Translations under genes and position numbers: made by a program
Assembly: GCF_029212375.1 (NCBI RefSeq)
Contig: NZ_JARGNU010000004.1
Span: forward strand, 1 to 64,000
DNA from: Zhongshania sp.
Lineage (GTDB): Bacteria > Pseudomonadota > Gammaproteobacteria > Pseudomonadales > Spongiibacteraceae
Direction of reading: 5' to 3'
Length of the DNA: 64,000 nucleotides
Notes under the pieces: model-generated
What the model saw: only the letters and a program-made list of their open reading frames with translations
The model's database searches: none
Told to the model about the DNA's origin: nothing
In this document: one piece after another, positions 1 through 64,000 of the stretch
Layout of the letters: each line of letters opens with the position of its first letter
Numbering within the stretch: the stretch's first letter is position 1

Positions 1-195
1 GTACCGCAGTCTTTAATCGATCATCATTTTACCGCGCCGTGGCCAGAGAACCCTCTGCACGACCTATAAATGATATCGATTTTAAGCAGGAAAATTAAAA
101 GCTAAGCAAGGGTTTTGGGGCGGCCTAGGTTGCTCCATTTTTTGATCTTCGGGCGGCCACTGGGTCGTCAGTAATCTAATAAATAGGTGAGGAAT

Positions 196-1080
196 ATGGC
201 TAAGGTAGCGTTTATTGGTTTAGGAAATATGGGCGGGCCAATGGCCGCCAATCTCGTTAAAGCTGGCCACCAAGTGACGGTTTTTGACTTGGTTGACGCT
301 GCGATGGATGCGGTAGTTGCACAGGGCGCCAGCAAAGCGGCCACGGCACTAGAGGCCCTCGCTAGCGCCGACACGGTGATCACGATGCTGCCAGCGGGCA
401 AGCATGTTGCGGGCTTATACCTCGGCGATGAGGGCTTGATCGCTAAAGCGAATCCCGGCACCTTGTTTATGGATTGCAGTACCATTGATGCAGAAACTGC
501 GCGCAAAGTGGGCGAGGCAGCGACAGCTAAAGGCTTGCAAATGATTGATGCGCCGGTATCTGGTGGCGTTAAAGCGGCTCAGGCTGGCACTTTGGCCTTT
601 ATGTGTGGCGGCGATGCCGAGGCATTTGCGCGTGGCAAATTAGTACTGCAAGGCATGGGTAAAAACATCTTCCTCGCCGGTGATCACGGCGCCGGCCAGA
701 TCGCTAAGATCTGTAATAATATGCTCCTTGCCGTACACATGATTGGTACCGCAGAGGCGCTGCAGTTGGGTGCAAACAACGGTCTTGACCCCAAGGTTTT
801 GTCTGAGATTATGCTGAATAGCTCTGGCAAAAACTGGTCACTAGAGAATTACAATCCGTATCCAGAGGTTATGCCAACGGCGCCCGCGTCCAATGACTAT
901 AAGCCAGGCTTTATGGTGCAGCTGATGCTAAAAGACCTTGGCTTGGCAATGGAAAACAGCTTGAGTACCCAGAGCTCTGTGCCCATGGGTGCACTGGCTC
1001 GCAGCTTGTATGCGTCTTTCTCATCGAAAGGCAATGCGCAGCGTGATTTCTCGGCAATTTTAGAAATGTTTCAACCTTAA
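196..1080 (+). CDS. mmsB: 3-hydroxyisobutyrate dehydrogenase-like (MmsB)
   Basis: Predicted NAD-dependent oxidation of 3-hydroxyisobutyrate to methylmalonate semialdehyde in valine breakdown. Visible signs are the N-terminal Rossmann motif GLGNMGGPMAANL, the substrate-binding segment DAPVSGGVKAAQAGTL, the catalytic-lysine segment GAGQIAKICNNM and the C-terminal FMVQLMLKDLGLA block; the 294-residue length is typical. An in-frame GTG lies at 187, but ATG 196 follows an AGGTGAGG-like ribosome site and begins directly with the Rossmann strand, so it is preferred. The usual partner mmsA is not adjacent. Other beta-hydroxyacid dehydrogenases (tartronate semialdehyde reductase type) share the fold, but the C-terminal block favours MmsB. 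A strong terminator follows. Confidence 0.88.
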   Translation: MAKVAFIGLGNMGGPMAANLVKAGHQVTVFDLVDAAMDAVVAQGASKAATALEALASADTVITMLPAGKHVAGLYLGDEGLIAKANPGTLFMDCSTIDAETARKVGEAATAKGLQMIDAPVSGGVKAAQAGTLAFMCGGDAEAFARGKLVLQGMGKNIFLAGDHGAGQIAKICNNMLLAVHMIGTAEALQLGANNGLDPKVLSEIMLNSSGKNWSLENYNPYPEVMPTAPASNDYKPGFMVQLMLKDLGLAMENSLSTQSSVPMGALARSLYASFSSKGNAQRDFSAILEMFQP

Positions 1081-1113
1081 TAGCCGCAATACCTCTACTC
1101 CTTTTAGTACCTT

Positions 1114-1147
1114 GGCAGTGACCGCTTTGCGGTCACTGCCTTTTTTT
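1114..1147 (+). terminator. Intrinsic terminator after mmsB
   Basis: Perfect 12-bp stem (GGCAGTGACCGC, positions 1114-1125, pairing with 1129-1140), 3-nt loop, then seven T. It ends the mmsB transcript and isolates it from the shikimate-kinase-like gene. Confidence 0.92.
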
Positions 1148-1267
1148 ATTGTGTTTAGTGTGTTTATTTTTACCGTATATGTGGCAATGTGGCGGCAATT
1201 ACCTTGAGATATAGGCCTTGAAAGCCACCTTTAGAGATGCACACTTTGGAAAATACTGAGATCACTG

Positions 1268-1792
1268 ATGTCTAGGGATATGGCTGAAGCGAGTAAGAGT
1301 CCCGCTATTATTTTGATTGGTATGCCCGGCGCGGGTAAATCGACTATTGGCGCCGGTTTGGCGAGCGCGCGAGGGCTGCCGCTGGTAGATAGCGATCGTT
1401 TGATTGAGCAGAACTCAGGTCAGACCTTGCAAGCGCTACTCGATAACCGTGGCTATATTGCCTTGCGCGAGCTAGAAGAACAGGTTTTATTAGCGCATAA
1501 CTTTGCTGGGCAAGTAGTCGCTACCGGCGGCAGCGCGGTATATAGTGCGGTGGCAATGAGCCATTTAAAGGCGTGTGGGCCCTGTGTGTTTTTGGATATT
1601 CCGCTGGCAGAAATTGAAGCTAGGGTTCAAAATTTTCAGGATCGCGGTATTGCTGGGCCAGCAGGGCAGAGCTTGGCAGCGGTATACGCCGAGCGTTTAC
1701 CGCTATACCAGCGCTACGCCGATATCGTGGTTGATGGCCGTGATTTGAACGAGGTGCAGTTACTGGCGGCGGTGCAAGCTTCGCTTAGCTGA
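1268..1792 (+). CDS. Shikimate kinase-like P-loop kinase
   Basis: P-loop kinase of the shikimate kinase/gluconate kinase group, 174 residues. The Walker A motif GMPGAGKST, the substrate/Mg motif LVDSDRLIE, ALRELEEQVL and the lid arginine in NFQDRGIAG are all in the expected order. The substrate-binding GGG of classical AroK is GGS here (VVATGGSAVY), and the gene is not next to aroB, so it may be a paralogue with another substrate rather than the housekeeping AroK. Start is uncertain: ATG 1268 and ATG 1280 are in frame and neither has a good ribosome site. Confidence 0.7.
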   Translation: MSRDMAEASKSPAIILIGMPGAGKSTIGAGLASARGLPLVDSDRLIEQNSGQTLQALLDNRGYIALRELEEQVLLAHNFAGQVVATGGSAVYSAVAMSHLKACGPCVFLDIPLAEIEARVQNFQDRGIAGPAGQSLAAVYAERLPLYQRYADIVVDGRDLNEVQLLAAVQASLS

Positions 1793-1908
1793 GGGTGTGC
1801 GGGCTTTGCTTGCTTAGGCTAGAGAGTTAAGCTAAGCCTTGATTTTGCCCAGTATTCGATAGTCAGCGTTAATCCGCACCATGATAAAGATAAGGAATTG
1901 CCTCCGTA

Positions 1909-2406
1909 ATGCCTGTTAAAGCCTACACCTGTATTGAAATAAGTAAGGAAGACCTAAAGTTTTCCGGCGCGCATTTCACCATATTCTCGGCCACCGATCG
2001 CGAGCGTTTACACGGTCATAATTTCAAAGTTAGCCTGTTGCTTACCGCTGATGTTGGTGAGAACGGCATGTGCTTTAGCTATGTAGAAATTAAAACTCGG
2101 CTGCGCAAGCTTTGCGCTCAGCTCGATGAATACACTTTGCTGCCAGCAGAATCGCCGTATATGCGGGTGCGCAGTGAAGGGCCTCTTTATATTGCCGAAT
2201 TTAATGGCGAAGAAATCCCATTTTTGATCTCAGATACCCTGTTGTTGCCGGTGCGTAATACCACTGTGGAGGAGTTCGCCCGCTATCTGCTGGAGCTCTT
2301 ACTCTGCGATGCGCCATTTATTGAAGGCAACGAGATTCGTGAATTAACAATGAAAGTGTCCTCTGGCCCTGGTCAGTGGGGATCAGCGAGCTGGACCCGC
2401 GTTTAG
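1909..2406 (+). CDS. 6-pyruvoyl-tetrahydropterin synthase family, PTPS-III-like
   Basis: 165-residue member of the 6-pyruvoyltetrahydropterin synthase/QueD family. The three zinc-ligand histidines are visible: His22 (SGAHFTIF), His35 and His37 (LHGHNF). The catalytic cysteine that QueD and PTPS-II carry just before HGH is absent; instead Glu32 gives an E-x-x-H-G-H motif, which from memory is the signature of PTPS-III, an enzyme that can stand in for dihydroneopterin aldolase (FolB) in folate synthesis. The following SDR gene starts 21 bp downstream and is probably co-transcribed, suggesting a pterin pathway pair. Function in folate or reduced-pterin synthesis is an inference; a queuosine role is less likely because of the missing Cys. 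Confidence 0.75.
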   Translation: MPVKAYTCIEISKEDLKFSGAHFTIFSATDRERLHGHNFKVSLLLTADVGENGMCFSYVEIKTRLRKLCAQLDEYTLLPAESPYMRVRSEGPLYIAEFNGEEIPFLISDTLLLPVRNTTVEEFARYLLELLLCDAPFIEGNEIRELTMKVSSGPGQWGSASWTRV

Positions 2407-2427
2407 CGGCGACTTAGAGAGTATCAA

Positions 2428-3132
2428 ATGAATAAAGTATTGATTGTGAGCGGCGGCAGTCAGGGTATTGGCTATGCCACTGCACAGCGTTTTCAGGCCG
2501 AAGGCTACCACATTGTTAATTTGTCTCGGCGCGGCATTGCGCTTGAAGACGCCCAGCAGATCTGTGTTGATATGCAAAATGCAGACTGGCTGAGCAGCTG
2601 CGAGGCTGAGCTGCGGGCAATAGCGGGCAAGGCCGATCAGCTGGTGCTATTACACAACGCTGCCCGTCACGACGGCGATAGTGTAGGCAGTTTAGCGGCG
2701 GACGATTTTCGCCAAGTTCTGCAGGTAAATTTGATTGCGCCCCAGCAATTAAATACCTTGCTAATACCTTTAATGAAGCCAGGCTCGGCAATTCTCTATA
2801 TGGGCTCTACCCTTAGTGAAAAGGCAGTTGCAGGTTGCGCTTCGTATATTGCCAGTAAGCACGGGGTTATTGGACTGATGCGCGCCACCACCCAAGATTT
2901 GATTGGCTCGGGAATTCATAGCGCCTGTATTTGCCCAGGCTTTACCGATACGGGCATGCTGAGGGGCATGCTCGGCGATGACCCTGCGGTGTTAGCCAAT
3001 ATTACCGGTATGGTTAGCTTTGGCCGCTTGATCGATCCCGCCGAAATTGCCGCCACTATATGGTTCTGCGCGGCTAATCCGGTGATTAACGGCAGCGTTA
3101 TTCACGCTAACCTCGGTCAAATTGAGAGGTAA
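2428..3132 (+). CDS. Short-chain dehydrogenase/reductase
   Basis: Classical-type SDR of 234 residues. The cofactor motif is GGSQGIG, the NNAG-type strand is HNAARHDG, the catalytic serine is in LYMGSTLSE and the Tyr-Lys pair is in YIASKHG; the C-terminus ends like ketoreductases. It starts 21 bp after the PTPS-like gene, behind a GAGAG-like ribosome site, so it may act on a pterin (sepiapterin or dihydropterin reductase-like). The cofactor motif lacks the TGxxxRxG form of FolM/PTR1, so a general 3-oxoacyl or alcohol substrate is equally possible. Confidence 0.8.
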   Translation: MNKVLIVSGGSQGIGYATAQRFQAEGYHIVNLSRRGIALEDAQQICVDMQNADWLSSCEAELRAIAGKADQLVLLHNAARHDGDSVGSLAADDFRQVLQVNLIAPQQLNTLLIPLMKPGSAILYMGSTLSEKAVAGCASYIASKHGVIGLMRATTQDLIGSGIHSACICPGFTDTGMLRGMLGDDPAVLANITGMVSFGRLIDPAEIAATIWFCAANPVINGSVIHANLGQIER

Positions 3133-3169
3133 CTCCGCAATTTAGCGCTCCTTAATGTTTTGATGTGAT

Positions 3170-3186
3170 CGCACCGTAGTGGTGCA
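3170..3186. promoter_or_regulatory. Candidate NtrC binding site
   Basis: CGCACCGTAGTGGTGCA matches the enteric NtrC consensus TGCACC-N4-TGGTGCA at 12 of 13 fixed positions, including a perfect GCACC-N5-GGTGC dyad. It sits about 220 bp upstream of a sigma-54-type promoter, a usual enhancer arrangement. No second strong site was seen nearby. Confidence 0.55.
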
Positions 3187-3397
3187 TCGCCGTAATCCTC
3201 CTTCTTTACAGCCCCAGCACTGATTCGATCCGCTGCTAGGGCGGCCTGTACAATTCCCCATTAACACTCTAAAGATCTAAACGTGCCGCGCGGGCTGTTG
3301 CGCCGCATGCGCAGTGCTTTGTATCTGCTTTTTGTTAGAGGGAAATGGCGGTGGATCTGAGGCTATTTAAATTTAATTTTTAAATGCGCTTTTAGTC

Positions 3398-3413
3398 TGG
3401 CCGCAATCTTGCT
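3398..3413 (+). promoter_or_regulatory. Candidate sigma-54 (-24/-12) promoter for prkA operon
   Basis: TGGCCGCAATCTTGCT has the invariant GG and GC separated by exactly 10 bp and a perfect TTGCT -12 element; the -24 side (TGGCCG) departs from TGGCAC. In E. coli the orthologous yeaGH operon belongs to the NtrC/sigma-54 nitrogen-starvation response, which supports this reading. Confidence 0.5.
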
Positions 3414-3748
3414 TAACACTTAATGACGACTTTAAAAGAGTAATTTAAGCGCGGCGCGGTGAATTATTTTGTTGCTGACTTAGGCATATACCGGCGTTAG
3501 ATAGGTAGTATCCAAGATGGTGAACTGCGCCAATTCGCACCATGATTTTAGCGTTACTTGCATAGTATAAAGTTCAACAGGTGAGCGAATTTTATTTTAT
3601 ATTTATTCCGTAAATTATTGATAATCCAGCTGGATGGTCATCTCGTAACGGAGTACAGTAAAGATGCTTGCACACTTAAAGGGCGGTTAGAAATTTCCCT
3701 TGGTTGGAGTTTTGGCACCGCAGCACAGCACAGAAGGAGATTGCAAAG

Positions 3749-5671
3749 ATGGGCATATTAGACAATGTTCGTGAGCAATACCTGAAGGGGCGTGAAGAAG
3801 AAATGTCCCTTGAGGCCTATTTAGACCTCTGTCGTCAGGACCCACTTGCTTACGCAACCCCTGCGGAGCGTATGTTGGCCGCCATCGGCGAGCCAGAGCT
3901 TATTGACACCCGCAAAGACCCGCGTTTATCCCGTATTTTTTCTAATCGTCTTATTCCCCGCTACCCAGCCTTTGAGGAGTTTTATGGCCTCGAAGATGTT
4001 ATTGCGCAGATTGTGGCGTTCTTTAAACACGCGGCTCAAGGTTTGGAGGAGCGCAAGCAGGTTCTGTATTTACTGGGGCCGGTTGGTGGTGGTAAGTCGT
4101 CAATTGCAGAAAGATTAAAAAAATTAATGGAAGCGGCGCCAATTTATGCGCTCAAAGGCTCACCAATTAATGAGTCGCCGCTGGGTTTGTTTGATCCGCT
4201 GCGCGACGGTGAACAACTGGAAAAAGAATATGGTATTCCCACGCGTTATCTCACCGGCCTGTCTTCGCCTTGGGCAATTAAACGCCTAGATGAGTACGAA
4301 GGTGATTTAACAAAATTCCGTGTGGTGCGAATTCAACCTTCGGTCTTGAAGCAGATTGCGGTTACAAAAACCGAGCCAGGTGACGAGAACAACCAAGATA
4401 TATCCACCTTGGTCGGTAAGGTAGATATTCGCAAGCTGGAAGCTTATGCCCAAGACGATCCCGATGCCTACTCTTATTCCGGCGGTCTGTGTTTAGCCAA
4501 CCAAGGTCTGCTTGAATTTGTGGAGATGTTCAAAGCGCCCATCAAAATGCTGCACCCGCTGTTAACCGCTACGCAAGAAGGCAATTACAAAGGCACTGAA
4601 GGTTTCTCGGCGATCCCTTTTCAAGGGGTGATTTTGGCTCACTCTAATGAGTCGGAATGGCTGACTTTTAGAAACGACAAGCACAACGAGGCTTTCCTTG
4701 ATCGGGTGTATATCGTTAAGGTCCCCTATTGTTTGCAGGTGTCCGAAGAGGTCAAAATTTACGAGAAATTGATGCGCCACAGCTCTTTGTCTAAGGCGCC
4801 ATGCGCACCCGGAACGCTGGAAATGTTGGCCCAGTTTACAGTCTTGTCTCGGCTCAAAGAGCCAGAAAATTCCAGCATTTATTCAAAGATGCGGGTCTAT
4901 GACGGCGAATCCTTAAAAGACACCGATCCAGCTGCTAAATCCTTCCAAGAGTATCGCGATTACGCGGGCATCGACGAGGGCATGACCGGCATGTCGACCC
5001 GCTTTGCTTTTAAAGTATTGTCGGCGGTATTTAATTACGACAACGCCGAGATTGCCGCCAACCCCGTACATTTAATGTATGTGCTAGAGCAGCGTATTCT
5101 TCGCGAACAATTGCCGGAAGACACCCAGCGCACTTACCTAGAGTTTATCAAGGGCTGGCTCGCAGTGCGCTACGCCGAGTATGTGGGTAAGGAAATTCAA
5201 ACCGCGTATTTGGAATCGTACTCAGAATACGGTCAGAATATTTTTGATCGCTACGTGACCTTCGCCGATTATTGGATACAAGACGAAGATTATCGCGACC
5301 CAGAAACCGGTGCAATTTTTGATCGCGGAACCTTAAACAGCGAATTAGAAAAAATTGAAAAGCCCGCCGGCATCGCCAACCCCAAAGATTTCCGCAACGA
5401 AATAGTTAATTTTGTGTTGCGGGCGCGGGCGCAAAACGAGGGTCGCAATCCCAGTTGGACTAGCTACGAAAAATTGCGTGAAGTTATTGAGAAGAAAATG
5501 TTCTCAAGTACCGAAGAGCTGTTGCCCGTTATTTCCTTCAACGCCAAGGCCTCTGTGGAAGACAAGCAGAAGCACGAGAACTTTGTGACGCGTATGGTTG
5601 AGAAGGGCTATACCCCGAAACAGGTCAGACTGCTGTCCGAGTGGTATTTGCGGGTTAGAAAATCGGGTTAA
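3749..5671 (+). CDS. prkA: PrkA family protein (YeaG-type AAA+ serine kinase/protease)
   Basis: 640 residues from ATG 3749, the usual PrkA length; this ATG has a strong AGAAGGAGA site, whereas the longer frame would need TTG 3704. Near residue 110 is the Walker A motif GPVGGGKSS; the AAA+ core continues to AFLDRVYIVKVPY, and the C-terminal third is the PrkA-specific helical domain ending in a WYLRVR segment. Orthologues were described as serine kinases and more recently as AAA+ proteases, active in starvation, stationary phase or sporulation. First gene of prkA-yeaH-spoVR; the 26-bp gap to the next gene supports one transcript. Upstream NtrC and sigma-54-like sites suggest nitrogen-starvation control. 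Confidence 0.95.
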   Translation: MGILDNVREQYLKGREEEMSLEAYLDLCRQDPLAYATPAERMLAAIGEPELIDTRKDPRLSRIFSNRLIPRYPAFEEFYGLEDVIAQIVAFFKHAAQGLEERKQVLYLLGPVGGGKSSIAERLKKLMEAAPIYALKGSPINESPLGLFDPLRDGEQLEKEYGIPTRYLTGLSSPWAIKRLDEYEGDLTKFRVVRIQPSVLKQIAVTKTEPGDENNQDISTLVGKVDIRKLEAYAQDDPDAYSYSGGLCLANQGLLEFVEMFKAPIKMLHPLLTATQEGNYKGTEGFSAIPFQGVILAHSNESEWLTFRNDKHNEAFLDRVYIVKVPYCLQVSEEVKIYEKLMRHSSLSKAPCAPGTLEMLAQFTVLSRLKEPENSSIYSKMRVYDGESLKDTDPAAKSFQEYRDYAGIDEGMTGMSTRFAFKVLSAVFNYDNAEIAANPVHLMYVLEQRILREQLPEDTQRTYLEFIKGWLAVRYAEYVGKEIQTAYLESYSEYGQNIFDRYVTFADYWIQDEDYRDPETGAIFDRGTLNSELEKIEKPAGIANPKDFRNEIVNFVLRARAQNEGRNPSWTSYEKLREVIEKKMFSSTEELLPVISFNAKASVEDKQKHENFVTRMVEKGYTPKQVRLLSEWYLRVRKSG

Positions 5672-5697
5672 AACTCAGTCAATGAAAGGGGCGTAAT

Positions 5698-6924
5698 ATG
5701 TCAATGATCATTGACCGCCGCCTGAATGATCGCAATAAAAACGCCAGCAATCGCCAGCGTTTTATCAGGCGTTACAAGGCGCAGCTGCGCAGATCGGTCG
5801 CCGATATTGTCGCCGACCGCTCGATTACCGACATGTCGCGGGGCGGCGAGGTTGGTATTCCGGTAAAAGATATTTCTGAACCAAAGTTTCGCGTTGGTCG
5901 CGGTGGCGACCGCGAAATGGTGCATCCTGGCAATAAGGAGTTCACCACCGGTGACCGTATCGCCAAGCCGCCTTCTGGTGGCGGTGGTGGGGGCGGCTCT
6001 GGCGGTGGCGAAGGTCAGGGCGAGGAAGGTCAAGACAACTTTATGTTCACACTCTCTAAAGAAGAGTTTATGAACTTGTTTTTTGACGATCTTGAACTGC
6101 CCCGCTTAGCACGCAATGTGCTGGGTGATTCAAAGCAGTTTACCTATCGTCGTGCGGGTTACACGCCAAGCGGGGTGCCGGCGAATTTGTCGGTGCCGCG
6201 CTCGCTGCAAAATGCCATGGCCAGACGCATCGCCCTGCGCGCACCGCTAAATCGCGAATTGGCAGAATTGAAAGCAGACGCTGGCTCCGCCGAAGATATT
6301 GCGGCACTGGAAAAACGAATTGAGCGAATTCCATTTCTGGATGAGTACGATCTGCGTTTTCGTCATCGCGTAAAAGAGCCCAAGCCAATTAGCCGCGCAG
6401 TGATGTTTTGCTTAATGGACGTGTCGGCGTCGATGTCGGAGCAGAAGAAGGATTTGGCCAAGCGCTTTTTTACCTTACTTTATCTTTTTCTTAGCCGTAA
6501 ATACGAACACGTCGAGCTGGTCTTTATTCGTCACACCTCCAATGCAGAGGAGGTCGATGAACACGCGTTTTTTCACGACCCCCAAACCGGCGGTACCGTG
6601 GTGATGTCGGCGCTTAATTTAATGATCGAAATCCTTGAAGACCGCTACTCGCCGAGTCAGTGGAATATCTACGGCGCGCAAGTTTCCGACGGCGATGCCT
6701 TTGGCAGTGACCCTCAGCGCAGCGCGATGCGGCTCAGCAAAGATATTCTGCCCCTGTGCAGGTACTTTGCCTACGTCGAGATTCCCGACAGCCCTAGCAG
6801 TATTACTCCGCTGGCGGCGGCGTATAGCCAAATTCGCGACGCCACCTTTGCCATGAGTACGGTGATGGATCGCGGGGATGTTTACCCAGTGTTGCGGGAG
6901 CTGTTTCAGAGGGAGACTGCATGA
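5698..6924 (+). CDS. yeaH: YeaH/YhbH family protein (DUF444), VWA-like
   Basis: 408 residues. The N-terminal third is basic and low-complexity with a Gly-rich stretch near residues 93-104. The C-terminal half carries a von Willebrand A-like domain: CLMDVSASMSE supplies the MIDAS D-x-S-x-S motif, and QTGGTVVMSAL supplies the metal-binding Thr. DUF444 proteins are always found with PrkA and usually SpoVR; the biochemical role is unknown, perhaps a scaffold or adaptor. The ribosome site AAAGGGG precedes ATG 5698. The stop overlaps the next start (ATGA at 6921-6924), showing translational coupling. Confidence 0.95.
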   Translation: MSMIIDRRLNDRNKNASNRQRFIRRYKAQLRRSVADIVADRSITDMSRGGEVGIPVKDISEPKFRVGRGGDREMVHPGNKEFTTGDRIAKPPSGGGGGGGSGGGEGQGEEGQDNFMFTLSKEEFMNLFFDDLELPRLARNVLGDSKQFTYRRAGYTPSGVPANLSVPRSLQNAMARRIALRAPLNRELAELKADAGSAEDIAALEKRIERIPFLDEYDLRFRHRVKEPKPISRAVMFCLMDVSASMSEQKKDLAKRFFTLLYLFLSRKYEHVELVFIRHTSNAEEVDEHAFFHDPQTGGTVVMSALNLMIEILEDRYSPSQWNIYGAQVSDGDAFGSDPQRSAMRLSKDILPLCRYFAYVEIPDSPSSITPLAAAYSQIRDATFAMSTVMDRGDVYPVLRELFQRETA

Positions 6925-8438
6925 GGCCATTGAAAGACAGCGTGTTATCGCGGGGTGGCGACTGGGACTTTGAGCTGTTGCAGCGCTACGACAAAGAAAT
7001 TGGCATTATCGCCAAAGAGTTTGGCCTAGATACCTACCCCAATCAGATCGAGGTGATTGCCTCGGAACAAATGCTCGACGCCTACGCGTCTGTAGGTTTG
7101 CCAATAAGCTACGCGCACTGGAGTTACGGCAAGGAGTTTATTCAAAATGAGGAAGCCTACCGGCGCGGCCAGCGGGGGCTGGCCTATGAGCTGGTGATTA
7201 ACTCCGACCCCTGTATTGCCTATTTAATGGAAGATAACAGCATGCCCATGCAGGCGCTGGTAATTGCCCATGCCTGTTACGGACACAATTCGTTTTTTAA
7301 AGGTAATTACTTGTTTAAGCAGTGGACCAGCGCAGATGCGATAGTCGACTACATGGTGTTTGCGCGCAAATATATCTTTGAATGTGAACAGCGCTACGGC
7401 GAAGCTCGGGTAGAAGAGACCTTGGATGCCTGCCACGCCTTGATGGATCACGGCGTAGACCGCTTTCATCGGCCCTCGCCGCTGTCGGCCGAGGACGAGC
7501 TTCAGCGCCAGCATGAGCGCGAGGAACACGCTTGGAAGCAATACGACGATATCTGGCGGACACTACCCCAGAAACGTGATGACGGCGCCAACGTCAAAAA
7601 GAAAAAGCGGGTATTCCCTCCCGAACCCCAGGAAAACCTGCTGTATTTTATTGAAAAATACTCGCCGACACTTGAGCCTTGGCAACGTGAGATTGTGCGC
7701 ATTGTGCGCAAGCTGGCCCAATATTTTTACCCCCAAGGTTTAACCAAGGTGATGAACGAGGGCTGGGCGACCTTTTGGCACTATACCTTGCTCAACAGCA
7801 TGTACGATCGCGGCTTGGTGGATGACGGCTTTATGTTCGAGATTCTGCAGTCGCACACCAACGTGGTGATGCAGCCTGGTTTTGACCACCCCGCTTATTC
7901 AGGCATAAATCCCTATGCGCTGGGCTTTGCAATGATGCGCGATATTCGCCGCATTTGTGAGGAGCCAGATGACGAAGACCGCGCATGGTTTCCCGATATT
8001 GTTGGCAAGGACTGGCGCGAAGTGCTGGATTTTGCCATGCGTAATTACAAAGATGAATCCTTTATTGGCCAGTATTTATCCCCTAAGTTAATTCGCGAGT
8101 TTCATTTGTTCGCGATTGCCGACGAGCAAAAAGCGGATCACCTGCGGGTTGAGGCTATTCACAATGAAGAAGGCTATCGCGAGGTGCGCCGCTTACTCTC
8201 CAAACAATACAATCGCGATGTTTTAGTGCCAGATATCCAGATTGTGTGCTACGAGCACATGGGTGACCGATCGTTGGTGTTGCGTTATAACCGGCTGCGC
8301 GAGCGTCCGCTTACCGATGATGCTGGCGAAGTCTTAAAGCATCTGAGTCGGCTGTGGGGTTTTACCGTTACCATGGAAATTTTCGAGGAGGGCAAAGGCG
8401 TAGTTGATAAGATTGAGGTGGCCCCAGCCGGAGCGTAA
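6921..8438 (+). CDS. spoVR: SpoVR family protein
   Basis: 505 residues, the full family length. Recognisable SpoVR segments are SYAHWSYGKEF near residue 60, AHACYGHNSFFK near residue 115 and NEGWATFWHYTL near residue 278, with several conserved His/Glu residues in the pattern of a metal-binding active site. In Bacillus SpoVR takes part in spore cortex formation; in Gram-negative bacteria the prkA-yeaH-spoVR trio is a stationary-phase or stress set, and a role in cell envelope or peptidoglycan maintenance has been proposed. Starts on the 4-bp overlap with yeaH and ends the operon, converging on a crotonase gene. Confidence 0.95.
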   Translation: MRPLKDSVLSRGGDWDFELLQRYDKEIGIIAKEFGLDTYPNQIEVIASEQMLDAYASVGLPISYAHWSYGKEFIQNEEAYRRGQRGLAYELVINSDPCIAYLMEDNSMPMQALVIAHACYGHNSFFKGNYLFKQWTSADAIVDYMVFARKYIFECEQRYGEARVEETLDACHALMDHGVDRFHRPSPLSAEDELQRQHEREEHAWKQYDDIWRTLPQKRDDGANVKKKKRVFPPEPQENLLYFIEKYSPTLEPWQREIVRIVRKLAQYFYPQGLTKVMNEGWATFWHYTLLNSMYDRGLVDDGFMFEILQSHTNVVMQPGFDHPAYSGINPYALGFAMMRDIRRICEEPDDEDRAWFPDIVGKDWREVLDFAMRNYKDESFIGQYLSPKLIREFHLFAIADEQKADHLRVEAIHNEEGYREVRRLLSKQYNRDVLVPDIQIVCYEHMGDRSLVLRYNRLRERPLTDDAGEVLKHLSRLWGFTVTMEIFEEGKGVVDKIEVAPAGA

Positions 8439-8484
8439 ATTTTTGCTCGGCGAGGGCTGTTTTGATAAGGGCGATTTGGCCTGC

Positions 8485-9300
8485 TCAGTTGCCCTCAAAT
8501 TTCGCGGTCGTTTTATTGAGAAAGGCATTTAAAGCGCGGTGGTGGTCGGCGGTGTGATGGCACTGAGCTTGGACATCGGCGCATACATCGAGAAAATCCC
8601 CTAATTCCTGCCGCTGGGCGGCTTTCATAAGCCGTTTGCTTAGCCGTAGTGCCTGCGGAGGCTTGCTGGCGTAAGACGCTGCATAGCGCTCTGCGGTCGC
8701 CGTTAAATCCTCTGCAGCCACGCACTCTAATAATAACCCCATGCTTAAGGCTTCGGTGCTGTCGATTATCCGGCCGCTAAAGGTGAGCTCGGCGGCGCGC
8801 TGATAGCCAACCAAGCGCTGCAGAAACCATGCGCCGCCATCGCCGGGAATAATGCCTAGGTTGATAAAGGTCTCACCAAAGCGAGTGTGCTCACAGCCAA
8901 TGCGCAGATCCGACATGCAACAGAGGTCAAAACCAGCACCTACTGCGGCGCCGTTAACGGCAGCAATGGTGACTATCTCGGCGTTGTGCATTGCCTTTGA
9001 GATACGCTGAATACCATTGCGGTAACTCTCGCTGATCTCAGCGGGCGTGCCGCCAAACATACCCTGCTTATCACGCATATCTTTAACGTTGCCGCCGGAG
9101 CTAAAGGCTTTGCCCGCGCCGGTAATGATAAGACAGGAGATAGCCTTATTGGCGTTGGCCCAGGTGATTGCGTCGCACACGTCATTAATGAGGTTTGTGC
9201 CGGTAAGCGCATTGCGCACGTCGTCGCGCTCAAAACGTAGAATGGCATAGCCAGATTTGACCGTTAATGTGGCATCCACGAGTTTAGGTTCTAGGTTCAT
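8485..9300 (-). CDS. Enoyl-CoA hydratase/isomerase (crotonase) family
   Basis: 271-residue crotonase. The CoA-binding/oxyanion segments GKAFSSGGNVKDM and NGAAVGAGFDLCC are intact. The segment normally carrying the first catalytic Glu reads FGETFINLGIIPGDGG: Phe stands where Glu is usual, and an Asp follows IPG. This resembles isomerase or PaaG-type subgroups more than classical hydratase, so the exact reaction is uncertain. Monocistronic and convergent with spoVR; a second crotonase lies at 23908-24705. Confidence 0.85.
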   Translation of the reverse strand: MNLEPKLVDATLTVKSGYAILRFERDDVRNALTGTNLINDVCDAITWANANKAISCLIITGAGKAFSSGGNVKDMRDKQGMFGGTPAEISESYRNGIQRISKAMHNAEIVTIAAVNGAAVGAGFDLCCMSDLRIGCEHTRFGETFINLGIIPGDGGAWFLQRLVGYQRAAELTFSGRIIDSTEALSMGLLLECVAAEDLTATAERYAASYASKPPQALRLSKRLMKAAQRQELGDFLDVCADVQAQCHHTADHHRALNAFLNKTTAKFEGN

Positions 9301-9533
9301 GTAGGCTTCCTATAATGGTTTGTTGAGTAAAGAAAATCCCGCTGCGGGCTTTCTTGAGATAATTTTCACTGTTGGCTCTGTTTTTGCTTAAACACTAATC
9401 GTTAGGTATTGCAGTCGAGTAATAGCGGCAATGAGGATTTTTTTTGTGCATCCTTTTGCGAGCATTTTACGTAAGACAAATAACCGGTGTTACCAAAAGT
9501 ATCTTGTGAGTTGTTAAGAATAAAAGGTGATTT

Positions 9534-9824
9534 ATGACCAAAGTATTTACCGATCAGCTTGCGGCGTTGCCACTGTCAGAAGTTTATATTCATTTATCCG
9601 CTAGCGAAATGTATATCGCGGCAATTGCCTTGGAGGGGAGGGTGTTAAATGTCTACGAAAATGATGACAAGCCGCTTATGCGAAATTCTTTAAGTGCAAT
9701 ACTGCAATGTTTGGCAGCTTTTGGCTGTCCGCAGAAGTCATTTATTGTTGATAGTGGTGCTGGAATGGACGCGCTAGTTAGCCTAGTGCTTCCCGAGCAG
9801 TCGTTAGCCGTTGTTGCAATGTGA
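9534..9824 (+). CDS. Small conserved protein, DUF6482-like
   Basis: 96 residues, behind a good AAAGGTGA ribosome site. No signal peptide or membrane segment. The pattern of an alternating beta-strand (EVYIHLSASEMYIAAI), then KPLMRNSLSAILQCL and a closing FIVDSGAGMDALV, resembles the small DUF6482 proteins common in Pseudomonas-like bacteria. Function unknown. It stands alone, with about 250 bp of non-coding DNA on either side. Confidence 0.65.
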   Translation: MTKVFTDQLAALPLSEVYIHLSASEMYIAAIALEGRVLNVYENDDKPLMRNSLSAILQCLAAFGCPQKSFIVDSGAGMDALVSLVLPEQSLAVVAM

Positions 9825-10073
9825 ATTTTGGTGACATTTTACAATTCATTTTTTACGTGACTTTTGTATGGTCTAATTTGGCGTGTCTTGCGCCTTACTG
9901 GGGCGGAGTTGGCAACGACTAACAATGCCGTATGCTGAAGCCGAGCGTATAGCGGTGCGTGTCGATGGATTATGAGCTAACCATCATTAGGAAAAGGCTT
10001 CAATAAGACCGATGTAACCGCTTAATTGTAGTGATAGAGGCACCGTATAACGGAAAAATACATCTGCGATCTA

Positions 10074-10439
10074 TCATTTTGAGCTAACCTCTACAATACC
10101 GAGAACTTGCTCCTGAGGGAGTAGAATCAGCCTGAAACGCCCGCTTAGATCCAGCCGTACAGTTAATTCTTGAGGTGTGTTCTCCGTTAGTTGAAGGGTT
10201 TCGTCATATCCTTGTAGCTGTAATTGTCCTACTCTCGTACTTTGAACAATAAGATGCAGCGTTTGACCTTGCACCTGCTTTATTAATTGGGGGCCTGCCG
10301 CAAGTTGGTCACCAACAATCTGCCAATTTACGCTATTGATGGTGTCGTCACGGACGTTAGCTGGGGGGGACCTCAAAAAGGCGATTGCATAGACAGCTAT
10401 GACAAAGGTTGTAAGTGAATAGACCATTTTACTATTCAT
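10074..10439 (-). CDS. Membrane-anchored cupredoxin-like protein without copper ligands
   Basis: 121 residues from ATG 10439 (a GTG three codons upstream is possible). One N-terminal hydrophobic helix (MVYSLTTFVIAVYAIAFL) acts as uncleaved signal or anchor; the rest is a predicted periplasmic beta-sandwich. The segment VGQLQLQGYDETLQL followed by SGRFRLILLPQEQVLGIVEV mimics the ELHLHGYD...GRF...LG-LEV layout of plastocyanin-like proteins, but the histidines are Gln and no Cys or Met ligand set is seen. Function unknown; divergently placed 245 bp from the large hybrid kinase whose periplasmic sensor it might serve. Confidence 0.65.
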   Translation of the reverse strand: MNSKMVYSLTTFVIAVYAIAFLRSPPANVRDDTINSVNWQIVGDQLAAGPQLIKQVQGQTLHLIVQSTRVGQLQLQGYDETLQLTENTPQELTVRLDLSGRFRLILLPQEQVLGIVEVSSK

Positions 10440-10522
10440 TATTACCACTCTTTCAAAAATCGTGCGTATCTTAATTGTTACACAATAATAGAAATAGTCG
10501 CGGTTGAGAACGCCTTGCCATA

Positions 10523-10539
10523 AAGTATTGTATATACTT
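10523..10539. promoter_or_regulatory. 17-bp inverted repeat between divergent genes
   Basis: AAGTAT-TGTAT-ATACTT, 6-bp arms with a 5-bp spacer, lies in the divergent space between the cupredoxin-like gene and the hybrid kinase gene. It could be an operator or overlap a -10 region; no regulator can be named. Confidence 0.3.
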
Positions 10540-10684
10540 AGCTAAATTACTGATTTTGTTAAATTTAGGTGGTTGAATGGGCGTGGCTGGCGGCTTTGGT
10601 GTTGCAAATGCGGTGCTTCGAAACGACCTATATTTGTTTATACTGCGTATGGGTTTCATAAAGTGATGATAAAAGGCGAGATGC

Positions 10685-13600
10685 GTGTTTGAAGGCTTGA
10701 AAGTTTTTGTGACAACATTCACGAAAAGATCGATTGTTCTTGTGATACTTCTTTTTGCTTTACTTGCGACTGTGATGATCTACTTTTCTGATCACAGTGT
10801 ACGTACAAACGAAGAGCGCCAATTAGAAAGCCACCTGCGAGACGTTGCCGTTGAGCGCAGCAAAGCATTTATGGCGAGTATTGAGCGCATAAAGCGAGAT
10901 GCTGTATTTCTTGCAGGTACTCCCGCAGTCTCGGGTATTATTAGGGCCACGTATAATAACGGCCTAGATTCTAAAGAGAATGATACGACGCAGGTGTGGA
11001 CGGCTCGATTGCAAGAGATTTTTTCGGGTTACTTAAACACTCAGCCAGCGGTTCAGCAAGTTCGATTTATTGGTGTTGCAGATCAAGGGCGTGAATTAGT
11101 CCGAGTCGACAGAAAAGCGCATAACGTTATTGTTATCGAGAACTCAAAACTACAGCGCAAGGCAGATCGTGATTATTTTATAAATGCTTTGGCGCGATCG
11201 CCTGGCGAGGTTTATGCGTCAAAAATTGATCTCAATCGTGAATTCGGGAAAATTGAAGTTCCTCATATTCCGACCCTAAGGCTTGCTACTGCTGTTACAG
11301 ATCAGACAGGAACTGTTTTTGGTGTAATTGTAATTAACGTCAATCTATTGGAGATTTTTGCAGATGCAGTAGCAAGTTTCTCGTCCGCTGAGCAGGTATA
11401 TATTATAAATTCAAGCGGTGATTACCTCATGCACCCAGAAGCCGATAAGGCGTTTGGGTTTGAATTGGGTAAGCCTTTTCGGTGGCAGGATGAATTTGGT
11501 AAAAGTCTTAGTCAAGGGGCGTATAAATTTAAGCGGCTTCGCGACGGAAAGGTGTTTTTTGTTGCAAGCAATGAAAGCTATTATGATCGAGACGACGCTA
11601 TAAAAATAGCCGTTTTGGCGCCAGAAGATAAAGTTAATCAAGTTGTAGCTGACTCTCGACTATTTATTATATTCATTTTACTTTTCTTGTTTATTGTCGG
11701 TCTTATTTTTCTGTACCTTGTGGCTTTGAATATTTCTCGGCAAAGGGAATTTTCGAACCGACGCGCCGGAATAGCGGCTATTGTTGCTGGCTCCAATGAT
11801 GCCATTGTCAGTGAAACACCCGATGGTGTTATTCGTAGCTGGAACGAGGCTGCACAGCAAATGTTTGGTTATAGTGCTGAGCAAGCTTTAGGTAAAACAA
11901 TAGCTAGCCTCATTGTGCCAGACAGTTTAACGGCCGAAGCAGCCAGCCTTCGCGAGCGAGTTTATCGCGGTGAAACCATTCCGAATTTCGAAACCCTGCG
12001 GCAACATCAAAATGGTGAGCTAATTGATGTTTCTGTAACGGTATCGCCGGTTAAGGCGACGGATGGGGAGATAATTGGCGCTTCAAATATCATTCGCGAT
12101 ATTACCGAGACAAAGGCAGCTCAGGCACAATTACTCGAGTTAAACCAAAGTCTTGAGCATCAGGTTGCGGCTCGTACTAAAGAGCTAGAGGCGGCGTCGG
12201 CGCTACAAGAGGCTATTTTTGAAAACGCCGGTTATGCTATTTTTGCCAACGGACGCGACGGAATTATTACTTTGTTTAATCCTGCCGCTGAGGCGATGCT
12301 TGGTTATTCCTCTGAGGAGTTGGTAAACAAGCAGCCAATGCAGATTCTATTCGATAAAACTGAAATAGAAGCTGCATTGGCGGATATGGCAAAGCGCGAA
12401 GCGGCACTAGCAGAAGGACGCAGTGCTGCGCGGAATGCCAAGGAAATTGCACTAGAGGTTAATTTTGAGCGGGAGTGGGAGTTTGTTCGCAAGGATGGTT
12501 CGCGGCTCCCTGTGCAGCTTAAAAGTAATACCTTATACGACAAGGATCACAACGTCACTGGCTACATTGGCATTGCTCGCGATCTGACCGCGCAGAAGCA
12601 ACAACAAATAGAATTGATTGCCGCAAAGGCAAAAGCCGAAGAGGCCAGTAAAACAAAGAGTGAGTTTTTGGCAAATATGAGCCATGAAATTCGCACCCCA
12701 ATGAACGCTGTGCTGGGGATGTTGAATTTACTTAAATACACTGAAATGACCGATCGCCAACTCGATTATGTTGCTAAAGCTAGCGGCGCCGCTGAAGCGC
12801 TATTGGGGATTATCAACGATATTCTCGATTTCTCAAAAATAGAAGCAGGTAAACTTCTACTGGATGTTCGCCCTTTCGCGATTGATGAAGTATTGCGAGA
12901 TATCGCTGTTATTTTGAGTATGAATGTTGGTGATAAGGATGTGGAAATTCTATTTAACATAGACCCAGCGGTGCCAAGAATGGTGCTGGGTGATTCACTG
13001 CGAGTAAAGCAAATTCTCATTAACCTCGCGGGTAATGCGGTTAAGTTTACCGATCACGGCGAGGTGATGTTGTCGGTGTTTGTGCAACACGAGCAAGGTC
13101 AGCGCTTGGTGTTGGGAATTAAGGTTAGCGACACCGGAATTGGAATGTCGACTGAACAGCAAAAGCGTGTTTTTGAATCCTTTACCCAAGCTGAGGCCAC
13201 AACCACGCGGCGATTTGGTGGCACAGGACTCGGTCTTGTTATTTGTCAGCGTTTAATTCGAATGATGGGCGGGGAATTAGAGGTAGAGAGCGAAGAGGGC
13301 AAGGGCAGTACATTTTCTTTTTCACTTATCGCAAACAAAGCCAGCGACGTCCAGCTCGGGGAAGTAAAGCGCCGTCAGCTCCCTCTTGAATACAAAAACA
13401 TGCGTATTTTGGTGATGGATGACAATGATAATGCGCTGCAGATTATCAGCGGTATTTGCCAGTCTCTAGGCTGGGATGTTGAAGAGGCGTCTAGTGGTGA
13501 GATCGGTCTGGCGAAGATTAAGCAAAGTTTTAATGAGGGCCGGCCCTATGATATTGCCTTTATCGATTGGATGATGCCCAAACTTGACGGCTGGCAGACG

Positions 13601-14893
13601 GCTAAGGCAATTCGCGAAATAGAGACCGAGCTGCCCATGCCGCGCCTTATTATGGTAACTGCCCACGCGCGTGAAGTGTTTGCTCAGCGAGTCGATGCCC
13701 ACAATGTACCCTTAGACGGGTTTTTGATGAAGCCAGTTACGGCTTCAGATATTTACAATGCAATTTCCCAAGCGGTATCGGACAAGCCTGCGCGGCCGCA
13801 AGATGCCACCCAGCAGGCACAGACAGCCAATGATGGTTTGGCGGGGATGCGGATATTACTGGTTGAAGACAATATTACTAATCAGCAAGTGGCGCGGGAG
13901 CTGTTGGCAATAGAAGGGGCCGAGATTGAAGTGGCAGATAATGGCCAGATCGCGCTTGATAGTATTCGACATGCAAGCGTACCGTTCGACGTTGTCTTGA
14001 TGGACTTGCAAATGCCCGTGATGGACGGCTATACGGCAACGAAAGAGATTCGTAATACCTTAAAACTTAGCTATTTGCCCATTGTGGCAATGACGGCCAA
14101 CGCCATGCCGGCAGATCGTGAAGCCTGTTTGGCGGCGGGTATGAACGATCATATTGGCAAGCCCTTTGATCTTGCGGAGCTGGTTGCCGTATTACAAAAA
14201 GCCTGTGGGCGTAAGCCGAGCGCCACAGCGGCGCTTGAAGCAGGCGCGGCTACGCCAGATGTTATTCCGTTGCCAGAGCCCCCAGTGGGGTTTTCTTTTA
14301 AAGAAGCATTGCTGCGTATGGGTAATAATCGCGGCTTGTACGCCAGTCAGGCGCGAATGTTTGCTAGCCGTCATGGTCAGGACGTGAATAATATCCATGA
14401 ACTCCTAAAGAGTGGCAGCCGTCCGGCGGTGGTGAGGGAATTGCATACCTTGCGGGGCGTATCTGCGACCCTTGGCGCGCAAGCCTTGGCGGCGTGTTTG
14501 GCTGAAGCTGAAGCTGCTGCCAAGGGGTTAACGGCGCTTGCGGATATTGAGGCGATGTTGGGAACAGCAGATAGTTTGCTGCAAAACGCTTGTGCCGTTA
14601 TGCTTGAACTTGCTGAAACTCTTGTTCCGTCTGCACCGAGTACTGGGGCTGCGGGCGCCGAAACTGCTGGTAGCGGTGCGGTGGATGCCGAAGTTAACAT
14701 TAAGCTCGACGAGTTTGCCGCGTTGCTAAAAGACAGCAATATGCGGGCGTTAGACCTTTTTGCGGAATTAAACGACTTTTTTGTGGCCCAAAATGATGTG
14801 GCTGCGGGTGTGCGAGACGCTATGGCGGGCCTCGATTTTGCCAGCGCCTATGCTGCGCTTACCAAAATGAGAAACGATAAAGAACAACGTTAG
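10685..14893 (+). CDS. Hybrid sensor histidine kinase: Cache-PAS-PAS-HisKA-HATPase-REC-REC-Hpt
   Basis: 1402-residue membrane phosphorelay kinase. Order: TM1 about 16-37; periplasmic double-Cache-type region to about 320; TM2 about 325-347; PAS about 360-480; PAS about 507-637; HisKA with His667 in [16 protein letters not shown]; HATPase with intact N, G1 (DTGIGM) and G2 (GGTGLGL) boxes; REC1 with Asp961 ([12 protein letters not shown]); REC2 with Asp1107 ([13 protein letters not shown]); Hpt with His1254 ([14 protein letters not shown]). All phosphotransfer residues are present, so a full His-Asp-His-Asp relay is possible, with output probably to the REC-GGDEF protein 46 bp downstream. GTG start with AAGGCGAG site. 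The architecture is BarA/TorS-like; the ligand is unknown. Confidence 0.93.
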
Positions 14894-14939
14894 GTGTTTA
14901 TATACAACCGCAATTAAAGACCAATAGTGGACCTAGGGT

Positions 14940-15902
14940 ATGACTGAGATAAACCCCTTGTTTTCGTCGGAATGGATGCCAGACGCACTGTTTCCTGCGC
15001 GACCGCGCTTACTTATTGTTGACGACCAACCTGTTAACCTTCAAGTGTTGTATCAAATTTTTGGCAAGGACAGTGACGTGTTTATGGCGACGAGTGGCCA
15101 GCAGGCATTGGAGGTTTGTCGGCAAAAAAGTCCAGACTTAATTTTATTAGATGTTGTTATGCCCGATATGGACGGCATTGCGGTTTGTAAGCAACTTAAG
15201 GCCGACCCAGAGACTCAGAATATTCCCGTGATTTTTGTTACCTCCCAAGATAGCCCTGAAGAGGAAACTCAGGGGCTAGAAGTTGGTGCAGTAGACTTTA
15301 TTACCAAACCGGTAAATCCGGCGGTGGTTAGAGCGCGAGTCAAAACCCATTTAACACTCAAGGTTCAGGCTGACGCCCTGCGAACTTTAGCGTCTATTGA
15401 CGGCTTGACCGGCATTCCCAATCGCCGCTTATTTGACGAACGCATGGCGGCGGAGTGGCGCGCTTGCCGGCGCGCTAATACGTCATTGTCGGTCATTATG
15501 ATCGATGTTGATCATTTCAAAAAATACAACGACCACTACGGTCATTTAGAAGGCGATAATTGTCTTAAGCAAGTGGCAAAAATCCTTCGCGACGGCAATT
15601 GGCGGGGGCGAGATTTAGTCGCCCGCTACGGTGGCGAAGAATTTGTTTGTCTTATGCCCGAAACCGATTTAATTGGTGCAAAGAGTAAAGCTGAAAGCCT
15701 GCGGCGGCAGCTCGAAGATCTAGCTTTGCCTCACGATGCATCGGCTAATGCTGCTTACGTCACCATCAGCGTTGGCGTAGCGACGATTGTCCCGCTGGAT
15801 GAAAATGACGTGGCGGTATTATTGGGGGCTGCGGATGAGCAATTGTATAAAGCGAAGCAAGGTGGCCGAAATCGGGTCGAGGGCCGCGATCTAAGTGCGT
15901 AA
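14940..15902 (+). CDS. Response regulator with GGDEF domain (diguanylate cyclase)
   Basis: 320 residues. REC at about 23-140 with acidic pair VDDQ, phospho-acceptor in LILLDVVMPDMDG and Lys in FITKPVNP. GGDEF at about 155-315 with DGLTGIPNRRLFD, catalytic RYGGEEF and an I-site RGRD just before it, so c-di-GMP synthesis with product inhibition is expected. It follows the hybrid kinase by 46 bp on the same strand and is the natural end point of that relay. Its last 12 bases overlap the convergent FHA-EAL gene, which may oppose it. Confidence 0.93.
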   Translation: MTEINPLFSSEWMPDALFPARPRLLIVDDQPVNLQVLYQIFGKDSDVFMATSGQQALEVCRQKSPDLILLDVVMPDMDGIAVCKQLKADPETQNIPVIFVTSQDSPEEETQGLEVGAVDFITKPVNPAVVRARVKTHLTLKVQADALRTLASIDGLTGIPNRRLFDERMAAEWRACRRANTSLSVIMIDVDHFKKYNDHYGHLEGDNCLKQVAKILRDGNWRGRDLVARYGGEEFVCLMPETDLIGAKSKAESLRRQLEDLALPHDASANAAYVTISVGVATIVPLDENDVAVLLGAADEQLYKAKQGGRNRVEGRDLSA

Positions 15903-16991
15903 TTGATCCACATGGATTTCGGCTGGGCGGCCAAAGTAAAAGCCCTGAAAGTAATCGATGCCCATGGCTATGCAGGCATCAGCCACTTCTTTGTTTTCTA
16001 TACCTTCGGCTAGGGTCGCAATTCCCATATCCTGAACAAGAGTGTTTAGCGACGAGAGTAGGCGGTTATGGGCAGAATCTTTGGCGCCAACGCCTTTAAC
16101 GAGGCAGATATCAAATTTAAGAATGTCGGGAGGCACCTCGGCCAATTCCAGTAGGCGAGTCTGCCCAGCGCCAAAGTCATCGTAGGCTAGGCCAATGTTT
16201 AAGTCGTTAAGGCCGGCGCGAATTCGCTTCATGAGCTTAATGTCGGTTACGGCAGTTTCGTGCACTTCAAATATTAAGCGTAAATCTGGGTAGCAGCGAC
16301 GCAGGTGTTGTAAACCAGAAAATAATTTTTCTGGTGCTTGGCATTCCAATGGATGACAGTTGAAAAATAAAGGCGTGTTGATATTGGCGGCACTTGCCAT
16401 TGCAAAGCTGCGCTGCCGAAGTAGCTCGCTCAATTCGACTTCTTTCGACATTTGCTCGGCGATCATAAAGAGTTCGAATGGATTCTCATTTAAATTGGGG
16501 TGACGGCCACGCCCCAGTAATTCGTAACCATATAAATCTCCGTTACGATCCATAATGCATTGTTGATAGCTAGTAACGCAGCCTTGTTCTAAGAGCTCCA
16601 AGAACTCTCGCCCGCGAATAGGGTAGTTGCTAGTTAAGGCTCGGTGATTAATCCGAGTGCGGTCATCGGCGCTGTCGTCGACAATCTTGGGCGCGTGCTT
16701 TAGGCAGTATTCCACTCCGGCAAAATGCACCACATCGCCATTGTGTATTGGCGCCGATTCAGTAAGGCGCTGATGGTTGATGAAGCTGCCATTAGTGCTG
16801 CCAAGGTCGGTTAAGGTGAGTGTGTCGTTGTGCCATTCGATGCGAGCGTGGCGCCGCGAAAGCGCTGAGTTATTAATTACAAAATCGCAATCAGTGCTAC
16901 GGCCAACTGTAATTGGCAGGGCGTGGAGTGGAATTTGTTGAGGGAAATCCATGCTTCTGCTGAAGCTTTCTAGATAATAATGGCTATCCAT
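15891..16991 (-). CDS. FHA-EAL domain protein (c-di-GMP phosphodiesterase)
   Basis: 366 residues. N-terminal FHA domain at about 15-95 with the phosphothreonine-binding pattern VGRSTDCDFVI, SALSRRHARI and GSTNGSFIN. C-terminal EAL domain at about 130-360: YELLGRG in place of EAL, LFFNCHP, FEVHETAV, AYDDFGAGQ, LKFDICLVK, LAEGIE and DYFQGFYFG. Most metal ligands and the DDFGAG loop are kept, so hydrolysis is plausible, although ELL instead of EAL leaves some doubt. The FHA part implies control by Thr-phosphorylated partners. It converges on, and overlaps by 12 bp, the diguanylate cyclase gene, pairing synthesis and breakdown at one locus. Confidence 0.9.
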   Translation of the reverse strand: MDSHYYLESFSRSMDFPQQIPLHALPITVGRSTDCDFVINNSALSRRHARIEWHNDTLTLTDLGSTNGSFINHQRLTESAPIHNGDVVHFAGVEYCLKHAPKIVDDSADDRTRINHRALTSNYPIRGREFLELLEQGCVTSYQQCIMDRNGDLYGYELLGRGRHPNLNENPFELFMIAEQMSKEVELSELLRQRSFAMASAANINTPLFFNCHPLECQAPEKLFSGLQHLRRCYPDLRLIFEVHETAVTDIKLMKRIRAGLNDLNIGLAYDDFGAGQTRLLELAEVPPDILKFDICLVKGVGAKDSAHNRLLSSLNTLVQDMGIATLAEGIENKEVADACIAMGIDYFQGFYFGRPAEIHVDQLRT

Positions 16992-17169
16992 GGCGCCCGC
17001 TCTCGCACTCCTAGTTCAGCATGGTTGATATTAAAAGAACAATTTAATATACCGGATCTGAATCGTGGGGTCATTCTCTCATTGTGAATATAAATATTGG
17101 TATTCTGCGCTTTACTTTAAGTGATTGTATTTAATCGTTTCAACTCTCAATGCGAATTTGGCTGGTCTT

Positions 17170-17862
17170 TTAAAAAGGGCAGGGGCAGTGGACAGTCATA
17201 CGTTGCCCCGAGATTGGGTGGTTGAAACTAAGGCTGTCGGCGTGCAGAAGTAAGCGCTCAGCAAGGGCGTGAGTCTGGGGGTTGCCGTAGAGATCGCAGC
17301 CTAATATAGGGTGGCCAAATTCGCGGCTGTGGATACGAAGCTGGTGGGTTCTGCCGGTACTTGGTGTAAAGGTGACGCGGGTGCGTGGTGGGTTGTGTAG
17401 GCGCTCTAGAACTTGGTATCGGCTCACGGCGTGTTTGCCTTCGTGAGTGCAAATTTTTTGTAATGGGAAGTGGGCTTTATCCTTGGCGATGGGTGCCACA
17501 ATTTCGCCCGAGTCTTCTTTCACTATGCCCATAAGGATGCTGATGTACGTTTTTATCAGCGTTCGGCTTTGAAATTGCCGTGTGAGCTGGGCATTTACTG
17601 CTTTGTTTAGGGCTACGAGCATAATGCCAGAGGTGCCGAAATCAAGGCGATGTGCCAAGGTGGCATGGGGATAATCTTGCACTAAACGAAAATGCACCGA
17701 ATCTTTATTGAGTGGGTTTTTGCCAGACAAGCTCAATAAGCCGCTGGGCTTGTTGACGAGAAGTAGGTGATCATCCTGAAACAGCAGGCTTATCTGTTCG
17801 TGGCAGATGGGGGCAATGAAATTATCGCCTGAATTTTTCATCTTGTGTGAACTCTCTGGCAT
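17170..17862 (-). CDS. RluA-family pseudouridine synthase
   Basis: 230 residues. The catalytic segment AHRLDFGTSGIMLV holds the conserved Asp of the RluA family; LLLVNKPSGLLSL, RTLIKTYISILMG and TGRTHQLRIHSREFGHPI are the other family motifs. There is no N-terminal S4 domain and the length fits RluA (dual rRNA/tRNA modification) better than RluC/D. The exact target uridine cannot be told from sequence. Start is uncertain: ATG 17862 or ATG 17841 with a weak AGAGAG site. Confidence 0.85.
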   Translation of the reverse strand: MPESSHKMKNSGDNFIAPICHEQISLLFQDDHLLLVNKPSGLLSLSGKNPLNKDSVHFRLVQDYPHATLAHRLDFGTSGIMLVALNKAVNAQLTRQFQSRTLIKTYISILMGIVKEDSGEIVAPIAKDKAHFPLQKICTHEGKHAVSRYQVLERLHNPPRTRVTFTPSTGRTHQLRIHSREFGHPILGCDLYGNPQTHALAERLLLHADSLSFNHPISGQRMTVHCPCPF

Positions 17863-18166
17863 TGGTGAGCCGCGCCAGTGGGAGGCTGTCGTAAAGCACG
17901 CTAAGAGTACAGTATACCTATTTTGTTTGGCGCCACCGCGCTTTTTATGGCGGCTGAGCTGGAGCGGAATCTATATAATCACCAACAAAACCTGTTAATT
18001 GTGGTGCTGTAAACGCATAGCTAAGTTTGTGCGGGGCTTGATATGATGGCCATGACACGGGAGCAAGTGACAATAGCATTTTACACCCGCTATACGGTTG
18101 TTACGGCGCCGATGTCGATCCTAAAAATTTTAGGCGTATTTTTGATTATTTTACGGGGATGTTGTT
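17863..18166. other. 304-bp divergent intergenic region
   Basis: No coding sequence found. It separates the pseudouridine synthase from the outer-membrane protein gene. Its only distinct element is a perfect 15-bp palindrome 32 bp before the latter's start codon (listed separately). Confidence 0.5.
18120..18134. promoter_or_regulatory. Perfect palindrome CCTAAAAATTTTAGG before ompA-like gene
   Basis: Arms CCTAAAA and TTTTAGG around a central A. It lies 32 bp upstream of the barrel-protein start, within the likely leader, and could be a repressor site or a small stem affecting translation. Confidence 0.35.
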
Positions 18167-18721
18167 ATGAATAAGAAAATGGGTCTAGCAAGTGTGATCT
18201 TGGCGGCGGCGATGCCACTGGCAAGTTTGGCCGATACCGGAACGATCTATGTGACGGGGCAGTTTGGTAAAACCAGTTACGATTTGGGCAGCGGCTCGGC
18301 CAACATCGACGACGAAGACAATGGTTATAGCATGGGTATTGGCGTGCGTATGGGGCCAAATCTATCTGTAGAAGCTGGTTATGTCGATTTAGGCGAGGTG
18401 TCTGGTAGTAATGGCACTGATTCTCTTTCGGTTGAGACCGGCGGTGCGTTTGCTGGTTTGGGCCTGTTTATTCCACTGCAGCCAGGCTTTGAATTGACTG
18501 GCCGAGTTGGTTTAATTGCATGGGATAGCGACGCTAAAATAAACTTTGGCGGCATTTCTACCAGCGAAAGTGAAGACGGCAGCGATCTTTACTACGGTAT
18601 TGGCGCTGCGTTCCAAGTCAGCCGTGAGCTGCATTTAACCGTTGGCTTTGATCGTTACGATATCGACGATACCGATGTAGATATGCTGTCTTTGGGTGCT
18701 AAATTCTATTTCGCTCTGTAA
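18167..18721 (+). CDS. Small outer-membrane beta-barrel protein (OmpA-N-like)
   Basis: 184 residues. An N-terminal signal peptide ends at about SLADTG. The rest is made of alternating amphipathic strands: GTIYVTGQFGKTSYDL, GYSMGIGVRMGPNLSVEAGYVDLG, GAFAGLGLF, ELTGRVGLIAWDSDAKI, DLYYGIGAAFQ and ELHLTVGFDRYDI, with terminal AKFYFAL typical of barrel proteins folded by BAM. This predicts about eight strands, like the OmpA N-domain or OmpW/OmpX. Function unknown; single-gene transcript closed by a strong terminator. Confidence 0.85.
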   Translation: MNKKMGLASVILAAAMPLASLADTGTIYVTGQFGKTSYDLGSGSANIDDEDNGYSMGIGVRMGPNLSVEAGYVDLGEVSGSNGTDSLSVETGGAFAGLGLFIPLQPGFELTGRVGLIAWDSDAKINFGGISTSESEDGSDLYYGIGAAFQVSRELHLTVGFDRYDIDDTDVDMLSLGAKFYFAL

Positions 18722-18754
18722 TAATAGAACAGAAGGTCTTTGTTAAGGCGGGAT

Positions 18755-18792
18755 AAAAAGAGCAGCTCGGCTTGCCGAGTTGCTCTTTTTTT
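18755..18792 (+). terminator. Intrinsic terminator after barrel protein gene
   Basis: Long near-perfect stem: AAAAAGAGCA-GCTCGGC pairs with GCCGAGT-TGCTCTTTTT around a TT loop, followed by further T. The A-run on the left arm means it could also work in the other direction. Confidence 0.9.
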
Positions 18793-18870
18793 ATTCAATT
18801 CGGTTTAACTCAGCCGAGCCGTTTTCTCCGCGGTGCCCAGTCGGATCTCATTCGGACGCCGTCTCAACGT

Positions 18871-18929
18871 TAGCGCTATTGCACAAAAAATGTATTATGC
18901 TTGCGGTGCTTGCTTAAATATAGCGCTAT
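18871..18929. repeat. Paired TAGCGCTAT elements, 50 bp apart
   Basis: The 8-bp palindrome TAGCGCTA with a shared 3' T occurs at 18871-18879 and again at 18921-18929. A spacing of about five helical turns puts them on nearly the same DNA face, which suits cooperative binding of a dimeric regulator upstream of the kinase operon. Confidence 0.35.
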
Positions 18930-19111
18930 CTACCCTTTTGGATGCGTATTACTGGCAACCATTAGTGTGGACTATTTCTTTATTTATCAATTAGTAAGGC
19001 CACTCATCGCGTTGTTTGTTGACGGTAAGTACATCCCCCAGTTACCCCTGCGGTTTTAAGCCGTTTACACTGGCATTTGAAATAAGAAGTCTCTGCTCAT
19101 CAGGAGATAGA

Positions 19112-20635
19112 ATGAAAGATCAGGATGCAGTAAATGACTTACTGTCGCGCACCAAAGCTATTGTCGAAACGATTGTGGATGGCGTTATCACTATCAGTGA
19201 TCGCGGTTTAATTGAAACGGTTAATCCGGCTGCAGAAAACATCTTTGGCTACAGCTTAGCGGAATTGTCTGGGCAGAATGTTGCTATGTTAATGCCCAAC
19301 CCCTATCGCAAAGAGCACGACGGCTATCTGGATAATTATCTAAGCACAGGCGATAAGAAAATTATTGGTATTGGCCGCGAAGTAACGGGGCTGCGTAAAG
19401 ACGGTACTACTTTTCCTCTAGAACTCGCCATTAGCGAGATGGAAGTTAACGGCCAGCGGATGTTTACCGGTATTGTTCGGGACATCTCCCAGCGTAAAGT
19501 GACGGAAGACAAGTTGCGAGAGCTCTTTGCCCGCACTAAAGCCATTCTCGACACCATTGTAGATGGCGTTATTACCATCAGTGATCGCGGTAGCATAGAA
19601 ACCGTGAACCCCGCTGCGGAAAAGATTTTTGGTTACCGCCTAGATGAAATTAGCGGCCGGAATGTGTCAATGCTAATGCCGGCACCGTACCGGAGTGAGC
19701 ACGACGGTTACCTTAGTAATTACTTGAATACCGGCGAGAAAAAGATTATCGGAATTGGCCGCGAAGTAACAGGCTTGCGTAAAGACGGCACTACTTTTCC
19801 TCTAGAACTTGCCATTAGTGAGATGGAGGTCAATGGTCAGCGTATGTTTACGGGTATTGTGCGCGATATATCTGAGCGTCAAGAGACCGAAGAGAAACTG
19901 CGCGAAGCCATGCGGCGAGTGCACGAGCAGCGAATTAAAGACGAATTTATTGCCACGGTGAGTCATGAGTTGCGAACCCCGTTGACGTCGATTAAGGCCG
20001 CTTTGGAATTAATTATTGGCGATGTTGTTGTAGCAGGTTCAGACCAAGAAAAAATGCTAATCAGTATCGCGCATAAAAACAGCGACCGCTTATTACTATT
20101 GATTAACGACATTTTGGATATATCTAAAATCGAATCTGAAAAAATGCAGCTGAATCTAAAACGGGTGTCAGTGCGTCGCTTTTTGGAAACGGCTATTTCA
20201 GACAACCAAGCCTATGCCGAAAAGCATCATGTTAAGTTTAGCCTGCTCCGCTGTTCAAAAAACCTTTATATTCATGTCGATCCCGACCGGCTTATGCAGG
20301 TAATGAGTAATTTAATGTCGAATGCCGCGAAATTTTCGCACCAAAATGCATTGGTCGAAGTACTGGCCGAGCAACGGGCGGAAAATGTTCGTATCACAGT
20401 GCGCGATAAAGGCCCTGGTATTCCCTTAAGTTTCCAAGGCAGAGTGTTTGATAAATTTACTCAGGCAGACACCTCAGATAAACGCCAGATGAGTGGTACG
20501 GGTTTGGGGCTGCACATTTCGAAAGCGATTATAGAACGGCATCATGGCGAGCTTTCCTTTGAGTCTGTTATTGGCGAAGGAACCGAATTTCATATTGATC
20601 TTAAACAGCAAATACAACGACAAGGAAACCAGTGA
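19112..20635 (+). CDS. Sensor histidine kinase with two FixL-like (heme-type) PAS domains
   Basis: 507 residues from ATG 19112 (CAGGAGAT site). Two PAS domains, at about 13-135 and 141-263, are near-identical tandem copies. Both keep the FixL features: EHDGYL with His69 and His197, and GIGREV with Arg89 and Arg217, each His-Arg pair exactly 20 residues apart, as are the heme-ligand His and oxygen-sensing Arg of FixL. HisKA follows with His285 (TVSHELRTPLTSI) and a complete HATPase (DKGPGI, GTGLGL). There is no membrane segment, so it is cytoplasmic. It is coupled (TGATG) to a receiver gene and then an Hpt gene. An oxygen or NO sensing role is inferred from the PAS residues, not shown. Confidence 0.88.
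   Translation: MKDQDAVNDLLSRTKAIVETIVDGVITISDRGLIETVNPAAENIFGYSLAELSGQNVAMLMPNPYRKEHDGYLDNYLSTGDKKIIGIGREVTGLRKDGTTFPLELAISEMEVNGQRMFTGIVRDISQRKVTEDKLRELFARTKAILDTIVDGVITISDRGSIETVNPAAEKIFGYRLDEISGRNVSMLMPAPYRSEHDGYLSNYLNTGEKKIIGIGREVTGLRKDGTTFPLELAISEMEVNGQRMFTGIVRDISERQETEEKLREAMRRVHEQRIKDEFIATVSHELRTPLTSIKAALELIIGDVVVAGSDQEKMLISIAHKNSDRLLLLINDILDISKIESEKMQLNLKRVSVRRFLETAISDNQAYAEKHHVKFSLLRCSKNLYIHVDPDRLMQVMSNLMSNAAKFSHQNALVEVLAEQRAENVRITVRDKGPGIPLSFQGRVFDKFTQADTSDKRQMSGTGLGLHISKAIIERHHGELSFESVIGEGTEFHIDLKQQIQRQGNQ
19148..19903 (+). repeat. Intragenic tandem duplication of PAS unit (384-bp period)
   Basis: Unit 1 begins at 19148 (RTKAIVETIVDG) and unit 2 at 19532 (RTKAILDTIVDG). Long protein blocks are identical between units, for example EVTGLRKDGTTFPLELAIS and EVNGQRMFTGIVRDIS. 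The DNA differs mainly at synonymous sites, so the duplication is not fresh but the protein has been kept nearly uniform. Confidence 0.9.
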
Positions 20636-21030
20636 TGAAAGGCTACGCAGCACTGGAAAAGATTTTATACATCGAGGATGAACCCGATATACGCTTAGTT
20701 GCTGAAATCGCCTTGCGCCAAGTTGGAAAATTAAACGTTATTACTTGTGCCAATGGCGAAGAGGGTTTGAGCTTGATTCATGAGTTCATGCCGCAGCTGA
20801 TTATTTTGGATGTAATGATGCCTGGAATGGACGGGCCGCAAATACTGAGCAAGCTTCGAACGATGCCTGAATTTATGCTTACGCCAGTTATTTTTATTAC
20901 GGCGAAAGTGCAACCCGATGAAGTTGAACAATTTAAAAAGCTCGGCGCGGTTGATGTGATTACCAAGCCCTTCCATCCCATGACCTTAGCAAACGACGTA
21001 CGCGCAATCTGGGCAACGTGCCATGAGTGA
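20635..21030 (+). CDS. Single-domain response regulator (REC)
   Basis: 131 residues, one receiver domain only: acidic pair IEDEPD, phospho-acceptor Asp59 in LIILDVMMPGMDG, Thr in FITAK and Lys in VITKPFHPM. No output domain, so it works as a phosphate shuttle or by protein contact. It overlaps the kinase stop (TGATG) and the next gene's start, giving a three-gene phosphorelay. GTG 20632 is an alternative start; ATG 20635 has the better spacing from AAGGAA. Confidence 0.92.
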   Translation: MKGYAALEKILYIEDEPDIRLVAEIALRQVGKLNVITCANGEEGLSLIHEFMPQLIILDVMMPGMDGPQILSKLRTMPEFMLTPVIFITAKVQPDEVEQFKKLGAVDVITKPFHPMTLANDVRAIWATCHE

Positions 21031-21403
21031 TGACGAATTTAGTGGAAGCGCTAGTGTGGATTCACAATTGCTTGAGCTTCAAAACGACTATATTGCGGGC
21101 TTGCGTGGCCGCATTACGCCGTTAATGAATGCATGGCAAAAATGTGTCAATAGCGACTATGCCGCAGATTCGCTGCAAGAGGTTTACCGCAGTGTGCACG
21201 CGATTGCGGGCACTTCAAGTATGCTGAATGTAAGTCCTGTCGATGTTTTCAGTAATAAAGCGCAGGTATTAATACACGGACTAATGAATACTGACGATAG
21301 GGATTCTGCGCTGTTTATTGAACTGGATAAAACACTAAAGACGTTAGAGTTGGCGGTGTTATCTGGTGAGGTTAAGGCACCGCCTATTAACCTGAATGGC
21401 TAA
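21023..21403 (+). CDS. Hpt-domain phosphotransfer protein
   Basis: 126 residues, predicted all-helical. His59 lies in YRSVHAIAGTSSMLNV, the Hpt signature (H-x-[IL]-[KA]-G...A/S). Starts 8 bp inside the upstream receiver gene, so it is translated with it. It presumably passes phosphate from the receiver to an unlinked output regulator; no DNA-binding or enzymatic output regulator is in this operon. Confidence 0.8.
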   Translation: MSDDEFSGSASVDSQLLELQNDYIAGLRGRITPLMNAWQKCVNSDYAADSLQEVYRSVHAIAGTSSMLNVSPVDVFSNKAQVLIHGLMNTDDRDSALFIELDKTLKTLELAVLSGEVKAPPINLNG

Positions 21404-21527
21404 TTTGCGAGAAATCCCTACGCAAGATTCTTGAGTAAATCTACTTTGCATTAACTCCCGTATAAAGCCATGTTATTGCGCTCATTACTTGGCGCAGTTT
21501 AATTTTGGATTAGCAGGGAGATACACC

Positions 21528-21869
21528 ATGAAATATTTTAGTCTAAAAGCAATTGCGGTTATTTTTACAGCAATGCTGATGAATAGCCATTTAGCCTTAG
21601 CCGCCAGCACTAACTCCAAAGCAAATTTATTTGTTGTTCAAGATTCCCGCTTTGCTGTTGCGGAGCACGATGCGTTGCTCAGTAAGGTGGTGATTGATCA
21701 ATTGCAAACAGATGATAAATTGATGGGTTATATTCAAGTTAGCAATCGAAATGGCGCTATAAGTATTTCGGGGAAGGTTGATTCAGTGTCAATGATCTTT
21801 CGTATTTTTGAAATCACCAAGGATTTACCTGGCGTAGAAAAGGTTGATGTAAGTCAACTGGATACCTAG
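21528..21869 (+). CDS. Periplasmic BON-domain protein
   Basis: 113 residues from ATG 21528, which has an AGGGAG site (an upstream GTG-type extension adds no signal). Signal peptide to about residue 25 (MLMNSHLALAAS). The body fits one BON domain: DALLSKVVIDQLQTDD, IQVSNRNGAISISGKVDS and a final helix-strand LPGVEKVDVSQL. BON proteins such as OsmY bind membranes or envelope polymers under stress. A terminator lies about 120 bp downstream. Placement after the phosphorelay suggests it may be part of the same response. Confidence 0.75.
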   Translation: MKYFSLKAIAVIFTAMLMNSHLALAASTNSKANLFVVQDSRFAVAEHDALLSKVVIDQLQTDDKLMGYIQVSNRNGAISISGKVDSVSMIFRIFEITKDLPGVEKVDVSQLDT

Positions 21870-21987
21870 TGTGCTATACGGAAATACGCTAGCGAATAAG
21901 GTTTTGTGAGCCGTTTGAATAGCGCAGGTCAAGCTAGGCTAGGTTACGATTAATACGGTAAGTAGGCTTGAAAGAGGTGATCTGAGG

Positions 21988-22018
21988 AAGCTGGAGCTTG
22001 TTACGGCCCCAGCTTTTT
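21988..22018 (+). terminator. Terminator after BON gene
   Basis: Stem AAGCTGG (21988-21994) with CCAGCTT (22009-22015), extended by a partial GC stem, then a short T-run. It also separates the convergent ferredoxin gene. Confidence 0.7.
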
Positions 22019-22027
22019 ACACACAAA

Positions 22028-22348
22028 TTAATATTGCGACTCAGGCATCGCAATGATGATGCCATCCATTTCGTCAGTAATAATAACTTGGCAGCTCAAG
22101 CGGCTAGTTTCTTGGGGCTCAAGCACGCAATCCAGCATGTCGGTTTCGGTGCTGTCGGCTGGGCTTACTTTTGAGACCCAGGCTGGATCAATATAGCAAT
22201 GACAGGTTGCGCAGCTACAGCAGCCGCCACACTCGCCCAAAATACCGTCTATGCCGTTGTCGACAGCAGCTTGCATAATGCTGGTGCCAGTTTCGGCGTG
22301 GACTTCTTGGGTGTTTCCGTCATGTGACTTGTAAATAATTAATGGCAT
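22028..22348 (-). CDS. 2Fe-2S ferredoxin, putidaredoxin/adrenodoxin type
   Basis: 106 residues. Cluster ligands are laid out as C-x5-C-x2-C (GECGGCCSCATCHCYI) and a fourth Cys in RLSCQVII, the pattern of vertebrate-type/P450 ferredoxins. It follows the reductase gene on the same strand by 23 bp, so the two form an electron-transfer pair delivering NAD(P)H electrons, most likely to a cytochrome P450. The only P450 in the window is at 34723-35961, 12 kb away, and could be its client. Confidence 0.92.
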   Translation of the reverse strand: MPLIIYKSHDGNTQEVHAETGTSIMQAAVDNGIDGILGECGGCCSCATCHCYIDPAWVSKVSPADSTETDMLDCVLEPQETSRLSCQVIITDEMDGIIIAMPESQY

Positions 22349-22371
22349 GGTATTTCTTCTCGTATTTCGTA

Positions 22372-23592
22372 TTAGTTAAAAGCGTCTTTGATTTCAATGG
22401 ATTCGTCAGCAAGCTTCAATGGGTCTGCAGATTGCCCTGCAGTTAAGGCGCGCTTACACATCATGAATTCTTTGGGGCGATTAATGGCATCTACTGCAAT
22501 CAAATTGCCCTCGCTGAAGTAAAACGCGGCAAAGCTACGGCCCTGCTCGCTATCGCCGCGAATGACAACTTGATCAAAGCCCTGCGACAGACCTGCTATT
22601 TGCAGTTTTAGATCGTACTGATCTGACCAGAACCACGGTAGGGCACGGTAAACCTCCGGCTTGCCGCAAATAGCCTTGGCGGCTATTTTAGCTTGATCGG
22701 TGGCATTTTGTACTGACTCTAAACGCAGTTGACGTTTATAAATTGGGTTGTAGTGGTTGCTACAGTCACCAGCGGCAAAAATGTCGCTGTCATTGGTGGT
22801 CGCAAATTCATCAACCACAATCCCGTTGTCAACGGTGAGGCCGGCGGTTTCTGCGAGTTCGACATTGGGTAGCACTCCAACACCAATAATAACCAAATCG
22901 GCGGGGATAGTGCTGCCATCGGCTAGGCGTACGCCCTCAACGTGTTGTTCGCCAGTAATGGCGTCAACACCGGCTTCGGTGCGAATGTCGACGCCTTCCT
23001 CGGTGTGGATGCGGGTATAAAACGCCGACACTTCCGGTGCCGTCACACGCTGTAAAACCCGTGACATAGCTTCGATAACGGTGACGTTCATGCCAATTTT
23101 GCGCAGCGACGCGGCAGTTTCAAGGCCAATATAACCGCCGCCAATAATTACTGCCGATTTTCCGGGGCCAGTAAATTTATGGGTTTGCTTTACATCATTA
23201 AGGTCGCGCATATAAAACACCCCTGCTAGCTCACTGCCAACAAAGGGTATTTTGCGCACGCGGGCGCCGGTGGTGAGGACCAGCTTAGTATAGGGAACCT
23301 CAACATCGTCTTCTAAAATGATTTTTTTTGCGTCGCGATCAATGCGGGTAACTCGGCTGCCAAGCAGTAAGTCCACCTTATTCTTGGTGTAGAAGTCCGC
23401 AGAGCGAATTAGCAGATCTTCTTCGGTCTTTTCGCCGACAAAAAAGGCTTTGGAGAGTGGCGGCCGGTGGTAGGGTAGGTAGGGCTCGTCACCGACGATA
23501 GATATTTTTCCTTCCCAACCTTCTTGGCGCAGGCTTGAGACCAGTTGGGCGGCAGCATGACTGGCGCCGATTACAATGCAATGTTCACTCAT
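22372..23592 (-). CDS. Ferredoxin reductase, putidaredoxin-reductase-like
   Basis: 406-residue FAD enzyme of the BphA4/PdR family. FAD-binding motif VIGASHAAAQLVSSLR, NAD-binding motif VIIGGGYIGLETAASLRKIG, and the second FAD motif DIFAAGDCSNH are in order; PFVGSELAGVFYMRDL and LRLESVQNATDQAKIAA are family segments. It transfers electrons from NAD(P)H to the adjacent 2Fe-2S ferredoxin. First gene of the pair. Upstream there is an inverted repeat that could regulate it. Confidence 0.92.
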   Translation of the reverse strand: MSEHCIVIGASHAAAQLVSSLRQEGWEGKISIVGDEPYLPYHRPPLSKAFFVGEKTEEDLLIRSADFYTKNKVDLLLGSRVTRIDRDAKKIILEDDVEVPYTKLVLTTGARVRKIPFVGSELAGVFYMRDLNDVKQTHKFTGPGKSAVIIGGGYIGLETAASLRKIGMNVTVIEAMSRVLQRVTAPEVSAFYTRIHTEEGVDIRTEAGVDAITGEQHVEGVRLADGSTIPADLVIIGVGVLPNVELAETAGLTVDNGIVVDEFATTNDSDIFAAGDCSNHYNPIYKRQLRLESVQNATDQAKIAAKAICGKPEVYRALPWFWSDQYDLKLQIAGLSQGFDQVVIRGDSEQGRSFAAFYFSEGNLIAVDAINRPKEFMMCKRALTAGQSADPLKLADESIEIKDAFN

Positions 23593-23907
23593 ATCTGTTT
23601 TCCAGGAGGTTTTCTTTTAATGTCATGTCAGCTGCATGACGCCTATTTTTTTTATCAGTCTGTTCGCCTCGGCAGTTGCATGATCAGGGCGAGTAAAACC
23701 GGAGCTGTATTGTCGGCGATTTTGCCGGCAATTGCATAGGCTTGGCGTATTAATTCGAGTTCAGTTTACAAATTTTTGACTGTCTGGATATTGTAAACAG
23801 AAAATGAAGCTAATTTTGCGGTGTTTGGCACCATTTTTGTGCATGGAATGCGCGTCAGCGGTGATAACAAGCCCCCTTTTTTGTTACCACCCTGTAACCA
23901 GATTTGC
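23593..23907. other. 315-bp region upstream of ferredoxin reductase
   Basis: Non-coding. It contains an inverted repeat GTTTACAA (23764-23771) / TTGTAAAC (23791-23798), a candidate operator, and nothing else recognisable. The crotonase gene ends on its right side, so the promoter here serves the ferredoxin reductase pair. Confidence 0.5.
23764..23798. promoter_or_regulatory. Inverted repeat GTTTACAA...TTGTAAAC
   Basis: Two 8-bp arms separated by 19 bp, about 170 bp upstream of the reductase start. Matching arms, each a TTTACAA-like half-site, suggest an operator; the regulator is unknown. Confidence 0.35.
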
Positions 23908-24705
23908 TTATTTGCCTTCGAATTTCGCTGCGCGTTTTTCTACAAAAGCCGCGACACCCTCGTCGAAATCGGTGGTTTGCCCAGCAATTTTTTGCAGTTC
24001 ACGTTCACATTGAAGGCTGGTTTCCCAGTCGGCATCAACAGCGGTCCACACTGCTTTGCGGATCAGACTGAGTGCGATGGTGGGGCCCTTGGCAAATGCC
24101 AATGCCAAATTGAAGGCTTCTTGCTCCAAATTCTCGTCGGCTACTACGCGGTTAATCAAACCCCATTCCAGCGCTTTTTCGGCCTTAAGCCGCTCACCGG
24201 TCAGCATCAGTTCCATGGTGCGCACTCGGCCAATTGTGCGGCTTAATAGGTGGGTGGCGCCGCCGTCGGGAACCAAACCGATTTTCGAGAAAATTTGGAT
24301 GAAAGTGGCGTTTTCGCTGGCAACCACCATGTCGCCGGCCAGCGCTAGGGATGCACCGAAACCTGCTGCACTGCCGCGTACCGCCGTAATCCAAGGGATT
24401 GGCAGGTTCTTCAGTTTGAGCATGATGGGGTTTAGATGGTTTTCTAATACCAGCCCGATATCGCGTTCGCTGCGATCTTCCGGCATTGGCGCCAGTGGGT
24501 TGCTTGGGTCTAGCGATGCGCCTGAACAGAAGCCGCGGCCCGCCCCGCTAATGATCAGCGCGCGGGCATTGCTGGCAATATGGTCAATGGCGGTGTTTAT
24601 CTCATTCACCATAATGGGGGTGAGGGCGTTGAGTGTTGCTGGTACGTTGAGGGTGAGTATGCCGACCGACTCGCGGATCTCGACTTTTATTTCCTGAAAA
24701 TTCAT
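23908..24705 (-). CDS. Enoyl-CoA hydratase/isomerase, PaaG-like
   Basis: 265-residue crotonase. The oxyanion segments GRGFCSGASLDP and GSAAGFGASLALAGD are intact, and ATFIQIFSKIGLVPDGGATHLL has the FSKIGL-PDGG form of the PaaG group, where an Asp rather than Glu does the proton transfer. Expected activity is therefore double-bond isomerisation or ring-opening/hydration of acyl-CoA in fatty or aromatic acid breakdown. Ribosome site AAGGATAAAAG. Single gene. Confidence 0.85.
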   Translation of the reverse strand: MNFQEIKVEIRESVGILTLNVPATLNALTPIMVNEINTAIDHIASNARALIISGAGRGFCSGASLDPSNPLAPMPEDRSERDIGLVLENHLNPIMLKLKNLPIPWITAVRGSAAGFGASLALAGDMVVASENATFIQIFSKIGLVPDGGATHLLSRTIGRVRTMELMLTGERLKAEKALEWGLINRVVADENLEQEAFNLALAFAKGPTIALSLIRKAVWTAVDADWETSLQCERELQKIAGQTTDFDEGVAAFVEKRAAKFEGK

Positions 24706-24978
24706 CTTTTATCCTTTGGCAATATCGTTTTGGCGGTTTAGATCGCACTATGGCGTTGGCCCAGCCTTAAATGCCCCTACTGTGGAGCAGACCGGTATTT
24801 TGCATGTCTTGGGCCATATGCGCCATCTATAGGCGCGATAAAAGCTGCTTTCGCCGAAGGTTTTTCAGGCACTTGAGCGCAGTTAGCACTGTAGTGGCCT
24901 GGCCGCAAGCGCTGCTTAGCGCGCGACTTTGTGGCATTATGCGCTAGATAATTTGCCTTATAGTAGAGACCTTTGCGG

Positions 24979-25848
24979 ATGGAATCCTTTGGCCCGACCT
25001 CACACAGTTACTTCTCTCAGCGCTTGCGCATGCACTATGTTGACTGGGGAAATCCTGACGCTCCGCCTTTGATTTTATTGCACGGTGGCCAAGATCACTG
25101 CCGCAACTGGGACTGGGTGGCAGAGCATTTGCGTAAGGACTGGCACGTTATTGCGCCGGATTTGCGGGGGCACGGCGACAGCGCTTGGTCGCCAGATGGT
25201 TATTACAGTTTCGATGCCTATCTATGTGATTTAGATCAGCTCATCCAGCAAAAGAACCTTAGTCCTGCGACAATTATTGCCCATTCTATGGGCGGCTCAA
25301 TCGCGGTGCGCTATGCGGCCGTTTTTCCCGAAAAGGTTAAAAAAATGGTCTTGGTGGAAGGCTTGGGCCTCTCCCCAGAGTATATCGACGAGCGGCATAA
25401 CATGCCCTTTACCGAAAAGATGCAGGAGTGGATCAAATACCGCCACGGCTTGGCTGCACGCATGCCCAGACGCTATTCCACCTTGGCTGAGGCCATTCAG
25501 CGTATGCACAACGAAAACAAGCATCTGAGTGCAGAACAGGCGCGACATTTGACGATCCATGGTGTGTCGCAAAATGAGGACGGCAGCTATAGCTGGAAGT
25601 TTGACAACTACAGCCGGCGACTTAGCCCGATGGATCTTGGTGAAGATCAGTTGCGGGCTTTAATTGCCGAAATCAAGTGCCCAATTCTAATGGCGTGGGG
25701 CACCGAGACTTTCATGTCGGAACCGGTTGCTAATGGCCGTTTTGCTCACTTTCAAGATGCCCGCATTGTGTATTATCAAGATGCTGGTCACTGGTTACAC
25801 CACGATCAATTAGATGCCTTTATCGCCGACGTGAATGCGTTTATATAA
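24979..25848 (+). CDS. Alpha/beta hydrolase
   Basis: 289-290 residues of alpha/beta-hydrolase fold. Oxyanion loop ILLHGGQDHCRNWDWV, the strand LRGHGDSAWSPDG, nucleophile elbow AHSMGGS and C-terminal catalytic His in DAGHWLHHDQ are visible; the acid residue is probably an Asp/Glu near GTETFMSEP. Substrate unknown; esterase or epoxide-hydrolase/haloalkane-type activities share this layout. A TTG two codons upstream is possible, but ATG 24979 is taken. The helicase gene follows by 50 bp. Confidence 0.85.
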   Translation: MESFGPTSHSYFSQRLRMHYVDWGNPDAPPLILLHGGQDHCRNWDWVAEHLRKDWHVIAPDLRGHGDSAWSPDGYYSFDAYLCDLDQLIQQKNLSPATIIAHSMGGSIAVRYAAVFPEKVKKMVLVEGLGLSPEYIDERHNMPFTEKMQEWIKYRHGLAARMPRRYSTLAEAIQRMHNENKHLSAEQARHLTIHGVSQNEDGSYSWKFDNYSRRLSPMDLGEDQLRALIAEIKCPILMAWGTETFMSEPVANGRFAHFQDARIVYYQDAGHWLHHDQLDAFIADVNAFI

Positions 25849-25898
25849 GCGAGTTCGCTATACCGCACTGCCCTCAAACGAGTAGCTAAACCACCTTT

Positions 25899-28385
25899 AT
25901 GCTTACCAAAGAACAGCAGCGCGTCACTCGCCATCGCCGCGGCCACGCTCGCGTTACCGCGGTGGCCGGCGCCGGTAAAACCACCACCATGGTGCGCTAT
26001 GTATTAGAGCGCCTGCGCGATGGCATGGATCCGCGGCTGATTCGGGTGGTGATGTTTAACAAAGCCGCGCAAGAAGATTTTAGTCGTAAATTGCGCGAGG
26101 CCGCCGGCGCCAATACCGCACTGCCGCCGGTGCGCACCTTTCACGCCATGGGCCGAAATTTGGCCATGTCTCTAGCCAAAGAGGGGCATCTGCCGTCGTT
26201 TGATCCCTCGCCGCTTGGCGAAGCGCAGGCGCGTTTGGAAATGCTCAAGGCCCTGCAGGCCTCCGCGGGAACTAGCGCCCAGCGCAGCGCAATATACGAC
26301 GAACAACAGCAATGGCTAGATACCTTCGCGGGCTTTGTCGACTTGGCCAAATCGACTCTGGCCGCGCCAGAGTCCAGCTTTATTGCTGGGGGCTATCCAG
26401 AGCAATATCAGCTTTTCATCGAGGCCTTTGCGCGTTTTGAACAGTGGCGCAAGCGGGCGGCGCGGGTCAGCTTTGCTGATTTTTTGTACGACCCCTGCCG
26501 AGTGATTGCCGCCGATCCCGCACTGGCCGAGTTCTTAGCCAATCGGGTCGAGTTATTCGTTGTTGATGAGTTTCAGGATATCAATGACATTCAGTTTTTT
26601 ATGCTTAAAACCTTGGCCGGTGAGCGCGCTCGGCTGCAGGTGGTTGGCGATGCGGATCAGTGTATTTATGAGTTTCGCGGCGCCAAGCCGGAGTACATGC
26701 TCAATTATTTTGGCGACAGCTATCCCCATCAACACTATGAAATGTCGCGCACCTTTCGCTACGGTCACCAGTTGGCCTTAGCGGCGGCACAGTTAATTAG
26801 CCACAACCAGCGGCGCGACCCAGTTTTGTGTATCAGCGCAGCGTCGGCGGCGCCCACCAATGTTGAGCTCTGCTTGCAAACCGCCGATGGCGCCGCCTTT
26901 GCGCAGGCCTGCGAGGCCGCGTGCGCGGCGGGTCACCGCTATAGCGATATGGTGTTTTTGTGCCGTACTTGGGCGCAGGCGGCGCCGGTCGAGCTCGCCC
27001 TGCTTAAGCGGGGTATTCCCAATCGCGTGATGGGCGGCAGCCGAGTATTGGAGCGCGGCGAGGTCAAAGTTTTAATTACCTTAATTCGTTTAATGGCGGG
27101 GGAGTTTTTGGAACCCTCAGCAGAGCAGGGTGCGGGTGTTGATGGTAGTGACGCGCACAGCCGTCTGTTGTTTGATGTTTTGAAGTTCTGCGAATTAAAA
27201 ATTCGTCACGAGGTGTTGCGCGGATATGCCGAGCGCATTGCCGAGTTTGGCTTTACGGCCTTGCAGCGCTCCGAAGACAGCCTGTCGATTTATCAGGAAA
27301 AACGTCTGCAGCGCCTTGGTGAGGTGCTGACTGATTTACAGGACGAGCATTTGGTTGGCCGCGGTTTAAATCGCTTCATTGCGCAACTCGATCTGCTGAC
27401 TTTAATGCGCGACAACGCCCTGAGCCAAGAAGACGGCGAAAACCGTGCGGCCACAGTGACAGCATTTATCGAATTTGTGGCCTTGCAAAAAGATCAAAGC
27501 CCAGCCGCGGTGCTGGGAATGCTGGCGGCGCTGAGCGATCACGGCGGAACTGAGACCGGGGAGATTTTGCCGGGCGGACTTGCTACGGTTAACGCAGTAA
27601 CCATCACCACCATGCATCGCAGCAAGGGCTTGGAGTGGCCGGTGGTGCTGCTGCCGGGGTTAAGTGCCCATTACATGCCCTATCAGGCCGGTAATCGTCG
27701 CCGCCAAGAGCGCGATCAGATCGAGGCGGAGCGGCGCTTGATGTATGTTGCCATGACCCGCGCCATCGATGCCTTGTATTTATTCGCGCCGGGCCTCGAT
27801 GTTAAAAATGGTTGGTCTACCGAGCGGCGGCCGGAGCTACATCAATTGCCCAGCCCGTTTTTAGCAGAAATGAACTTGGCGTTGGCCCAGCGGGTGGCGG
27901 GGCAGCTGCACGATGCTAATAGCTTGTTTGATCTTGTAAAAGGCGGGGTCGCCAATGTGGCCGAACGCTATTTAGATACCGTAGTCCCCGATTGGCAGTC
28001 TTCGAACGCGGTTGTGGACTCGAACACCAGTACGTTTGGCACAGCGCGATTACTATTGGGCGCCTGGTGCAAACACATTACTTATGGCGACGGGCGCGTA
28101 ATAGAGCTTGATGAACAGGGCGTCTGTATTCAATTTAGCGGTCAGCGTCGTTTCTTTCCGCACTTGCTTGCGCAACGTTTGCTGCAGCCAGTGTTGGCAC
28201 TAGAGTCAACGCGCGTCAGCGAAGATTTAGCCACGCGAGCGTATCGCGTTGGCGATATTCTTGAACATCGTAAATTTGGTCGCGGCGCTGTGCTGGCTGT
28301 CGATCAGCGCAATATTCAGCTTAAATTTAGCTCAGGGATGAAAACTTTCCGCTTGGCGCTATTCGAGGCAGATTATTTACACTGA
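25899..28385 (+). CDS. UvrD/Rep-like superfamily 1 DNA helicase
   Basis: 828 residues, SF1A. Motif I AGAGKTTT near residue 26, motif Ia MFNKAAQEDF, motif II VVDEFQDIN, motif III VVGDADQCIYEFRGA, motif IV SRTFRYGHQLA, motif V TMHRSKGLEWPVV and motif VI MYVAMTRAIDALY are all present. The C-terminus has the UvrD-type small beta domain (HRKFGRGAVLAVDQRNIQLKF) that binds partners such as RNA polymerase. It is longer than Rep and shorter than typical AddA/RecB and lacks a nuclease domain. It is not the canonical uvrD by context; an accessory repair or replication-restart role is likely. ATG 25899 has no clear ribosome site. Confidence 0.9.
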   Translation: MLTKEQQRVTRHRRGHARVTAVAGAGKTTTMVRYVLERLRDGMDPRLIRVVMFNKAAQEDFSRKLREAAGANTALPPVRTFHAMGRNLAMSLAKEGHLPSFDPSPLGEAQARLEMLKALQASAGTSAQRSAIYDEQQQWLDTFAGFVDLAKSTLAAPESSFIAGGYPEQYQLFIEAFARFEQWRKRAARVSFADFLYDPCRVIAADPALAEFLANRVELFVVDEFQDINDIQFFMLKTLAGERARLQVVGDADQCIYEFRGAKPEYMLNYFGDSYPHQHYEMSRTFRYGHQLALAAAQLISHNQRRDPVLCISAASAAPTNVELCLQTADGAAFAQACEAACAAGHRYSDMVFLCRTWAQAAPVELALLKRGIPNRVMGGSRVLERGEVKVLITLIRLMAGEFLEPSAEQGAGVDGSDAHSRLLFDVLKFCELKIRHEVLRGYAERIAEFGFTALQRSEDSLSIYQEKRLQRLGEVLTDLQDEHLVGRGLNRFIAQLDLLTLMRDNALSQEDGENRAATVTAFIEFVALQKDQSPAAVLGMLAALSDHGGTETGEILPGGLATVNAVTITTMHRSKGLEWPVVLLPGLSAHYMPYQAGNRRRQERDQIEAERRLMYVAMTRAIDALYLFAPGLDVKNGWSTERRPELHQLPSPFLAEMNLALAQRVAGQLHDANSLFDLVKGGVANVAERYLDTVVPDWQSSNAVVDSNTSTFGTARLLLGAWCKHITYGDGRVIELDEQGVCIQFSGQRRFFPHLLAQRLLQPVLALESTRVSEDLATRAYRVGDILEHRKFGRGAVLAVDQRNIQLKFSSGMKTFRLALFEADYLH

Positions 28386-28520
28386 ATTTAATGTTGATAC
28401 CGTCGCAACCATTTTGTCTGCTCGAGATGATGAGTTTTGATGGGTGGCTGAACCTCCCCGTGGGCCTGCGGTCAGAGAGAAGTGCGGCAGCTTTGCGCAC
28501 CTTCATTCTCGGAGGTGGAT

Positions 28521-28910
28521 ATGTATACAAAATTGATTAAGTTTGGAGTCGCGTTATGTGTGCTCGCAAGCGTAGTTGCGTGTTCTACCGTGAAAGATGA
28601 GCGCGGCTTAGATGAACGTCTAGCGGAATCTGGCTATCGCCCAGGCGAGAGCATTGATCGTATTAGCTCCTACCGAATTAGTGATTGGACCTATCTGGAT
28701 GACCGCCATTTGATCTTTAGTAATGGCATTTCTGAACACTATTTAGTGAGCTTAAATCGCCCCTGTGCGGATTTGCGCGGCTCGCAGCAATTGGCATTTA
28801 AAACCCGCACTAATATCCTCACCCGTTTTGACGAAGTATTGGTGCCCAGCGACGGCCTGCCAATACGCTGCGGTATAGAAGCGATTTCTAAGGTGTATCG
28901 CAGCCAATAA
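28521..28910 (+). CDS. DUF6491-like lipoprotein
   Basis: 129 residues from ATG 28521, which follows a GGAGG site. Lipoprotein signal peptide with lipobox LASVVAC (Cys21). The mature part has the pattern of the DUF6491 family: ISSYRISDWTYLDDRHLIF, YLVSLNRPCADL with one Cys and a later RCGIEAISKVY with another, perhaps forming a disulfide. Function unknown; single gene, convergent with mtnC. Confidence 0.75.
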   Translation: MYTKLIKFGVALCVLASVVACSTVKDERGLDERLAESGYRPGESIDRISSYRISDWTYLDDRHLIFSNGISEHYLVSLNRPCADLRGSQQLAFKTRTNILTRFDEVLVPSDGLPIRCGIEAISKVYRSQ

Positions 28911-28931
28911 GCGGCTATATCGAGTTTGCGT

Positions 28932-29612
28932 TTAGTCCAACGCAATATCGGTAAAGGTGGTTGCGCACTGGTGGCGGGGGTGCTGGAGCATATCGCCCTC
29001 GCGCTGTAGCCACGCGGTGTGCATACCTACTTCGGCGGCGGCATCCAGTTCTTCAACGATATCCGATAGAAATAAAATCTCTTCTGCCGGCCAGCCTAGG
29101 GCCTGTTGGATTTTTTGATACGAGTCCGCTTCGCGCTTGGGCCCAGTTACCGTATCGAAATAGCCTTGGAATAAAGTTGTTAAATCCCCGCCCTCGCTAA
29201 AGCCGAAGAATAATTTTTGGGCGTAGATTGAGCCTGAAGAATAGACATAAAGAGCCAAGCCCTGCTGATGCCATTTCTGTAGCGCGGCTAAGGCATCGTG
29301 GTAAATATGTGCTTTGTAATCGCCATTGCGGTAGCCCTGTTCCCACACCAAGCCCTGTAGTGTTTTCAGCGGCGTGACTTTTTGGTCGCTGGCAATCCAT
29401 TGCAGGAGCTGGGTAATTAAGGCGTCAGTATCGTCAGGGGCGAGCGTGGAGATGCGGGCGACTTCTTGTAAAGCGTTATCCACTGCAGGGATTGACCGAT
29501 TTCCCCGAATAAAGGCCGGTAGGTGCTTTGCGGCATAGGGAAATAACACGTCGTGAACAAAATGAATTGAGCTGGTGGTGCCTTCAATATCGGTAACAAT
29601 GGCCTTGATCAC
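28932..29612 (-). CDS. mtnC: Acireductone synthase (enolase-phosphatase E1)
   Basis: 226 residues, HAD superfamily. Catalytic VTDIEGTTSSIHFV (nucleophile Asp and general-acid Asp/Glu pattern of the E1 family), the YSSGSIYAQKLFFG motif, and ILFLSDIVEELDAA for metal binding. It converts 2,3-diketo-5-methylthiopentyl-1-phosphate to acireductone in methionine salvage. GTG start with GAGGAGC site. Last gene of mtnA-mtnB-mtnD-mtnC, 14 bp after mtnD. Confidence 0.96.
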   Translation of the reverse strand: MIKAIVTDIEGTTSSIHFVHDVLFPYAAKHLPAFIRGNRSIPAVDNALQEVARISTLAPDDTDALITQLLQWIASDQKVTPLKTLQGLVWEQGYRNGDYKAHIYHDALAALQKWHQQGLALYVYSSGSIYAQKLFFGFSEGGDLTTLFQGYFDTVTGPKREADSYQKIQQALGWPAEEILFLSDIVEELDAAAEVGMHTAWLQREGDMLQHPRHQCATTFTDIALD

Positions 29613-29626
29613 AATAGCTCCTCAGT

Positions 29627-30190
29627 TTACTGGCTGGCGGCAATGCGGGATTCAATACGTGAATAGTGCTGGGCAATGTCGCTGCCAGTGTAGTTGGCCA
29701 CCCAGCCGTCGGGGTTGTTAAAAAACCGAATCGCAACAAGGTCGGGCTCGGGGCCTAAATCGAACCAATGTTGGGTGTTAGCGGGCACGCTCAATAAGTC
29801 GCCTTTTTCGCACAGTATTTCAAAAACCTGATCGCCAAGGTGCAGGGCAAATAAACCTTGGCCCTGCACAAAGAAACGCACCTCGTCTTCGCTGTGGGTA
29901 TGTTCGGCCAAAAACTTTTGGCGGAGCGCGTCTTTTTGGGGGTTGTGGCGGTCGATGCTAATTACGTCGACACTCTGGTAACCCTGCTCATTAATAAGCC
30001 GCTGAACGTCGCTGGCGTAGGCCTCCAGTACGCGTTCTTGACTGTCGCCAGCCTGAATATCGTTGCGGGTTTGCCATTGTTCAAAGCGAATACCGGCAGC
30101 GGCGAGTTCGGTCGTAATGGTGGCGGGGTCAGTAGTTAGTGCGCGCGGTTGTTGGCTATTGCTATCTGAGTAAACAGTGAGTGTGCTCAT
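29627..30190 (-). CDS. mtnD: Acireductone dioxygenase
   Basis: 187 residues from ATG 30190, the normal ARD length, with an AGGAG site; the open frame runs further upstream but only through the end of mtnB. Cupin metal ligands appear in HTHSEDEVRFFVQGQG (H-x-H-x4-E type) and a later His in PANTQHWFDLG. It oxidises acireductone to the keto acid precursor of methionine and formate when Fe-bound, or off-pathway products when Ni-bound. Sits 8 bp after mtnB. Confidence 0.96.
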   Translation of the reverse strand: MSTLTVYSDSNSQQPRALTTDPATITTELAAAGIRFEQWQTRNDIQAGDSQERVLEAYASDVQRLINEQGYQSVDVISIDRHNPQKDALRQKFLAEHTHSEDEVRFFVQGQGLFALHLGDQVFEILCEKGDLLSVPANTQHWFDLGPEPDLVAIRFFNNPDGWVANYTGSDIAQHYSRIESRIAASQ

Positions 30191-30198
30191 GGTGGCTC

Positions 30199-30822
30199 CT
30201 AGCGGCTGAGGCGCAATTGTTCGAGTTCGCATTGTAAAAGAAAGTCGAGGGCTTCGAGCTTGCGCAGGCAGTTGTCCAGATCGCTGCCCCAGCAATACAC
30301 GCCGTGCCCGCGAATTAAATAGCCAGGGCAATTGGGGTGCTCGGCGAGATAGCTGTCTGCCTTGGCAGCCAAGGTGTCGATTTCTTGGGTATTGGCAAAT
30401 ATGGGGATGGTCACGCTGGTGGCGTGGGTATCGATGCCGGTAAAGGCTTTTAATAGTTCGTAATCGCTGAGCTTGAGCAGTGATTTGCCTGCCATCGCCA
30501 TCGATAAAACTGTTGCGGCGGGGGAGTGGCAGTGCAGCACGGCGCCAATCTCTGGGAAGCGGGCGTACAGCTGGGTGTGCAGGGCGGTTTCTGCCGAGGG
30601 CTTGCCGCTGCTAATTGGCTGGGCATTGAGGTCGACAGCGATGAAATCGGTGGGGCTAAGTCGGCCCTTGTGCTTGCCCGAGGCGGTGACGATGGCCGAG
30701 TCTGCATCTAACCGACAGGAGAAATTACCGCTGGTCGCCGGTACCCAACCGCGCTGGTAAAGGTCTTCGCCAGCGGCGGCCAAGGCGACGGCCTGTTGAT
30801 AGAAAAGTTTGCTGTCGATCAT
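30199..30822 (-). CDS. mtnB: Methylthioribulose-1-phosphate dehydratase
   Basis: 207 residues from ATG 30822, class II aldolase/adducin fold. Zinc ligands in LHCHSPAATVL and RGHGVYCWG, with GKHKGRLSPTDFIAVD and GKPSAETALHTQLYA as family blocks. It dehydrates 5-methylthioribulose-1-phosphate in methionine salvage. The open frame extends upstream into mtnA, but ATG 30822 gives the usual N-terminus and lies 7 bp after the mtnA stop. Confidence 0.95.
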   Translation of the reverse strand: MIDSKLFYQQAVALAAAGEDLYQRGWVPATSGNFSCRLDADSAIVTASGKHKGRLSPTDFIAVDLNAQPISSGKPSAETALHTQLYARFPEIGAVLHCHSPAATVLSMAMAGKSLLKLSDYELLKAFTGIDTHATSVTIPIFANTQEIDTLAAKADSYLAEHPNCPGYLIRGHGVYCWGSDLDNCLRKLEALDFLLQCELEQLRLSR

Positions 30823-30829
30823 GGCTTGT

Positions 30830-31888
30830 CTACCTTTGCTGTTGCGCCGCCGCTTGCAAATGGGCCAGTACTCTGGCGCGGTCGGGCTGATGAATAATAC
30901 CGTGTTCGGTAACGATAGCATCGATCAAATCGGCTGGCGTTACGTCGAAAGCGGGATTGGCAATTGCCACATTTTCTGGCGCGATGCGCTGACCAAAACT
31001 GTGACTGATCTCTTCGCTGGGCCGCTGTTCTATGGGGATTTGCGGGCCGTCTATGGTCGCGTCGAAGGTGCTGGTGGGCGCGGCAACCATCACTTTTACG
31101 CCGTGGTATTTGGCAATGATGGCTAAATTATAGGTGCCGATTTTATTGGCAGCGTCGCCATTGGCGGCCACTCGGTCGGCGCCGACAATTATCCAGCTGG
31201 GGCGCTGCTCGCGCATTAGGTGAGCGGCTGCACCTTCAATTGCCAAGGTTACCGGAATGCCGTCGCTCATCAACTCCCAGCTAGTGAGTCGTGCGCCTTG
31301 TAGCCACGGTCGGGTTTCGCCGGCAATAACGCCGCGAATATGGCCGTCGCGATGGGCCGAGCGAATTACCCCCAGCGCAGTGCCATAGCCGCCGGTGGCG
31401 AGCGCGCCCGCGTTGCAGTGGGTGTACACAATGCTGTTTGCTGGAATTAGGCTGGCGCCAAAATCGCCAATACGCTGATTAATTTCGATGTCTTCGGCGT
31501 GAATCTGCTCGGCTAATTGGCACAGTGCGGTGACTAGATCGCCGCTGCCATGCTCTTCAATGGCGCGGTCACAGCGTTCTAAGGCCCAAAATAAATTAAC
31601 CGCGGTGGGGCGGGAGTCGGCGAGGGCCGCGCGCGCAGGCTGTAAAGCCTGCTTCCAGTCGGCGGTATTTGCCATGGGTTTATTTGCAAACTGTTGGGCA
31701 GCTAAGGCCATGCCGTAAGCGGCGGCAATGCCAATGGCTGGGGCGCCGCGAACCACCATGCTGCGAATGGCGTCGGCCACCGCCAGCGGCTCGCTATACG
31801 AGATATAGTCGATGCGATTGGGTAAAATGCGTTGATCTAGCAAGGCTAATTGATTTGCCGACCATTTAATTGCGCTGGGGCTTGTCAC
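30830..31888 (-). CDS. mtnA: Methylthioribose-1-phosphate isomerase
   Basis: 352 residues from GTG 31888, which has a perfect GGAGG site at proper distance; upstream frame is ignored. Family motifs: MVVRGAPAIGIAAAYGMAL, the catalytic Cys in YTHCNAGALATGGYGTAL and Asp in GADRVAANGDAANKIGTY. It isomerises methylthioribose-1-phosphate to the ribulose form, the entry to the four-gene pathway here. The preceding step (mtnP or mtnK) is not in the window. No SAM riboswitch was seen upstream; a TATAAT -10 lies at about 31917-31922 on this strand. Confidence 0.95.
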   Translation of the reverse strand: MTSPSAIKWSANQLALLDQRILPNRIDYISYSEPLAVADAIRSMVVRGAPAIGIAAAYGMALAAQQFANKPMANTADWKQALQPARAALADSRPTAVNLFWALERCDRAIEEHGSGDLVTALCQLAEQIHAEDIEINQRIGDFGASLIPANSIVYTHCNAGALATGGYGTALGVIRSAHRDGHIRGVIAGETRPWLQGARLTSWELMSDGIPVTLAIEGAAAHLMREQRPSWIIVGADRVAANGDAANKIGTYNLAIIAKYHGVKVMVAAPTSTFDATIDGPQIPIEQRPSEEISHSFGQRIAPENVAIANPAFDVTPADLIDAIVTEHGIIHQPDRARVLAHLQAAAQQQR

Positions 31889-32010
31889 GGGGTGCCTCCG
31901 TTTTTCTGGGCGGCAATTATAAGGCAGAGCTGGCCGCGCTCCTAGGCGTTTGGCGGTGTGGATGTCAGAATGGCGGCTTATTGGGCAAATAATACACGGT
32001 GGAGAAAATA

Positions 32011-32469
32011 ATGGCGGAATACGGAGTTTGGTTACTTGCAGCTGGCCTAGTGGTTTTGGTGCTGGCCGCGGTGGCGATCCGCTTTTTGTGGTTATTGCGT
32101 CAGCAAACCCAGCGCCAAAATAATGAACGTGCCGAGTATGAGCGCGGTGCTGCAGAGCAGGGCCTTGAAGCGCGGCAGGGTATTTCGATTCTGGCCCGCA
32201 GCTATGTGGGCGGTCAGCTTGGTGCCAGTGAACTGGCATTGCGGGTTGCGGTGTTGGCAGAGACGGCGCAGGTTGATGCTGCATTCGCTGAAGATACCGC
32301 AGTATTTACTAAGATGGCCGCAGCGCTGGCACATATTCCAACGCATCGCGATTGGAAGGCCCTTAGCAGCGAGCAGCGGGCGACGTATAGCGCTGAGATG
32401 GCGCTGCTAGAGGCGAGTTATAGCGACAAGATACACGCCGCCGCCGCGCATCTTTGCACTCTACGTTAG
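32011..32469 (+). CDS. DUF2489 family membrane protein
   Basis: 152 residues from ATG 32011, with a GGAGA site. One N-terminal transmembrane helix (about 6-28), then a charged cytoplasmic helical domain. Segments RQGISILARSYVGGQLGASELALRVAVL and AHIPTHRDWKALSSEQR are characteristic of DUF2489 proteins. No known function. Divergent from mtnA, with about 120 bp between. Confidence 0.8.
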   Translation: MAEYGVWLLAAGLVVLVLAAVAIRFLWLLRQQTQRQNNERAEYERGAAEQGLEARQGISILARSYVGGQLGASELALRVAVLAETAQVDAAFAEDTAVFTKMAAALAHIPTHRDWKALSSEQRATYSAEMALLEASYSDKIHAAAAHLCTLR

Positions 32470-32503
32470 GGCGACGAATGCATCAGAATAATAGGGTGCC
32501 CGC

Positions 32504-33109
32504 CTATTCAGCGTTTTTTGGCTGACGCATTAATTGATTTAAACCGTTAACCAAGTTCTGTTGAAATTGCAGTTGAGCCTCAAGCTGCTCGGGCTGCAAC
32601 GGATCTACCCCAAAAATAGACTGGTGCAGCGGCGCCAAGGTCACATAGCCTAAAATCATACAGTGAAAGGCCATCGCGGTGGGTACGTCAATCCAGCCCT
32701 TGTCTGGATTTTCGGCGGGGTCGCTGATCGAGGCAAAAAACTGGCGGTACCAGCGGTCACTCAGCAAATCCAAGGTTTCGTCTTTGGCGAGGGTGGCGTG
32801 CTGAACAATGCGCGCGGTATTGGGCTTGCTCGCGAGTAGTGACATAACTTGATAAATTTGCTGACGGGTGTCGGTAAAGTCGGCGTCGGTTGCCATGCCT
32901 TCGGTCGCTTCGGCCAACGGCGTAAATAGGCGCTCGCAAACTTGCTCGTAAATGGCAAATTTATTGCTGTAGTGCTTGTAAATACCTGGGCTGCTAATGC
33001 CAACCTGCACGGCAATTTCACTCACCGAGGTTGCTGCAAAGCCCTGCTGGGCAAACAGGTTCTCGGCGATGTCGAGTATGCGTTGCTTGGTATTGCGGCG
33101 GGTCGCCAT
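32504..33109 (-). CDS. TetR family transcriptional regulator
   Basis: 201 residues. The N-terminal helix-turn-helix is typical: RILDIAENLFAQQGFAATSV then IAVQVGISSPGIYKHYSNK. The ligand domain is unassigned but resembles regulators of fatty-acid or xenobiotic catabolism. It converges with the DUF2489 gene and is 44 bp downstream of the GIDE-like gene; the target is unknown. Confidence 0.92.
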   Translation of the reverse strand: MATRRNTKQRILDIAENLFAQQGFAATSVSEIAVQVGISSPGIYKHYSNKFAIYEQVCERLFTPLAEATEGMATDADFTDTRQQIYQVMSLLASKPNTARIVQHATLAKDETLDLLSDRWYRQFFASISDPAENPDKGWIDVPTAMAFHCMILGYVTLAPLHQSIFGVDPLQPEQLEAQLQFQQNLVNGLNQLMRQPKNAE

Positions 33110-33153
33110 TGCACTGTCCTTCTTCTACAAATTTAGGTGCGCCGGTTGTGGCG

Positions 33154-34041
33154 CTAATAGGTGTTTTGCGCTTGGAGTATCTGCCAAACAAAGGCGGTGG
33201 TTCCCGCTATGCTGGCGAGCAACAGGAAAAACGCCTGCCAGCGCAAGCGTTTACTCAGCGACTCTGGCTCTGAGCTGGCAATCATATAGGGTTGGCGGCG
33301 ACTGGGCGAATAGCTGATGGTGTGTATTGGGTTTTGCGGCGCTTGTTTATTAATATCGCGCTGGGCTTTGCGCAGCGCTTCGGCGCGCACTAAATCCCAT
33401 TCTTGAAGGTCTATTTCACCGTCGCCATTGCGATCGAAGCGCGCCACCAGCTTATCGTAATCTTGCTTCCATTCATTCAGTATTTCCGTCATTGCGCGCT
33501 GCTGTAATTCGCTGTTGCTCGGTGGGTTGCGGGTTTCGAATTGGCCAATGACGTAGAGCAGGTCGTCGGCACAGAGTATTTCTTCGGTATAGCGGTAGCG
33601 ACTGCCAAATAAGCTGTGGCTGCTGGTCGTGCCGCTTGGGTGTCGCTCGCCGCCTTTCCACGTTTTTTTGCGCTGAGTACTGACGTCGGCGCGATCTGGG
33701 TAAACCACGCAGTCGCCACTGCCATCATTAATCATAAAGGGCTGGTCGCTGGTTTTGCGCTCCACGCTGCGCCAGCTGCTGTTTTTCCCCGAGGATTCGT
33801 AGCGCTCAATATTGTACTTATACCAAAGGCAGGGGGTTTGGCTCAGGCCACTGAGCAGCATATTGCCGAGACCAGCTTTCGCGAAACCAATTAATTCCAC
33901 ATAGCCTTGGTGCGCTGAGCGAATTTTGGAGGTTGGTGTGTCTTCAATTACGCGGGCAGACAGTAAGCTGCTGAGGCTGCCATAGCCGCAGCCCAGCGCA
34001 ATTACGCCGCTGATACCAAGCGCCAAATAGTCGAGTGCCAT
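33154..34041 (-). CDS. GIDE-domain membrane protein with EF-hand
   Basis: 295 residues. An N-terminal transmembrane helix (about 5-28), a central GIDE-like (MUL1-related, prokaryotic E3-ligase-like) region with blocks AHQGYVELIGFAKAG and PFMINDGSGDCVVYPDRA, then one perfect EF-hand loop DRNGDGEIDLQE at about residue 200, and a C-terminal transmembrane helix (about 268-288). No RING finger is present, so ubiquitin ligase activity is not implied. It starts 15 bp after lemA and is surely co-transcribed with it. LemA-GIDE neighbours are known, but the EF-hand insert implies calcium control. Confidence 0.8.
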   Translation of the reverse strand: MALDYLALGISGVIALGCGYGSLSSLLSARVIEDTPTSKIRSAHQGYVELIGFAKAGLGNMLLSGLSQTPCLWYKYNIERYESSGKNSSWRSVERKTSDQPFMINDGSGDCVVYPDRADVSTQRKKTWKGGERHPSGTTSSHSLFGSRYRYTEEILCADDLLYVIGQFETRNPPSNSELQQRAMTEILNEWKQDYDKLVARFDRNGDGEIDLQEWDLVRAEALRKAQRDINKQAPQNPIHTISYSPSRRQPYMIASSEPESLSKRLRWQAFFLLLASIAGTTAFVWQILQAQNTY

Positions 34042-34056
34042 ACTTATTCGCCGTAC

Positions 34057-34629
34057 TTAATCAAACAGCGATTTAACGTTGACGTCGCGCAGCTCGTCTT
34101 TGTTAAATTTAAGCAGATCGAAGGCTTTAAAACGGAACCAGCGGGCAATGATGACATCGGGAAATTGCTCGATGCGCACATTGTTATTATTGACCGCTTC
34201 GTTGTAGACCTCGCGGCGATCAGCAATGGCATTTTCCAGTGCCGAAATGCGTTCTTGCAGGGCGTTAAAACTGCTGTCTGCCTTCAGGTCTGGGTAGTTT
34301 TCGGCCAGCGCAAACAGTTGGCCCATGGCGGCGCGCATGCCCGTTTCGGCTTGGCCGAGGGCGATCATGTCGTGGTTGGACTGGGCGACGGAGACCTGCT
34401 GGCGGGCGGCGATGACTTTGGTCAGCGTTTCCTGCTCGTGTTTCATATACTGTTTGCAGGTTTCGATGAGTTTGGGTAGCTCGTCGTGGCGCTGCTTGAG
34501 TAATACGTCGATGTTAGCGAGGTGTTTACTAACGCTGTGCTTAAGACTCACAAGGCCGTTATAGAGCATGACAATATAAAAAATACTAAAAATAACAATG
34601 CCAAGGCTGATGATGAGACCGATTTCCAT
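34057..34629 (-). CDS. lemA: LemA family protein
   Basis: 190 residues. One N-terminal membrane helix (about 4-24), then the long helical LemA domain: YNGLVSLKHSVSKHLANIDVLLKQR-type opening, a central AENYPDLKADSSFNALQERIS and the closing EVYNEAVNNNNVRIEQFP, all family hallmarks. Function is not settled; LemA proteins are envelope proteins often beside proteases, TPM-domain or GIDE proteins. First gene of a two-gene operon with the GIDE/EF-hand protein. Confidence 0.93.
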   Translation of the reverse strand: MEIGLIISLGIVIFSIFYIVMLYNGLVSLKHSVSKHLANIDVLLKQRHDELPKLIETCKQYMKHEQETLTKVIAARQQVSVAQSNHDMIALGQAETGMRAAMGQLFALAENYPDLKADSSFNALQERISALENAIADRREVYNEAVNNNNVRIEQFPDVIIARWFRFKAFDLLKFNKDELRDVNVKSLFD

Positions 34630-34722
34630 GTCTGGTTCCTTTGCTGATTTTAATTTTAGTACGGGGCGATTTAGGTCCCAGTGGCGATAGTTGTGGCTAC
34701 AAATGTATCGTTAATATTAGTC

Positions 34723-35961
34723 TTAAAGACCTGCCTCAAAGCGAATTGGCATTTTTTTAATGCCGTTAACAAAATAAGAGCGGATATATTCAATTTCGCC
34801 CGTGGGCTGAGCATTACGCAAGCGCGGAATCAGCTCTTCAAACATCACCAACAATTCTAGGCGGGCTAGGTGCGAGCCTATGCAAAAATGTTGGCCAATG
34901 CCAAAGGAGCGCAATTGCTGGCCGAGTTTGGGCATGCGCTCGGCGCGGCGCACATCAAATTGCATGGCGTCGTCGCCAAATACCGCCTCGTCGTGATTGA
35001 CTGCGTGGTAGTGCAAAATCACCTTGTCGCCAGCTTTAATGGCTTGCCCGCCCAGCGCAATATCTTGAGTCGCGGTGCGGCGCATTTGCGTAAACGCGGT
35101 GTTGTAACGCAGTATTTCGTCAACCGCGGCGGCAATTTTGTCGGGGTTGGCGGCTAAATAGGCTAGTTGATCGGGGTGCTCCATGAGTAAGCGCATACCC
35201 TGCGACATTACCGTACGGGTCGATTCATTGCCGCCGACCAGTATTAAAATAAACATCCACGCAAAATCTTCTTCTGAAATCGGCACGCCGTCGACATCGC
35301 CATCAAGCAAGGTGCCGGTGATGTTGTTCATTGGGTTAAGGCGGTGTTGCTCGGCAAGTTTTAAGGCGTAATTAATACACTCGCCAGCGGCGATTTGGCC
35401 GTCTTCTTCGCTGGTGGCCATGTCGGGGTCATCGGCGTAGATCATGGTGTTGGTCCACTCAAAGAACTGTTTGCGGTCAGTGAGGGGAACGCCAAGCAAT
35501 TCGAGTATGGCAATCAGCGGTAATTCGGCGGCAACTTCTTCGACAAACTCGCATTCACCGCGTGGGCTTACCGCGTCGATAATTCGTTTGGCATGCACTC
35601 TAAAGGCGGCTTCATAGGTGTCGACGCGCTTGGGGGTGAAGGCCTCGTGAACGACGCGCCGGACTTTCTGATGGCGGGGTGGGTCCATATTGATGATGGT
35701 GTGACTGAAAATGAAATCCACCATGTCCTGGGAGTGTTCCATGGGAAAGGAGCTGCGCAGCGCCGAGGAAAATAGCGCAGGATTCTTCGAAACGTAATCG
35801 AGTTCTTTGTGGCCCACCACCGCCCAGTAAGGCACGCCGGTAATGGGGTCGTCCATTTTAAGCACGGGGCCAGCTTGGCGCAGCTGACGCAGTAGTTCGT
35901 AGGGCATGCCCTTCGCGTAAGTGTCGGGGTTCAGCAAGTTGGCAAAGGGGCATTCCGACAT
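34723..35961 (-). CDS. Cytochrome P450
   Basis: 412-residue soluble bacterial P450. I-helix oxygen-activation motif VGGNESTRT, K-helix E-x-x-R in EILRYNT, and heme-ligand loop FGIGQHFCIGSHLAR with Cys360 proximal ligand. Overall features (DPPRHQKVRRVVHEAFTP) resemble CYP families acting on terpenoids, alkyl chains or steroids. No reductase domain, so it needs a ferredoxin and reductase, such as the pair at 22028-23592. It lies 53 bp after the cysteine-synthase-like gene on the same strand, a possible operon. Confidence 0.95.
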   Translation of the reverse strand: MSECPFANLLNPDTYAKGMPYELLRQLRQAGPVLKMDDPITGVPYWAVVGHKELDYVSKNPALFSSALRSSFPMEHSQDMVDFIFSHTIINMDPPRHQKVRRVVHEAFTPKRVDTYEAAFRVHAKRIIDAVSPRGECEFVEEVAAELPLIAILELLGVPLTDRKQFFEWTNTMIYADDPDMATSEEDGQIAAGECINYALKLAEQHRLNPMNNITGTLLDGDVDGVPISEEDFAWMFILILVGGNESTRTVMSQGMRLLMEHPDQLAYLAANPDKIAAAVDEILRYNTAFTQMRRTATQDIALGGQAIKAGDKVILHYHAVNHDEAVFGDDAMQFDVRRAERMPKLGQQLRSFGIGQHFCIGSHLARLELLVMFEELIPRLRNAQPTGEIEYIRSYFVNGIKKMPIRFEAGL

Positions 35962-36014
35962 GGCGGTGTCTCTTAGTTAATTTTGTTTGGTGTTGAATCT
36001 GCAGTTTTTAGGAT

Positions 36015-37025
36015 TTAACTACGTGTCCAGTTCGGCGCCGGTAGCCCCATGTTTTCTAAAAACACGGGATTGAACAGCTTGCTTTTATAGCGATCGCCGT
36101 AGTCGCACAGTATGGTTACAATGGTGTGGCCTGGGCCGAGCTTGCGCGCTAACTGCACGGCCCCCGCGATATTGATTGCCGATGAGCCGCCGAGGCACAG
36201 GCCCTCGTGGCGAAGTATGTCAAAGATATAGGGCAGCGCTTCGGCATCGTTTATTTCAAATGCCTCGTCAATGGCGGCAAGGCGCAAATTGTCGGTTACA
36301 AGACTGATGCCAATGCCTTCGGTAATGGAGCGACCATCGCCACGTAACTCGCCATTGGTAAAGTAATTGTAGAGCGACGAGCCCTTGGGGTCGGCAAGGC
36401 CAATGGTGATGTTGGGTTTGTGGGCTTTTAAGGCGCGGCTAACCCCTGCCAAGGTGCCGCCGGTGCCCACAGCGCAAATAAAACCGTCGATTTCACCGCC
36501 GGTTTGCTGCCAGATTTCTTGGCCAGTGGTGCGTTCATGAATATCGGTATTCGCAGTGTTGTCAAACTGGCGAGCCCATATCGCGCCATTGGGCTCGGTT
36601 TCATTAAGGCTTTCAGCCAAGCGCCGCGCAGTGTGAATATAGTGGTTGGGGTCGCTATAACTAGTGGCGGGAACAAGGCGCAGGTCGGCGCCGTAAAGGT
36701 CGAGTAATTCAATTTTTTCGCGGCTTTGGCTGTAGGGCATGACCACCACGCTGCGATAGCCCAAGGCGTTGGCTATTAAGGTTAGGCCAATGCCGGTGTT
36801 GCCGGCGGTACCTTCGACAATGGTGCCGCCTGGGCGCAGTGTGCCCTTGGCTTCTGCGTCGCGAATGATACCGAGTGCGGTGCGGTCTTTAACGGAACCG
36901 CCGGGGTTTAAAAATTCTGCTTTGCCCAGAATGGTACAGCCGGTGAGTTCGGACACCTGTTTAAGCAAAATCAGCGGGGTATCGCCAATAAGGTCGGGCA
37001 TAGACTTGTAGGTGGGCAAGGACAT
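36015..37025 (-). CDS. Cysteine synthase, fungal-type (EGTAGNTG) subgroup
   Basis: 336-residue fold type II PLP enzyme. PLP-lysine motif NPGGSVKDR, substrate loop VEGTAGNTGIGL in place of the bacterial EPTSGNTG, the phosphate-binding GTGGTLAG, and a C-terminal CDYGDRYKSKLFNP segment. The EGTAGNTG and DYGDRY signatures are those of fungal-type cysteine synthases and their proteobacterial relatives, not of classical CysK/CysM. It likely makes cysteine from O-acetylserine or a related donor. Probably co-transcribed with the P450 gene that follows. Confidence 0.88.
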   Translation of the reverse strand: MSLPTYKSMPDLIGDTPLILLKQVSELTGCTILGKAEFLNPGGSVKDRTALGIIRDAEAKGTLRPGGTIVEGTAGNTGIGLTLIANALGYRSVVVMPYSQSREKIELLDLYGADLRLVPATSYSDPNHYIHTARRLAESLNETEPNGAIWARQFDNTANTDIHERTTGQEIWQQTGGEIDGFICAVGTGGTLAGVSRALKAHKPNITIGLADPKGSSLYNYFTNGELRGDGRSITEGIGISLVTDNLRLAAIDEAFEINDAEALPYIFDILRHEGLCLGGSSAINIAGAVQLARKLGPGHTIVTILCDYGDRYKSKLFNPVFLENMGLPAPNWTRS

Positions 37026-37202
37026 GATTTACTCCGTTTTTTTACAAGTCTAATGGTATAGGTGGGGGACGGCAGCGGCAATGCTAATTATAGCTGGGTC
37101 TGTGCTAGGCTAGAATTATGTAAACGACAGTATTGTTTAAATCTTGGCAGTTTGTTTTGATCGCTGTTGTTAAGTCGACTGTAGATGATAATAAAGAGAG
37201 TT

Positions 37203-37230
37203 TGATCTATGCGCGCAGTTGCGACGTATA
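37203..37230 (+). promoter_or_regulatory. Candidate ECF (RpoE/ChrR-type) autoregulated promoter
   Basis: TGATCT at 37203-37208 and CGTATA at 37225-37230, 16-bp spacer, 23 bp before the sigma-factor start. RpoE of the ChrR group uses a TGATC-type -35 element. A second TGATC occurs at about 37158-37162. Confidence 0.4.
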
Positions 37231-37253
37231 CACAGTTAACAAGGGGTTTATAA

Positions 37254-37817
37254 ATGGTAGAGCTTGCCGTTGAGCAAGTCCGCAGTGGTGAATTCTGGGC
37301 CGATTGCATGGACCAGATTGCCCGCGAGCGGGATAAAAGCAGTTTTATGCTGTTGTTTGATTATTTCTCACCCCGAGTAAATGCCTATTTATTGGGTCAA
37401 GGCGCCGAGCCGTCGATGGCCGAGGATCTCACCCAAGAGGCTTTGTTGGCGCTGTGGAACAAGGCGCACTTATACAACCGTGAAAAAGCGGCGGTAAGTA
37501 CTTGGCTGTTTCGGGTGGCGAGAAATTTGTGGATTGATCGTTTGCGCAAGCAGCGGGGAGTCGCCTATGAGTCGGACGAGAATTTAGCGGAAACCGTCGA
37601 CGATGAAGTTCGCCTAAATGCCGATGGCGACCGCTTGAGGGCAGTGTTAGATACGCTGCCGCAAAATCAGGCGCAGGTGGTTTACAAGTCCTATTACGAA
37701 GGTAAAAGCCACAGTGAAATTGCCGAAGAAACGGGAATGCCACTGGGCAGCGTGAAATCAAGTTTACGGCTGGCGATAAAAGCTTTCCGTCAGTATTTTG
37801 GAGAAGATGGCGTATGA
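37254..37817 (+). CDS. ECF sigma factor of the RpoE-ChrR group
   Basis: 187 residues. Region 2: FDYFSPRVNAYLLGQG, MAEDLTQEALLALWNKA and STWLFRVARNLWIDRLRK. Region 4: LDTLPQNQAQVVYKSYYEGKS and HSEIAEETGMPLGSVKSSLRLA. Its 4-bp overlap with a ChrR-type zinc anti-sigma gene assigns it to the group that, in Rhodobacter, answers singlet oxygen and organic peroxides. ATG 37254 with AAGGGG site. A promoter-like TGATC element upstream suggests autoregulation. Confidence 0.92.
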   Translation: MVELAVEQVRSGEFWADCMDQIARERDKSSFMLLFDYFSPRVNAYLLGQGAEPSMAEDLTQEALLALWNKAHLYNREKAAVSTWLFRVARNLWIDRLRKQRGVAYESDENLAETVDDEVRLNADGDRLRAVLDTLPQNQAQVVYKSYYEGKSHSEIAEETGMPLGSVKSSLRLAIKAFRQYFGEDGV

Positions 37818-38482
37818 GCCAGATTGAACATCATCCTACACAAGAGACCTTGCTTAGCTATGCGGCGGGTTCGCTGCCGGCCAGCTTGGCGCTGGTTGTG
37901 GGCTGTCATTTACAATATTGCCAGCAGTGCCGATCCGGTGTTAGCGCTGGCGAAGCCTTAGGGGCTGGTTTGATGGTGGCTTTGTCGCCGCAGGCGCTAT
38001 CGAGTCGCGCGCGGGAGAGTGTGTTGGCGCGCTTAGATGAGCAGGGTGCCGATGAATTTATCCAAGAACCTAAATCGGTATTAGTCAGTCGCCCGCAAGG
38101 CTCGGTTCCGCGTTTATTGCAGGGGCTTTTGCAGCAGGACAATCTTGATGCCCTGCCGTGGAAACGCACGATTGCCCCTGGCCTTAAACAAATTGTGCTT
38201 AATTGCGGCGAAGGCGATGTGCGGTTGTTACGAATTAGCGCAGGCAAAAAAATGCCGGTGCACAGTCACGGCGGCAGCGAGTTAACGATGATCTTGCGCG
38301 GCGGTTACAGCGATAATGTGGGTAAATTCAATATGGGTGACGTTGCCGATTTGGAATCGAGTGTTGAGCACCAACCGATGGCGGATAGTGACGAAGACTG
38401 TATTTGCTTGGCAGGTATGGATGCGCCGCTAGTGTTTAAAGGCTGGTTGGCGCGTTTGATACAGCCGATTGTTGGAATGTAG
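37814..38482 (+). CDS. ChrR-like zinc anti-sigma factor with cupin domain
   Basis: 222 residues. The N-terminal anti-sigma domain has the zinc motif with CHLQYCQQC (H-x3-C-x2-C form). The C-terminal cupin at about 125-205 has metal ligands in MPVHSHGGSELTMIL and a later His in VEHQPM. In ChrR the N-domain holds the sigma factor and the cupin senses singlet oxygen. It overlaps the sigma gene by 4 bp. Ends at a strong bidirectional terminator. Confidence 0.9.
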   Translation: MSQIEHHPTQETLLSYAAGSLPASLALVVGCHLQYCQQCRSGVSAGEALGAGLMVALSPQALSSRARESVLARLDEQGADEFIQEPKSVLVSRPQGSVPRLLQGLLQQDNLDALPWKRTIAPGLKQIVLNCGEGDVRLLRISAGKKMPVHSHGGSELTMILRGGYSDNVGKFNMGDVADLESSVEHQPMADSDEDCICLAGMDAPLVFKGWLARLIQPIVGM

Positions 38483-38486
38483 TGAT

Positions 38487-38540
38487 AAGCTCCACAACTA
38501 AAAACGGCAGCTTCGGCTGCCGTTTTTAGTTGTGGGGCTT
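38487..38540. terminator. Bidirectional intrinsic terminator
   Basis: A very long hairpin: CCACAACTAAAAACGGCAGC (38492-38511) pairs perfectly with its complement up to 38535 around a TTCG tetraloop, and flanking AAGC/GCTT extends it. A-run and T-run on each arm make it work for both the chrR-type operon (+) and the convergent REC-GGDEF gene (-). Confidence 0.93.
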
Positions 38541-38586
38541 ATGATTATAGGTATTTGCCGCCAAGGTATTGGGCGCGGCGATAGAC

Positions 38587-39477
38587 TTACTCGGCGCAAA
38601 TAATGCGATTGCGACCTGAGCGTTTAGCGGTGTAAAGAGCTTGGTCTGCGCGTTCAAAAAAGGTGGTTTGATTGGTGTCGCGACCGCGATCGAATTGGGC
38701 GATACCAATACTAACGGTGAGGTCAATGCTAATGTCATCACCAACCAGTGTAGGTTGAAATTGGATGGCGGATCGCACTCGCTCGGCGACGCCCCATGCT
38801 TCATTTTGGTCGGTAGCGGGTAGCAAAACCACAAACTCTTCGCCGCCGTAGCGCCCGACTTGATCGTATTCTCTAAGATTGGTGTTGAGGATGTTCACAA
38901 CATGCTTTAGGGCGACATCCCCAGCCGCGTGTCCGTAAGTGTCGTTGACGATCTTGAAATGGTCGATGTCGACAACCATGATGGAAAACGCACTGCGCTT
39001 GCGAGCGGATTCGGCAATGCTAGTGGTAAATAACTCGTCAATCATGCGCCGATTCCAGCACTGAGTCAGGGCGTCTCGCGAGGCGAGCTGATTTAGGGTT
39101 TGCTCAAGGCGAACAATTCGGCTGCCAGCGGCAATACGTACTTTGAGCACTCGGTGGTCAAAGGGCTTGTTAAGAAAATCGTCGGCGCCGGCTTCCATTG
39201 CTTCAATAATGGCCTCGTTACCTTCTTTGCCGGTGAGCATCAGAATATAAAAGAACTGGCCGTCTTCACGTTTGCGAATGGTTTTGCACAGCTCAGGGCC
39301 ACTCATGCCTGGCATAGACCAATCTATGATTAGTAGGTGAGGGGCGGTATCGACTTCCAGTTTCTTGAGTGCTTTCTCACCATTTTCGGCAAGAATAGGC
39401 ACAAAACCCCACTCTTCCAGTGCGGCACTAAGCGCGAGTCGGGTTACTGCGTCATCGTCGACAATCAGTACATCCAT
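38587..39477 (-). CDS. Response regulator with GGDEF domain (diguanylate cyclase)
   Basis: 296 residues. REC at about 1-120 with VDDDAV, LLIIDWSMPGMSG and FLNKPFDHR; GGDEF at about 135-295 with DALTQCWNRR, RYGGEEFVVLLP and an intact I-site REYD. An active, product-inhibited c-di-GMP synthase is expected. Starts 6 bp after the Hpt gene, so the Hpt protein is the likely phosphate donor. Distinct from the cyclase at 14940. Confidence 0.93.
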   Translation of the reverse strand: MDVLIVDDDAVTRLALSAALEEWGFVPILAENGEKALKKLEVDTAPHLLIIDWSMPGMSGPELCKTIRKREDGQFFYILMLTGKEGNEAIIEAMEAGADDFLNKPFDHRVLKVRIAAGSRIVRLEQTLNQLASRDALTQCWNRRMIDELFTTSIAESARKRSAFSIMVVDIDHFKIVNDTYGHAAGDVALKHVVNILNTNLREYDQVGRYGGEEFVVLLPATDQNEAWGVAERVRSAIQFQPTLVGDDISIDLTVSIGIAQFDRGRDTNQTTFFERADQALYTAKRSGRNRIICAE

Positions 39478-39483
39478 AGAGGG

Positions 39484-39819
39484 TTATAGTCCTGCCATCT
39501 GCTTTAATTCTGCACTCAATGTGTTTAGCTTGTCTTTTGCAGTAAGCCAATTTACCCGCCACTGTTGTGCTTCGGCTTCTAGTGCACTTATCTCTAATGC
39601 ACTGATTTCTTGATAATAGCTGGTATTGGCAAAGTTGCCGAGCGCACTTTTTAAGCGGTGGACGGCATTGGATAAGGCTTTTTTGTCACCCTGCTCTAGT
39701 TGCAGCTCAATACTATCGATCATAGCAGGAAGCTCGCTTAGAAACAGTTGCGATATAGCGGTAATCAGACTGGCTTTGTTCCGAGTTATATCCTGAACGC
39801 GTTGTGGATCCAGTATCAT
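39484..39819 (-). CDS. Hpt-domain phosphotransfer protein
   Basis: 111 residues, predicted four-helix bundle. The phospho-His lies in AVHRLKSALGNFANT, the Hpt signature H-x-L-K-x-x-x-x-N. Upstream partner of the REC-GGDEF gene (6-bp gap), linking an unlinked hybrid kinase to c-di-GMP synthesis. Confidence 0.88.
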   Translation of the reverse strand: MILDPQRVQDITRNKASLITAISQLFLSELPAMIDSIELQLEQGDKKALSNAVHRLKSALGNFANTSYYQEISALEISALEAEAQQWRVNWLTAKDKLNTLSAELKQMAGL

Positions 39820-39991
39820 ATCGTCCTTGTGCTTATACAGATGGTCGGGCGTGGGGACCGATATTATAACATTTTTTAAGAATTTTCAGTTTGATTGGGG
39901 ATATAAGCACCCTAGGGCTTGCCTGTGGAGTGGGTGCAGCGGTGATGGGCGGGATTACTTAAGCGCTGCTTTCCCGCATTACGCTGAGTTA

Positions 39992-40150
39992 TTAGTTACT
40001 TAATGCGGTGATACAAAGCACTAGGGCTACACCCATAGCGATCATCGGCAAAGCACCAAGGCTTAGCTGCGCAGCTGAGGCAGTCACCACGAGCAGCGCG
40101 ATATTGCCAATAAGGGGGATGCTAATATTGATGTTATTTGCTGCTTTCAT
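39992..40150 (-). CDS. Small membrane protein, 52 residues
   Basis: Starts at ATG 40150 behind an excellent GGAGGAACC site and ends at TAA 39992. The product opens MKAANNINIS and has two hydrophobic helices, about 11-29 (IPLIGNIALLVVTASAAQL) and 33-50, giving a hairpin membrane protein. I recognise no family. The ribosome site, the hydrophobic reading frame and the absence of a better frame opposite support a real gene. Confidence 0.6.
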   Translation of the reverse strand: MKAANNINISIPLIGNIALLVVTASAAQLSLGALPMIAMGVALVLCITALSN

Positions 40151-40376
40151 GGTTCCTCCGGCGTATCAGGGGCAATCGTATGGTTTGTCAGAAAAGTCGA
40201 TTTGTGAGACTTAGTGTAGCGAAATTACGTGGGGTTTCGATTCGCGCTTGTACTTACAAAGTTGGTACATATGCATATAGGTAAGTCTTTTTGGCGGAAA
40301 TGGCTCATCTAGACAGGAGCGTAATTAATGGCAGAAGCAAGACGGTTTTCGGTCGGAACTTAGGGGTGTGGTGTAC

Positions 40377-41159
40377 ATGGCTGATATGAGCGTTTTCTCA
40401 GGGCTAAATCCTTGGTTTGTGGTGTTATTGCTTGTTGTGGGGGTGGTGGCGGGGATTATTAATACCTTGGCTGGCGGCGGCTCAAATTTAACTTTGCCAG
40501 CGCTGATGGTGATGGGTTTACCTGCCGATGTTGCCAATGCCACCAATCGCGTTGGGGTGTTGATGCAGTCGTTGAGTGGGGTGAGGGATTTCGACCGCCA
40601 CGGGCAATTGGCGCGCGATGATATTTGGGGTGTATTAAGGCCGGTATTACTCGGCTCAGTATTTGGCGCGGTGGCTGCTGCGTTTGCACCGGCCGAGTTT
40701 TTGAAGCCTGCGTTACTTTTGGCTATGGTGACCATGGCCTTAATTATTCTTGTTATGCCCAGTGTGGTTGCGCCGCCCTTAGGAACCCCTACAAAACGGG
40801 TTGCAGACAGCCAACAGGCGGTTTGGGGCTTGTTCTTTGCTGGGATTTACGGTGGCTTTGTGCAGGCGGGTGTGGGGTTTGTATTAATTACCGCGTTAGC
40901 GGGAGGCTTGCGCTACGATCTAGTAAAGACCAATGCCCTGAAAATGCTGTGCACGGCGGCATTGACGATTGCCGCGCTGGCGGTATTTATTTGGCAGGGG
41001 CTGGTGGCGTGGCTACTAGGCATTATTCTCGCTTGTGGTTCAGTTGTTGGTGCCAAAATTGGCGTGCGCTTGGCATTAAAAACGAGCCAACGCGGTCTAA
41101 AGTGGTTCTTATTTATTATGACCGTAGTAGCCAGTGTATTTGCATTGTTCAAGGAGTAA
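40377..41159 (+). CDS. TSUP (TauE/SafE) family permease
   Basis: 260 residues, about eight transmembrane helices. The N-terminal GIINTLAGGGSNLTLPAL and the second-half repeat GGFVQAGVGFVLITAL are the two inverted-repeat signatures of the sulfite exporter TauE/SafE family. It exports or imports small sulfur-containing or organic anions; substrate unknown. ATG 40377 is preferred to GTG 40368, which sits too close to the AGGGG site. Confidence 0.88.
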   Translation: MADMSVFSGLNPWFVVLLLVVGVVAGIINTLAGGGSNLTLPALMVMGLPADVANATNRVGVLMQSLSGVRDFDRHGQLARDDIWGVLRPVLLGSVFGAVAAAFAPAEFLKPALLLAMVTMALIILVMPSVVAPPLGTPTKRVADSQQAVWGLFFAGIYGGFVQAGVGFVLITALAGGLRYDLVKTNALKMLCTAALTIAALAVFIWQGLVAWLLGIILACGSVVGAKIGVRLALKTSQRGLKWFLFIMTVVASVFALFKE

Positions 41160-41329
41160 TAAATTTGCTGTTTCGGTTTTGGCTAATGCAGGGCGCTTTG
41201 TAAAATGCGCGGGTTAAGTTGTCGCCAAGCCTTGCTACAATGAGCATATAAATTTGAATCTTTTAAATAGGCAGGGTGTAAAAAATCATCGTGTTATTAG
41301 GGCCGTAGCCTCGACGTTGAGTAGTGATT

Positions 41330-41743
41330 ATGATTAGTCTTTCCAGCCATCTCATTATCCCCAGTGATGAAATTGATATAAGTGCGATCCGCGCTACGGG
41401 GTCCGGCGGGCAAAACGTCAATAAAGTGTCTACCGCTATTCATCTGCGCTTTGATGTAGTGAATTCTTCGCTGCCCGATTTTTATAAGCAGCGTTTGCTC
41501 AATTTAAGCGATCAACGGATAACCTCCGATGGCGTGATTGTCATCAAAGCCCAAACCCACCGCACCCAAGAGAAAAATCGTCAAGAAGCCTTGGATAGAC
41601 TGAAAGACTTGATTTTGGCGGCCACGGTGATAAAAAAGAGCCGCCGCCCGACTAGGCCAACAAAGGGTTCGCAATTGCGACGAGTCGACAAGAAAGTTAA
41701 GCGGGGCCGAACTAAGTCGTTGCGCGGTAAACCGGTGCTATAA
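41330..41743 (+). CDS. arfB: Alternative ribosome-rescue factor ArfB (YaeJ)
   Basis: 137 residues. The GGQ hydrolase motif is in ATGSGGQNVNKVSTA, followed by family segment AIHLRFDV and ITSDGVIVIKAQTHRTQEKN, and a highly basic C-terminal tail (KKSRRPTRPTKGS, KKVKRGRTKSLRGK) that enters the mRNA channel of stalled ribosomes. It frees peptide from non-stop complexes without a stop codon. ATG 41330 taken over GTG 41324. Single gene. Confidence 0.95.
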   Translation: MISLSSHLIIPSDEIDISAIRATGSGGQNVNKVSTAIHLRFDVVNSSLPDFYKQRLLNLSDQRITSDGVIVIKAQTHRTQEKNRQEALDRLKDLILAATVIKKSRRPTRPTKGSQLRRVDKKVKRGRTKSLRGKPVL

Positions 41744-41997
41744 AATCAGGCCGGTATTTGGCGCTTAAACGTAGCGAAAGCGTGTTTTCTTAGTGCCTTA
41801 CTTCGCAATGGTGCTTGAGTGATATTTCAGCTGCGGGCAAAAATTCCCTGTATAGTCAGCTTCAGTGTTGTGCAGCTAGATGAATGCGATATATGTTCTG
41901 AATAGGTGATTAAGGTATTGTTTTCTAATAAAATACCCAAAACATACGCAGAGCGTAGTGTCAGTAAATAAAGCTGATATTGATAAGAGGTAGGCAG

Positions 41998-42630
41998 GTG
42001 GCAAAGGAAAAAAAAGCACTCAATAACGGCACTGAGGTGAAAGTGCGGGCTAAGCGAATGTCGCCAGAGGCTAGGCGTCAGCAGATACTGATGTGCGCGG
42101 TAGATGTTTTTGCTGCTCAGGGCATCGAAAAATCGACCCACGCGGATATTGCTAAGCTGGCTGGCGTGGCCAGCCCAACCGTATTTCATTACTTTCCGAC
42201 GATGGAAGATCTGCAATCTGCTGTTATTAAAGAGGTGCGTCGCTTCCTGTTGGAGGGTTTTGTGTTAGTTCGTACGCATGTTGACTCGCCCGCGCATGAG
42301 CGTATTGAGGATATGTTAAATTCCTTCGGGCAAGCAGTGGATACGCATCGCAGCTATATTACTATATGGCTAGAGTGGAGTGGTTTCACCAAGGGCTATA
42401 TTTGGGAGCTGTATCAGGAGTTTTATGCTGCAACTGTGTTGGCCTTGCGGAAATTACTGCTAGAGGGTCGCGCCGACAATTCGATATCGCCAAATTTGCA
42501 AGCTGCCGATGCCGCCAGAGTTGTGCTGGGTATGGCCCATACAATTGCGCATATGCGCTTTTGTGGCAGTGCACCGAAAACCGTCCACAAAACTATTCAC
42601 TCCTTGGTTTCTGGTTATATCGCCCCTTAA
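41998..42630 (+). CDS. TetR family transcriptional regulator
   Basis: 210 residues from GTG 41998, placed 7 bp after an AAGAGG site (ATG 42058 is an alternative). HTH: RRQQILMCAVDVFAAQGIEK then DIAKLAGVASPTVFHYFPT. The C-terminal domain resembles TetR_C regulators with a WLEWSGF helix. Precedes the TVP38-reductase operon on the same strand by 260 bp and may regulate it; no operator could be picked with confidence. Confidence 0.9.
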   Translation: MAKEKKALNNGTEVKVRAKRMSPEARRQQILMCAVDVFAAQGIEKSTHADIAKLAGVASPTVFHYFPTMEDLQSAVIKEVRRFLLEGFVLVRTHVDSPAHERIEDMLNSFGQAVDTHRSYITIWLEWSGFTKGYIWELYQEFYAATVLALRKLLLEGRADNSISPNLQAADAARVVLGMAHTIAHMRFCGSAPKTVHKTIHSLVSGYIAP

Positions 42631-42890
42631 TCTTCTTGAACTGATGCGCGGTTACTCCCGCGCTTAATCGTAAGCGGCGCGGCGTTGGGAAATACGCCCG
42701 GCCTTGAATAAAACGCTATTTGTTCACCGCTCCAGTCTGTATTTGTCGTATTGAAAATAATAATGAAGCCTCGCGGCGGCGATCCTGCCGCAGAATCTAA
42801 ATACCGATGTGCTGCGTATCCCTATTAATCCGATTTAACTGCTATCTTTAGCTTGGATTGATATTCATTGCCCGTATTACCGAGTTATTA

Positions 42891-45047
42891 ATGAAAACAA
42901 AAATACTACTCTTGTGCTTGATTGTGTTGGGTGTTGTTGGCTTTTTTGCCGCCGATGTTGATCGCTATCTGAGTTTGGAGGGCATAAAGCCTGTTCAGGC
43001 CGAGATTGCCGCACTGCGCCTAGAACGGCCGCTGGTGTTGGCAGCGGGACTGTTTGGTGCATATGTTGCGATTGCCGCTTTGTCGCTGCCTGGCGCGGCG
43101 GTGATGACGCTTTTGGTGGGCGCCAGCTTTGGCTTGGGTTGGGGAATGCTGATTGCCTCCTTTGCCTCGAGTGTTGGTGCGACGTTGGCCTTTTTGATGA
43201 CGCGCTATATCCTGCGCGACAGCGTGCAAAAGCGCTTCGGTGATCGCTTAAAAGCAATTAATGATGGCGTTGCGCGCGACGGTATTTTCTATTTGTTTAG
43301 CTTGCGCCTAGTGCCGGTTTTCCCTTTCTTTCTCATAAATATGTTGATGGCGCTAAGCCCAATTAAGGGCCGCCATTTTTATTGGGTTAGTCAGCTGGGT
43401 ATGTTGCCGGGCACCTTGGTGTATGTGAATGCGGGGAGCCAGCTTAGCGACTTAAAAAGTTTGTCAGGTATTTTGTCGCCAGCATTGCTTGGCTCGTTTG
43501 TGTTGCTGGGGGTATTTCCGTTCATTGCCAAGTGGATTTTGGGCTTTATTAAAGCGCGGCGGGTGTACGCGCGCTGGACGCGCCCCGCGCATTTTGACCG
43601 CAATCTGATTGTGATTGGTGGTGGCGCGGCCGGCTTGGTTAGCGCCTATATTGGCGCAGCAGTTAAGGCCAAGGTTACCTTGATAGAAGCTCATAAAATG
43701 GGCGGTGACTGTCTAAATTACGGTTGCGTGCCCAGTAAAGCCCTTATTAAAACCGCCAAACTCGTTAATCAGCAGCGTCACGGCGAAATCTATGGTCTGG
43801 ATAGTGATGTGCCGGCCGTTGATTTTAGAAAGGTTATGGCCAGAATTAAAAACGTGATTGCGCAAATTGAGCCCCACGACAGTGTTGAGCGCTACACCGA
43901 GTTAGGGGTGGAGGTTATTGCTGGTTATGCCACCTTGGTGGACCCGTGGACGGTCGATATTGCCTTAACCACTGGCGGTAGTCAGCGCCTCACATCCCGT
44001 TCAATTATTATTGCCGCCGGTGCCCAGCCCGCCGTGCCGCCACTGCCGGGATTGGACGAGGTCGGCTATTTGACCAGTGATACTTTGTGGGATGCGCTGG
44101 CCGATCAAGCTGAGCCACCGCGGCGTTTAGTGGTGCTAGGCGGTGGCCCAATTGGTTGTGAATTGGCCCAGGCCTTTGCGCGGTTAGGGTCGGCGGTGAC
44201 GCAAGTGGAAATGTTACCAAGATTAATGATCCGTGAAGACGATGACGTGGCGGCGGCAGTGGCTCGCTCACTCGTTGCCGATGGCGTTGACGTGCGCTGC
44301 AATAGCAAGGCGCTGCGCTGTGAACAAGACAATGGCGTAAAACAGCTCGTAGTACTGAATTCCGGCGGCGAAGAAGAGGCGATAGCCTTTGATACCCTAA
44401 TTTGCGCGGTTGGCCGCAGTGCCCGCCTGACGGGCTATGGTTTAGAGGCCTTGGGTATTGATACTGCGCGCACCGTTAAAACCAATGCCTACCTAGAAAC
44501 CATCTACCCCAATATTCTCGCGGCGGGCGATGTGGCTGGGCCGTATCAGTTTACCCATGTCGCCGCGCACCAAGCGTGGTACGCGGCGGTAAATGGCCTG
44601 TTTGGCGGGTTTAAGAAGTTTAAGGCCGATTATTCCGTTATCCCCTGGGTAACCTATGTTGACCCCGAGGTGGCGAGGGTGGGCTTAAGTGAAGCCGAAG
44701 CCGCTGAGCAGGGCATTGCCTTTGAGGTGAGCCGCTACGGGATAGATGATTTAGACCGAGCTATTTGCGACAGCCAAGCCGAGGGCTTTATTAAGGTACT
44801 TACCGTGCTGGGTAAAGATCGCATCCTTGGGGTGACTATTGTGGGTGCGCAAGCAGGTGAACTGCTTGCCGAATACGTGTTAGCGATGAAGCACGGTTTG
44901 GGCCTGAAAAAAATTCTCGGCACCATTCACAGTTATCCCAGCATGAGTGAGGCTAATAAATACGTGGCCGGTGAGTGGCAAAAAGCTCATGCGCCGGAAT
45001 GGGCGTATAAATATCTACGGGCTTTTCATCAATGGCGTAGGGGGTGA
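42891..45047 (+). CDS. TVP38/TMEM64 membrane domain fused to mercuric-reductase-like FAD disulfide oxidoreductase
   Basis: 718 residues. Residues 1-230 form a DedA/TVP38-type membrane domain (LPGAAVMTLLVGASFGLGWG, GVARDGIFYLFSLRLVPVFP). Residues 235-718 form a class I pyridine-nucleotide disulfide oxidoreductase: FAD motif VIGGGAAGLVSAYIG, redox pair Cys274/Cys279 (GGDCLNYGCVPSKAL), NAD motif VVLGGGPIGCELAQAFARLG, AAGDVAGPYQFTHVAAHQ, and the dimerisation segment HSYPSMSEANKY (Ser-Tyr where AHP is usual). The fusion couples membrane dithiol or quinone chemistry to an unknown substrate. Followed immediately by DUF547 and two glycosyltransferase genes. ATG 42891 chosen over an upstream GTG/TTG extension. 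Confidence 0.88.
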   Translation: MKTKILLLCLIVLGVVGFFAADVDRYLSLEGIKPVQAEIAALRLERPLVLAAGLFGAYVAIAALSLPGAAVMTLLVGASFGLGWGMLIASFASSVGATLAFLMTRYILRDSVQKRFGDRLKAINDGVARDGIFYLFSLRLVPVFPFFLINMLMALSPIKGRHFYWVSQLGMLPGTLVYVNAGSQLSDLKSLSGILSPALLGSFVLLGVFPFIAKWILGFIKARRVYARWTRPAHFDRNLIVIGGGAAGLVSAYIGAAVKAKVTLIEAHKMGGDCLNYGCVPSKALIKTAKLVNQQRHGEIYGLDSDVPAVDFRKVMARIKNVIAQIEPHDSVERYTELGVEVIAGYATLVDPWTVDIALTTGGSQRLTSRSIIIAAGAQPAVPPLPGLDEVGYLTSDTLWDALADQAEPPRRLVVLGGGPIGCELAQAFARLGSAVTQVEMLPRLMIREDDDVAAAVARSLVADGVDVRCNSKALRCEQDNGVKQLVVLNSGGEEEAIAFDTLICAVGRSARLTGYGLEALGIDTARTVKTNAYLETIYPNILAAGDVAGPYQFTHVAAHQAWYAAVNGLFGGFKKFKADYSVIPWVTYVDPEVARVGLSEAEAAEQGIAFEVSRYGIDDLDRAICDSQAEGFIKVLTVLGKDRILGVTIVGAQAGELLAEYVLAMKHGLGLKKILGTIHSYPSMSEANKYVAGEWQKAHAPEWAYKYLRAFHQWRRG

Positions 45048-45048
45048 T

Positions 45049-45852
45049 ATGAGGTCGCTGACACGCGTAGTTTACTTAGTATTACTGGTGGTATGCCCGC
45101 CGCTGAATGCGGCTGATGTTTCCCATAGCCAGTGGAATCAACTGCTGCAAGAAAACGTGCAAATGGGGCCTCGGGGGCAGCAAAGTAGGGTTGATTACGC
45201 CGCCTTTAAGCGAAACGAGACAGTATTAGACAACTATCTAGCGCGGCTCAGCGGTGTTAGCCAGCAGAACTTTGAAAGTTGGCCTGACGACGCCCAGCTC
45301 GCATTTTTAATCAACGCCTATAATGCGTGGACGGTAAAGCTGATTTTGTCTCGCTACCCAAAGTTAGACTCCATTAAAGACATTGACTTTTTTTGGTCTT
45401 CACCGTGGTCAAAACGTTTTATATCTCTACTCGGTGAAACCCGCAGCCTTGACGATATCGAGCATAAACTGATTCGCGGTACCGCCCGTTACGGAGAACC
45501 CCGTATTCATTTCGCAGTAAATTGCGCCAGTATAGGCTGTCCGGCTTTATTGAACAGGGCGTATAAAGCCGAGACCTTAGAGAGCCAGTTAGATACGGTT
45601 AGTCGCAATTTTTTAAGTGACCGGCGGCGCAATGGTATGGTTGACGGTGTGTTGGTGGTGTCGCCGATTTTTAAGTGGTATGTGCAAGACTTTAGTAAAG
45701 GTTGGCAGGGCGCTACCTCTTTGCGCGCCTACTTAGCAATTTATGCTAAGGCGTTAGGCCTAAGCGATTCCGAAAAGGCGCAACTTATCTCCGGAAAGCT
45801 TGCCATAGCCTACAGTAATTATGATTGGGCCCTGAATGATGTGGGTGAATAA
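45049..45852 (+). CDS. DUF547 family secreted protein
   Basis: 267 residues from ATG 45049, 1 bp after the reductase stop (TGATATG). Signal peptide ends near PPLNAADV. DUF547 segments are visible: LAFLINAYNAWTVKLILSRYP, SLDDIEHKLIRG, IHFAVNCASIGCPALLNRAY with two Cys, and the closing YDWALND. Papain-like transglutaminase fold is assumed for the family but the activity is unproven. Second gene of the four-gene operon; the overlapping upstream frame is an artefact of the fusion gene's end. Confidence 0.88.
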   Translation: MRSLTRVVYLVLLVVCPPLNAADVSHSQWNQLLQENVQMGPRGQQSRVDYAAFKRNETVLDNYLARLSGVSQQNFESWPDDAQLAFLINAYNAWTVKLILSRYPKLDSIKDIDFFWSSPWSKRFISLLGETRSLDDIEHKLIRGTARYGEPRIHFAVNCASIGCPALLNRAYKAETLESQLDTVSRNFLSDRRRNGMVDGVLVVSPIFKWYVQDFSKGWQGATSLRAYLAIYAKALGLSDSEKAQLISGKLAIAYSNYDWALNDVGE

Positions 45853-45854
45853 AT

Positions 45855-46553
45855 ATGAGCTTGAGCGACTCGGATGTCGTGCTGTCGGTTATTGTACCGG
45901 TACTCAATGAGGCAGGCGTACTACCAGAATTGCTAACTGAATTAGCTGTGCAGTGCGAGCAATGCCAAGTCGGTGTTGAAATTATTTTTGTCGATGGTGG
46001 CAGCAGTGATAACTCGGTAGGCTTAATTGCTGCCAGCGCTTTTCGGGTGGTGGTTGGTCCGCAGGGGCGGGCTAGGCAAATGAACTTTGGCGCAGCTGCC
46101 GCAGCGGGTTCTAATCTCTTGTTTTTACATGCCGATACTCAATTGCCCGACTGGGCATTTTCGCGGGTCATCACCGCCTTGCAAAGTGGTGTGTGGGGGC
46201 GTTTCGACGTTCTTATTCGCGGTGATGCCCCAATGTTTAAAGTTATCGCGTGGTTTATGAATTGGCGTTCGCGGCTCAGCGGTATTGCCACTGGCGACCA
46301 AGGTATCTTTGTGCGCGAAGCCGCCTTTATTGAGGCGGGTGGCTTCCCCGATCAACCACTTATGGAAGATATTGCCCTGTCGGCCTTGCTGCGTGAGCGA
46401 GAGGCGCCGGTGTGTTTGCGCAATAAAGTGGAAACCTCGGGGCGGCGTTGGCAGGAACGAGGAATTTGGCGAACCATTATTTTAATGTGGCGGCTGCGCT
46501 ATCTCTACTGGCGGGGTGTGCCCGCCGAGCAATTGGTGAGTCGCTATGACTGA
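45855..46553 (+). CDS. Glycosyltransferase family 2 (TIGR04283-type)
   Basis: 232 residues. GT-A nucleotide-sugar fold: SVIVPVLNEAGVLPELL, FVDGGSSDNSVGLI, HADTQLP in place of DxD-type metal motif, and IATGDQGIFVREAAF plus PLMEDIALS. This is the selenodomain/rSAM-associated transferase 2 group. Its 8-bp overlap with the next gene, a transferase 1 group member, is the usual pairing. Sugar donor and acceptor unknown. Confidence 0.88.
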   Translation: MSLSDSDVVLSVIVPVLNEAGVLPELLTELAVQCEQCQVGVEIIFVDGGSSDNSVGLIAASAFRVVVGPQGRARQMNFGAAAAAGSNLLFLHADTQLPDWAFSRVITALQSGVWGRFDVLIRGDAPMFKVIAWFMNWRSRLSGIATGDQGIFVREAAFIEAGGFPDQPLMEDIALSALLREREAPVCLRNKVETSGRRWQERGIWRTIILMWRLRYLYWRGVPAEQLVSRYD

Positions 46554-47202
46554 GGTCGCGCCGTTACCGCGAGTAGTGGTGCAATTATTTGCCAAGGCTC
46601 CCGTTGCCGGTCGGGTGAAAACTCGTTTGATTCCGGCGCTTGGCGCTGAGGCGGCAGCGGCCTTGGCCGCGCGGATGTTGGCCAATAGCTTGGCTGTATG
46701 TCAGCAGGCAATGGCCCAGTCCGCTGCGCAATACACACTGGCTGCTGAGTTGTGGGCAGCCCCAAATATCGATTCTGCAGATTGGCTTGGCGTGGATGTT
46801 CCCGCTGAGATGGCGGTGTTTAGCCAGTGCGAGGGAAATTTGGGCGCGAGAATGGCCACCGGCGTTCGCTATGGTCTTGAACGCAGCGATGGCGTTATTT
46901 TGATCGGAAGCGACTGCCCTGAGATTTCGGCGGCAAGCTTACACTGGGCAGCCCAAGGCTTGCTTAGCCACGACAGTGTGATGATTCCAAGTGTTGACGG
47001 TGGCTATGCCTTGCTCGGGTTGCGGTGCTACTTGCCAAGTTTGTTTTCGGATATGCCGTGGAGTACGGCGCGCGTGGCTAGCCTTACTCGTCAGCGTTTG
47101 GACAATAGCGCGATGCGGCTTTTAGAGCGGCCAGCCGTTCACGATATTGATGAGGCCGCAGATTTAGTGCATTTGCCGTCAGCGTGGACAGAGTATGAGT
47201 AA
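46546..47202 (+). CDS. DUF2064/TIGR04282-type glycosyltransferase
   Basis: 218 residues. Nucleotidyl-type motif QLFAKAPVAGRVKTRLIPALG, ILIGSDCPEISAASLHWA and IPSVDGGYALLGLR are the DUF2064 (selenodomain-associated transferase 1) blocks. Overlaps the GT2 gene by 8 bp and ends the four-gene operon. In other genomes this pair sits beside rSAM genes of arsenosugar or selenium-related metabolism, but none is found here. Confidence 0.88.
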   Translation: MTEVAPLPRVVVQLFAKAPVAGRVKTRLIPALGAEAAAALAARMLANSLAVCQQAMAQSAAQYTLAAELWAAPNIDSADWLGVDVPAEMAVFSQCEGNLGARMATGVRYGLERSDGVILIGSDCPEISAASLHWAAQGLLSHDSVMIPSVDGGYALLGLRCYLPSLFSDMPWSTARVASLTRQRLDNSAMRLLERPAVHDIDEAADLVHLPSAWTEYE

Positions 47203-47303
47203 TGAGCGCTGCGCCAGCCGGCGTAAGCGTGTGCTGTTTACGGCGTAAAGTAGCTTGCATTAAGCCTGCCCTTTTAAGATTACTCCCTTACGGCTGGCGC
47301 CAC

Positions 47304-48287
47304 TTATTGCTTGTCTAGCTGCCGTGCAAAAAACGCCCAAATTTCTTCTGGTCCATTAATTTCCACACTCGTCTTACCTAACAGCCGCATTGGCCGGTAT
47401 ACCTCTTGAGGGATCACATGGCCGCCATCGGTAATGGTGTAAAGGATAACTTCTGGGCGTCTGCGGTCGCGCCACGCGTAGTATTTGGTGCTGGTCGGGT
47501 CGTTGGCGCGGGTGTTTTTAAAATTTTTAATTTCCGTGGGGCCGCCGATATAACCGGCTAGGTGCGCAAAATATTCGGCACTGGTTACCGCAGATTTAAC
47601 GTGGCCTCGGTTGGCAATGCCAAATAAGCTCACTAGGCCGCCGTAATAAGGGTTAATTGGGTCTTCGGTGCCGTTCATGATGAGTACCGGCACGGCGACA
47701 CCAGATTCGCTGCAGGCGAGATTGTCAGCAGCGGGTAAGCTCGCCGCGATGGCCGCAATACCGGCAACACTGTGGGGACGTTCAAGTGCAAAGCGGAAGC
47801 CGAGTTGACCGCCACTAGAATAGCCTGCGATGAAGGTCTTGTTTAGGTCGGTGCTTAGGCGTTGGTGCACTTGTAAGGTAATGGCCTCGATAAAATTCAG
47901 GTCATCGATCTGCTCGTTGCGGGCTGGGTAGCTGGCCGCTTTGCGGCAATCGTTCCAGTTATTTTCATATCCAAAGGGGTAGGCAAGCGCAAAGCCGTGT
48001 TGCTCGGCGAGTTGCTCAAATTGGTAGCCACTGAACATGCGAATATCGTCTCCCGATTGCAGCGAGCCATGGAGCATGACTACCAGCGGTGCATGGCTGG
48101 GGAGATTGGCAGGTATGTACAGGCTGTAACTGCGCGCCAGGCCACCAACTTGAATTTGGATTTGCTGTAAGTTGGCCAGCTCGCTAGGAGGGGATACTGC
48201 TGGCGAATACGCATAGTAAAAGACGCTGGCAAGTCCGCTGAAAATAAATAGCGCTAAGCTTAAATAGCTTATTTTGGTTTTAAGCAA
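47304..48287 (-). CDS. PHB-depolymerase-like/feruloyl-esterase family hydrolase
   Basis: 327 residues. N-terminal hydrophobic segment (SYLSLALFIFSGLASVFYYA) acts as signal/anchor. Alpha/beta fold: PLVVMLHGSLQSGDDIRMF, nucleophile elbow IAGYSSGGQLGFR, and a later acid PVLIMNGTEDPI plus DGGHVIP carrying the His. This is the esterase PHB depolymerase family (LpqC-like), acting on polyester or aromatic esters in the periplasm. TTG start with an AAGGAAAG site at proper spacing. Convergent with the glycosyltransferase operon. Confidence 0.82.
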   Translation of the reverse strand: MLKTKISYLSLALFIFSGLASVFYYAYSPAVSPPSELANLQQIQIQVGGLARSYSLYIPANLPSHAPLVVMLHGSLQSGDDIRMFSGYQFEQLAEQHGFALAYPFGYENNWNDCRKAASYPARNEQIDDLNFIEAITLQVHQRLSTDLNKTFIAGYSSGGQLGFRFALERPHSVAGIAAIAASLPAADNLACSESGVAVPVLIMNGTEDPINPYYGGLVSLFGIANRGHVKSAVTSAEYFAHLAGYIGGPTEIKNFKNTRANDPTSTKYYAWRDRRRPEVILYTITDGGHVIPQEVYRPMRLLGKTSVEINGPEEIWAFFARQLDKQ

Positions 48288-48465
48288 GGGGCTTTCCTTG
48301 TGACGGCAGTGATCCGCTTTTTTATGCGTGTGAGATTTAACTTCGGCTTGGTCTACGTTTGCCGTGCTGGTAATTTCACCTAAAAGCCCTTCGCTGGCAA
48401 GTGGTGGTGAAATTATAGCGCTGTATTGTAGGAGCTTTTGGGGAGTGGGGGCTGCAGATACTAAT

Positions 48466-48487
48466 AAGCCGGCATGGACGCCGGCTT
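48466..48487 (-). terminator. Hairpin downstream of PF10118 gene
   Basis: AAGCCGGC (48466-48473) pairs with GCCGGCTT (48480-48487) around a 6-nt loop. It sits 43 bp past the stop of the minus-strand gene at 48530 and probably terminates it, though the T-run on that strand is weak (TTATTAG). Confidence 0.55.
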
Positions 48488-48529
48488 GTTCTTTACGCTA
48501 GGGTGATTTTGACATCACGCTACTCTAAT

Positions 48530-49396
48530 TTAAACGGTCTCGCGAGCACGTGCCGCCATTGCGTTTAAGTTAAGAGTTTCTGAAGCGACTTTCAATACCG
48601 CTTCGCAGCCCTTAGGTTCTTTAAGATTCTTGGGGTTATACCAAGGACTAAAGGCGCGCAATAGGCGTGGTGTAATAAAGAAAAACATGCCTGAATAAGA
48701 CTTAAATTTACGAACAAATCCTTTGAATCCAGCATTAACACGTCCGGCTTCAATGTCTTGTTTGAGCATGTATTCACTAAGTGGTACTGCAAAGCCAATT
48801 AGGTGCGAAGTGGCTTTAATTATGCCGCCAAGACGTCCCCAGTAAGTACCGTAAAGTGCTTCTACCACATTAAACGCACAGCTGCGGTGTTCGAACTCTT
48901 CTGATAAGTGCCAGCGCCACAAAGACAGGGTAATCAAATCAACGTCTTGATCTTTCAAGCGTTTGTTGGCTTGTACCAAAAAGTAGGCAGCAAAAATAGG
49001 GCCAGCGGTTTCAAAGCCTTCGGCGTATAGCATGGCGTGGCGCAGGCCGTAATTTTTGTCGAACCGCTCGTAGTCGGCCTTTAGGCGATCGGTAAATTTA
49101 TCCATTTCAGGGTAAAAACCAGTGGCCCGTACCATATCGTTGTACTTCATATGGGTTTTGGAATGGTTGGCTTCTTGCTGGCAAAACAACTCGCAATCCG
49201 CAAACAGTGAATCACTGCCTTCGGGAAGCATTTTTTTAGCTTTGGCAAGGGCGCGAATCAAATACCCTTCAAGCAGCGGTAACCCAATGCTTACGGCATT
49301 CCAGAATTGCGCGAGTTCTGGGTCGTTGGGGATCCAGTCAATTCGGGCGTCAGAAAAGTCGACGTCTATTTTGCGCGCTTCAGGTTTGATGTTCAT
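48530..49396 (-). CDS. Ferritin-like metal-dependent hydrolase family (PF10118)
   Basis: 288 residues. Metal-ligand-like segments FCQQEANHSKTHMKYN and HLSEEFEHRSCAFN carry E-x2-H pairs on predicted helices, as in di-iron carboxylate proteins, and MLYAEGFETAGPIF adds another Glu. Family members have been annotated as metal-dependent hydrolases, with no proven reaction. AGAGGTG ribosome site. Upstream, at 49453-49470, lies an 18-bp operator-like motif also found twice ahead of the TonB receptor gene, implying co-regulation. Confidence 0.82.
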   Translation of the reverse strand: MNIKPEARKIDVDFSDARIDWIPNDPELAQFWNAVSIGLPLLEGYLIRALAKAKKMLPEGSDSLFADCELFCQQEANHSKTHMKYNDMVRATGFYPEMDKFTDRLKADYERFDKNYGLRHAMLYAEGFETAGPIFAAYFLVQANKRLKDQDVDLITLSLWRWHLSEEFEHRSCAFNVVEALYGTYWGRLGGIIKATSHLIGFAVPLSEYMLKQDIEAGRVNAGFKGFVRKFKSYSGMFFFITPRLLRAFSPWYNPKNLKEPKGCEAVLKVASETLNLNAMAARARETV

Positions 49397-49821
49397 GGGG
49401 CACCTCTTTATTTGATGTTGCTGTGGCGGCGAGTTTGAGTAATATACATTTTATTGATCTTGGAGTCAATAACGGTGGTGTAAATTATCTGCACATGAGC
49501 GATGTGGGTTAAGAGGGGAGTGAATGCTTTAAATATGGCTGTCGGTTTTGGCAGGGCGCAACTATTAATCTAGGCTTTAGCGCGGCGGTTATCCGAGTAT
49601 TAAGACTGCATTTTGCTTGGCGTATTTGTAGGGTGCGTTTAATTTCTTTATGACGAAATATATGGGGTTCGAGTGTTTAGGTATAAATCTGAATTAAACT
49701 GAGAGAGAAATTTTTACGCGAAGGGAGCGGGTATTGCTAAGGGTTTACTTGTGCCTCGGTGAGCCCGCTTTGGTAATTACCCCCAAGGCAACAAAGGCCA
49801 AGGGGGTAGTCTTTAGTACAC
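49397..49821. other. 425-bp region upstream of PF10118 gene
   Basis: No coding frame with support. It carries the operator-like motif ATTGATCTTGGAGTCAAT (listed separately) within 75 bp of the PF10118 start, and near its right end an imperfect stem (ACCCCC 49779-49784 with GGGGGT 49802-49807) that may terminate the secreted-protein gene. The rest shows nothing recognisable. Confidence 0.5.
49453..49470. promoter_or_regulatory. Operator-like motif, copy 1 (PF10118 promoter)
   Basis: ATTGATCTTGGAGTCAAT: ATTGA/TCAAT arms around an 8-bp centre. Two further copies lie at 52995-53012 and 53163-53180 ahead of the TonB receptor gene. This copy and the 53163 copy also share AACGGT right after the motif. 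Confidence 0.55.
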
Positions 49822-50433
49822 TTACAGGCTAAGTGGGAATGCCATCGTTACAATGGGGATTCCTGGCGCTATGGAGCCGCCATTGGTGCCGTCTAGCGCA
49901 GTTGTTAAAATTGTTCCACCCGCTACAAAATAATCAACCAAACCGGCTGGATTCTCTAGTAGCACGGCAAGGACTGGTGCTGCCGCGGTTCCGGCATTTA
50001 CACCGAGCTCATTCACTGTAGATAATACTGCTTGCGGCTCACCTATGGCGCCAAAAACAATGCTAGTGACTACGGCTTGTCCGCCCGCTAACTGGGTCAA
50101 TTCAGTTGTGGTCGGCAGTAAGCTAGGAAGAAAGTCTCCGCCTACGATATAGGCAAGTGCTGGTCCCAATACTGGGATACCCTCAAGGCCGCCACCCAAA
50201 GCACCTAAATCGCCAAGCAACGGCAGGGCGCCAAGGCCAGGTAGTGAGCCAGCGCCAGATAGTGACTCAAGGCCAATAGGTAGTGAGCCAAGTGATGGCG
50301 CGTTGATTGCGTCAAAGCTTAAAGCGCTGCCAATATTTGTTAAAAATGCAACATTGGGTACTTGAGAGTAACTTGCGCTACTGCAGAGTAATGCCAAACC
50401 TGCTACCGCAAGCGTGTTCTTTAATTTATTCAT
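49822..50433 (-). CDS. Secreted Gly/Leu-rich protein of unknown function
   Basis: 203 residues. Signal peptide ends at about SSASYSQV. The mature protein is poor in charge and rich in Gly, Leu, Ala and Pro, with a repeating LPGLGALPLLGDLGALGG-like pattern in residues 50-95 and a hydrophobic remainder. No domain recognised. GGAGA site at start. It lies just downstream of the TonB receptor gene on the same strand, separated by a hairpin, and could be an envelope partner of that receptor or a secreted hydrophobic carrier; this is speculation. Confidence 0.7.
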   Translation of the reverse strand: MNKLKNTLAVAGLALLCSSASYSQVPNVAFLTNIGSALSFDAINAPSLGSLPIGLESLSGAGSLPGLGALPLLGDLGALGGGLEGIPVLGPALAYIVGGDFLPSLLPTTTELTQLAGGQAVVTSIVFGAIGEPQAVLSTVNELGVNAGTAAAPVLAVLLENPAGLVDYFVAGGTILTTALDGTNGGSIAPGIPIVTMAFPLSL

Positions 50434-50480
50434 TATCGTCTCCAGTATTATTTACAATAACATCATATTTCTTTATTTGA

Positions 50481-50505
50481 GTGTGAGCCGTGAATCGGCT
50501 CACAC
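50481..50505 (-). terminator. Hairpin between TonB receptor and secreted-protein gene
   Basis: Perfect 10-bp stem GTGTGAGCCG / CGGCTCACAC with a 5-nt loop, sitting between two minus-strand genes. It has no long T-run, so it may be a leaky terminator or an mRNA stabiliser. Confidence 0.6.
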
Positions 50506-50536
50506 TTCTAACTAATCAAGTTAGCTTTAAAAATAC

Positions 50537-52837
50537 TTAGTAGCTGTATTCAATGCCTAGGCCATACATACGCGGAGGAGCATAAGATTCACCCACACCA
50601 AAGTCCTGACGGAACTTTTGCAAATGACTTACTTCATTGTTCAGGTTAGAACCCCAAGCATACAGCTTAAGATTGGTCTCGGGATCAAATAAGCTGGCAC
50701 GCGCGTTTGCTTTGACATACTCCTCTTCTGGTACGTTGTTGTTCGGGTTAAACCAGAAACCAGAGTTGTAGTAGGCGCCGACGCCAACTTCACCTTCGAA
50801 GCGTGAAACAGTAAATGAGTAAGCGATATCTACTGTGCCGCTGAAATCAGGTGTACGAACCGTATCTTTACCGGAGCAATCGAAGGTCCGCTGTAAGCCT
50901 GTTTGCGGGTCGAAACCAGTACATTCAAACTCTGCATACTCACCTTGCAACCAAGTTCCGGCAAAGGTCATTCGCAAGCCATCAATTAAACCGGTGTAGG
51001 TGATTTCAGCTTCGGCACCTTTAACGGTGTATTCAGAGGCATTCTCTAGACGGGTTACACCGCCACTTGCTAACGATAGTATCTGTGAGTGACCATTTTT
51101 AACGGTTGTCGTAAATGCCGCTAAATTTGTCCGCAAATCACCATCAAACCAATCTGCCTTTAAGCCAATCTCGTGAGACTCAGCTTCTTCTGGTTCAATT
51201 GCTTCTGGGGCTGCGTTGATGTTAAGTGCATTATAGTTACCGGACTTAAAGCCAGTTGTGTAGCTATAATAAACCATCGACGTATCGTTGTAGCGCCAGT
51301 CAACACCTGCGCTCGGGTTGAAGTCTGTCCACGTTGTCGATTCAGAAGGGTAGTCGAATGCGCGAATGTAATTGGTTGAGCCAATTAATGGCAGTCCCTG
51401 TGCGCGTGCATCTACCCACGACTCGGTGATTTCGCGCGTCTCATCGGAGTAGCGGCCACCAATTCGAGCGGAGATAGAGTCGGTTATGTCGAAAGTGAAC
51501 TCAGCGTAAGCAGCGAAAGCGTCGGTTTGAACGCCACCGTATAATACGGCGTTAACCGTTTCGGTGTCGGATAGGCCGAGCGCACCCAGTCCTAGCTTGC
51601 TTACTAATGTATTTAGTGCGTTCAGATCAATACCTGTGGCGCCATCAACAACAGCAACTGCGTCAACATAGATCGGAGTGCGCTGGTCTTTAAAGGTATC
51701 CTCAAGATAGATACCGCCAACCCATGAGAACCAATCTGGACCCCAGTCAGTAGAGTTGAAAACAAACTCGACTGAATCTGTGTCGGCAGTGTTTGGAACG
51801 GCCTCGATAATAAGTACTTTCTCTTGAGATAGATCGAAATCCCAATAGATGTTACTGAAAAATTCGGTATGACCAAACAATACCTTGGTGTTCACGTATT
51901 CGGTGAGAATATCAAAAGAGATTTGGCTAGAAACCGACTCCATCTCTGTGAACACTTCGGTGCCCACACCGGTTTCCCATGGGTCGTCATTTTCAGTTAA
52001 CAGTGCTTTGAATGCTGGGCTAACTTCTGAGTTAGTTAATGGAACGCCGTCAGCTGATGAATGGCGTATTTTATAGGTGCTGGCGTTAACTTCTAACCAG
52101 TCAGCTGGCTGCCAACGAGCAGCGAATTTATAGCCGCGGTCATCGTAATCTTTATGCTTTTGGCTAGGGTCTGGCGTGTAGGTTAGGTAGGTTTCGCGAT
52201 TGGTGTACATACCTGAAATGCCAACAGCAAAATTATCGCCGATAGGGCCAGACAAATGCGCTTTGCCCTTCAGTAGGTTGAAGTTACCGCCTTCCACGCC
52301 AACAATGGCCTCTACGTCTTGATATGACGGTTTTTTAGTTTCAACTACGATGGCACCACCCACTGCATTACGACCGTAGAGTGTACCTTGTGGACCTTTT
52401 AGAACGTTTACGGATTCAACTACGCCCAGTGACTGTGCTTGGCTGGATGTATAGGTTATATACAAGCCGTCCATATAGGTCGCAACGCTGGAGTCAATTG
52501 GCCCTTGGAATGCGTCTGAACCGATACCGCGCAGGAATATCAAGCTGTAACTGGCCATCTCGGTCACAATCAGACCTGGCGTTACATTCTGTAAGTCCTT
52601 GATATCCGAAATACCTTTAGCGTTCAGCTCTTCGCCACTGTATGCAGCAATACTGGTAGAAACGTCCTGTGCGTTGGCAGACATTTTCCGTGCGGTAACT
52701 ACAACTTCTTCTAGGCTGTTTTTACTGAAACTTAAAGACGAGCCCAGCGACATGGCAATAAACAAGCCAATTGCGTGCGCTCCTACAGATTTTCCCGCAC
52801 TGGCTGAAATTCCTGTGCTACTTGATTTTGTTATCAT
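50537..52837 (-). CDS. TonB-dependent outer-membrane receptor
   Basis: 766 residues. Signal segment in residues 1-38, TonB-box-like EEVVVTARK near residue 43, plug domain with DLQNVTPGLIV, FLRGIGSDAF and LKGPQGTLYGRNAVGGAI, then a 22-strand-type barrel ending in GLGIEYSY (terminal aromatic). Closest in character to receptors of lipid, steroid or aromatic catabolism loci rather than siderophore receptors; no Fur box was noticed. GAGGTGAGG site at the start. Two operator-like motifs lie upstream. Confidence 0.95.
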   Translation of the reverse strand: MITKSSSTGISASAGKSVGAHAIGLFIAMSLGSSLSFSKNSLEEVVVTARKMSANAQDVSTSIAAYSGEELNAKGISDIKDLQNVTPGLIVTEMASYSLIFLRGIGSDAFQGPIDSSVATYMDGLYITYTSSQAQSLGVVESVNVLKGPQGTLYGRNAVGGAIVVETKKPSYQDVEAIVGVEGGNFNLLKGKAHLSGPIGDNFAVGISGMYTNRETYLTYTPDPSQKHKDYDDRGYKFAARWQPADWLEVNASTYKIRHSSADGVPLTNSEVSPAFKALLTENDDPWETGVGTEVFTEMESVSSQISFDILTEYVNTKVLFGHTEFFSNIYWDFDLSQEKVLIIEAVPNTADTDSVEFVFNSTDWGPDWFSWVGGIYLEDTFKDQRTPIYVDAVAVVDGATGIDLNALNTLVSKLGLGALGLSDTETVNAVLYGGVQTDAFAAYAEFTFDITDSISARIGGRYSDETREITESWVDARAQGLPLIGSTNYIRAFDYPSESTTWTDFNPSAGVDWRYNDTSMVYYSYTTGFKSGNYNALNINAAPEAIEPEEAESHEIGLKADWFDGDLRTNLAAFTTTVKNGHSQILSLASGGVTRLENASEYTVKGAEAEITYTGLIDGLRMTFAGTWLQGEYAEFECTGFDPQTGLQRTFDCSGKDTVRTPDFSGTVDIAYSFTVSRFEGEVGVGAYYNSGFWFNPNNNVPEEEYVKANARASLFDPETNLKLYAWGSNLNNEVSHLQKFRQDFGVGESYAPPRMYGLGIEYSY

Positions 52838-52994
52838 TAACCCTCACCTCGATAAGCGTACCGCACTCTTAGTTGCAGTAATTTTGATGCAATTTTATCT
52901 ATAGAAACGAGCCAAATTAGCCTTAAATTACACCTAGCTTATTTTCTCAGTAATTCGAGACAGCATAAGGTTCGTCTGCGCCTAATTTAACGCT

Positions 52995-53012
52995 ATTGAT
53001 TTGAGAGTCAAT
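52995..53012. promoter_or_regulatory. Operator-like motif, copy 2 (TonB receptor promoter)
   Basis: ATTGATTTGAGAGTCAAT, same 18-bp layout as the copy before the PF10118 gene. It lies about 160 bp upstream of the receptor start codon. Confidence 0.5.
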
Positions 53013-53162
53013 AGAGTTGTCTCGTAATCGCGTGAGCAATACACCTGTTTAGCTTGTGGTTATTGTCTGCTGGGTAGTTAGATGTGTTTATAAGTCATTG
53101 TTTTTTTGGAAATAAATATCAAGAAGTAATAAGGTTTTATTTTTTTGCCGAGGGCAAAATAT

Positions 53163-53180
53163 ATTGATCTCGAGGTCAGC
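53163..53180. promoter_or_regulatory. Operator-like motif, copy 3 (TonB receptor upstream)
   Basis: ATTGATCTCGAGGTCAGC, a slightly weaker right arm but followed by AACGGT exactly as copy 1. About 330 bp upstream of the receptor start. Confidence 0.45.
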
Positions 53181-53681
53181 AACGGTATTGCTGTTCACTC
53201 AATAGTGCATAGGGCTGCAGGGTTTTACGTTTAATTCCGTGACGGAGTCCACACACTTTGCGTGTGTTTTTAACTTGGGCGTCTGAAGATGCTTGGGTTA
53301 TATTTTATTGTGCGTGGTCGCTGCCCAATAATTTTGGAGTAGATATAGCTGTTGGCCACGGGAGTGCCGAGTTGTATTTTACATTATCGCTCGGCTCGGG
53401 AGAGTTTAGCTTGAGTGCCAATACTGCTGGCAATTACTCAATTATTTCCATTTAGTGAAATTCTCCTTATAAAACACAAAAATGCCTTGTTATCATGAGG
53501 TTGCTTTTGATTCGGTAACGCTTAATGCCAGCCTCGTCAGTATCGCTTAGCCGTCAAATCCGTCGGTCTGTTATTAATAGCTAAGTTGGGGCCGTCGCAG
53601 GTTTGTTTTTGAGGTTTCCCCGTTCGCTAGCCTCGGTTACAATGAACCCAATTCTAATTTTAGTGTGATGAGTCTGAAAAA

Positions 53682-53738
53682 ATGGTGCATAAGGCCCGCA
53701 TAACACCGCTGAGTGATTGCCGTCGATGGCGATGGTAG
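53682..53738 (+). CDS. trpL: Candidate trp leader peptide
   Basis: An 18-codon frame, ATG 53682 to TAG 53736-53738, reading MVHKARITPLSDCRRWRW with two TGG codons in the last three positions. It ends 51 bp before trpE. Trp codons at the very end of a short leader frame are the hallmark of transcription attenuation, known for trpE in pseudomonads and enterics. A terminator hairpin with a long U-run is not obvious downstream; a weak stem GCTATTGC/GCAA-TAGC is at 53738-53759. The ribosome site is poor. Confidence 0.5.
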   Translation: MVHKARITPLSDCRRWRW

Positions 53739-53789
53739 CTATTGCAGACGCAAATTAGCCAGCCAACCCACCATTTTCAAGGAATTATC

Positions 53790-55286
53790 ATGCAAGCCCA
53801 GCGATATAATGAACTGGCGCAGCAAAGCTATAACCGTATTCCGGTTTACCGCGATGTGCTCGCCGACCTCGATACCCCACTTAGTGCCTACCTGAAACTC
53901 GCCGCCGAGCCTTATAGTTTTCTATTTGAGTCTGTTCACGGCGGTGAAAAATGGGGGCGTTACTCCATTATCGGCCTTGGCGCTCGCACCGTATTACGGG
54001 CCGAGGGCTTAAAGGTCACGATTCACCGCGACGGTAAGCTCATTGAGTCTCACCACTGCGAAGATCCGCTGGCCTTTGTCGAAGCCTTTCAGGCACGCTA
54101 TCAAGTACCCGACTTAGATGAACTGCCAGCTTTTTACGGCGGCTTGGTTGGCTACTTCGCCTACGATTGCGTGCGTTATATCGAACCCAAGTTGATGGCC
54201 ACCACCCCACCAGATGTGCTCGGTACACCAGATATCCTATTAATGGTGTCTGAAGAGCTGCTGGTTTTCGATAACCTGTCGGGCATCGTCAAAATTATTA
54301 CCCACGCTGATCCGGCAGACAGTAATGCTTACGGCAAGGCCCAAGAACGATTGGATTCCTACGAGCAGATGCTCCGCGGTTTGTCGCCCATGCTGCCGAC
54401 CTTGAACTTAGAGGCCGATGGCGTTGCTGAAACCGACTTTGTATCGAGCTTTGGTGAGGATAAGTTCAAAGAAGTGGTCGAGAAAGTACGAGATTACGTA
54501 CTGGCCGGCGACACCATGCAGGTGGTCTTATCTCAGCGACTAAGTATTCCTTTTAATGCCTCGCCGCTGAATTTTTACCGTGCTCTGCGTCACCTTAATC
54601 CTTCGCCCTATATGTACTACCTTAATTTGGAAGATTTCCATATTGTTGGTTCCTCGCCAGAAATTTTAGCGCGGCTAGAAGACGGTGAAGTTACGGTGCG
54701 GCCCATAGCTGGCACTCGCCGTCGTGGCCACAACGACGCAGAAGATCTCGAGCTCGAGAAGGAGTTGTTGGCGGACCCCAAAGAAATTGCCGAGCATTTA
54801 ATGCTTATCGATTTGGGCCGCAATGATGCTGGCCGTGTCGCCAAAACCGGTACTGTTGAGCTTAGCGATAAAATGGTGGTTGAGCGCTACTCCCACGTGA
54901 TGCATATCGTGTCCAATGTGCGCGCCCAGGTGCGCGATGATATTACCGCGATGGATGTGCTGCGCGCGACCCTGCCGGCGGGCACCTTGAGCGGCGCACC
55001 GAAGGTGCGGGCCATGGAAATCATCGACGAATTAGAACCCGTTAAGCGCGGCGTATATGGCGGCGCGGTGGGCTATTTAAGCTGGAACGGCAATATGGAT
55101 ACCGCCATCGCCATCCGTACTGCGGTTATAAAAGATGGTCAGCTTCATATTCAGGCCGGTGCCGGTATCGTTGCCGACTCCCAGCCGCGCTTGGAATGGA
55201 AAGAAACCATGAATAAGGCGCGGGCGGTATTTAAGGCGGCGTCTATGGTGCAGAGTGGTGTGGCTAATAAAGAGGAGGCGTCATAA
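53790..55286 (+). CDS. trpE: Anthranilate synthase component I
   Basis: 498 residues from ATG 53790 (AAGGAA site). Feedback-type N-terminus [15 protein letters not shown] (Trp-binding LxxxxxSxLES-like region), and the catalytic core [51 protein letters not shown] and [17 protein letters not shown]. It makes anthranilate from chorismate with ammonia from TrpG. First gene of trpEGDC; stop and trpG start overlap as TAATG. Confidence 0.98.
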
Positions 55287-55870
55287 TGTTATTAATGATC
55301 GATAATTACGACTCCTTTACCTATAACGTGGTGCAATATTTTGCCGAATTGGGCGCCGAGGTCAAAGTTGTGCGCAATGACGAGGTGAGCGTGGCGGATA
55401 TTCGCGTCATGGCGCCTAGTCATTTGGTGATCTCGCCAGGGCCCTGTACGCCAAACGAAGCGGGTATTTCCATGGCCGCCATCGAAGCCTTTGCCGGCGA
55501 AATCCCAATCTTGGGGGTTTGCCTTGGCCATCAAAGTATTGGCCAGGTGTTTGGCGGAAAAATCGTGCGTGCGCGCCAGGTGATGCACGGCAAAACCTCG
55601 CCGATGCACCACCACAATAGCGGTGTGTTCACGGGTTTAAATAACCCCTTGGTCGCAACTCGTTACCACTCTTTGGTTATTGAAAAAGCAAGTTTGCCAG
55701 ACTGTTTGGAAATCACCTCGTGGACGCAGTTAGACGACGGCAGTGTTGACGAGATTATGGGTGTGCGTCATAAAACCCTTGATATAGAGGGTGTACAATT
55801 TCACCCAGAGTCGATTTTGTCTGAGCAAGGCCACGAACTGTTTAAGAACTTTTTGGAGCGCGGCGTATGA
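55286..55870 (+). CDS. trpG: Anthranilate synthase component II (glutamine amidotransferase)
   Basis: 194 residues, class I amidotransferase. [16 protein letters not shown] opening, oxyanion [13 protein letters not shown], nucleophile Cys in [11 protein letters not shown], and His-Glu in [10 protein letters not shown]. It feeds ammonia to TrpE and may also serve PabB, as in many bacteria with one amidotransferase. Overlaps trpE by 1 bp and trpD by 4 bp (ATGA). Confidence 0.98.
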
Positions 55871-56922
55871 GCATGACGATTAAAGAAGCTTTGGGTCGGG
55901 TTATTCAGCACCTGAGTTTGACGACCGAAGAAATGGCGTCGGTTATGCGCGAAATCATGACCGGCCAGTGCAGTGACGCCCAGATTGCCGCGTTTTTGAT
56001 TGCCCTGCGCATGAAGAGTGAGAGCATCGACGAAATTGAAGGCGCAGCAAGAGTAATGCGCGAGCTGGCTGTGCCAGTTGATATTAGTGGTCTGCACCAT
56101 GTGGTAGACATCGTCGGCACGGGTGGCGACGGTGCCAATTTGTTTAATGTGTCCTCGGCCAGCACCTTTGTTATAGCGGCGGCGGGAGCGCGGGTTGCCA
56201 AACACGGCAATCGTTCGGTTTCTTCTAAAAGCGGTAGCGCCGACTTGTTAGAGACGGCGGGAATTCAGCTCGATTTGAATGCCGAGCAAGTGGCGCGCTG
56301 CATTCGCGAGGTTGGTGTAGGCTTTATATTTGCGGTTAATCACCACAAGGCGATGAAATACGCGATTGGTGTGCGCCGCGAAATCGCCCAGCGCACTATT
56401 TTTAATATCCTTGGTCCGTTAACTAACCCTGCCGGCGTTACGCGCTTGGTGTTGGGGGTGTTTAGCTCGGAATTGTGTCGGCCCTTAGCTGAGGTGTTGA
56501 AGCGCCTTGGCGCTGAGCATGTGATGGTTGTGCATGCTAAAGACGGTTTAGACGAGATTAGCCTAGCCAGCGCCACCGAAGTTGCCGAATTGAAAGACGG
56601 CGTGATTACTGAATATTTACTAAGCCCAGAGGATGTAGGGATCGCGAGCCAGAGTTTAGTGGGTTTAGACGTGGCGGATAGCGCTGAATCGCTGGCGTTG
56701 ATTCGCGATGCGCTGGGTAAGCGCAGCACCGACGCGGCGAAGAAGGCGGCAGATATGATTGCCCTAAACGCCGGTGCCGCGCTGTACGTGGCGGGTGTGG
56801 CGACTAGTCTTAAAAATGGCGTCGCGCTGGCCGAAGACACCATTCACGGTGGTCAGGCACTAGAAAAAATGGGCGAGTTAGCCGCCTTTAGTCAAGGCTT
56901 GGTTGGCGGAGCACCGCAATGA
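55867..56922 (+). CDS. trpD: Anthranilate phosphoribosyltransferase
   Basis: 351 residues. PRPP-binding [55 protein letters not shown] and LGPLTNPAG are the family blocks. It joins anthranilate to PRPP. Starts on ATGA overlap with trpG and ends on ATGA overlap with trpC. Confidence 0.98.
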
Positions 56923-57725
56923 GTTCAGCATTAAATACCCCCACCATTTTAAAAAAAATAATCGACCGCAAGCGCGAAGAAGTCGCCGAGCGCAGCGCCA
57001 AGGTGTCGATTGCCATGCTCAAAGAGCAGATTAAAACGGCCTCTGCACCGCGGGGTTTTGTGCGGGCGATGGAGGCTAAGTTGGCGGCTGGGCAGTCGGC
57101 GGTCATTGCCGAGATTAAAAAAGCCTCGCCGTCTAAGGGCGTAATTCGCGAGGATTTTCATCCCGCTGAGATTGCGGCAAGTTATGAGCGCGGTGGCGCG
57201 GCGTGTTTGTCGGTACTCACTGATGCTGATTTTTTTCAGGGTTGCGAGGCGTATTTGCAACAGGCGCGTGCGGCGTGCTCGCTACCCGTAATACGCAAAG
57301 ATTTTATTGTCGATCCCTATCAGGTCTATGAGGCGCGGGCGATTGGCGCCGACTGCATATTGTTGATTGCTGCGGCGCTAAATGATACCGATATGGCGAG
57401 CTTGAATTCGCTAGCAGCGGAGCTGGGCTTGGACGTGCTGATTGAAGTACATAACGCCGAAGAGTTGGCGCGTACTTTACCGTTGGGCAATCGCTTGGTG
57501 GGCATTAATAACCGCAATTTGCATAATTTTGAAACCACCCTGCAAACTACCTTTGATTTACTGGCCGATATTGGCAGTGAGTTTTTGGTGGTAACCGAGA
57601 GCAGTATCCACACTGCAGTGGATGTTGCGGCGATGCGCAGCAAAGGTGTTAATGCATTTTTGGTGGGCGAGGCATTTATGCGCGCCGAAGAACCGGGTGC
57701 CAAATTAGCGGAACTGTTTAGCTGA
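56919..57725 (+). CDS. trpC: Indole-3-glycerol phosphate synthase
   Basis: 268 residues, TIM barrel. [19 protein letters not shown] (catalytic Glu/Lys), [55 protein letters not shown] and the closing VTESSI and [14 protein letters not shown]. Not fused to TrpF. Ends the trp operon; trpF, trpB and trpA are elsewhere. Confidence 0.98.
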
Positions 57726-57740
57726 GAAGTTGGATAAGTA

Positions 57741-57802
57741 GCAAAAAGTGCTAAGACAGGTGCTTCGCAATGGGGGGTAGATGCGATTAGCACTCGCTTT
57801 TG
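57741..57802. terminator. Imperfect long inverted repeat between trpC and crp/vfr
   Basis: GCAAAAAGTGCTAA on the left pairs with TTAGCACT...TTTTGC on the right (8-bp perfect core AGTGCTAA/TTAGCACT at 57747-57754 and 57787-57794). It lies between convergent genes and may end both transcripts, though the loop is long (32 nt). Confidence 0.45.
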
Positions 57803-57823
57803 CATCTCCCGTTTCCCGTCCAG
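57794..57823. repeat. Dispersed repeat fragment (ACGGGAGAYGCAAAA-like)
   Basis: The minus strand here reads ACGGGAAACGGGAGATGCAAAA, closely matching the element at 59457-59516. Both lie in short gaps next to gene ends, as intergenic repeats do. Confidence 0.4.
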
Positions 57824-57835
57824 TATTAAGCAAAC

Positions 57836-58474
57836 CTAGCGTGTGCCAAATACCACCATAGTTTTGCCTTTCACATTGACTAGTCCCTGATCTTCTAGGG
57901 TTTTTAGTACTCTGCCCACCATTTCGCGTGAACAGCCAACAATGCGGCCGATTTCTTGGCGGGTAATTTTAATCTGCATGCCGTCGGGGTGGGTCATTGC
58001 ATCGGGTTGTTTGCACAAGTCGAGCAGGGTGCGGGCCACGCGGCCGGTAACGTCGAGAAAGGCTAGGTCACCCACTTTGCGGGTAGTTAAGCGCAGGCGT
58101 TTGGCCATTTGGCGACCCAAAGCCAGTAAAATATCGGGGTACTGCTCGCTGAGTTCGCGAAATTTACTGTAGCTAATTTCTGCAATTTCGCATTCGGTGC
58201 GGCTTTTTACTAATGCACTGCGGGTGCTTGGGCTGTCTTCGTCGAATACACCCATTTCGCCAAAAAAATCACCTTTGTTTAAGTAGGCAACAATCATTTC
58301 GCGACCTTCGTCGTCTTCTATGATAACGGTGACCGAGCCCTCAGTAATGTAAAACAGCGCGTCACTGGCGTCGCCAGCGTAGATTAGGGTGCTTTTACTT
58401 GGGTAGCGGCGGCGGTGGCAATGGCCCAAGAAGCCTTCGAGATTTGCGATTTCTGGTTTTAGCGGGTTCAGCAC
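57836..58474 (-). CDS. crp: cAMP receptor protein (Crp/Vfr)
   Basis: 212 residues. N-terminal cyclic-nucleotide domain with [12 protein letters not shown] and the phosphate-binding RSALVKS loop, long C-helix [20 protein letters not shown], and C-terminal [28 protein letters not shown] with the Arg-Glu recognition helix of CRP. In pseudomonad relatives this gene is vfr and neighbours trpC and OsmC, exactly as here. GTG start. Confidence 0.96.
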
Positions 58475-58623
58475 GGTTGTGGGGTCTCTTGATCAAGCAG
58501 AATGTCCAATGCGTGTGTAAGCAAGCCAGCTAAGTATGAACTGCTTTGCTGGCGATGGCGAGCCTGAATCCTAGGGTCTGTGGTAAGCTTATGGCAAATT
58601 TATAGTGTTGTTAAGAGGATACA

Positions 58624-59046
58624 ATGAAAGCAACAGTTAAGTGGGTTGATGGCGCAATGTTTCTGGCGGAGTCCGGCAGTGGCCACTCGGTTGTCATGGA
58701 TGGCCCAGAAGATCACGGCGGTCGCAATATGGGCGTGCGCCCTATGGAAATGTTGCTATTGGGTATGGGCGGCTGCGCCTCCTTTGATGTGATGAGTATG
58801 CTTAAAAAGTCGCGCCAAGATGTAAGTGATTGTCGCTGTGAATTACAGGCCGAGCGCGCCGACGCCGTGCCAGCGGTGTTTACCAAGATTCACCTGCACT
58901 TTGTGGTGAGTGGCAAGGGGCTGAAAGAAGCGCATGTTAAACGCGCGGTTGAACTCTCGGCTGAAAAATACTGCTCTGCCTCCATTATGATGGAAGCGGC
59001 TGGCGTAGATGTGAGCCACAGCTACGAGATAGCGGGCGAGGAGTAG
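58624..59046 (+). CDS. OsmC/Ohr family protein (YhfA type)
   Basis: 140 residues. The two redox cysteines are in GMGGCASFDVMSML and EKYCSASIMM; RNMGVRPMEMLLL fits the family. It is the OsmC-type protein classically found beside crp, probably reducing organic hydroperoxides, though YhfA has no proven role. Divergent from crp; the VOC gene follows by 2 bp, so they form an operon. Confidence 0.9.
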   Translation: MKATVKWVDGAMFLAESGSGHSVVMDGPEDHGGRNMGVRPMEMLLLGMGGCASFDVMSMLKKSRQDVSDCRCELQAERADAVPAVFTKIHLHFVVSGKGLKEAHVKRAVELSAEKYCSASIMMEAAGVDVSHSYEIAGEE

Positions 59047-59048
59047 TC

Positions 59049-59456
59049 ATGTTAAGCCGGCCGAAAGCCCATGCGGGTATGCGACATATTGCATTGTTTA
59101 TTGCGAAATTCGATGAAACCCTGCACTTTTATACCGAGCTATTGGGCATGCGGATTGAGTGGCGGCCAGACCCAGATAATATCTATTTGTGCTCCGGCTG
59201 CGACAATCTCGCCCTGCATCGCTATCAGGGCGGGGAGCGACCTTTAGCTGGGCAGCGCTTAGATCATATTGGTTTTATTATCGACAGCCCCGACGATGTC
59301 GATGCTTGGCACGCGTTTCTGCTCGAGAATGGCGTGGCAATTAAAGCTGAGCCCCGCACTCATCGCGACGGCGCGCGCAGTTTTTACTGTTTGGATCCCG
59401 ACGGTAATTTGGTGCAGATGATTTATCATCCGCCGATAAGCGGCAGGGGTGCTTGA
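59049..59456 (+). CDS. VOC/glyoxalase superfamily protein
   Basis: 135 residues, two beta-alpha-beta-beta-beta repeats. Metal-ligand candidates: His in MRHIALFI, His in LDHIGFII and Glu/Gln position near GNLVQMIYH; YTELLGMRIEWRPDPDN is a typical first repeat. Substrate unknown (glyoxalase I, ring-cleavage or antibiotic-resistance activities share the fold). Two bp after the OsmC gene, with which it is probably co-expressed. Confidence 0.85.
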   Translation: MLSRPKAHAGMRHIALFIAKFDETLHFYTELLGMRIEWRPDPDNIYLCSGCDNLALHRYQGGERPLAGQRLDHIGFIIDSPDDVDAWHAFLLENGVAIKAEPRTHRDGARSFYCLDPDGNLVQMIYHPPISGRGA

Positions 59457-59516
59457 CCGGAGACGGGAGACGCAAAAAATATGGGTGTATTGTTAAGCGT
59501 TTACCGTCTCCCGTAA
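59457..59516. repeat. Inverted repeat ACGGGAGACG...CGTCTCCCGT
   Basis: Perfect 10-bp arms at 59463-59472 and 59505-59514 with a 32-nt loop; a direct GGAGACGGGAGAC step is visible at the left arm. A related fragment is at 57794-57823. It looks like a small dispersed intergenic repeat and may also act as the terminator between the VOC gene and convergent coq7. Confidence 0.5.
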
Positions 59517-59531
59517 CGCGTATCCTGGCTT

Positions 59532-60173
59532 TTAAACGTAATACGTACTGCCTGTCATTACCTTCGCCATTAAACTCATCGCTTTTTTCACAGGGCTTGG
59601 AAAAACCTGCCCGCCGGCGGCGATCGCCATGGTGGCGTGGGCGGCTTCATCTTCTAGCATTTGGGTGATAATGGCGCGGGATTTTACGTCGTCTTCGGGT
59701 AGGGTTTCTAAGTGTTCGCGCAGGTGCGCGCAGACTTGGTCTTCGGTGGCGGCAACAAAGCCAAGGCTGATGCGGTCGCTGATTGCGCCAGCGGTTGCGC
59801 CGATGGCGAATGAGGCGATGTAGAAAAGTGGGTTGAGGTGGCTGGTGTGGCTGCCGAGTTCTTGCAGGCGTTGTTCGCACCACGCGAGGTGGTCTATTTC
59901 TTCGTTTGCCGCCTGTTCCATGGCTATTTTGACTGCGGCGTTTTTGGCGCTTAGGGCTTGGCCTTGGTAGAGGGCTTGGGCGCAAACCTCGCCGGTGTGA
60001 TTGATGCGCATTAGGCCGGCGGCGTGGCGGCGTTGCAAGTCTTCACTTTGCGACGCATTTAATGCGTGGCTGGGGTTGCTGCGCTTGGCAGTGGCGCTGC
60101 CTTTGGCCAGTGTTTTTAGGCTGCGATCGGCGCTCATTATGGCGCGGTCGAGCAGGGAATATTCGCGTGTCAT
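59532..60173 (-). CDS. coq7: 2-polyprenyl-3-methyl-6-methoxy-1,4-benzoquinone monooxygenase (Coq7)
   Basis: 213 residues from ATG 60173 with a GGAGG site. Di-iron ligands are visible in [37 protein letters not shown] and [12 protein letters not shown] (E-x2-H motifs). It hydroxylates demethoxyubiquinone in ubiquinone synthesis; this Coq7 form replaces UbiF in many gammaproteobacteria. It is beside crp/OsmC as in pseudomonads. Confidence 0.96.
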
Positions 60174-60209
60174 GGTGGATCCTCCGTGGCCTATTATACG
60201 CCACATTGG

Positions 60210-62996
60210 CTATTTCGGTGGTGGCGCCGGCGGGTTTTCTATTTTGATTGTGCTTTTAGTTTGCTGGTATCCCGTCCAGCGTTTGATGGCTTCAGCCAAT
60301 TCCCATAGGCGAATTGGCTTTACCAAATGTAAATCCATGCCTGCTCTAAAATAGCTGTCGCGCTGTTCATCTAGGCTGTTGGCGGTGAGGCCAAAAATGG
60401 GGGTGCGCTCGCGACCCTCTTCTTCTTCAAACTGACGAATTAGCCGGGTGGCTTCTGCGCCGTCCATTATGGGCATTTCAATGTCCATAATCACAAAGTC
60501 AACGCGGCGGCGCATAAAGGTATTTACTGCTTGCTGGCCGTTTTCAACATGGTGTACTTCAATGCCGAGGCTACTTAACATTCGGGTTAGCACCTGTGCA
60601 TTGGTGGGGTTGTCCTCGGCAATTAGGCATTGCAGTGAAGTGAGGTTGAGCGCGTCGGTACTGTATTGGTCTGGGGAGCGATGGCTTATGCTGGCGTTAA
60701 AATGGCATTCACTTAAGAGTGCGCTGCGCAAGGCGACGCTACTCAGGGGCTTACTGAGTATCCGACGAATACCGGCGCTGTGCAATTCTTCCCGATCAAA
60801 GCTGATATTAGCGTGGGCCAGCATCAGCGTAATAGGCTGTAAGTTTTGCGCCTCACTTTCAGTTTGTATTCGCTTGGCCAATTTTAAACCGCCGCTGGCG
60901 AGGGCTTGGTCAATGAGCAAAATCTCAATGGGGGCCAGCAGTAAATTTTGATTGCGCACCAGCGCTACCGCAGCGTTGTCATTATTCGCGGTAAAGACCT
61001 GCATTCCCCAGTTGCTGCATTGCTTGCTTAGGACCTTGCAAAAAGTTTGGTTGTTGTCGACCACTAACAGGCGCTTACCTGCGAGTAGTTCGGTGGCCGC
61101 TAGGTGGTTGTGTTCATGGTTTTTGGGGGCGCCAAGCTGCAGTGAAAAGCTCAATATGTGGGCACCATTTGGTGAGGTGCGAACGCTTACTTGGCCGCGC
61201 ATAAGGCTAATAAGCTGTGCAGCGATGGCAAACCGCGCATTAACAATGCTGCTGTCGTCGCTAATAGATCGATTTAATGCCTGCTTTTCTTGGGCGCTAA
61301 AGGGCTTGCCTTGGTGGCTAAGGTCAAAAAATAGCAAACCAGGTTTTGTTTCTGAGGGGTAGACTTTAAGCAAGATAAACCCCGTTTCGTAATGTTCAAA
61401 AGCGCTATTCATCACGTGTGACAGCAACTGCCGAATACGAGAGGGGTCGCCTATTAATTGCTCGCTAACCATGCTGTCGATATCACAGACCAGTTCAATG
61501 ACCTGCTCAGCGGCAATGTTGCGGAAACCGGCGAGGGATTCGTCGATGATTTCTGGCAAATTGATTAATTGATTACTCAGCTCTACATCGCTTTCGCTGA
61601 ACCGAGCGGCTTGACTGGCCTCGTCGAGCAGTTGGAGCAGTTCATGACTAGAGCGCTGCAAGGTGCTGATATAGTCCTCTTGGCTGGCCGTTAGGCGGGT
61701 GTCTTGTAGCAGTTCTGTTACGCCAAGCATCGCGCTGAGGGGGGTACGTATGTCGTGGGTTATACGGGCCAGTACATCGGTTTTAGCGCGATTGACTTCG
61801 CCGAGAATGGCAATGCGCTGCTCATCTTGCATTTGTTTGCGCAGGCGGTAGCGGTGGCGGGCAATGAGCAAACCGGTGTGGCTAATTCCCGCGGCAGTTG
61901 CCGTGGTCGCCATGATGGTATTAACCAAGTGGATATCGGTGATATTTAGGAAGTGGCTCAGCAGGCTAACGGCGTACACCAATATAATAGTGCTGCGAGT
62001 GATGAGGTAATAAAAAACCAAACGGCTGTAACTCTGCAAATAGCAGTTCAGCGCCATGGCGAATAATAAAATTGCATTGGTGGGCGCTATTATATAGATC
62101 AACATACTGGTGTTGCGGCCATTGCTAATAACGCCAATAGCGATGAATAGCGCATTTACAACGATCATGGCGTGGATGGCAGTTAGCCAGTATCTAGGGC
62201 GACTGGTCGGGTAAATAGGAAAGCATCGGGCGTAGATGAGCTCAAGGATTGCGATGCCCATTAACGCAAATATTACGCCAAATCCTTGCCAAGGCGGCAG
62301 AAATCCCTGTGCTTCGCCGATATATCCCCATGCTAATAATTGAATAAAAATAACAAGGCCGCTATACGCTGCTTGATTGGCAAACAGGGCCCCTTTGTGA
62401 AGCGCGGCGCTAATTAAATTAAAAATCAGGAGCAGACCTAGAGAGCCGTAGAGTACGGCGTTGATAAATTCGCGCGTGCTAACTTTGCCAAGAAAACTGG
62501 CGTAGCTGTGCAGTTCAATGTCGAGGCGCCGCGAGGAGGCGTACTCAACGGCAAGGTAATAGCTAGTGCTGCTGTGCGCATCCAGGTTAATTGCAAACAG
62601 GGTTTCAGCGCGGATAAGTTTAGCGTTGGCAAACTGAGGGATACCTTGGGTGCCATGATAAAATTGAACGAATTTTGGGTTGGCAGGCAAGACTTGCAGT
62701 AATTGTTGCTGGGTTTCGTCACTATTATTGCGCAGGGTAAATCGAAACCAATAGCGCTTGTTAGCAGAAAGCTGAAGGTCACCTATGTTGCTTGGCCGAA
62801 ACTGGGTGTTTAGCGCTGGGCTAAGAATATCTTCAATGCGATAGGCTTTCTCGGCGTCATTGAGAATATCACTATATTGCGAGAGGTTATTGCTGTCTTG
62901 GCTTAAGTCCAGGTTGAGTACTGGAGCGGCCTGAGCGACAGCACCGAGGCACAGCATTACTACTGCGAGTAAAGCTTGCCTCAGCGACCGGCACAT
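60210..62996 (-). CDS. 7TMR-DISM hybrid histidine kinase with degenerate ATP site
   Basis: About 928 residues from ATG 62996, chosen because it begins a clean signal peptide cleaved at AVAQAAP (ATG 63065 would lie inside purD). Order: periplasmic 7TMR-DISMED2 domain; seven membrane helices at roughly residues 180-375; HisKA with phospho-His in RITHDIRTPLSAMLG; an HATPase-like region whose N-box survives (HVMNSAFEH) but whose G1 DxGxG and G2 motifs are lost; REC1 with altered acidic residues (VVDNNQ, LIDQALASGG); REC2 canonical (AEDNPTNA, VIMDIEMPIMDG, LVKPIRL). It resembles RetS/LadS-type regulators, which may act through partner kinases rather than alone. Confidence 0.87.
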   Translation of the reverse strand: MCRSLRQALLAVVMLCLGAVAQAAPVLNLDLSQDSNNLSQYSDILNDAEKAYRIEDILSPALNTQFRPSNIGDLQLSANKRYWFRFTLRNNSDETQQQLLQVLPANPKFVQFYHGTQGIPQFANAKLIRAETLFAINLDAHSSTSYYLAVEYASSRRLDIELHSYASFLGKVSTREFINAVLYGSLGLLLIFNLISAALHKGALFANQAAYSGLVIFIQLLAWGYIGEAQGFLPPWQGFGVIFALMGIAILELIYARCFPIYPTSRPRYWLTAIHAMIVVNALFIAIGVISNGRNTSMLIYIIAPTNAILLFAMALNCYLQSYSRLVFYYLITRSTIILVYAVSLLSHFLNITDIHLVNTIMATTATAAGISHTGLLIARHRYRLRKQMQDEQRIAILGEVNRAKTDVLARITHDIRTPLSAMLGVTELLQDTRLTASQEDYISTLQRSSHELLQLLDEASQAARFSESDVELSNQLINLPEIIDESLAGFRNIAAEQVIELVCDIDSMVSEQLIGDPSRIRQLLSHVMNSAFEHYETGFILLKVYPSETKPGLLFFDLSHQGKPFSAQEKQALNRSISDDSSIVNARFAIAAQLISLMRGQVSVRTSPNGAHILSFSLQLGAPKNHEHNHLAATELLAGKRLLVVDNNQTFCKVLSKQCSNWGMQVFTANNDNAAVALVRNQNLLLAPIEILLIDQALASGGLKLAKRIQTESEAQNLQPITLMLAHANISFDREELHSAGIRRILSKPLSSVALRSALLSECHFNASISHRSPDQYSTDALNLTSLQCLIAEDNPTNAQVLTRMLSSLGIEVHHVENGQQAVNTFMRRRVDFVIMDIEMPIMDGAEATRLIRQFEEEEGRERTPIFGLTANSLDEQRDSYFRAGMDLHLVKPIRLWELAEAIKRWTGYQQTKSTIKIENPPAPPPK

Positions 62997-63015
62997 TAGG
63001 CTACACGACCGAAAT

Positions 63016-64000
63016 TTACTTCCGGTCGATGGCGCGGTAGGCAATGTCGTTGCGATAGAAGGCATCTTGCCACTTTATCTGTTTCGCTGCTGCGTAGGCA
63101 AGCTGCTGGGCTTCGGCTACGGTGTTGGCCATGGCCGTGGCGCAAAGCACGCGGCCGCCATTGGTTACCAACTTACCATCGGCTAATCGGGTGCCAGCAT
63201 GAAAGACCTTGCTGGAATCTGTCTCCGTAGGAATGCCGGTAATGGCTTCACCTTTGGCGTAGCTACCCGGATAGCCGCCGGCAGCCAAGACCACGCCAAC
63301 GGCGGGGCGGGGATCCCAGTCGGCAGTAACGGTATTGAGTTTACCGGCAATGGCGGCAAGGCAAAGAGCTGACAAGTCTGATTTTAAACGCAGCATAATG
63401 GGCTGCGTTTCGGGGTCGCCAAAGCGGCAATTGTATTCAATGACCTTGGGTTCGCCCTGGGCATTAATCATTAAGCCGGCGTATAAAAATCCGGTGTAGC
63501 GATTGCCTTCGCTGGCCATACCGCGCACGGTGGGAATGATAACTTCTTTCATTACCCGCTCGTGGATTTCTGGGGTCACAACTGGCGCTGGCGAGTAAGC
63601 ACCCATGCCGCCGGTGTTGGGGCCGGTGTCGCCGTCGCCAACCCGTTTGTGGTCTTGGCTGGTGGCCATAGCGAGAATGTTCTCACCGTCGACCATCACG
63701 ATAAAGCTCGCTTCTTCGCCTTCTAAAAATTCTTCAATAACCACGCGGCAACCGGCGTCGCCAAAGGCGTTGCCCGACAGCATATCGCGCACGGCGTCTT
63801 CGGCTTGCGCTAAGGTTTCGGCAACGATTACACCTTTGCCCGCGGCGAGACCGTCTGCTTTAACTACAATCGGTGCGCCTTGTTCGCGCAGGTAGGCTAG
63901 TGCGGGTTCCAATTCGGTGAAGTTCTGGTAGCTGCCGGTGGGGATTTGGTGGCGAGCGAGAAAATCTTTAGTGAAGGCCTTAGAGCCTTCGAGCTGTGCG
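63016..64000 (-). CDS. purD: Phosphoribosylamine-glycine ligase, partial (N-terminus beyond window)
   Basis: ATP-grasp ligase of purine synthesis; about 328 C-terminal residues are present and the frame stays open to the right edge, so the gene continues outside. From the edge: AQLEGSKAFTKDFLARH, then IVVKADGLAAGKGVIVAET, EEFLEGEEASFIVMVDG, DGDTGPNTGGMGAYSPAP, GEPKVIEYNCRFGDPETQP and the C-terminal PurD domain with YPGSYAKGEAITG and TNGGRVLCATA. It ends 20 bp before the hybrid kinase gene. Confidence 0.97.
   Translation of the reverse strand, partial: AQLEGSKAFTKDFLARHQIPTGSYQNFTELEPALAYLREQGAPIVVKADGLAAGKGVIVAETLAQAEDAVRDMLSGNAFGDAGCRVVIEEFLEGEEASFIVMVDGENILAMATSQDHKRVGDGDTGPNTGGMGAYSPAPVVTPEIHERVMKEVIIPTVRGMASEGNRYTGFLYAGLMINAQGEPKVIEYNCRFGDPETQPIMLRLKSDLSALCLAAIAGKLNTVTADWDPRPAVGVVLAAGGYPGSYAKGEAITGIPTETDSSKVFHAGTRLADGKLVTNGGRVLCATAMANTVAEAQQLAYAAAKQIKWQDAFYRNDIAYRAIDRK

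Follow-up and report, generated by a model that had tools for sequence, protein, structure and literature searches.

A FixL-like histidine kinase with two putative heme-PAS domains and a predicted receiver-Hpt relay in Zhongshania

Can a single histidine kinase carry two heme-based oxygen sensors in a row, and to what would it pass its signal? The question is raised by a locus at positions 19112-21403 of a 64-kb stretch of DNA from Zhongshania sp. (NZ_JARGNU010000004.1, assembly GCF_029212375.1), called the window throughout, in a genome of 3.8 Mb. A preliminary description had proposed a phosphorelay kinase with duplicated FixL-like heme-PAS domains; the reading frames it gave for the kinase, the receiver and the Hpt-like protein, and its positions for His69, Arg89, His197 and Arg217, were all recovered (Table 1).

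Locus layout and age of the PAS repeat

The kinase, receiver and Hpt-like genes form one unit of three overlapping genes, an arrangement in favour of a relay fed by a dual-heme sensor. The kinase displays the features of class I histidine kinases, a HisKA domain with its phospho-acceptor His and a HATPase_c domain, both with Pfam scores above the cut-offs, and His285 was invariant in 17/17 aligned kinases. PAS unit 1 begins at residue 13, leaving no room before it for a membrane anchor. The closest relatives of the kinase belong to Zhongshania and Spongiibacter. The FixL equivalog model NF041777 was still the top NCBIfam match, but the score of 338 bits lies far below its cut-off of 850, which by sequence criteria counts against a dual-heme FixL-type kinase. 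Adjoining genes just upstream (window 10685-16991) may form a c-di-GMP cluster; they encode a large hybrid kinase with multiple PAS domains, a receiver protein in which a GGEEF motif was recognised by eye, and a Pfam-assigned FHA-EAL protein.

Table 1 Features of the kinase, receiver and Hpt-like genes, in window coordinates
Feature	Position	Strand	Basis
FixL-like histidine kinase, 507 aa from ATG	19112..20635	+	ORF, Pfam PAS-PAS-HisKA-HATPase_c; phospho-acceptor His285
PAS unit 1 (residues 13-136)	19148..19519	+	Repeat copy; ungapped match to FixL heme-PAS
His69 codon	19316..19318	+	Aligned with FixL proximal His
Arg89 codon	19376..19378	+	Aligned with FixL distal Arg
PAS unit 2 (residues 141-264)	19532..19903	+	Repeat copy; ungapped match to FixL heme-PAS
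His197 codon	19700..19702	+	Aligned with FixL proximal His
Arg217 codon	19760..19762	+	Aligned with FixL distal Arg
Lone receiver, 131 aa	20635..21030	+	Pfam Response_reg 89.5 bits; ATG overlaps kinase stop
Receiver phospho-acceptor Asp59 codon	20809-20811	+	Read from sequence
Hpt-like phosphotransfer protein, 126 aa	21023..21403	+	Overlaps receiver gene by 8 nt
Hpt-like protein His59 codon	21197-21199	+	Invariant in 9/9 aligned

Within the kinase gene, a direct repeat 300 nt long with a spacing of 384 nt was detected, although the repeat pair was not reported by Tandem Repeats Finder at its default threshold. The two PAS units share 85.5% of their residues over 124 positions, including an identical block of 45 residues (82-126 and 210-254) in which many codons nonetheless differ. 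At the DNA level, identity was 77% overall and 50.8% at third codon positions, and NG86 estimates between units 1 and 2 were 0.10 for dN and 1.75 for dS. DNA identity of this order with silent sites near saturation indicates that the duplication is old, and the low dN relative to dS indicates, from the sequences, that both copies are under purifying selection. A recent duplication as the source of the similarity was rejected: third positions matched at only 39.5-52.4% in 10/10 genomes with two units, and dS exceeded 1.6 in the 7 unit pairs for which it was computable, the 3 other pairs being saturated. The proposal that the domains are near-identical tandem copies was therefore borne out for the tandem order, the 384-bp period and the 45-residue block, but not for the DNA, where only 77% identity is left after an old duplication.

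Heme residues and the FixL match

When compared with the heme-PAS domain of SmFixL (PDB 1d06), PAS units 1 and 2 gave E values of 5e-35 and 2.2e-36, respectively, a sequence match far beyond chance. In the PDB, the 13 top-ranking distinct sequences were FixL or DosP for unit 1 and likewise for unit 2. Both units aligned without gaps with the SmFixL (1d06) and BjFixL (1dp6) domains. This alignment, named beforehand as the test of the heme assignment, placed His69 and His197 on the column of the FixL proximal His and not away from it, and Arg89 and Arg217 on that of the distal Arg, so that the claim that both units hold the FixL heme and oxygen residues stood. In BjFixL numbering, these positions correspond to His200 and Arg220. 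An AlphaFold model of the kinase of moderate quality (pLDDT 79.3, pTM 0.43) had His69 in helix 65-79 and His197 in helix 193-207, the F helices. Foldseek searches with this model ranked other kinases first, followed by the FixL PAS-A/PAS-B structures 8js5 and 8js6 (250-260 columns, rmsd 3.9-4.4).

A clear orthologue of the kinase was found in 16 of the 21 family genomes searched, 18 of which are in the genus (Zhongshania/Spongiibacter); ten orthologues have two PAS units and six have one. All 26 units keep the His and, 20 residues on, the distal Arg, extending to the orthologues the spacing first described for the window kinase. Residues equivalent to Tyr203, Ile216 and Leu236 were likewise invariant in the 26 units, those equivalent to Ile215 and Ile238 were Ile in 24 units, with Val in the remaining 2, and the Asp212 equivalent was variable. 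Against an oxygen sensor with two hemes, the equivalent of FixL Arg206 was Asn in 25/26 units and Ser in one. Two residues of SmFixL, Arg200 and Ile209, are discussed in the available portion of PMC10765370, where variants at Arg200 (the position of BjFixL Arg206) are described as keeping their heme spectra and autoxidising in air. With Asn at this position, the units described here may oxidise more readily than FixL.

According to excerpts of PMC10468136, heme binding within the FixL PAS cluster is determined primarily by the F-helix His, 40% of the sequences in that cluster are without this residue and possibly have other functions, and FixL-type heme-PAS domains are common; novelty therefore cannot rest on the domain alone. 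As a control, the fetched loci, without the Zhongshania/Spongiibacter orthologues, were searched with a profile built from the 26 orthologous units, which returned 165 units. Both His and Arg were kept in 38/39 units scoring at least 120 bits and in 6/126 scoring below 120 bits, a contrast that leans slightly towards this result because the profile units all had both residues and the loci were chosen by similarity. At the sequence level, these counts indicate that the His/Arg pair is a mark of the subfamily and not a general feature of PAS domains.

Relay partners, gene neighbourhood and unit number

The receiver gene adjoins the kinase gene in 16/16 orthologues, and its product has no output domain. 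An Hpt gene is adjacent in 13/16; none was found next to the receiver in G016 and G018, and in G006 it lies about 38 kb away. A Mu-type transposase gene and a CI-like repressor gene directly follow the receiver gene in G006 (L137:10285-15366, and L148:7323 onward for the other part), where the relay operon appears to have been split by a Mu-like prophage. In both G018 (L141:10543-11046) and G016 (L140 at 10503), which have two-unit kinases and no nearby Hpt, a gene for a BLUF blue-light sensor is the convergent neighbour of the receiver gene; it was called by Pfam in G018 and as a member of the same cluster in G016.

The Hpt-like protein of the window scored 17.4 bits with the Pfam Hpt model, below the gathering cut-off of 24.6, and this shortfall, together with the missing neighbour in 3/16 genomes, counts against a relay. 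The Hpt assignment is based on the invariant His59, from the 4/4 scanned relatives that pass the Pfam cut-off and from a model (pLDDT 86.8) with four helices and His59 in the second. No Foldseek match to this model was obtained at E 0.001 or better; in a fold comparison, Hpt domains reached Z 10-12 and designed bundles scored higher. Compared with the kinase, the Hpt protein is diverging far more quickly: identity to Z. antarctica, the closest named relative, is 45% for the Hpt protein and 87% for the kinase.

The preliminary description had also found no FixJ-type regulator nearby, in agreement with a genome-wide count of 14 GerE hits, all of them on contigs other than that of the window. Its further point, that the output is unusual for FixL, held for the lone receiver and the Hpt-like partner; the output is less odd than it seemed, since a hybrid form of the FixL kinase that has a receiver aspartate has reportedly been published.

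In 7/16 genomes, the kinase set follows the same run of genes, for cytochrome bo3 oxidase and a RegB/RegA-like pair. In G006, the one of these seven that was scanned, CyoA, CyoB, CyoC and CyoD of the cytochrome bo3 ubiquinol oxidase scored above curated cut-offs; SURF1 is encoded there too, and the RegB-like and RegA-like proteins were best matches below equivalog cut-offs. Against an oxygen sensor, the other nine orthologues, that of the window included, are not beside respiratory genes: five kinases follow a different gene run, with an error-prone polymerase and an IMS-family protein among its products in G018, and four, again with the window, have other neighbours. The RegB-like gene of the window's genome is on another contig. 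In the 400 bp preceding the kinase, 14/16 genomes, the window among them, lack an FNR-like box and 2/16 have one. Although FNR-box-like sites with up to two mismatches were enriched over the whole window (45 sites, where shuffles averaged 28 and 0/100 reached that number), the lack of one within 400 bp of the window kinase makes an FNR/Anr box of no help as support for a link to oxygen. A sigma-70 scan likewise found no site upstream of this kinase. The neighbourhood thus backs a role in oxygen or respiration only partly.

The number of PAS units appears to have changed more than once among the orthologues. A single clade of two-unit kinases was rejected on the kinase-core and receiver tree (p-AU 0.0003), the best tree having three unit-number changes, two of them forced by well-supported branches. 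The single-unit kinases of G008 and G010 were nested inside a supported two-unit group (100/99). A tree built from seven oxidase and RegB/RegA-like proteins encoded nearby paired G008 with G009, which has two units (98/96), and rejected a clade uniting G008 with G010 (p-AU 0.02). From this pairing and the rejected clade, at least two separate losses of a PAS unit are probable. However, the PAS-unit trees were weakly resolved and did not reject a clade grouping all the first units (p-AU 0.22) or one grouping all the second units (0.19), which leaves room for a single old duplication followed by losses. Assembly collapse in the single-unit genomes is unlikely because within-genome copies are only 70-78% identical in DNA. 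The single unit of G008 has two first-unit-like residues at the start of its eight diagnostic positions, with five second-unit-like ones and one that is neither, a pattern suggesting that it may have arisen by a recombination deletion between the units, although its 21 diagnostic bases are mixed. An extension of these findings, in which in-frame tandem gains and losses would turn unit number into an evolutionary dial, the same receiver-Hpt relay being kept and copy number governing either the threshold of the response to oxygen or its shape, is quite unlikely.

Tandem units were also sought in a sample of 369 genomes from the class, where a search with the two-PAS region at E 1e-20 matched 167. 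Among 30 fetched loci that were read, adjacent units both with His and Arg were seen in the window genome and at least four others (G204, G189, G321 and G152), which belong to other families. Three of the proteins have a kinase domain, accompanied by a GAF domain in G204, by GAFs in G189 and by two receivers in G152; the G321 frame runs off the end of its contig. This survey, proposed with the initial sequence reading, shows that such tandem units occur outside the window as well. No FixL-type kinase with two heme-PAS domains was among the literature matches listed, which is weak evidence given that subscription papers lay mostly outside the search.

Proposed mechanism and comparison with known systems

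Taken together, the sequence data make it fairly probable that the locus encodes a soluble, cytoplasmic, dual-heme oxygen-sensing kinase of FixL type with a duplicated heme-PAS, feeding a REC-Hpt phosphorelay. By homology, each PAS unit would hold one heme b through its F-helix His (His69, His197), and Arg89 and Arg217 would be positioned for contact with the oxygen that binds there. PAS2, beside the kinase domain, would likely be the direct switch and PAS1 probably a modulator, to judge from Aer2 precedents. As in FixL, oxygen binding would inhibit autophosphorylation, here at His285, and phosphate would flow from the kinase to Asp59 of the receiver, then to His59 of the Hpt protein and on to a final regulator encoded elsewhere. 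Our best guess for the output, by analogy with an Hpt-REC-REC-GGDEF fusion in Thiomicrorhabdus, would be c-di-GMP, the other candidate being transcriptional control.

Several other readings were weighed. Only one unit might be a working heme oxygen sensor, the other being a structural, dimerising or signal-passing PAS. BjFixL offers a model for this, since of its two PAS domains only the second is reported to sense oxygen through heme (excerpts of PMC8534201), and the first of the three units in Thiomicrorhabdus arctica has lost both His and Arg. Both residues are nevertheless kept in both units of 10/10 two-unit orthologues and dN/dS between the units is low, and we regard a single sensor as unlikely, if of some weight. 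Alternatively, the units might bind heme and respond to redox state, NO, CO or heme itself. The Asn at the Arg206 position, considered with the autoxidising SmFixL variants (PMC10765370, in part), points in that direction, as do the RegB/RegA-like redox pair upstream in 7/16 genomes and FlrB, a PAS kinase that according to part of a preprint (PMC13060918) detects heme itself; the distal Arg, which stabilises bound oxygen in FixL, is kept in every one of the 26 units, which makes such a signal distinctly improbable. Finally, cofactor binding cannot be shown by sequence alone, and the 40% of the FixL PAS cluster without the His (PMC10468136, in part) would allow the units to be ordinary heme-free PAS domains that bind some other ligand, or no ligand at all, and resemble FixL by family only. 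Since the His is present in these units and their closest solved relatives are heme proteins, this is very improbable.

Under the favoured dual-heme reading, the kinase would be informative about extra sensor copies. The effect of a second copy has, as far as we found, been studied in Aer2 chemoreceptors only. One-unit and two-unit orthologues that always share the same receiver, and mostly the same Hpt protein, provide a ready comparison of sensor copy number, and related kinases with one, two or three units form a natural series on the role of the additional copies.

Among known systems, FixL of B. japonicum and S. meliloti is similar in the ungapped heme-PAS alignment, the conserved His and Arg and the HisKA/HATPase kinase, and BjFixL is likewise a soluble protein with two PAS domains (PMC8534201, in part). 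The window kinase differs from FixL in having the heme residues in both PAS domains and Asn for Arg206, and in place of FixJ with its receiver-GerE pairing it is accompanied by a receiver on its own and an Hpt protein. E. coli DosP belongs to the same heme-PAS cluster (PMC10468136, in part) and gave the next-best PDB matches after FixL, but these were far weaker (best E 4e-14 and 5e-17), and DosP is a c-di-GMP phosphodiesterase and not a kinase. Thiomicrorhabdus kinases at L014 and L016 are 55% and 58% identical to the window kinase, have three and two FixL-type units, respectively, and show the same order of kinase, receiver and Hpt. They differ in two extra receivers within the kinase and in the fusion of Hpt to REC-REC-GGDEF at both loci; in the three-unit kinase of T. 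arctica, the two units other than the first keep both His and Arg. The tandem arrangement is shared with the Aer2 chemoreceptors of Vibrio cholerae and V. vulnificus, where two or three heme-PAS domains follow one another in one oxygen sensor and the three of V. vulnificus have similar oxygen affinities and different signalling roles (PMC13401364, in part). Such similar affinities mean that a second heme need not steepen or widen the response, as the preliminary description had thought it could. The Aer2 PAS domains, however, come from a heme-PAS cluster that is not related to this one and has its His elsewhere (PMC10468136, in part), and their output is that of a chemoreceptor, whereas the window kinase has HisKA-HATPase_c and no MCP domain among its Pfam hits. 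The kinase thus resembles both FixL and the tandem Aer2 sensors and fits the full definition of neither.
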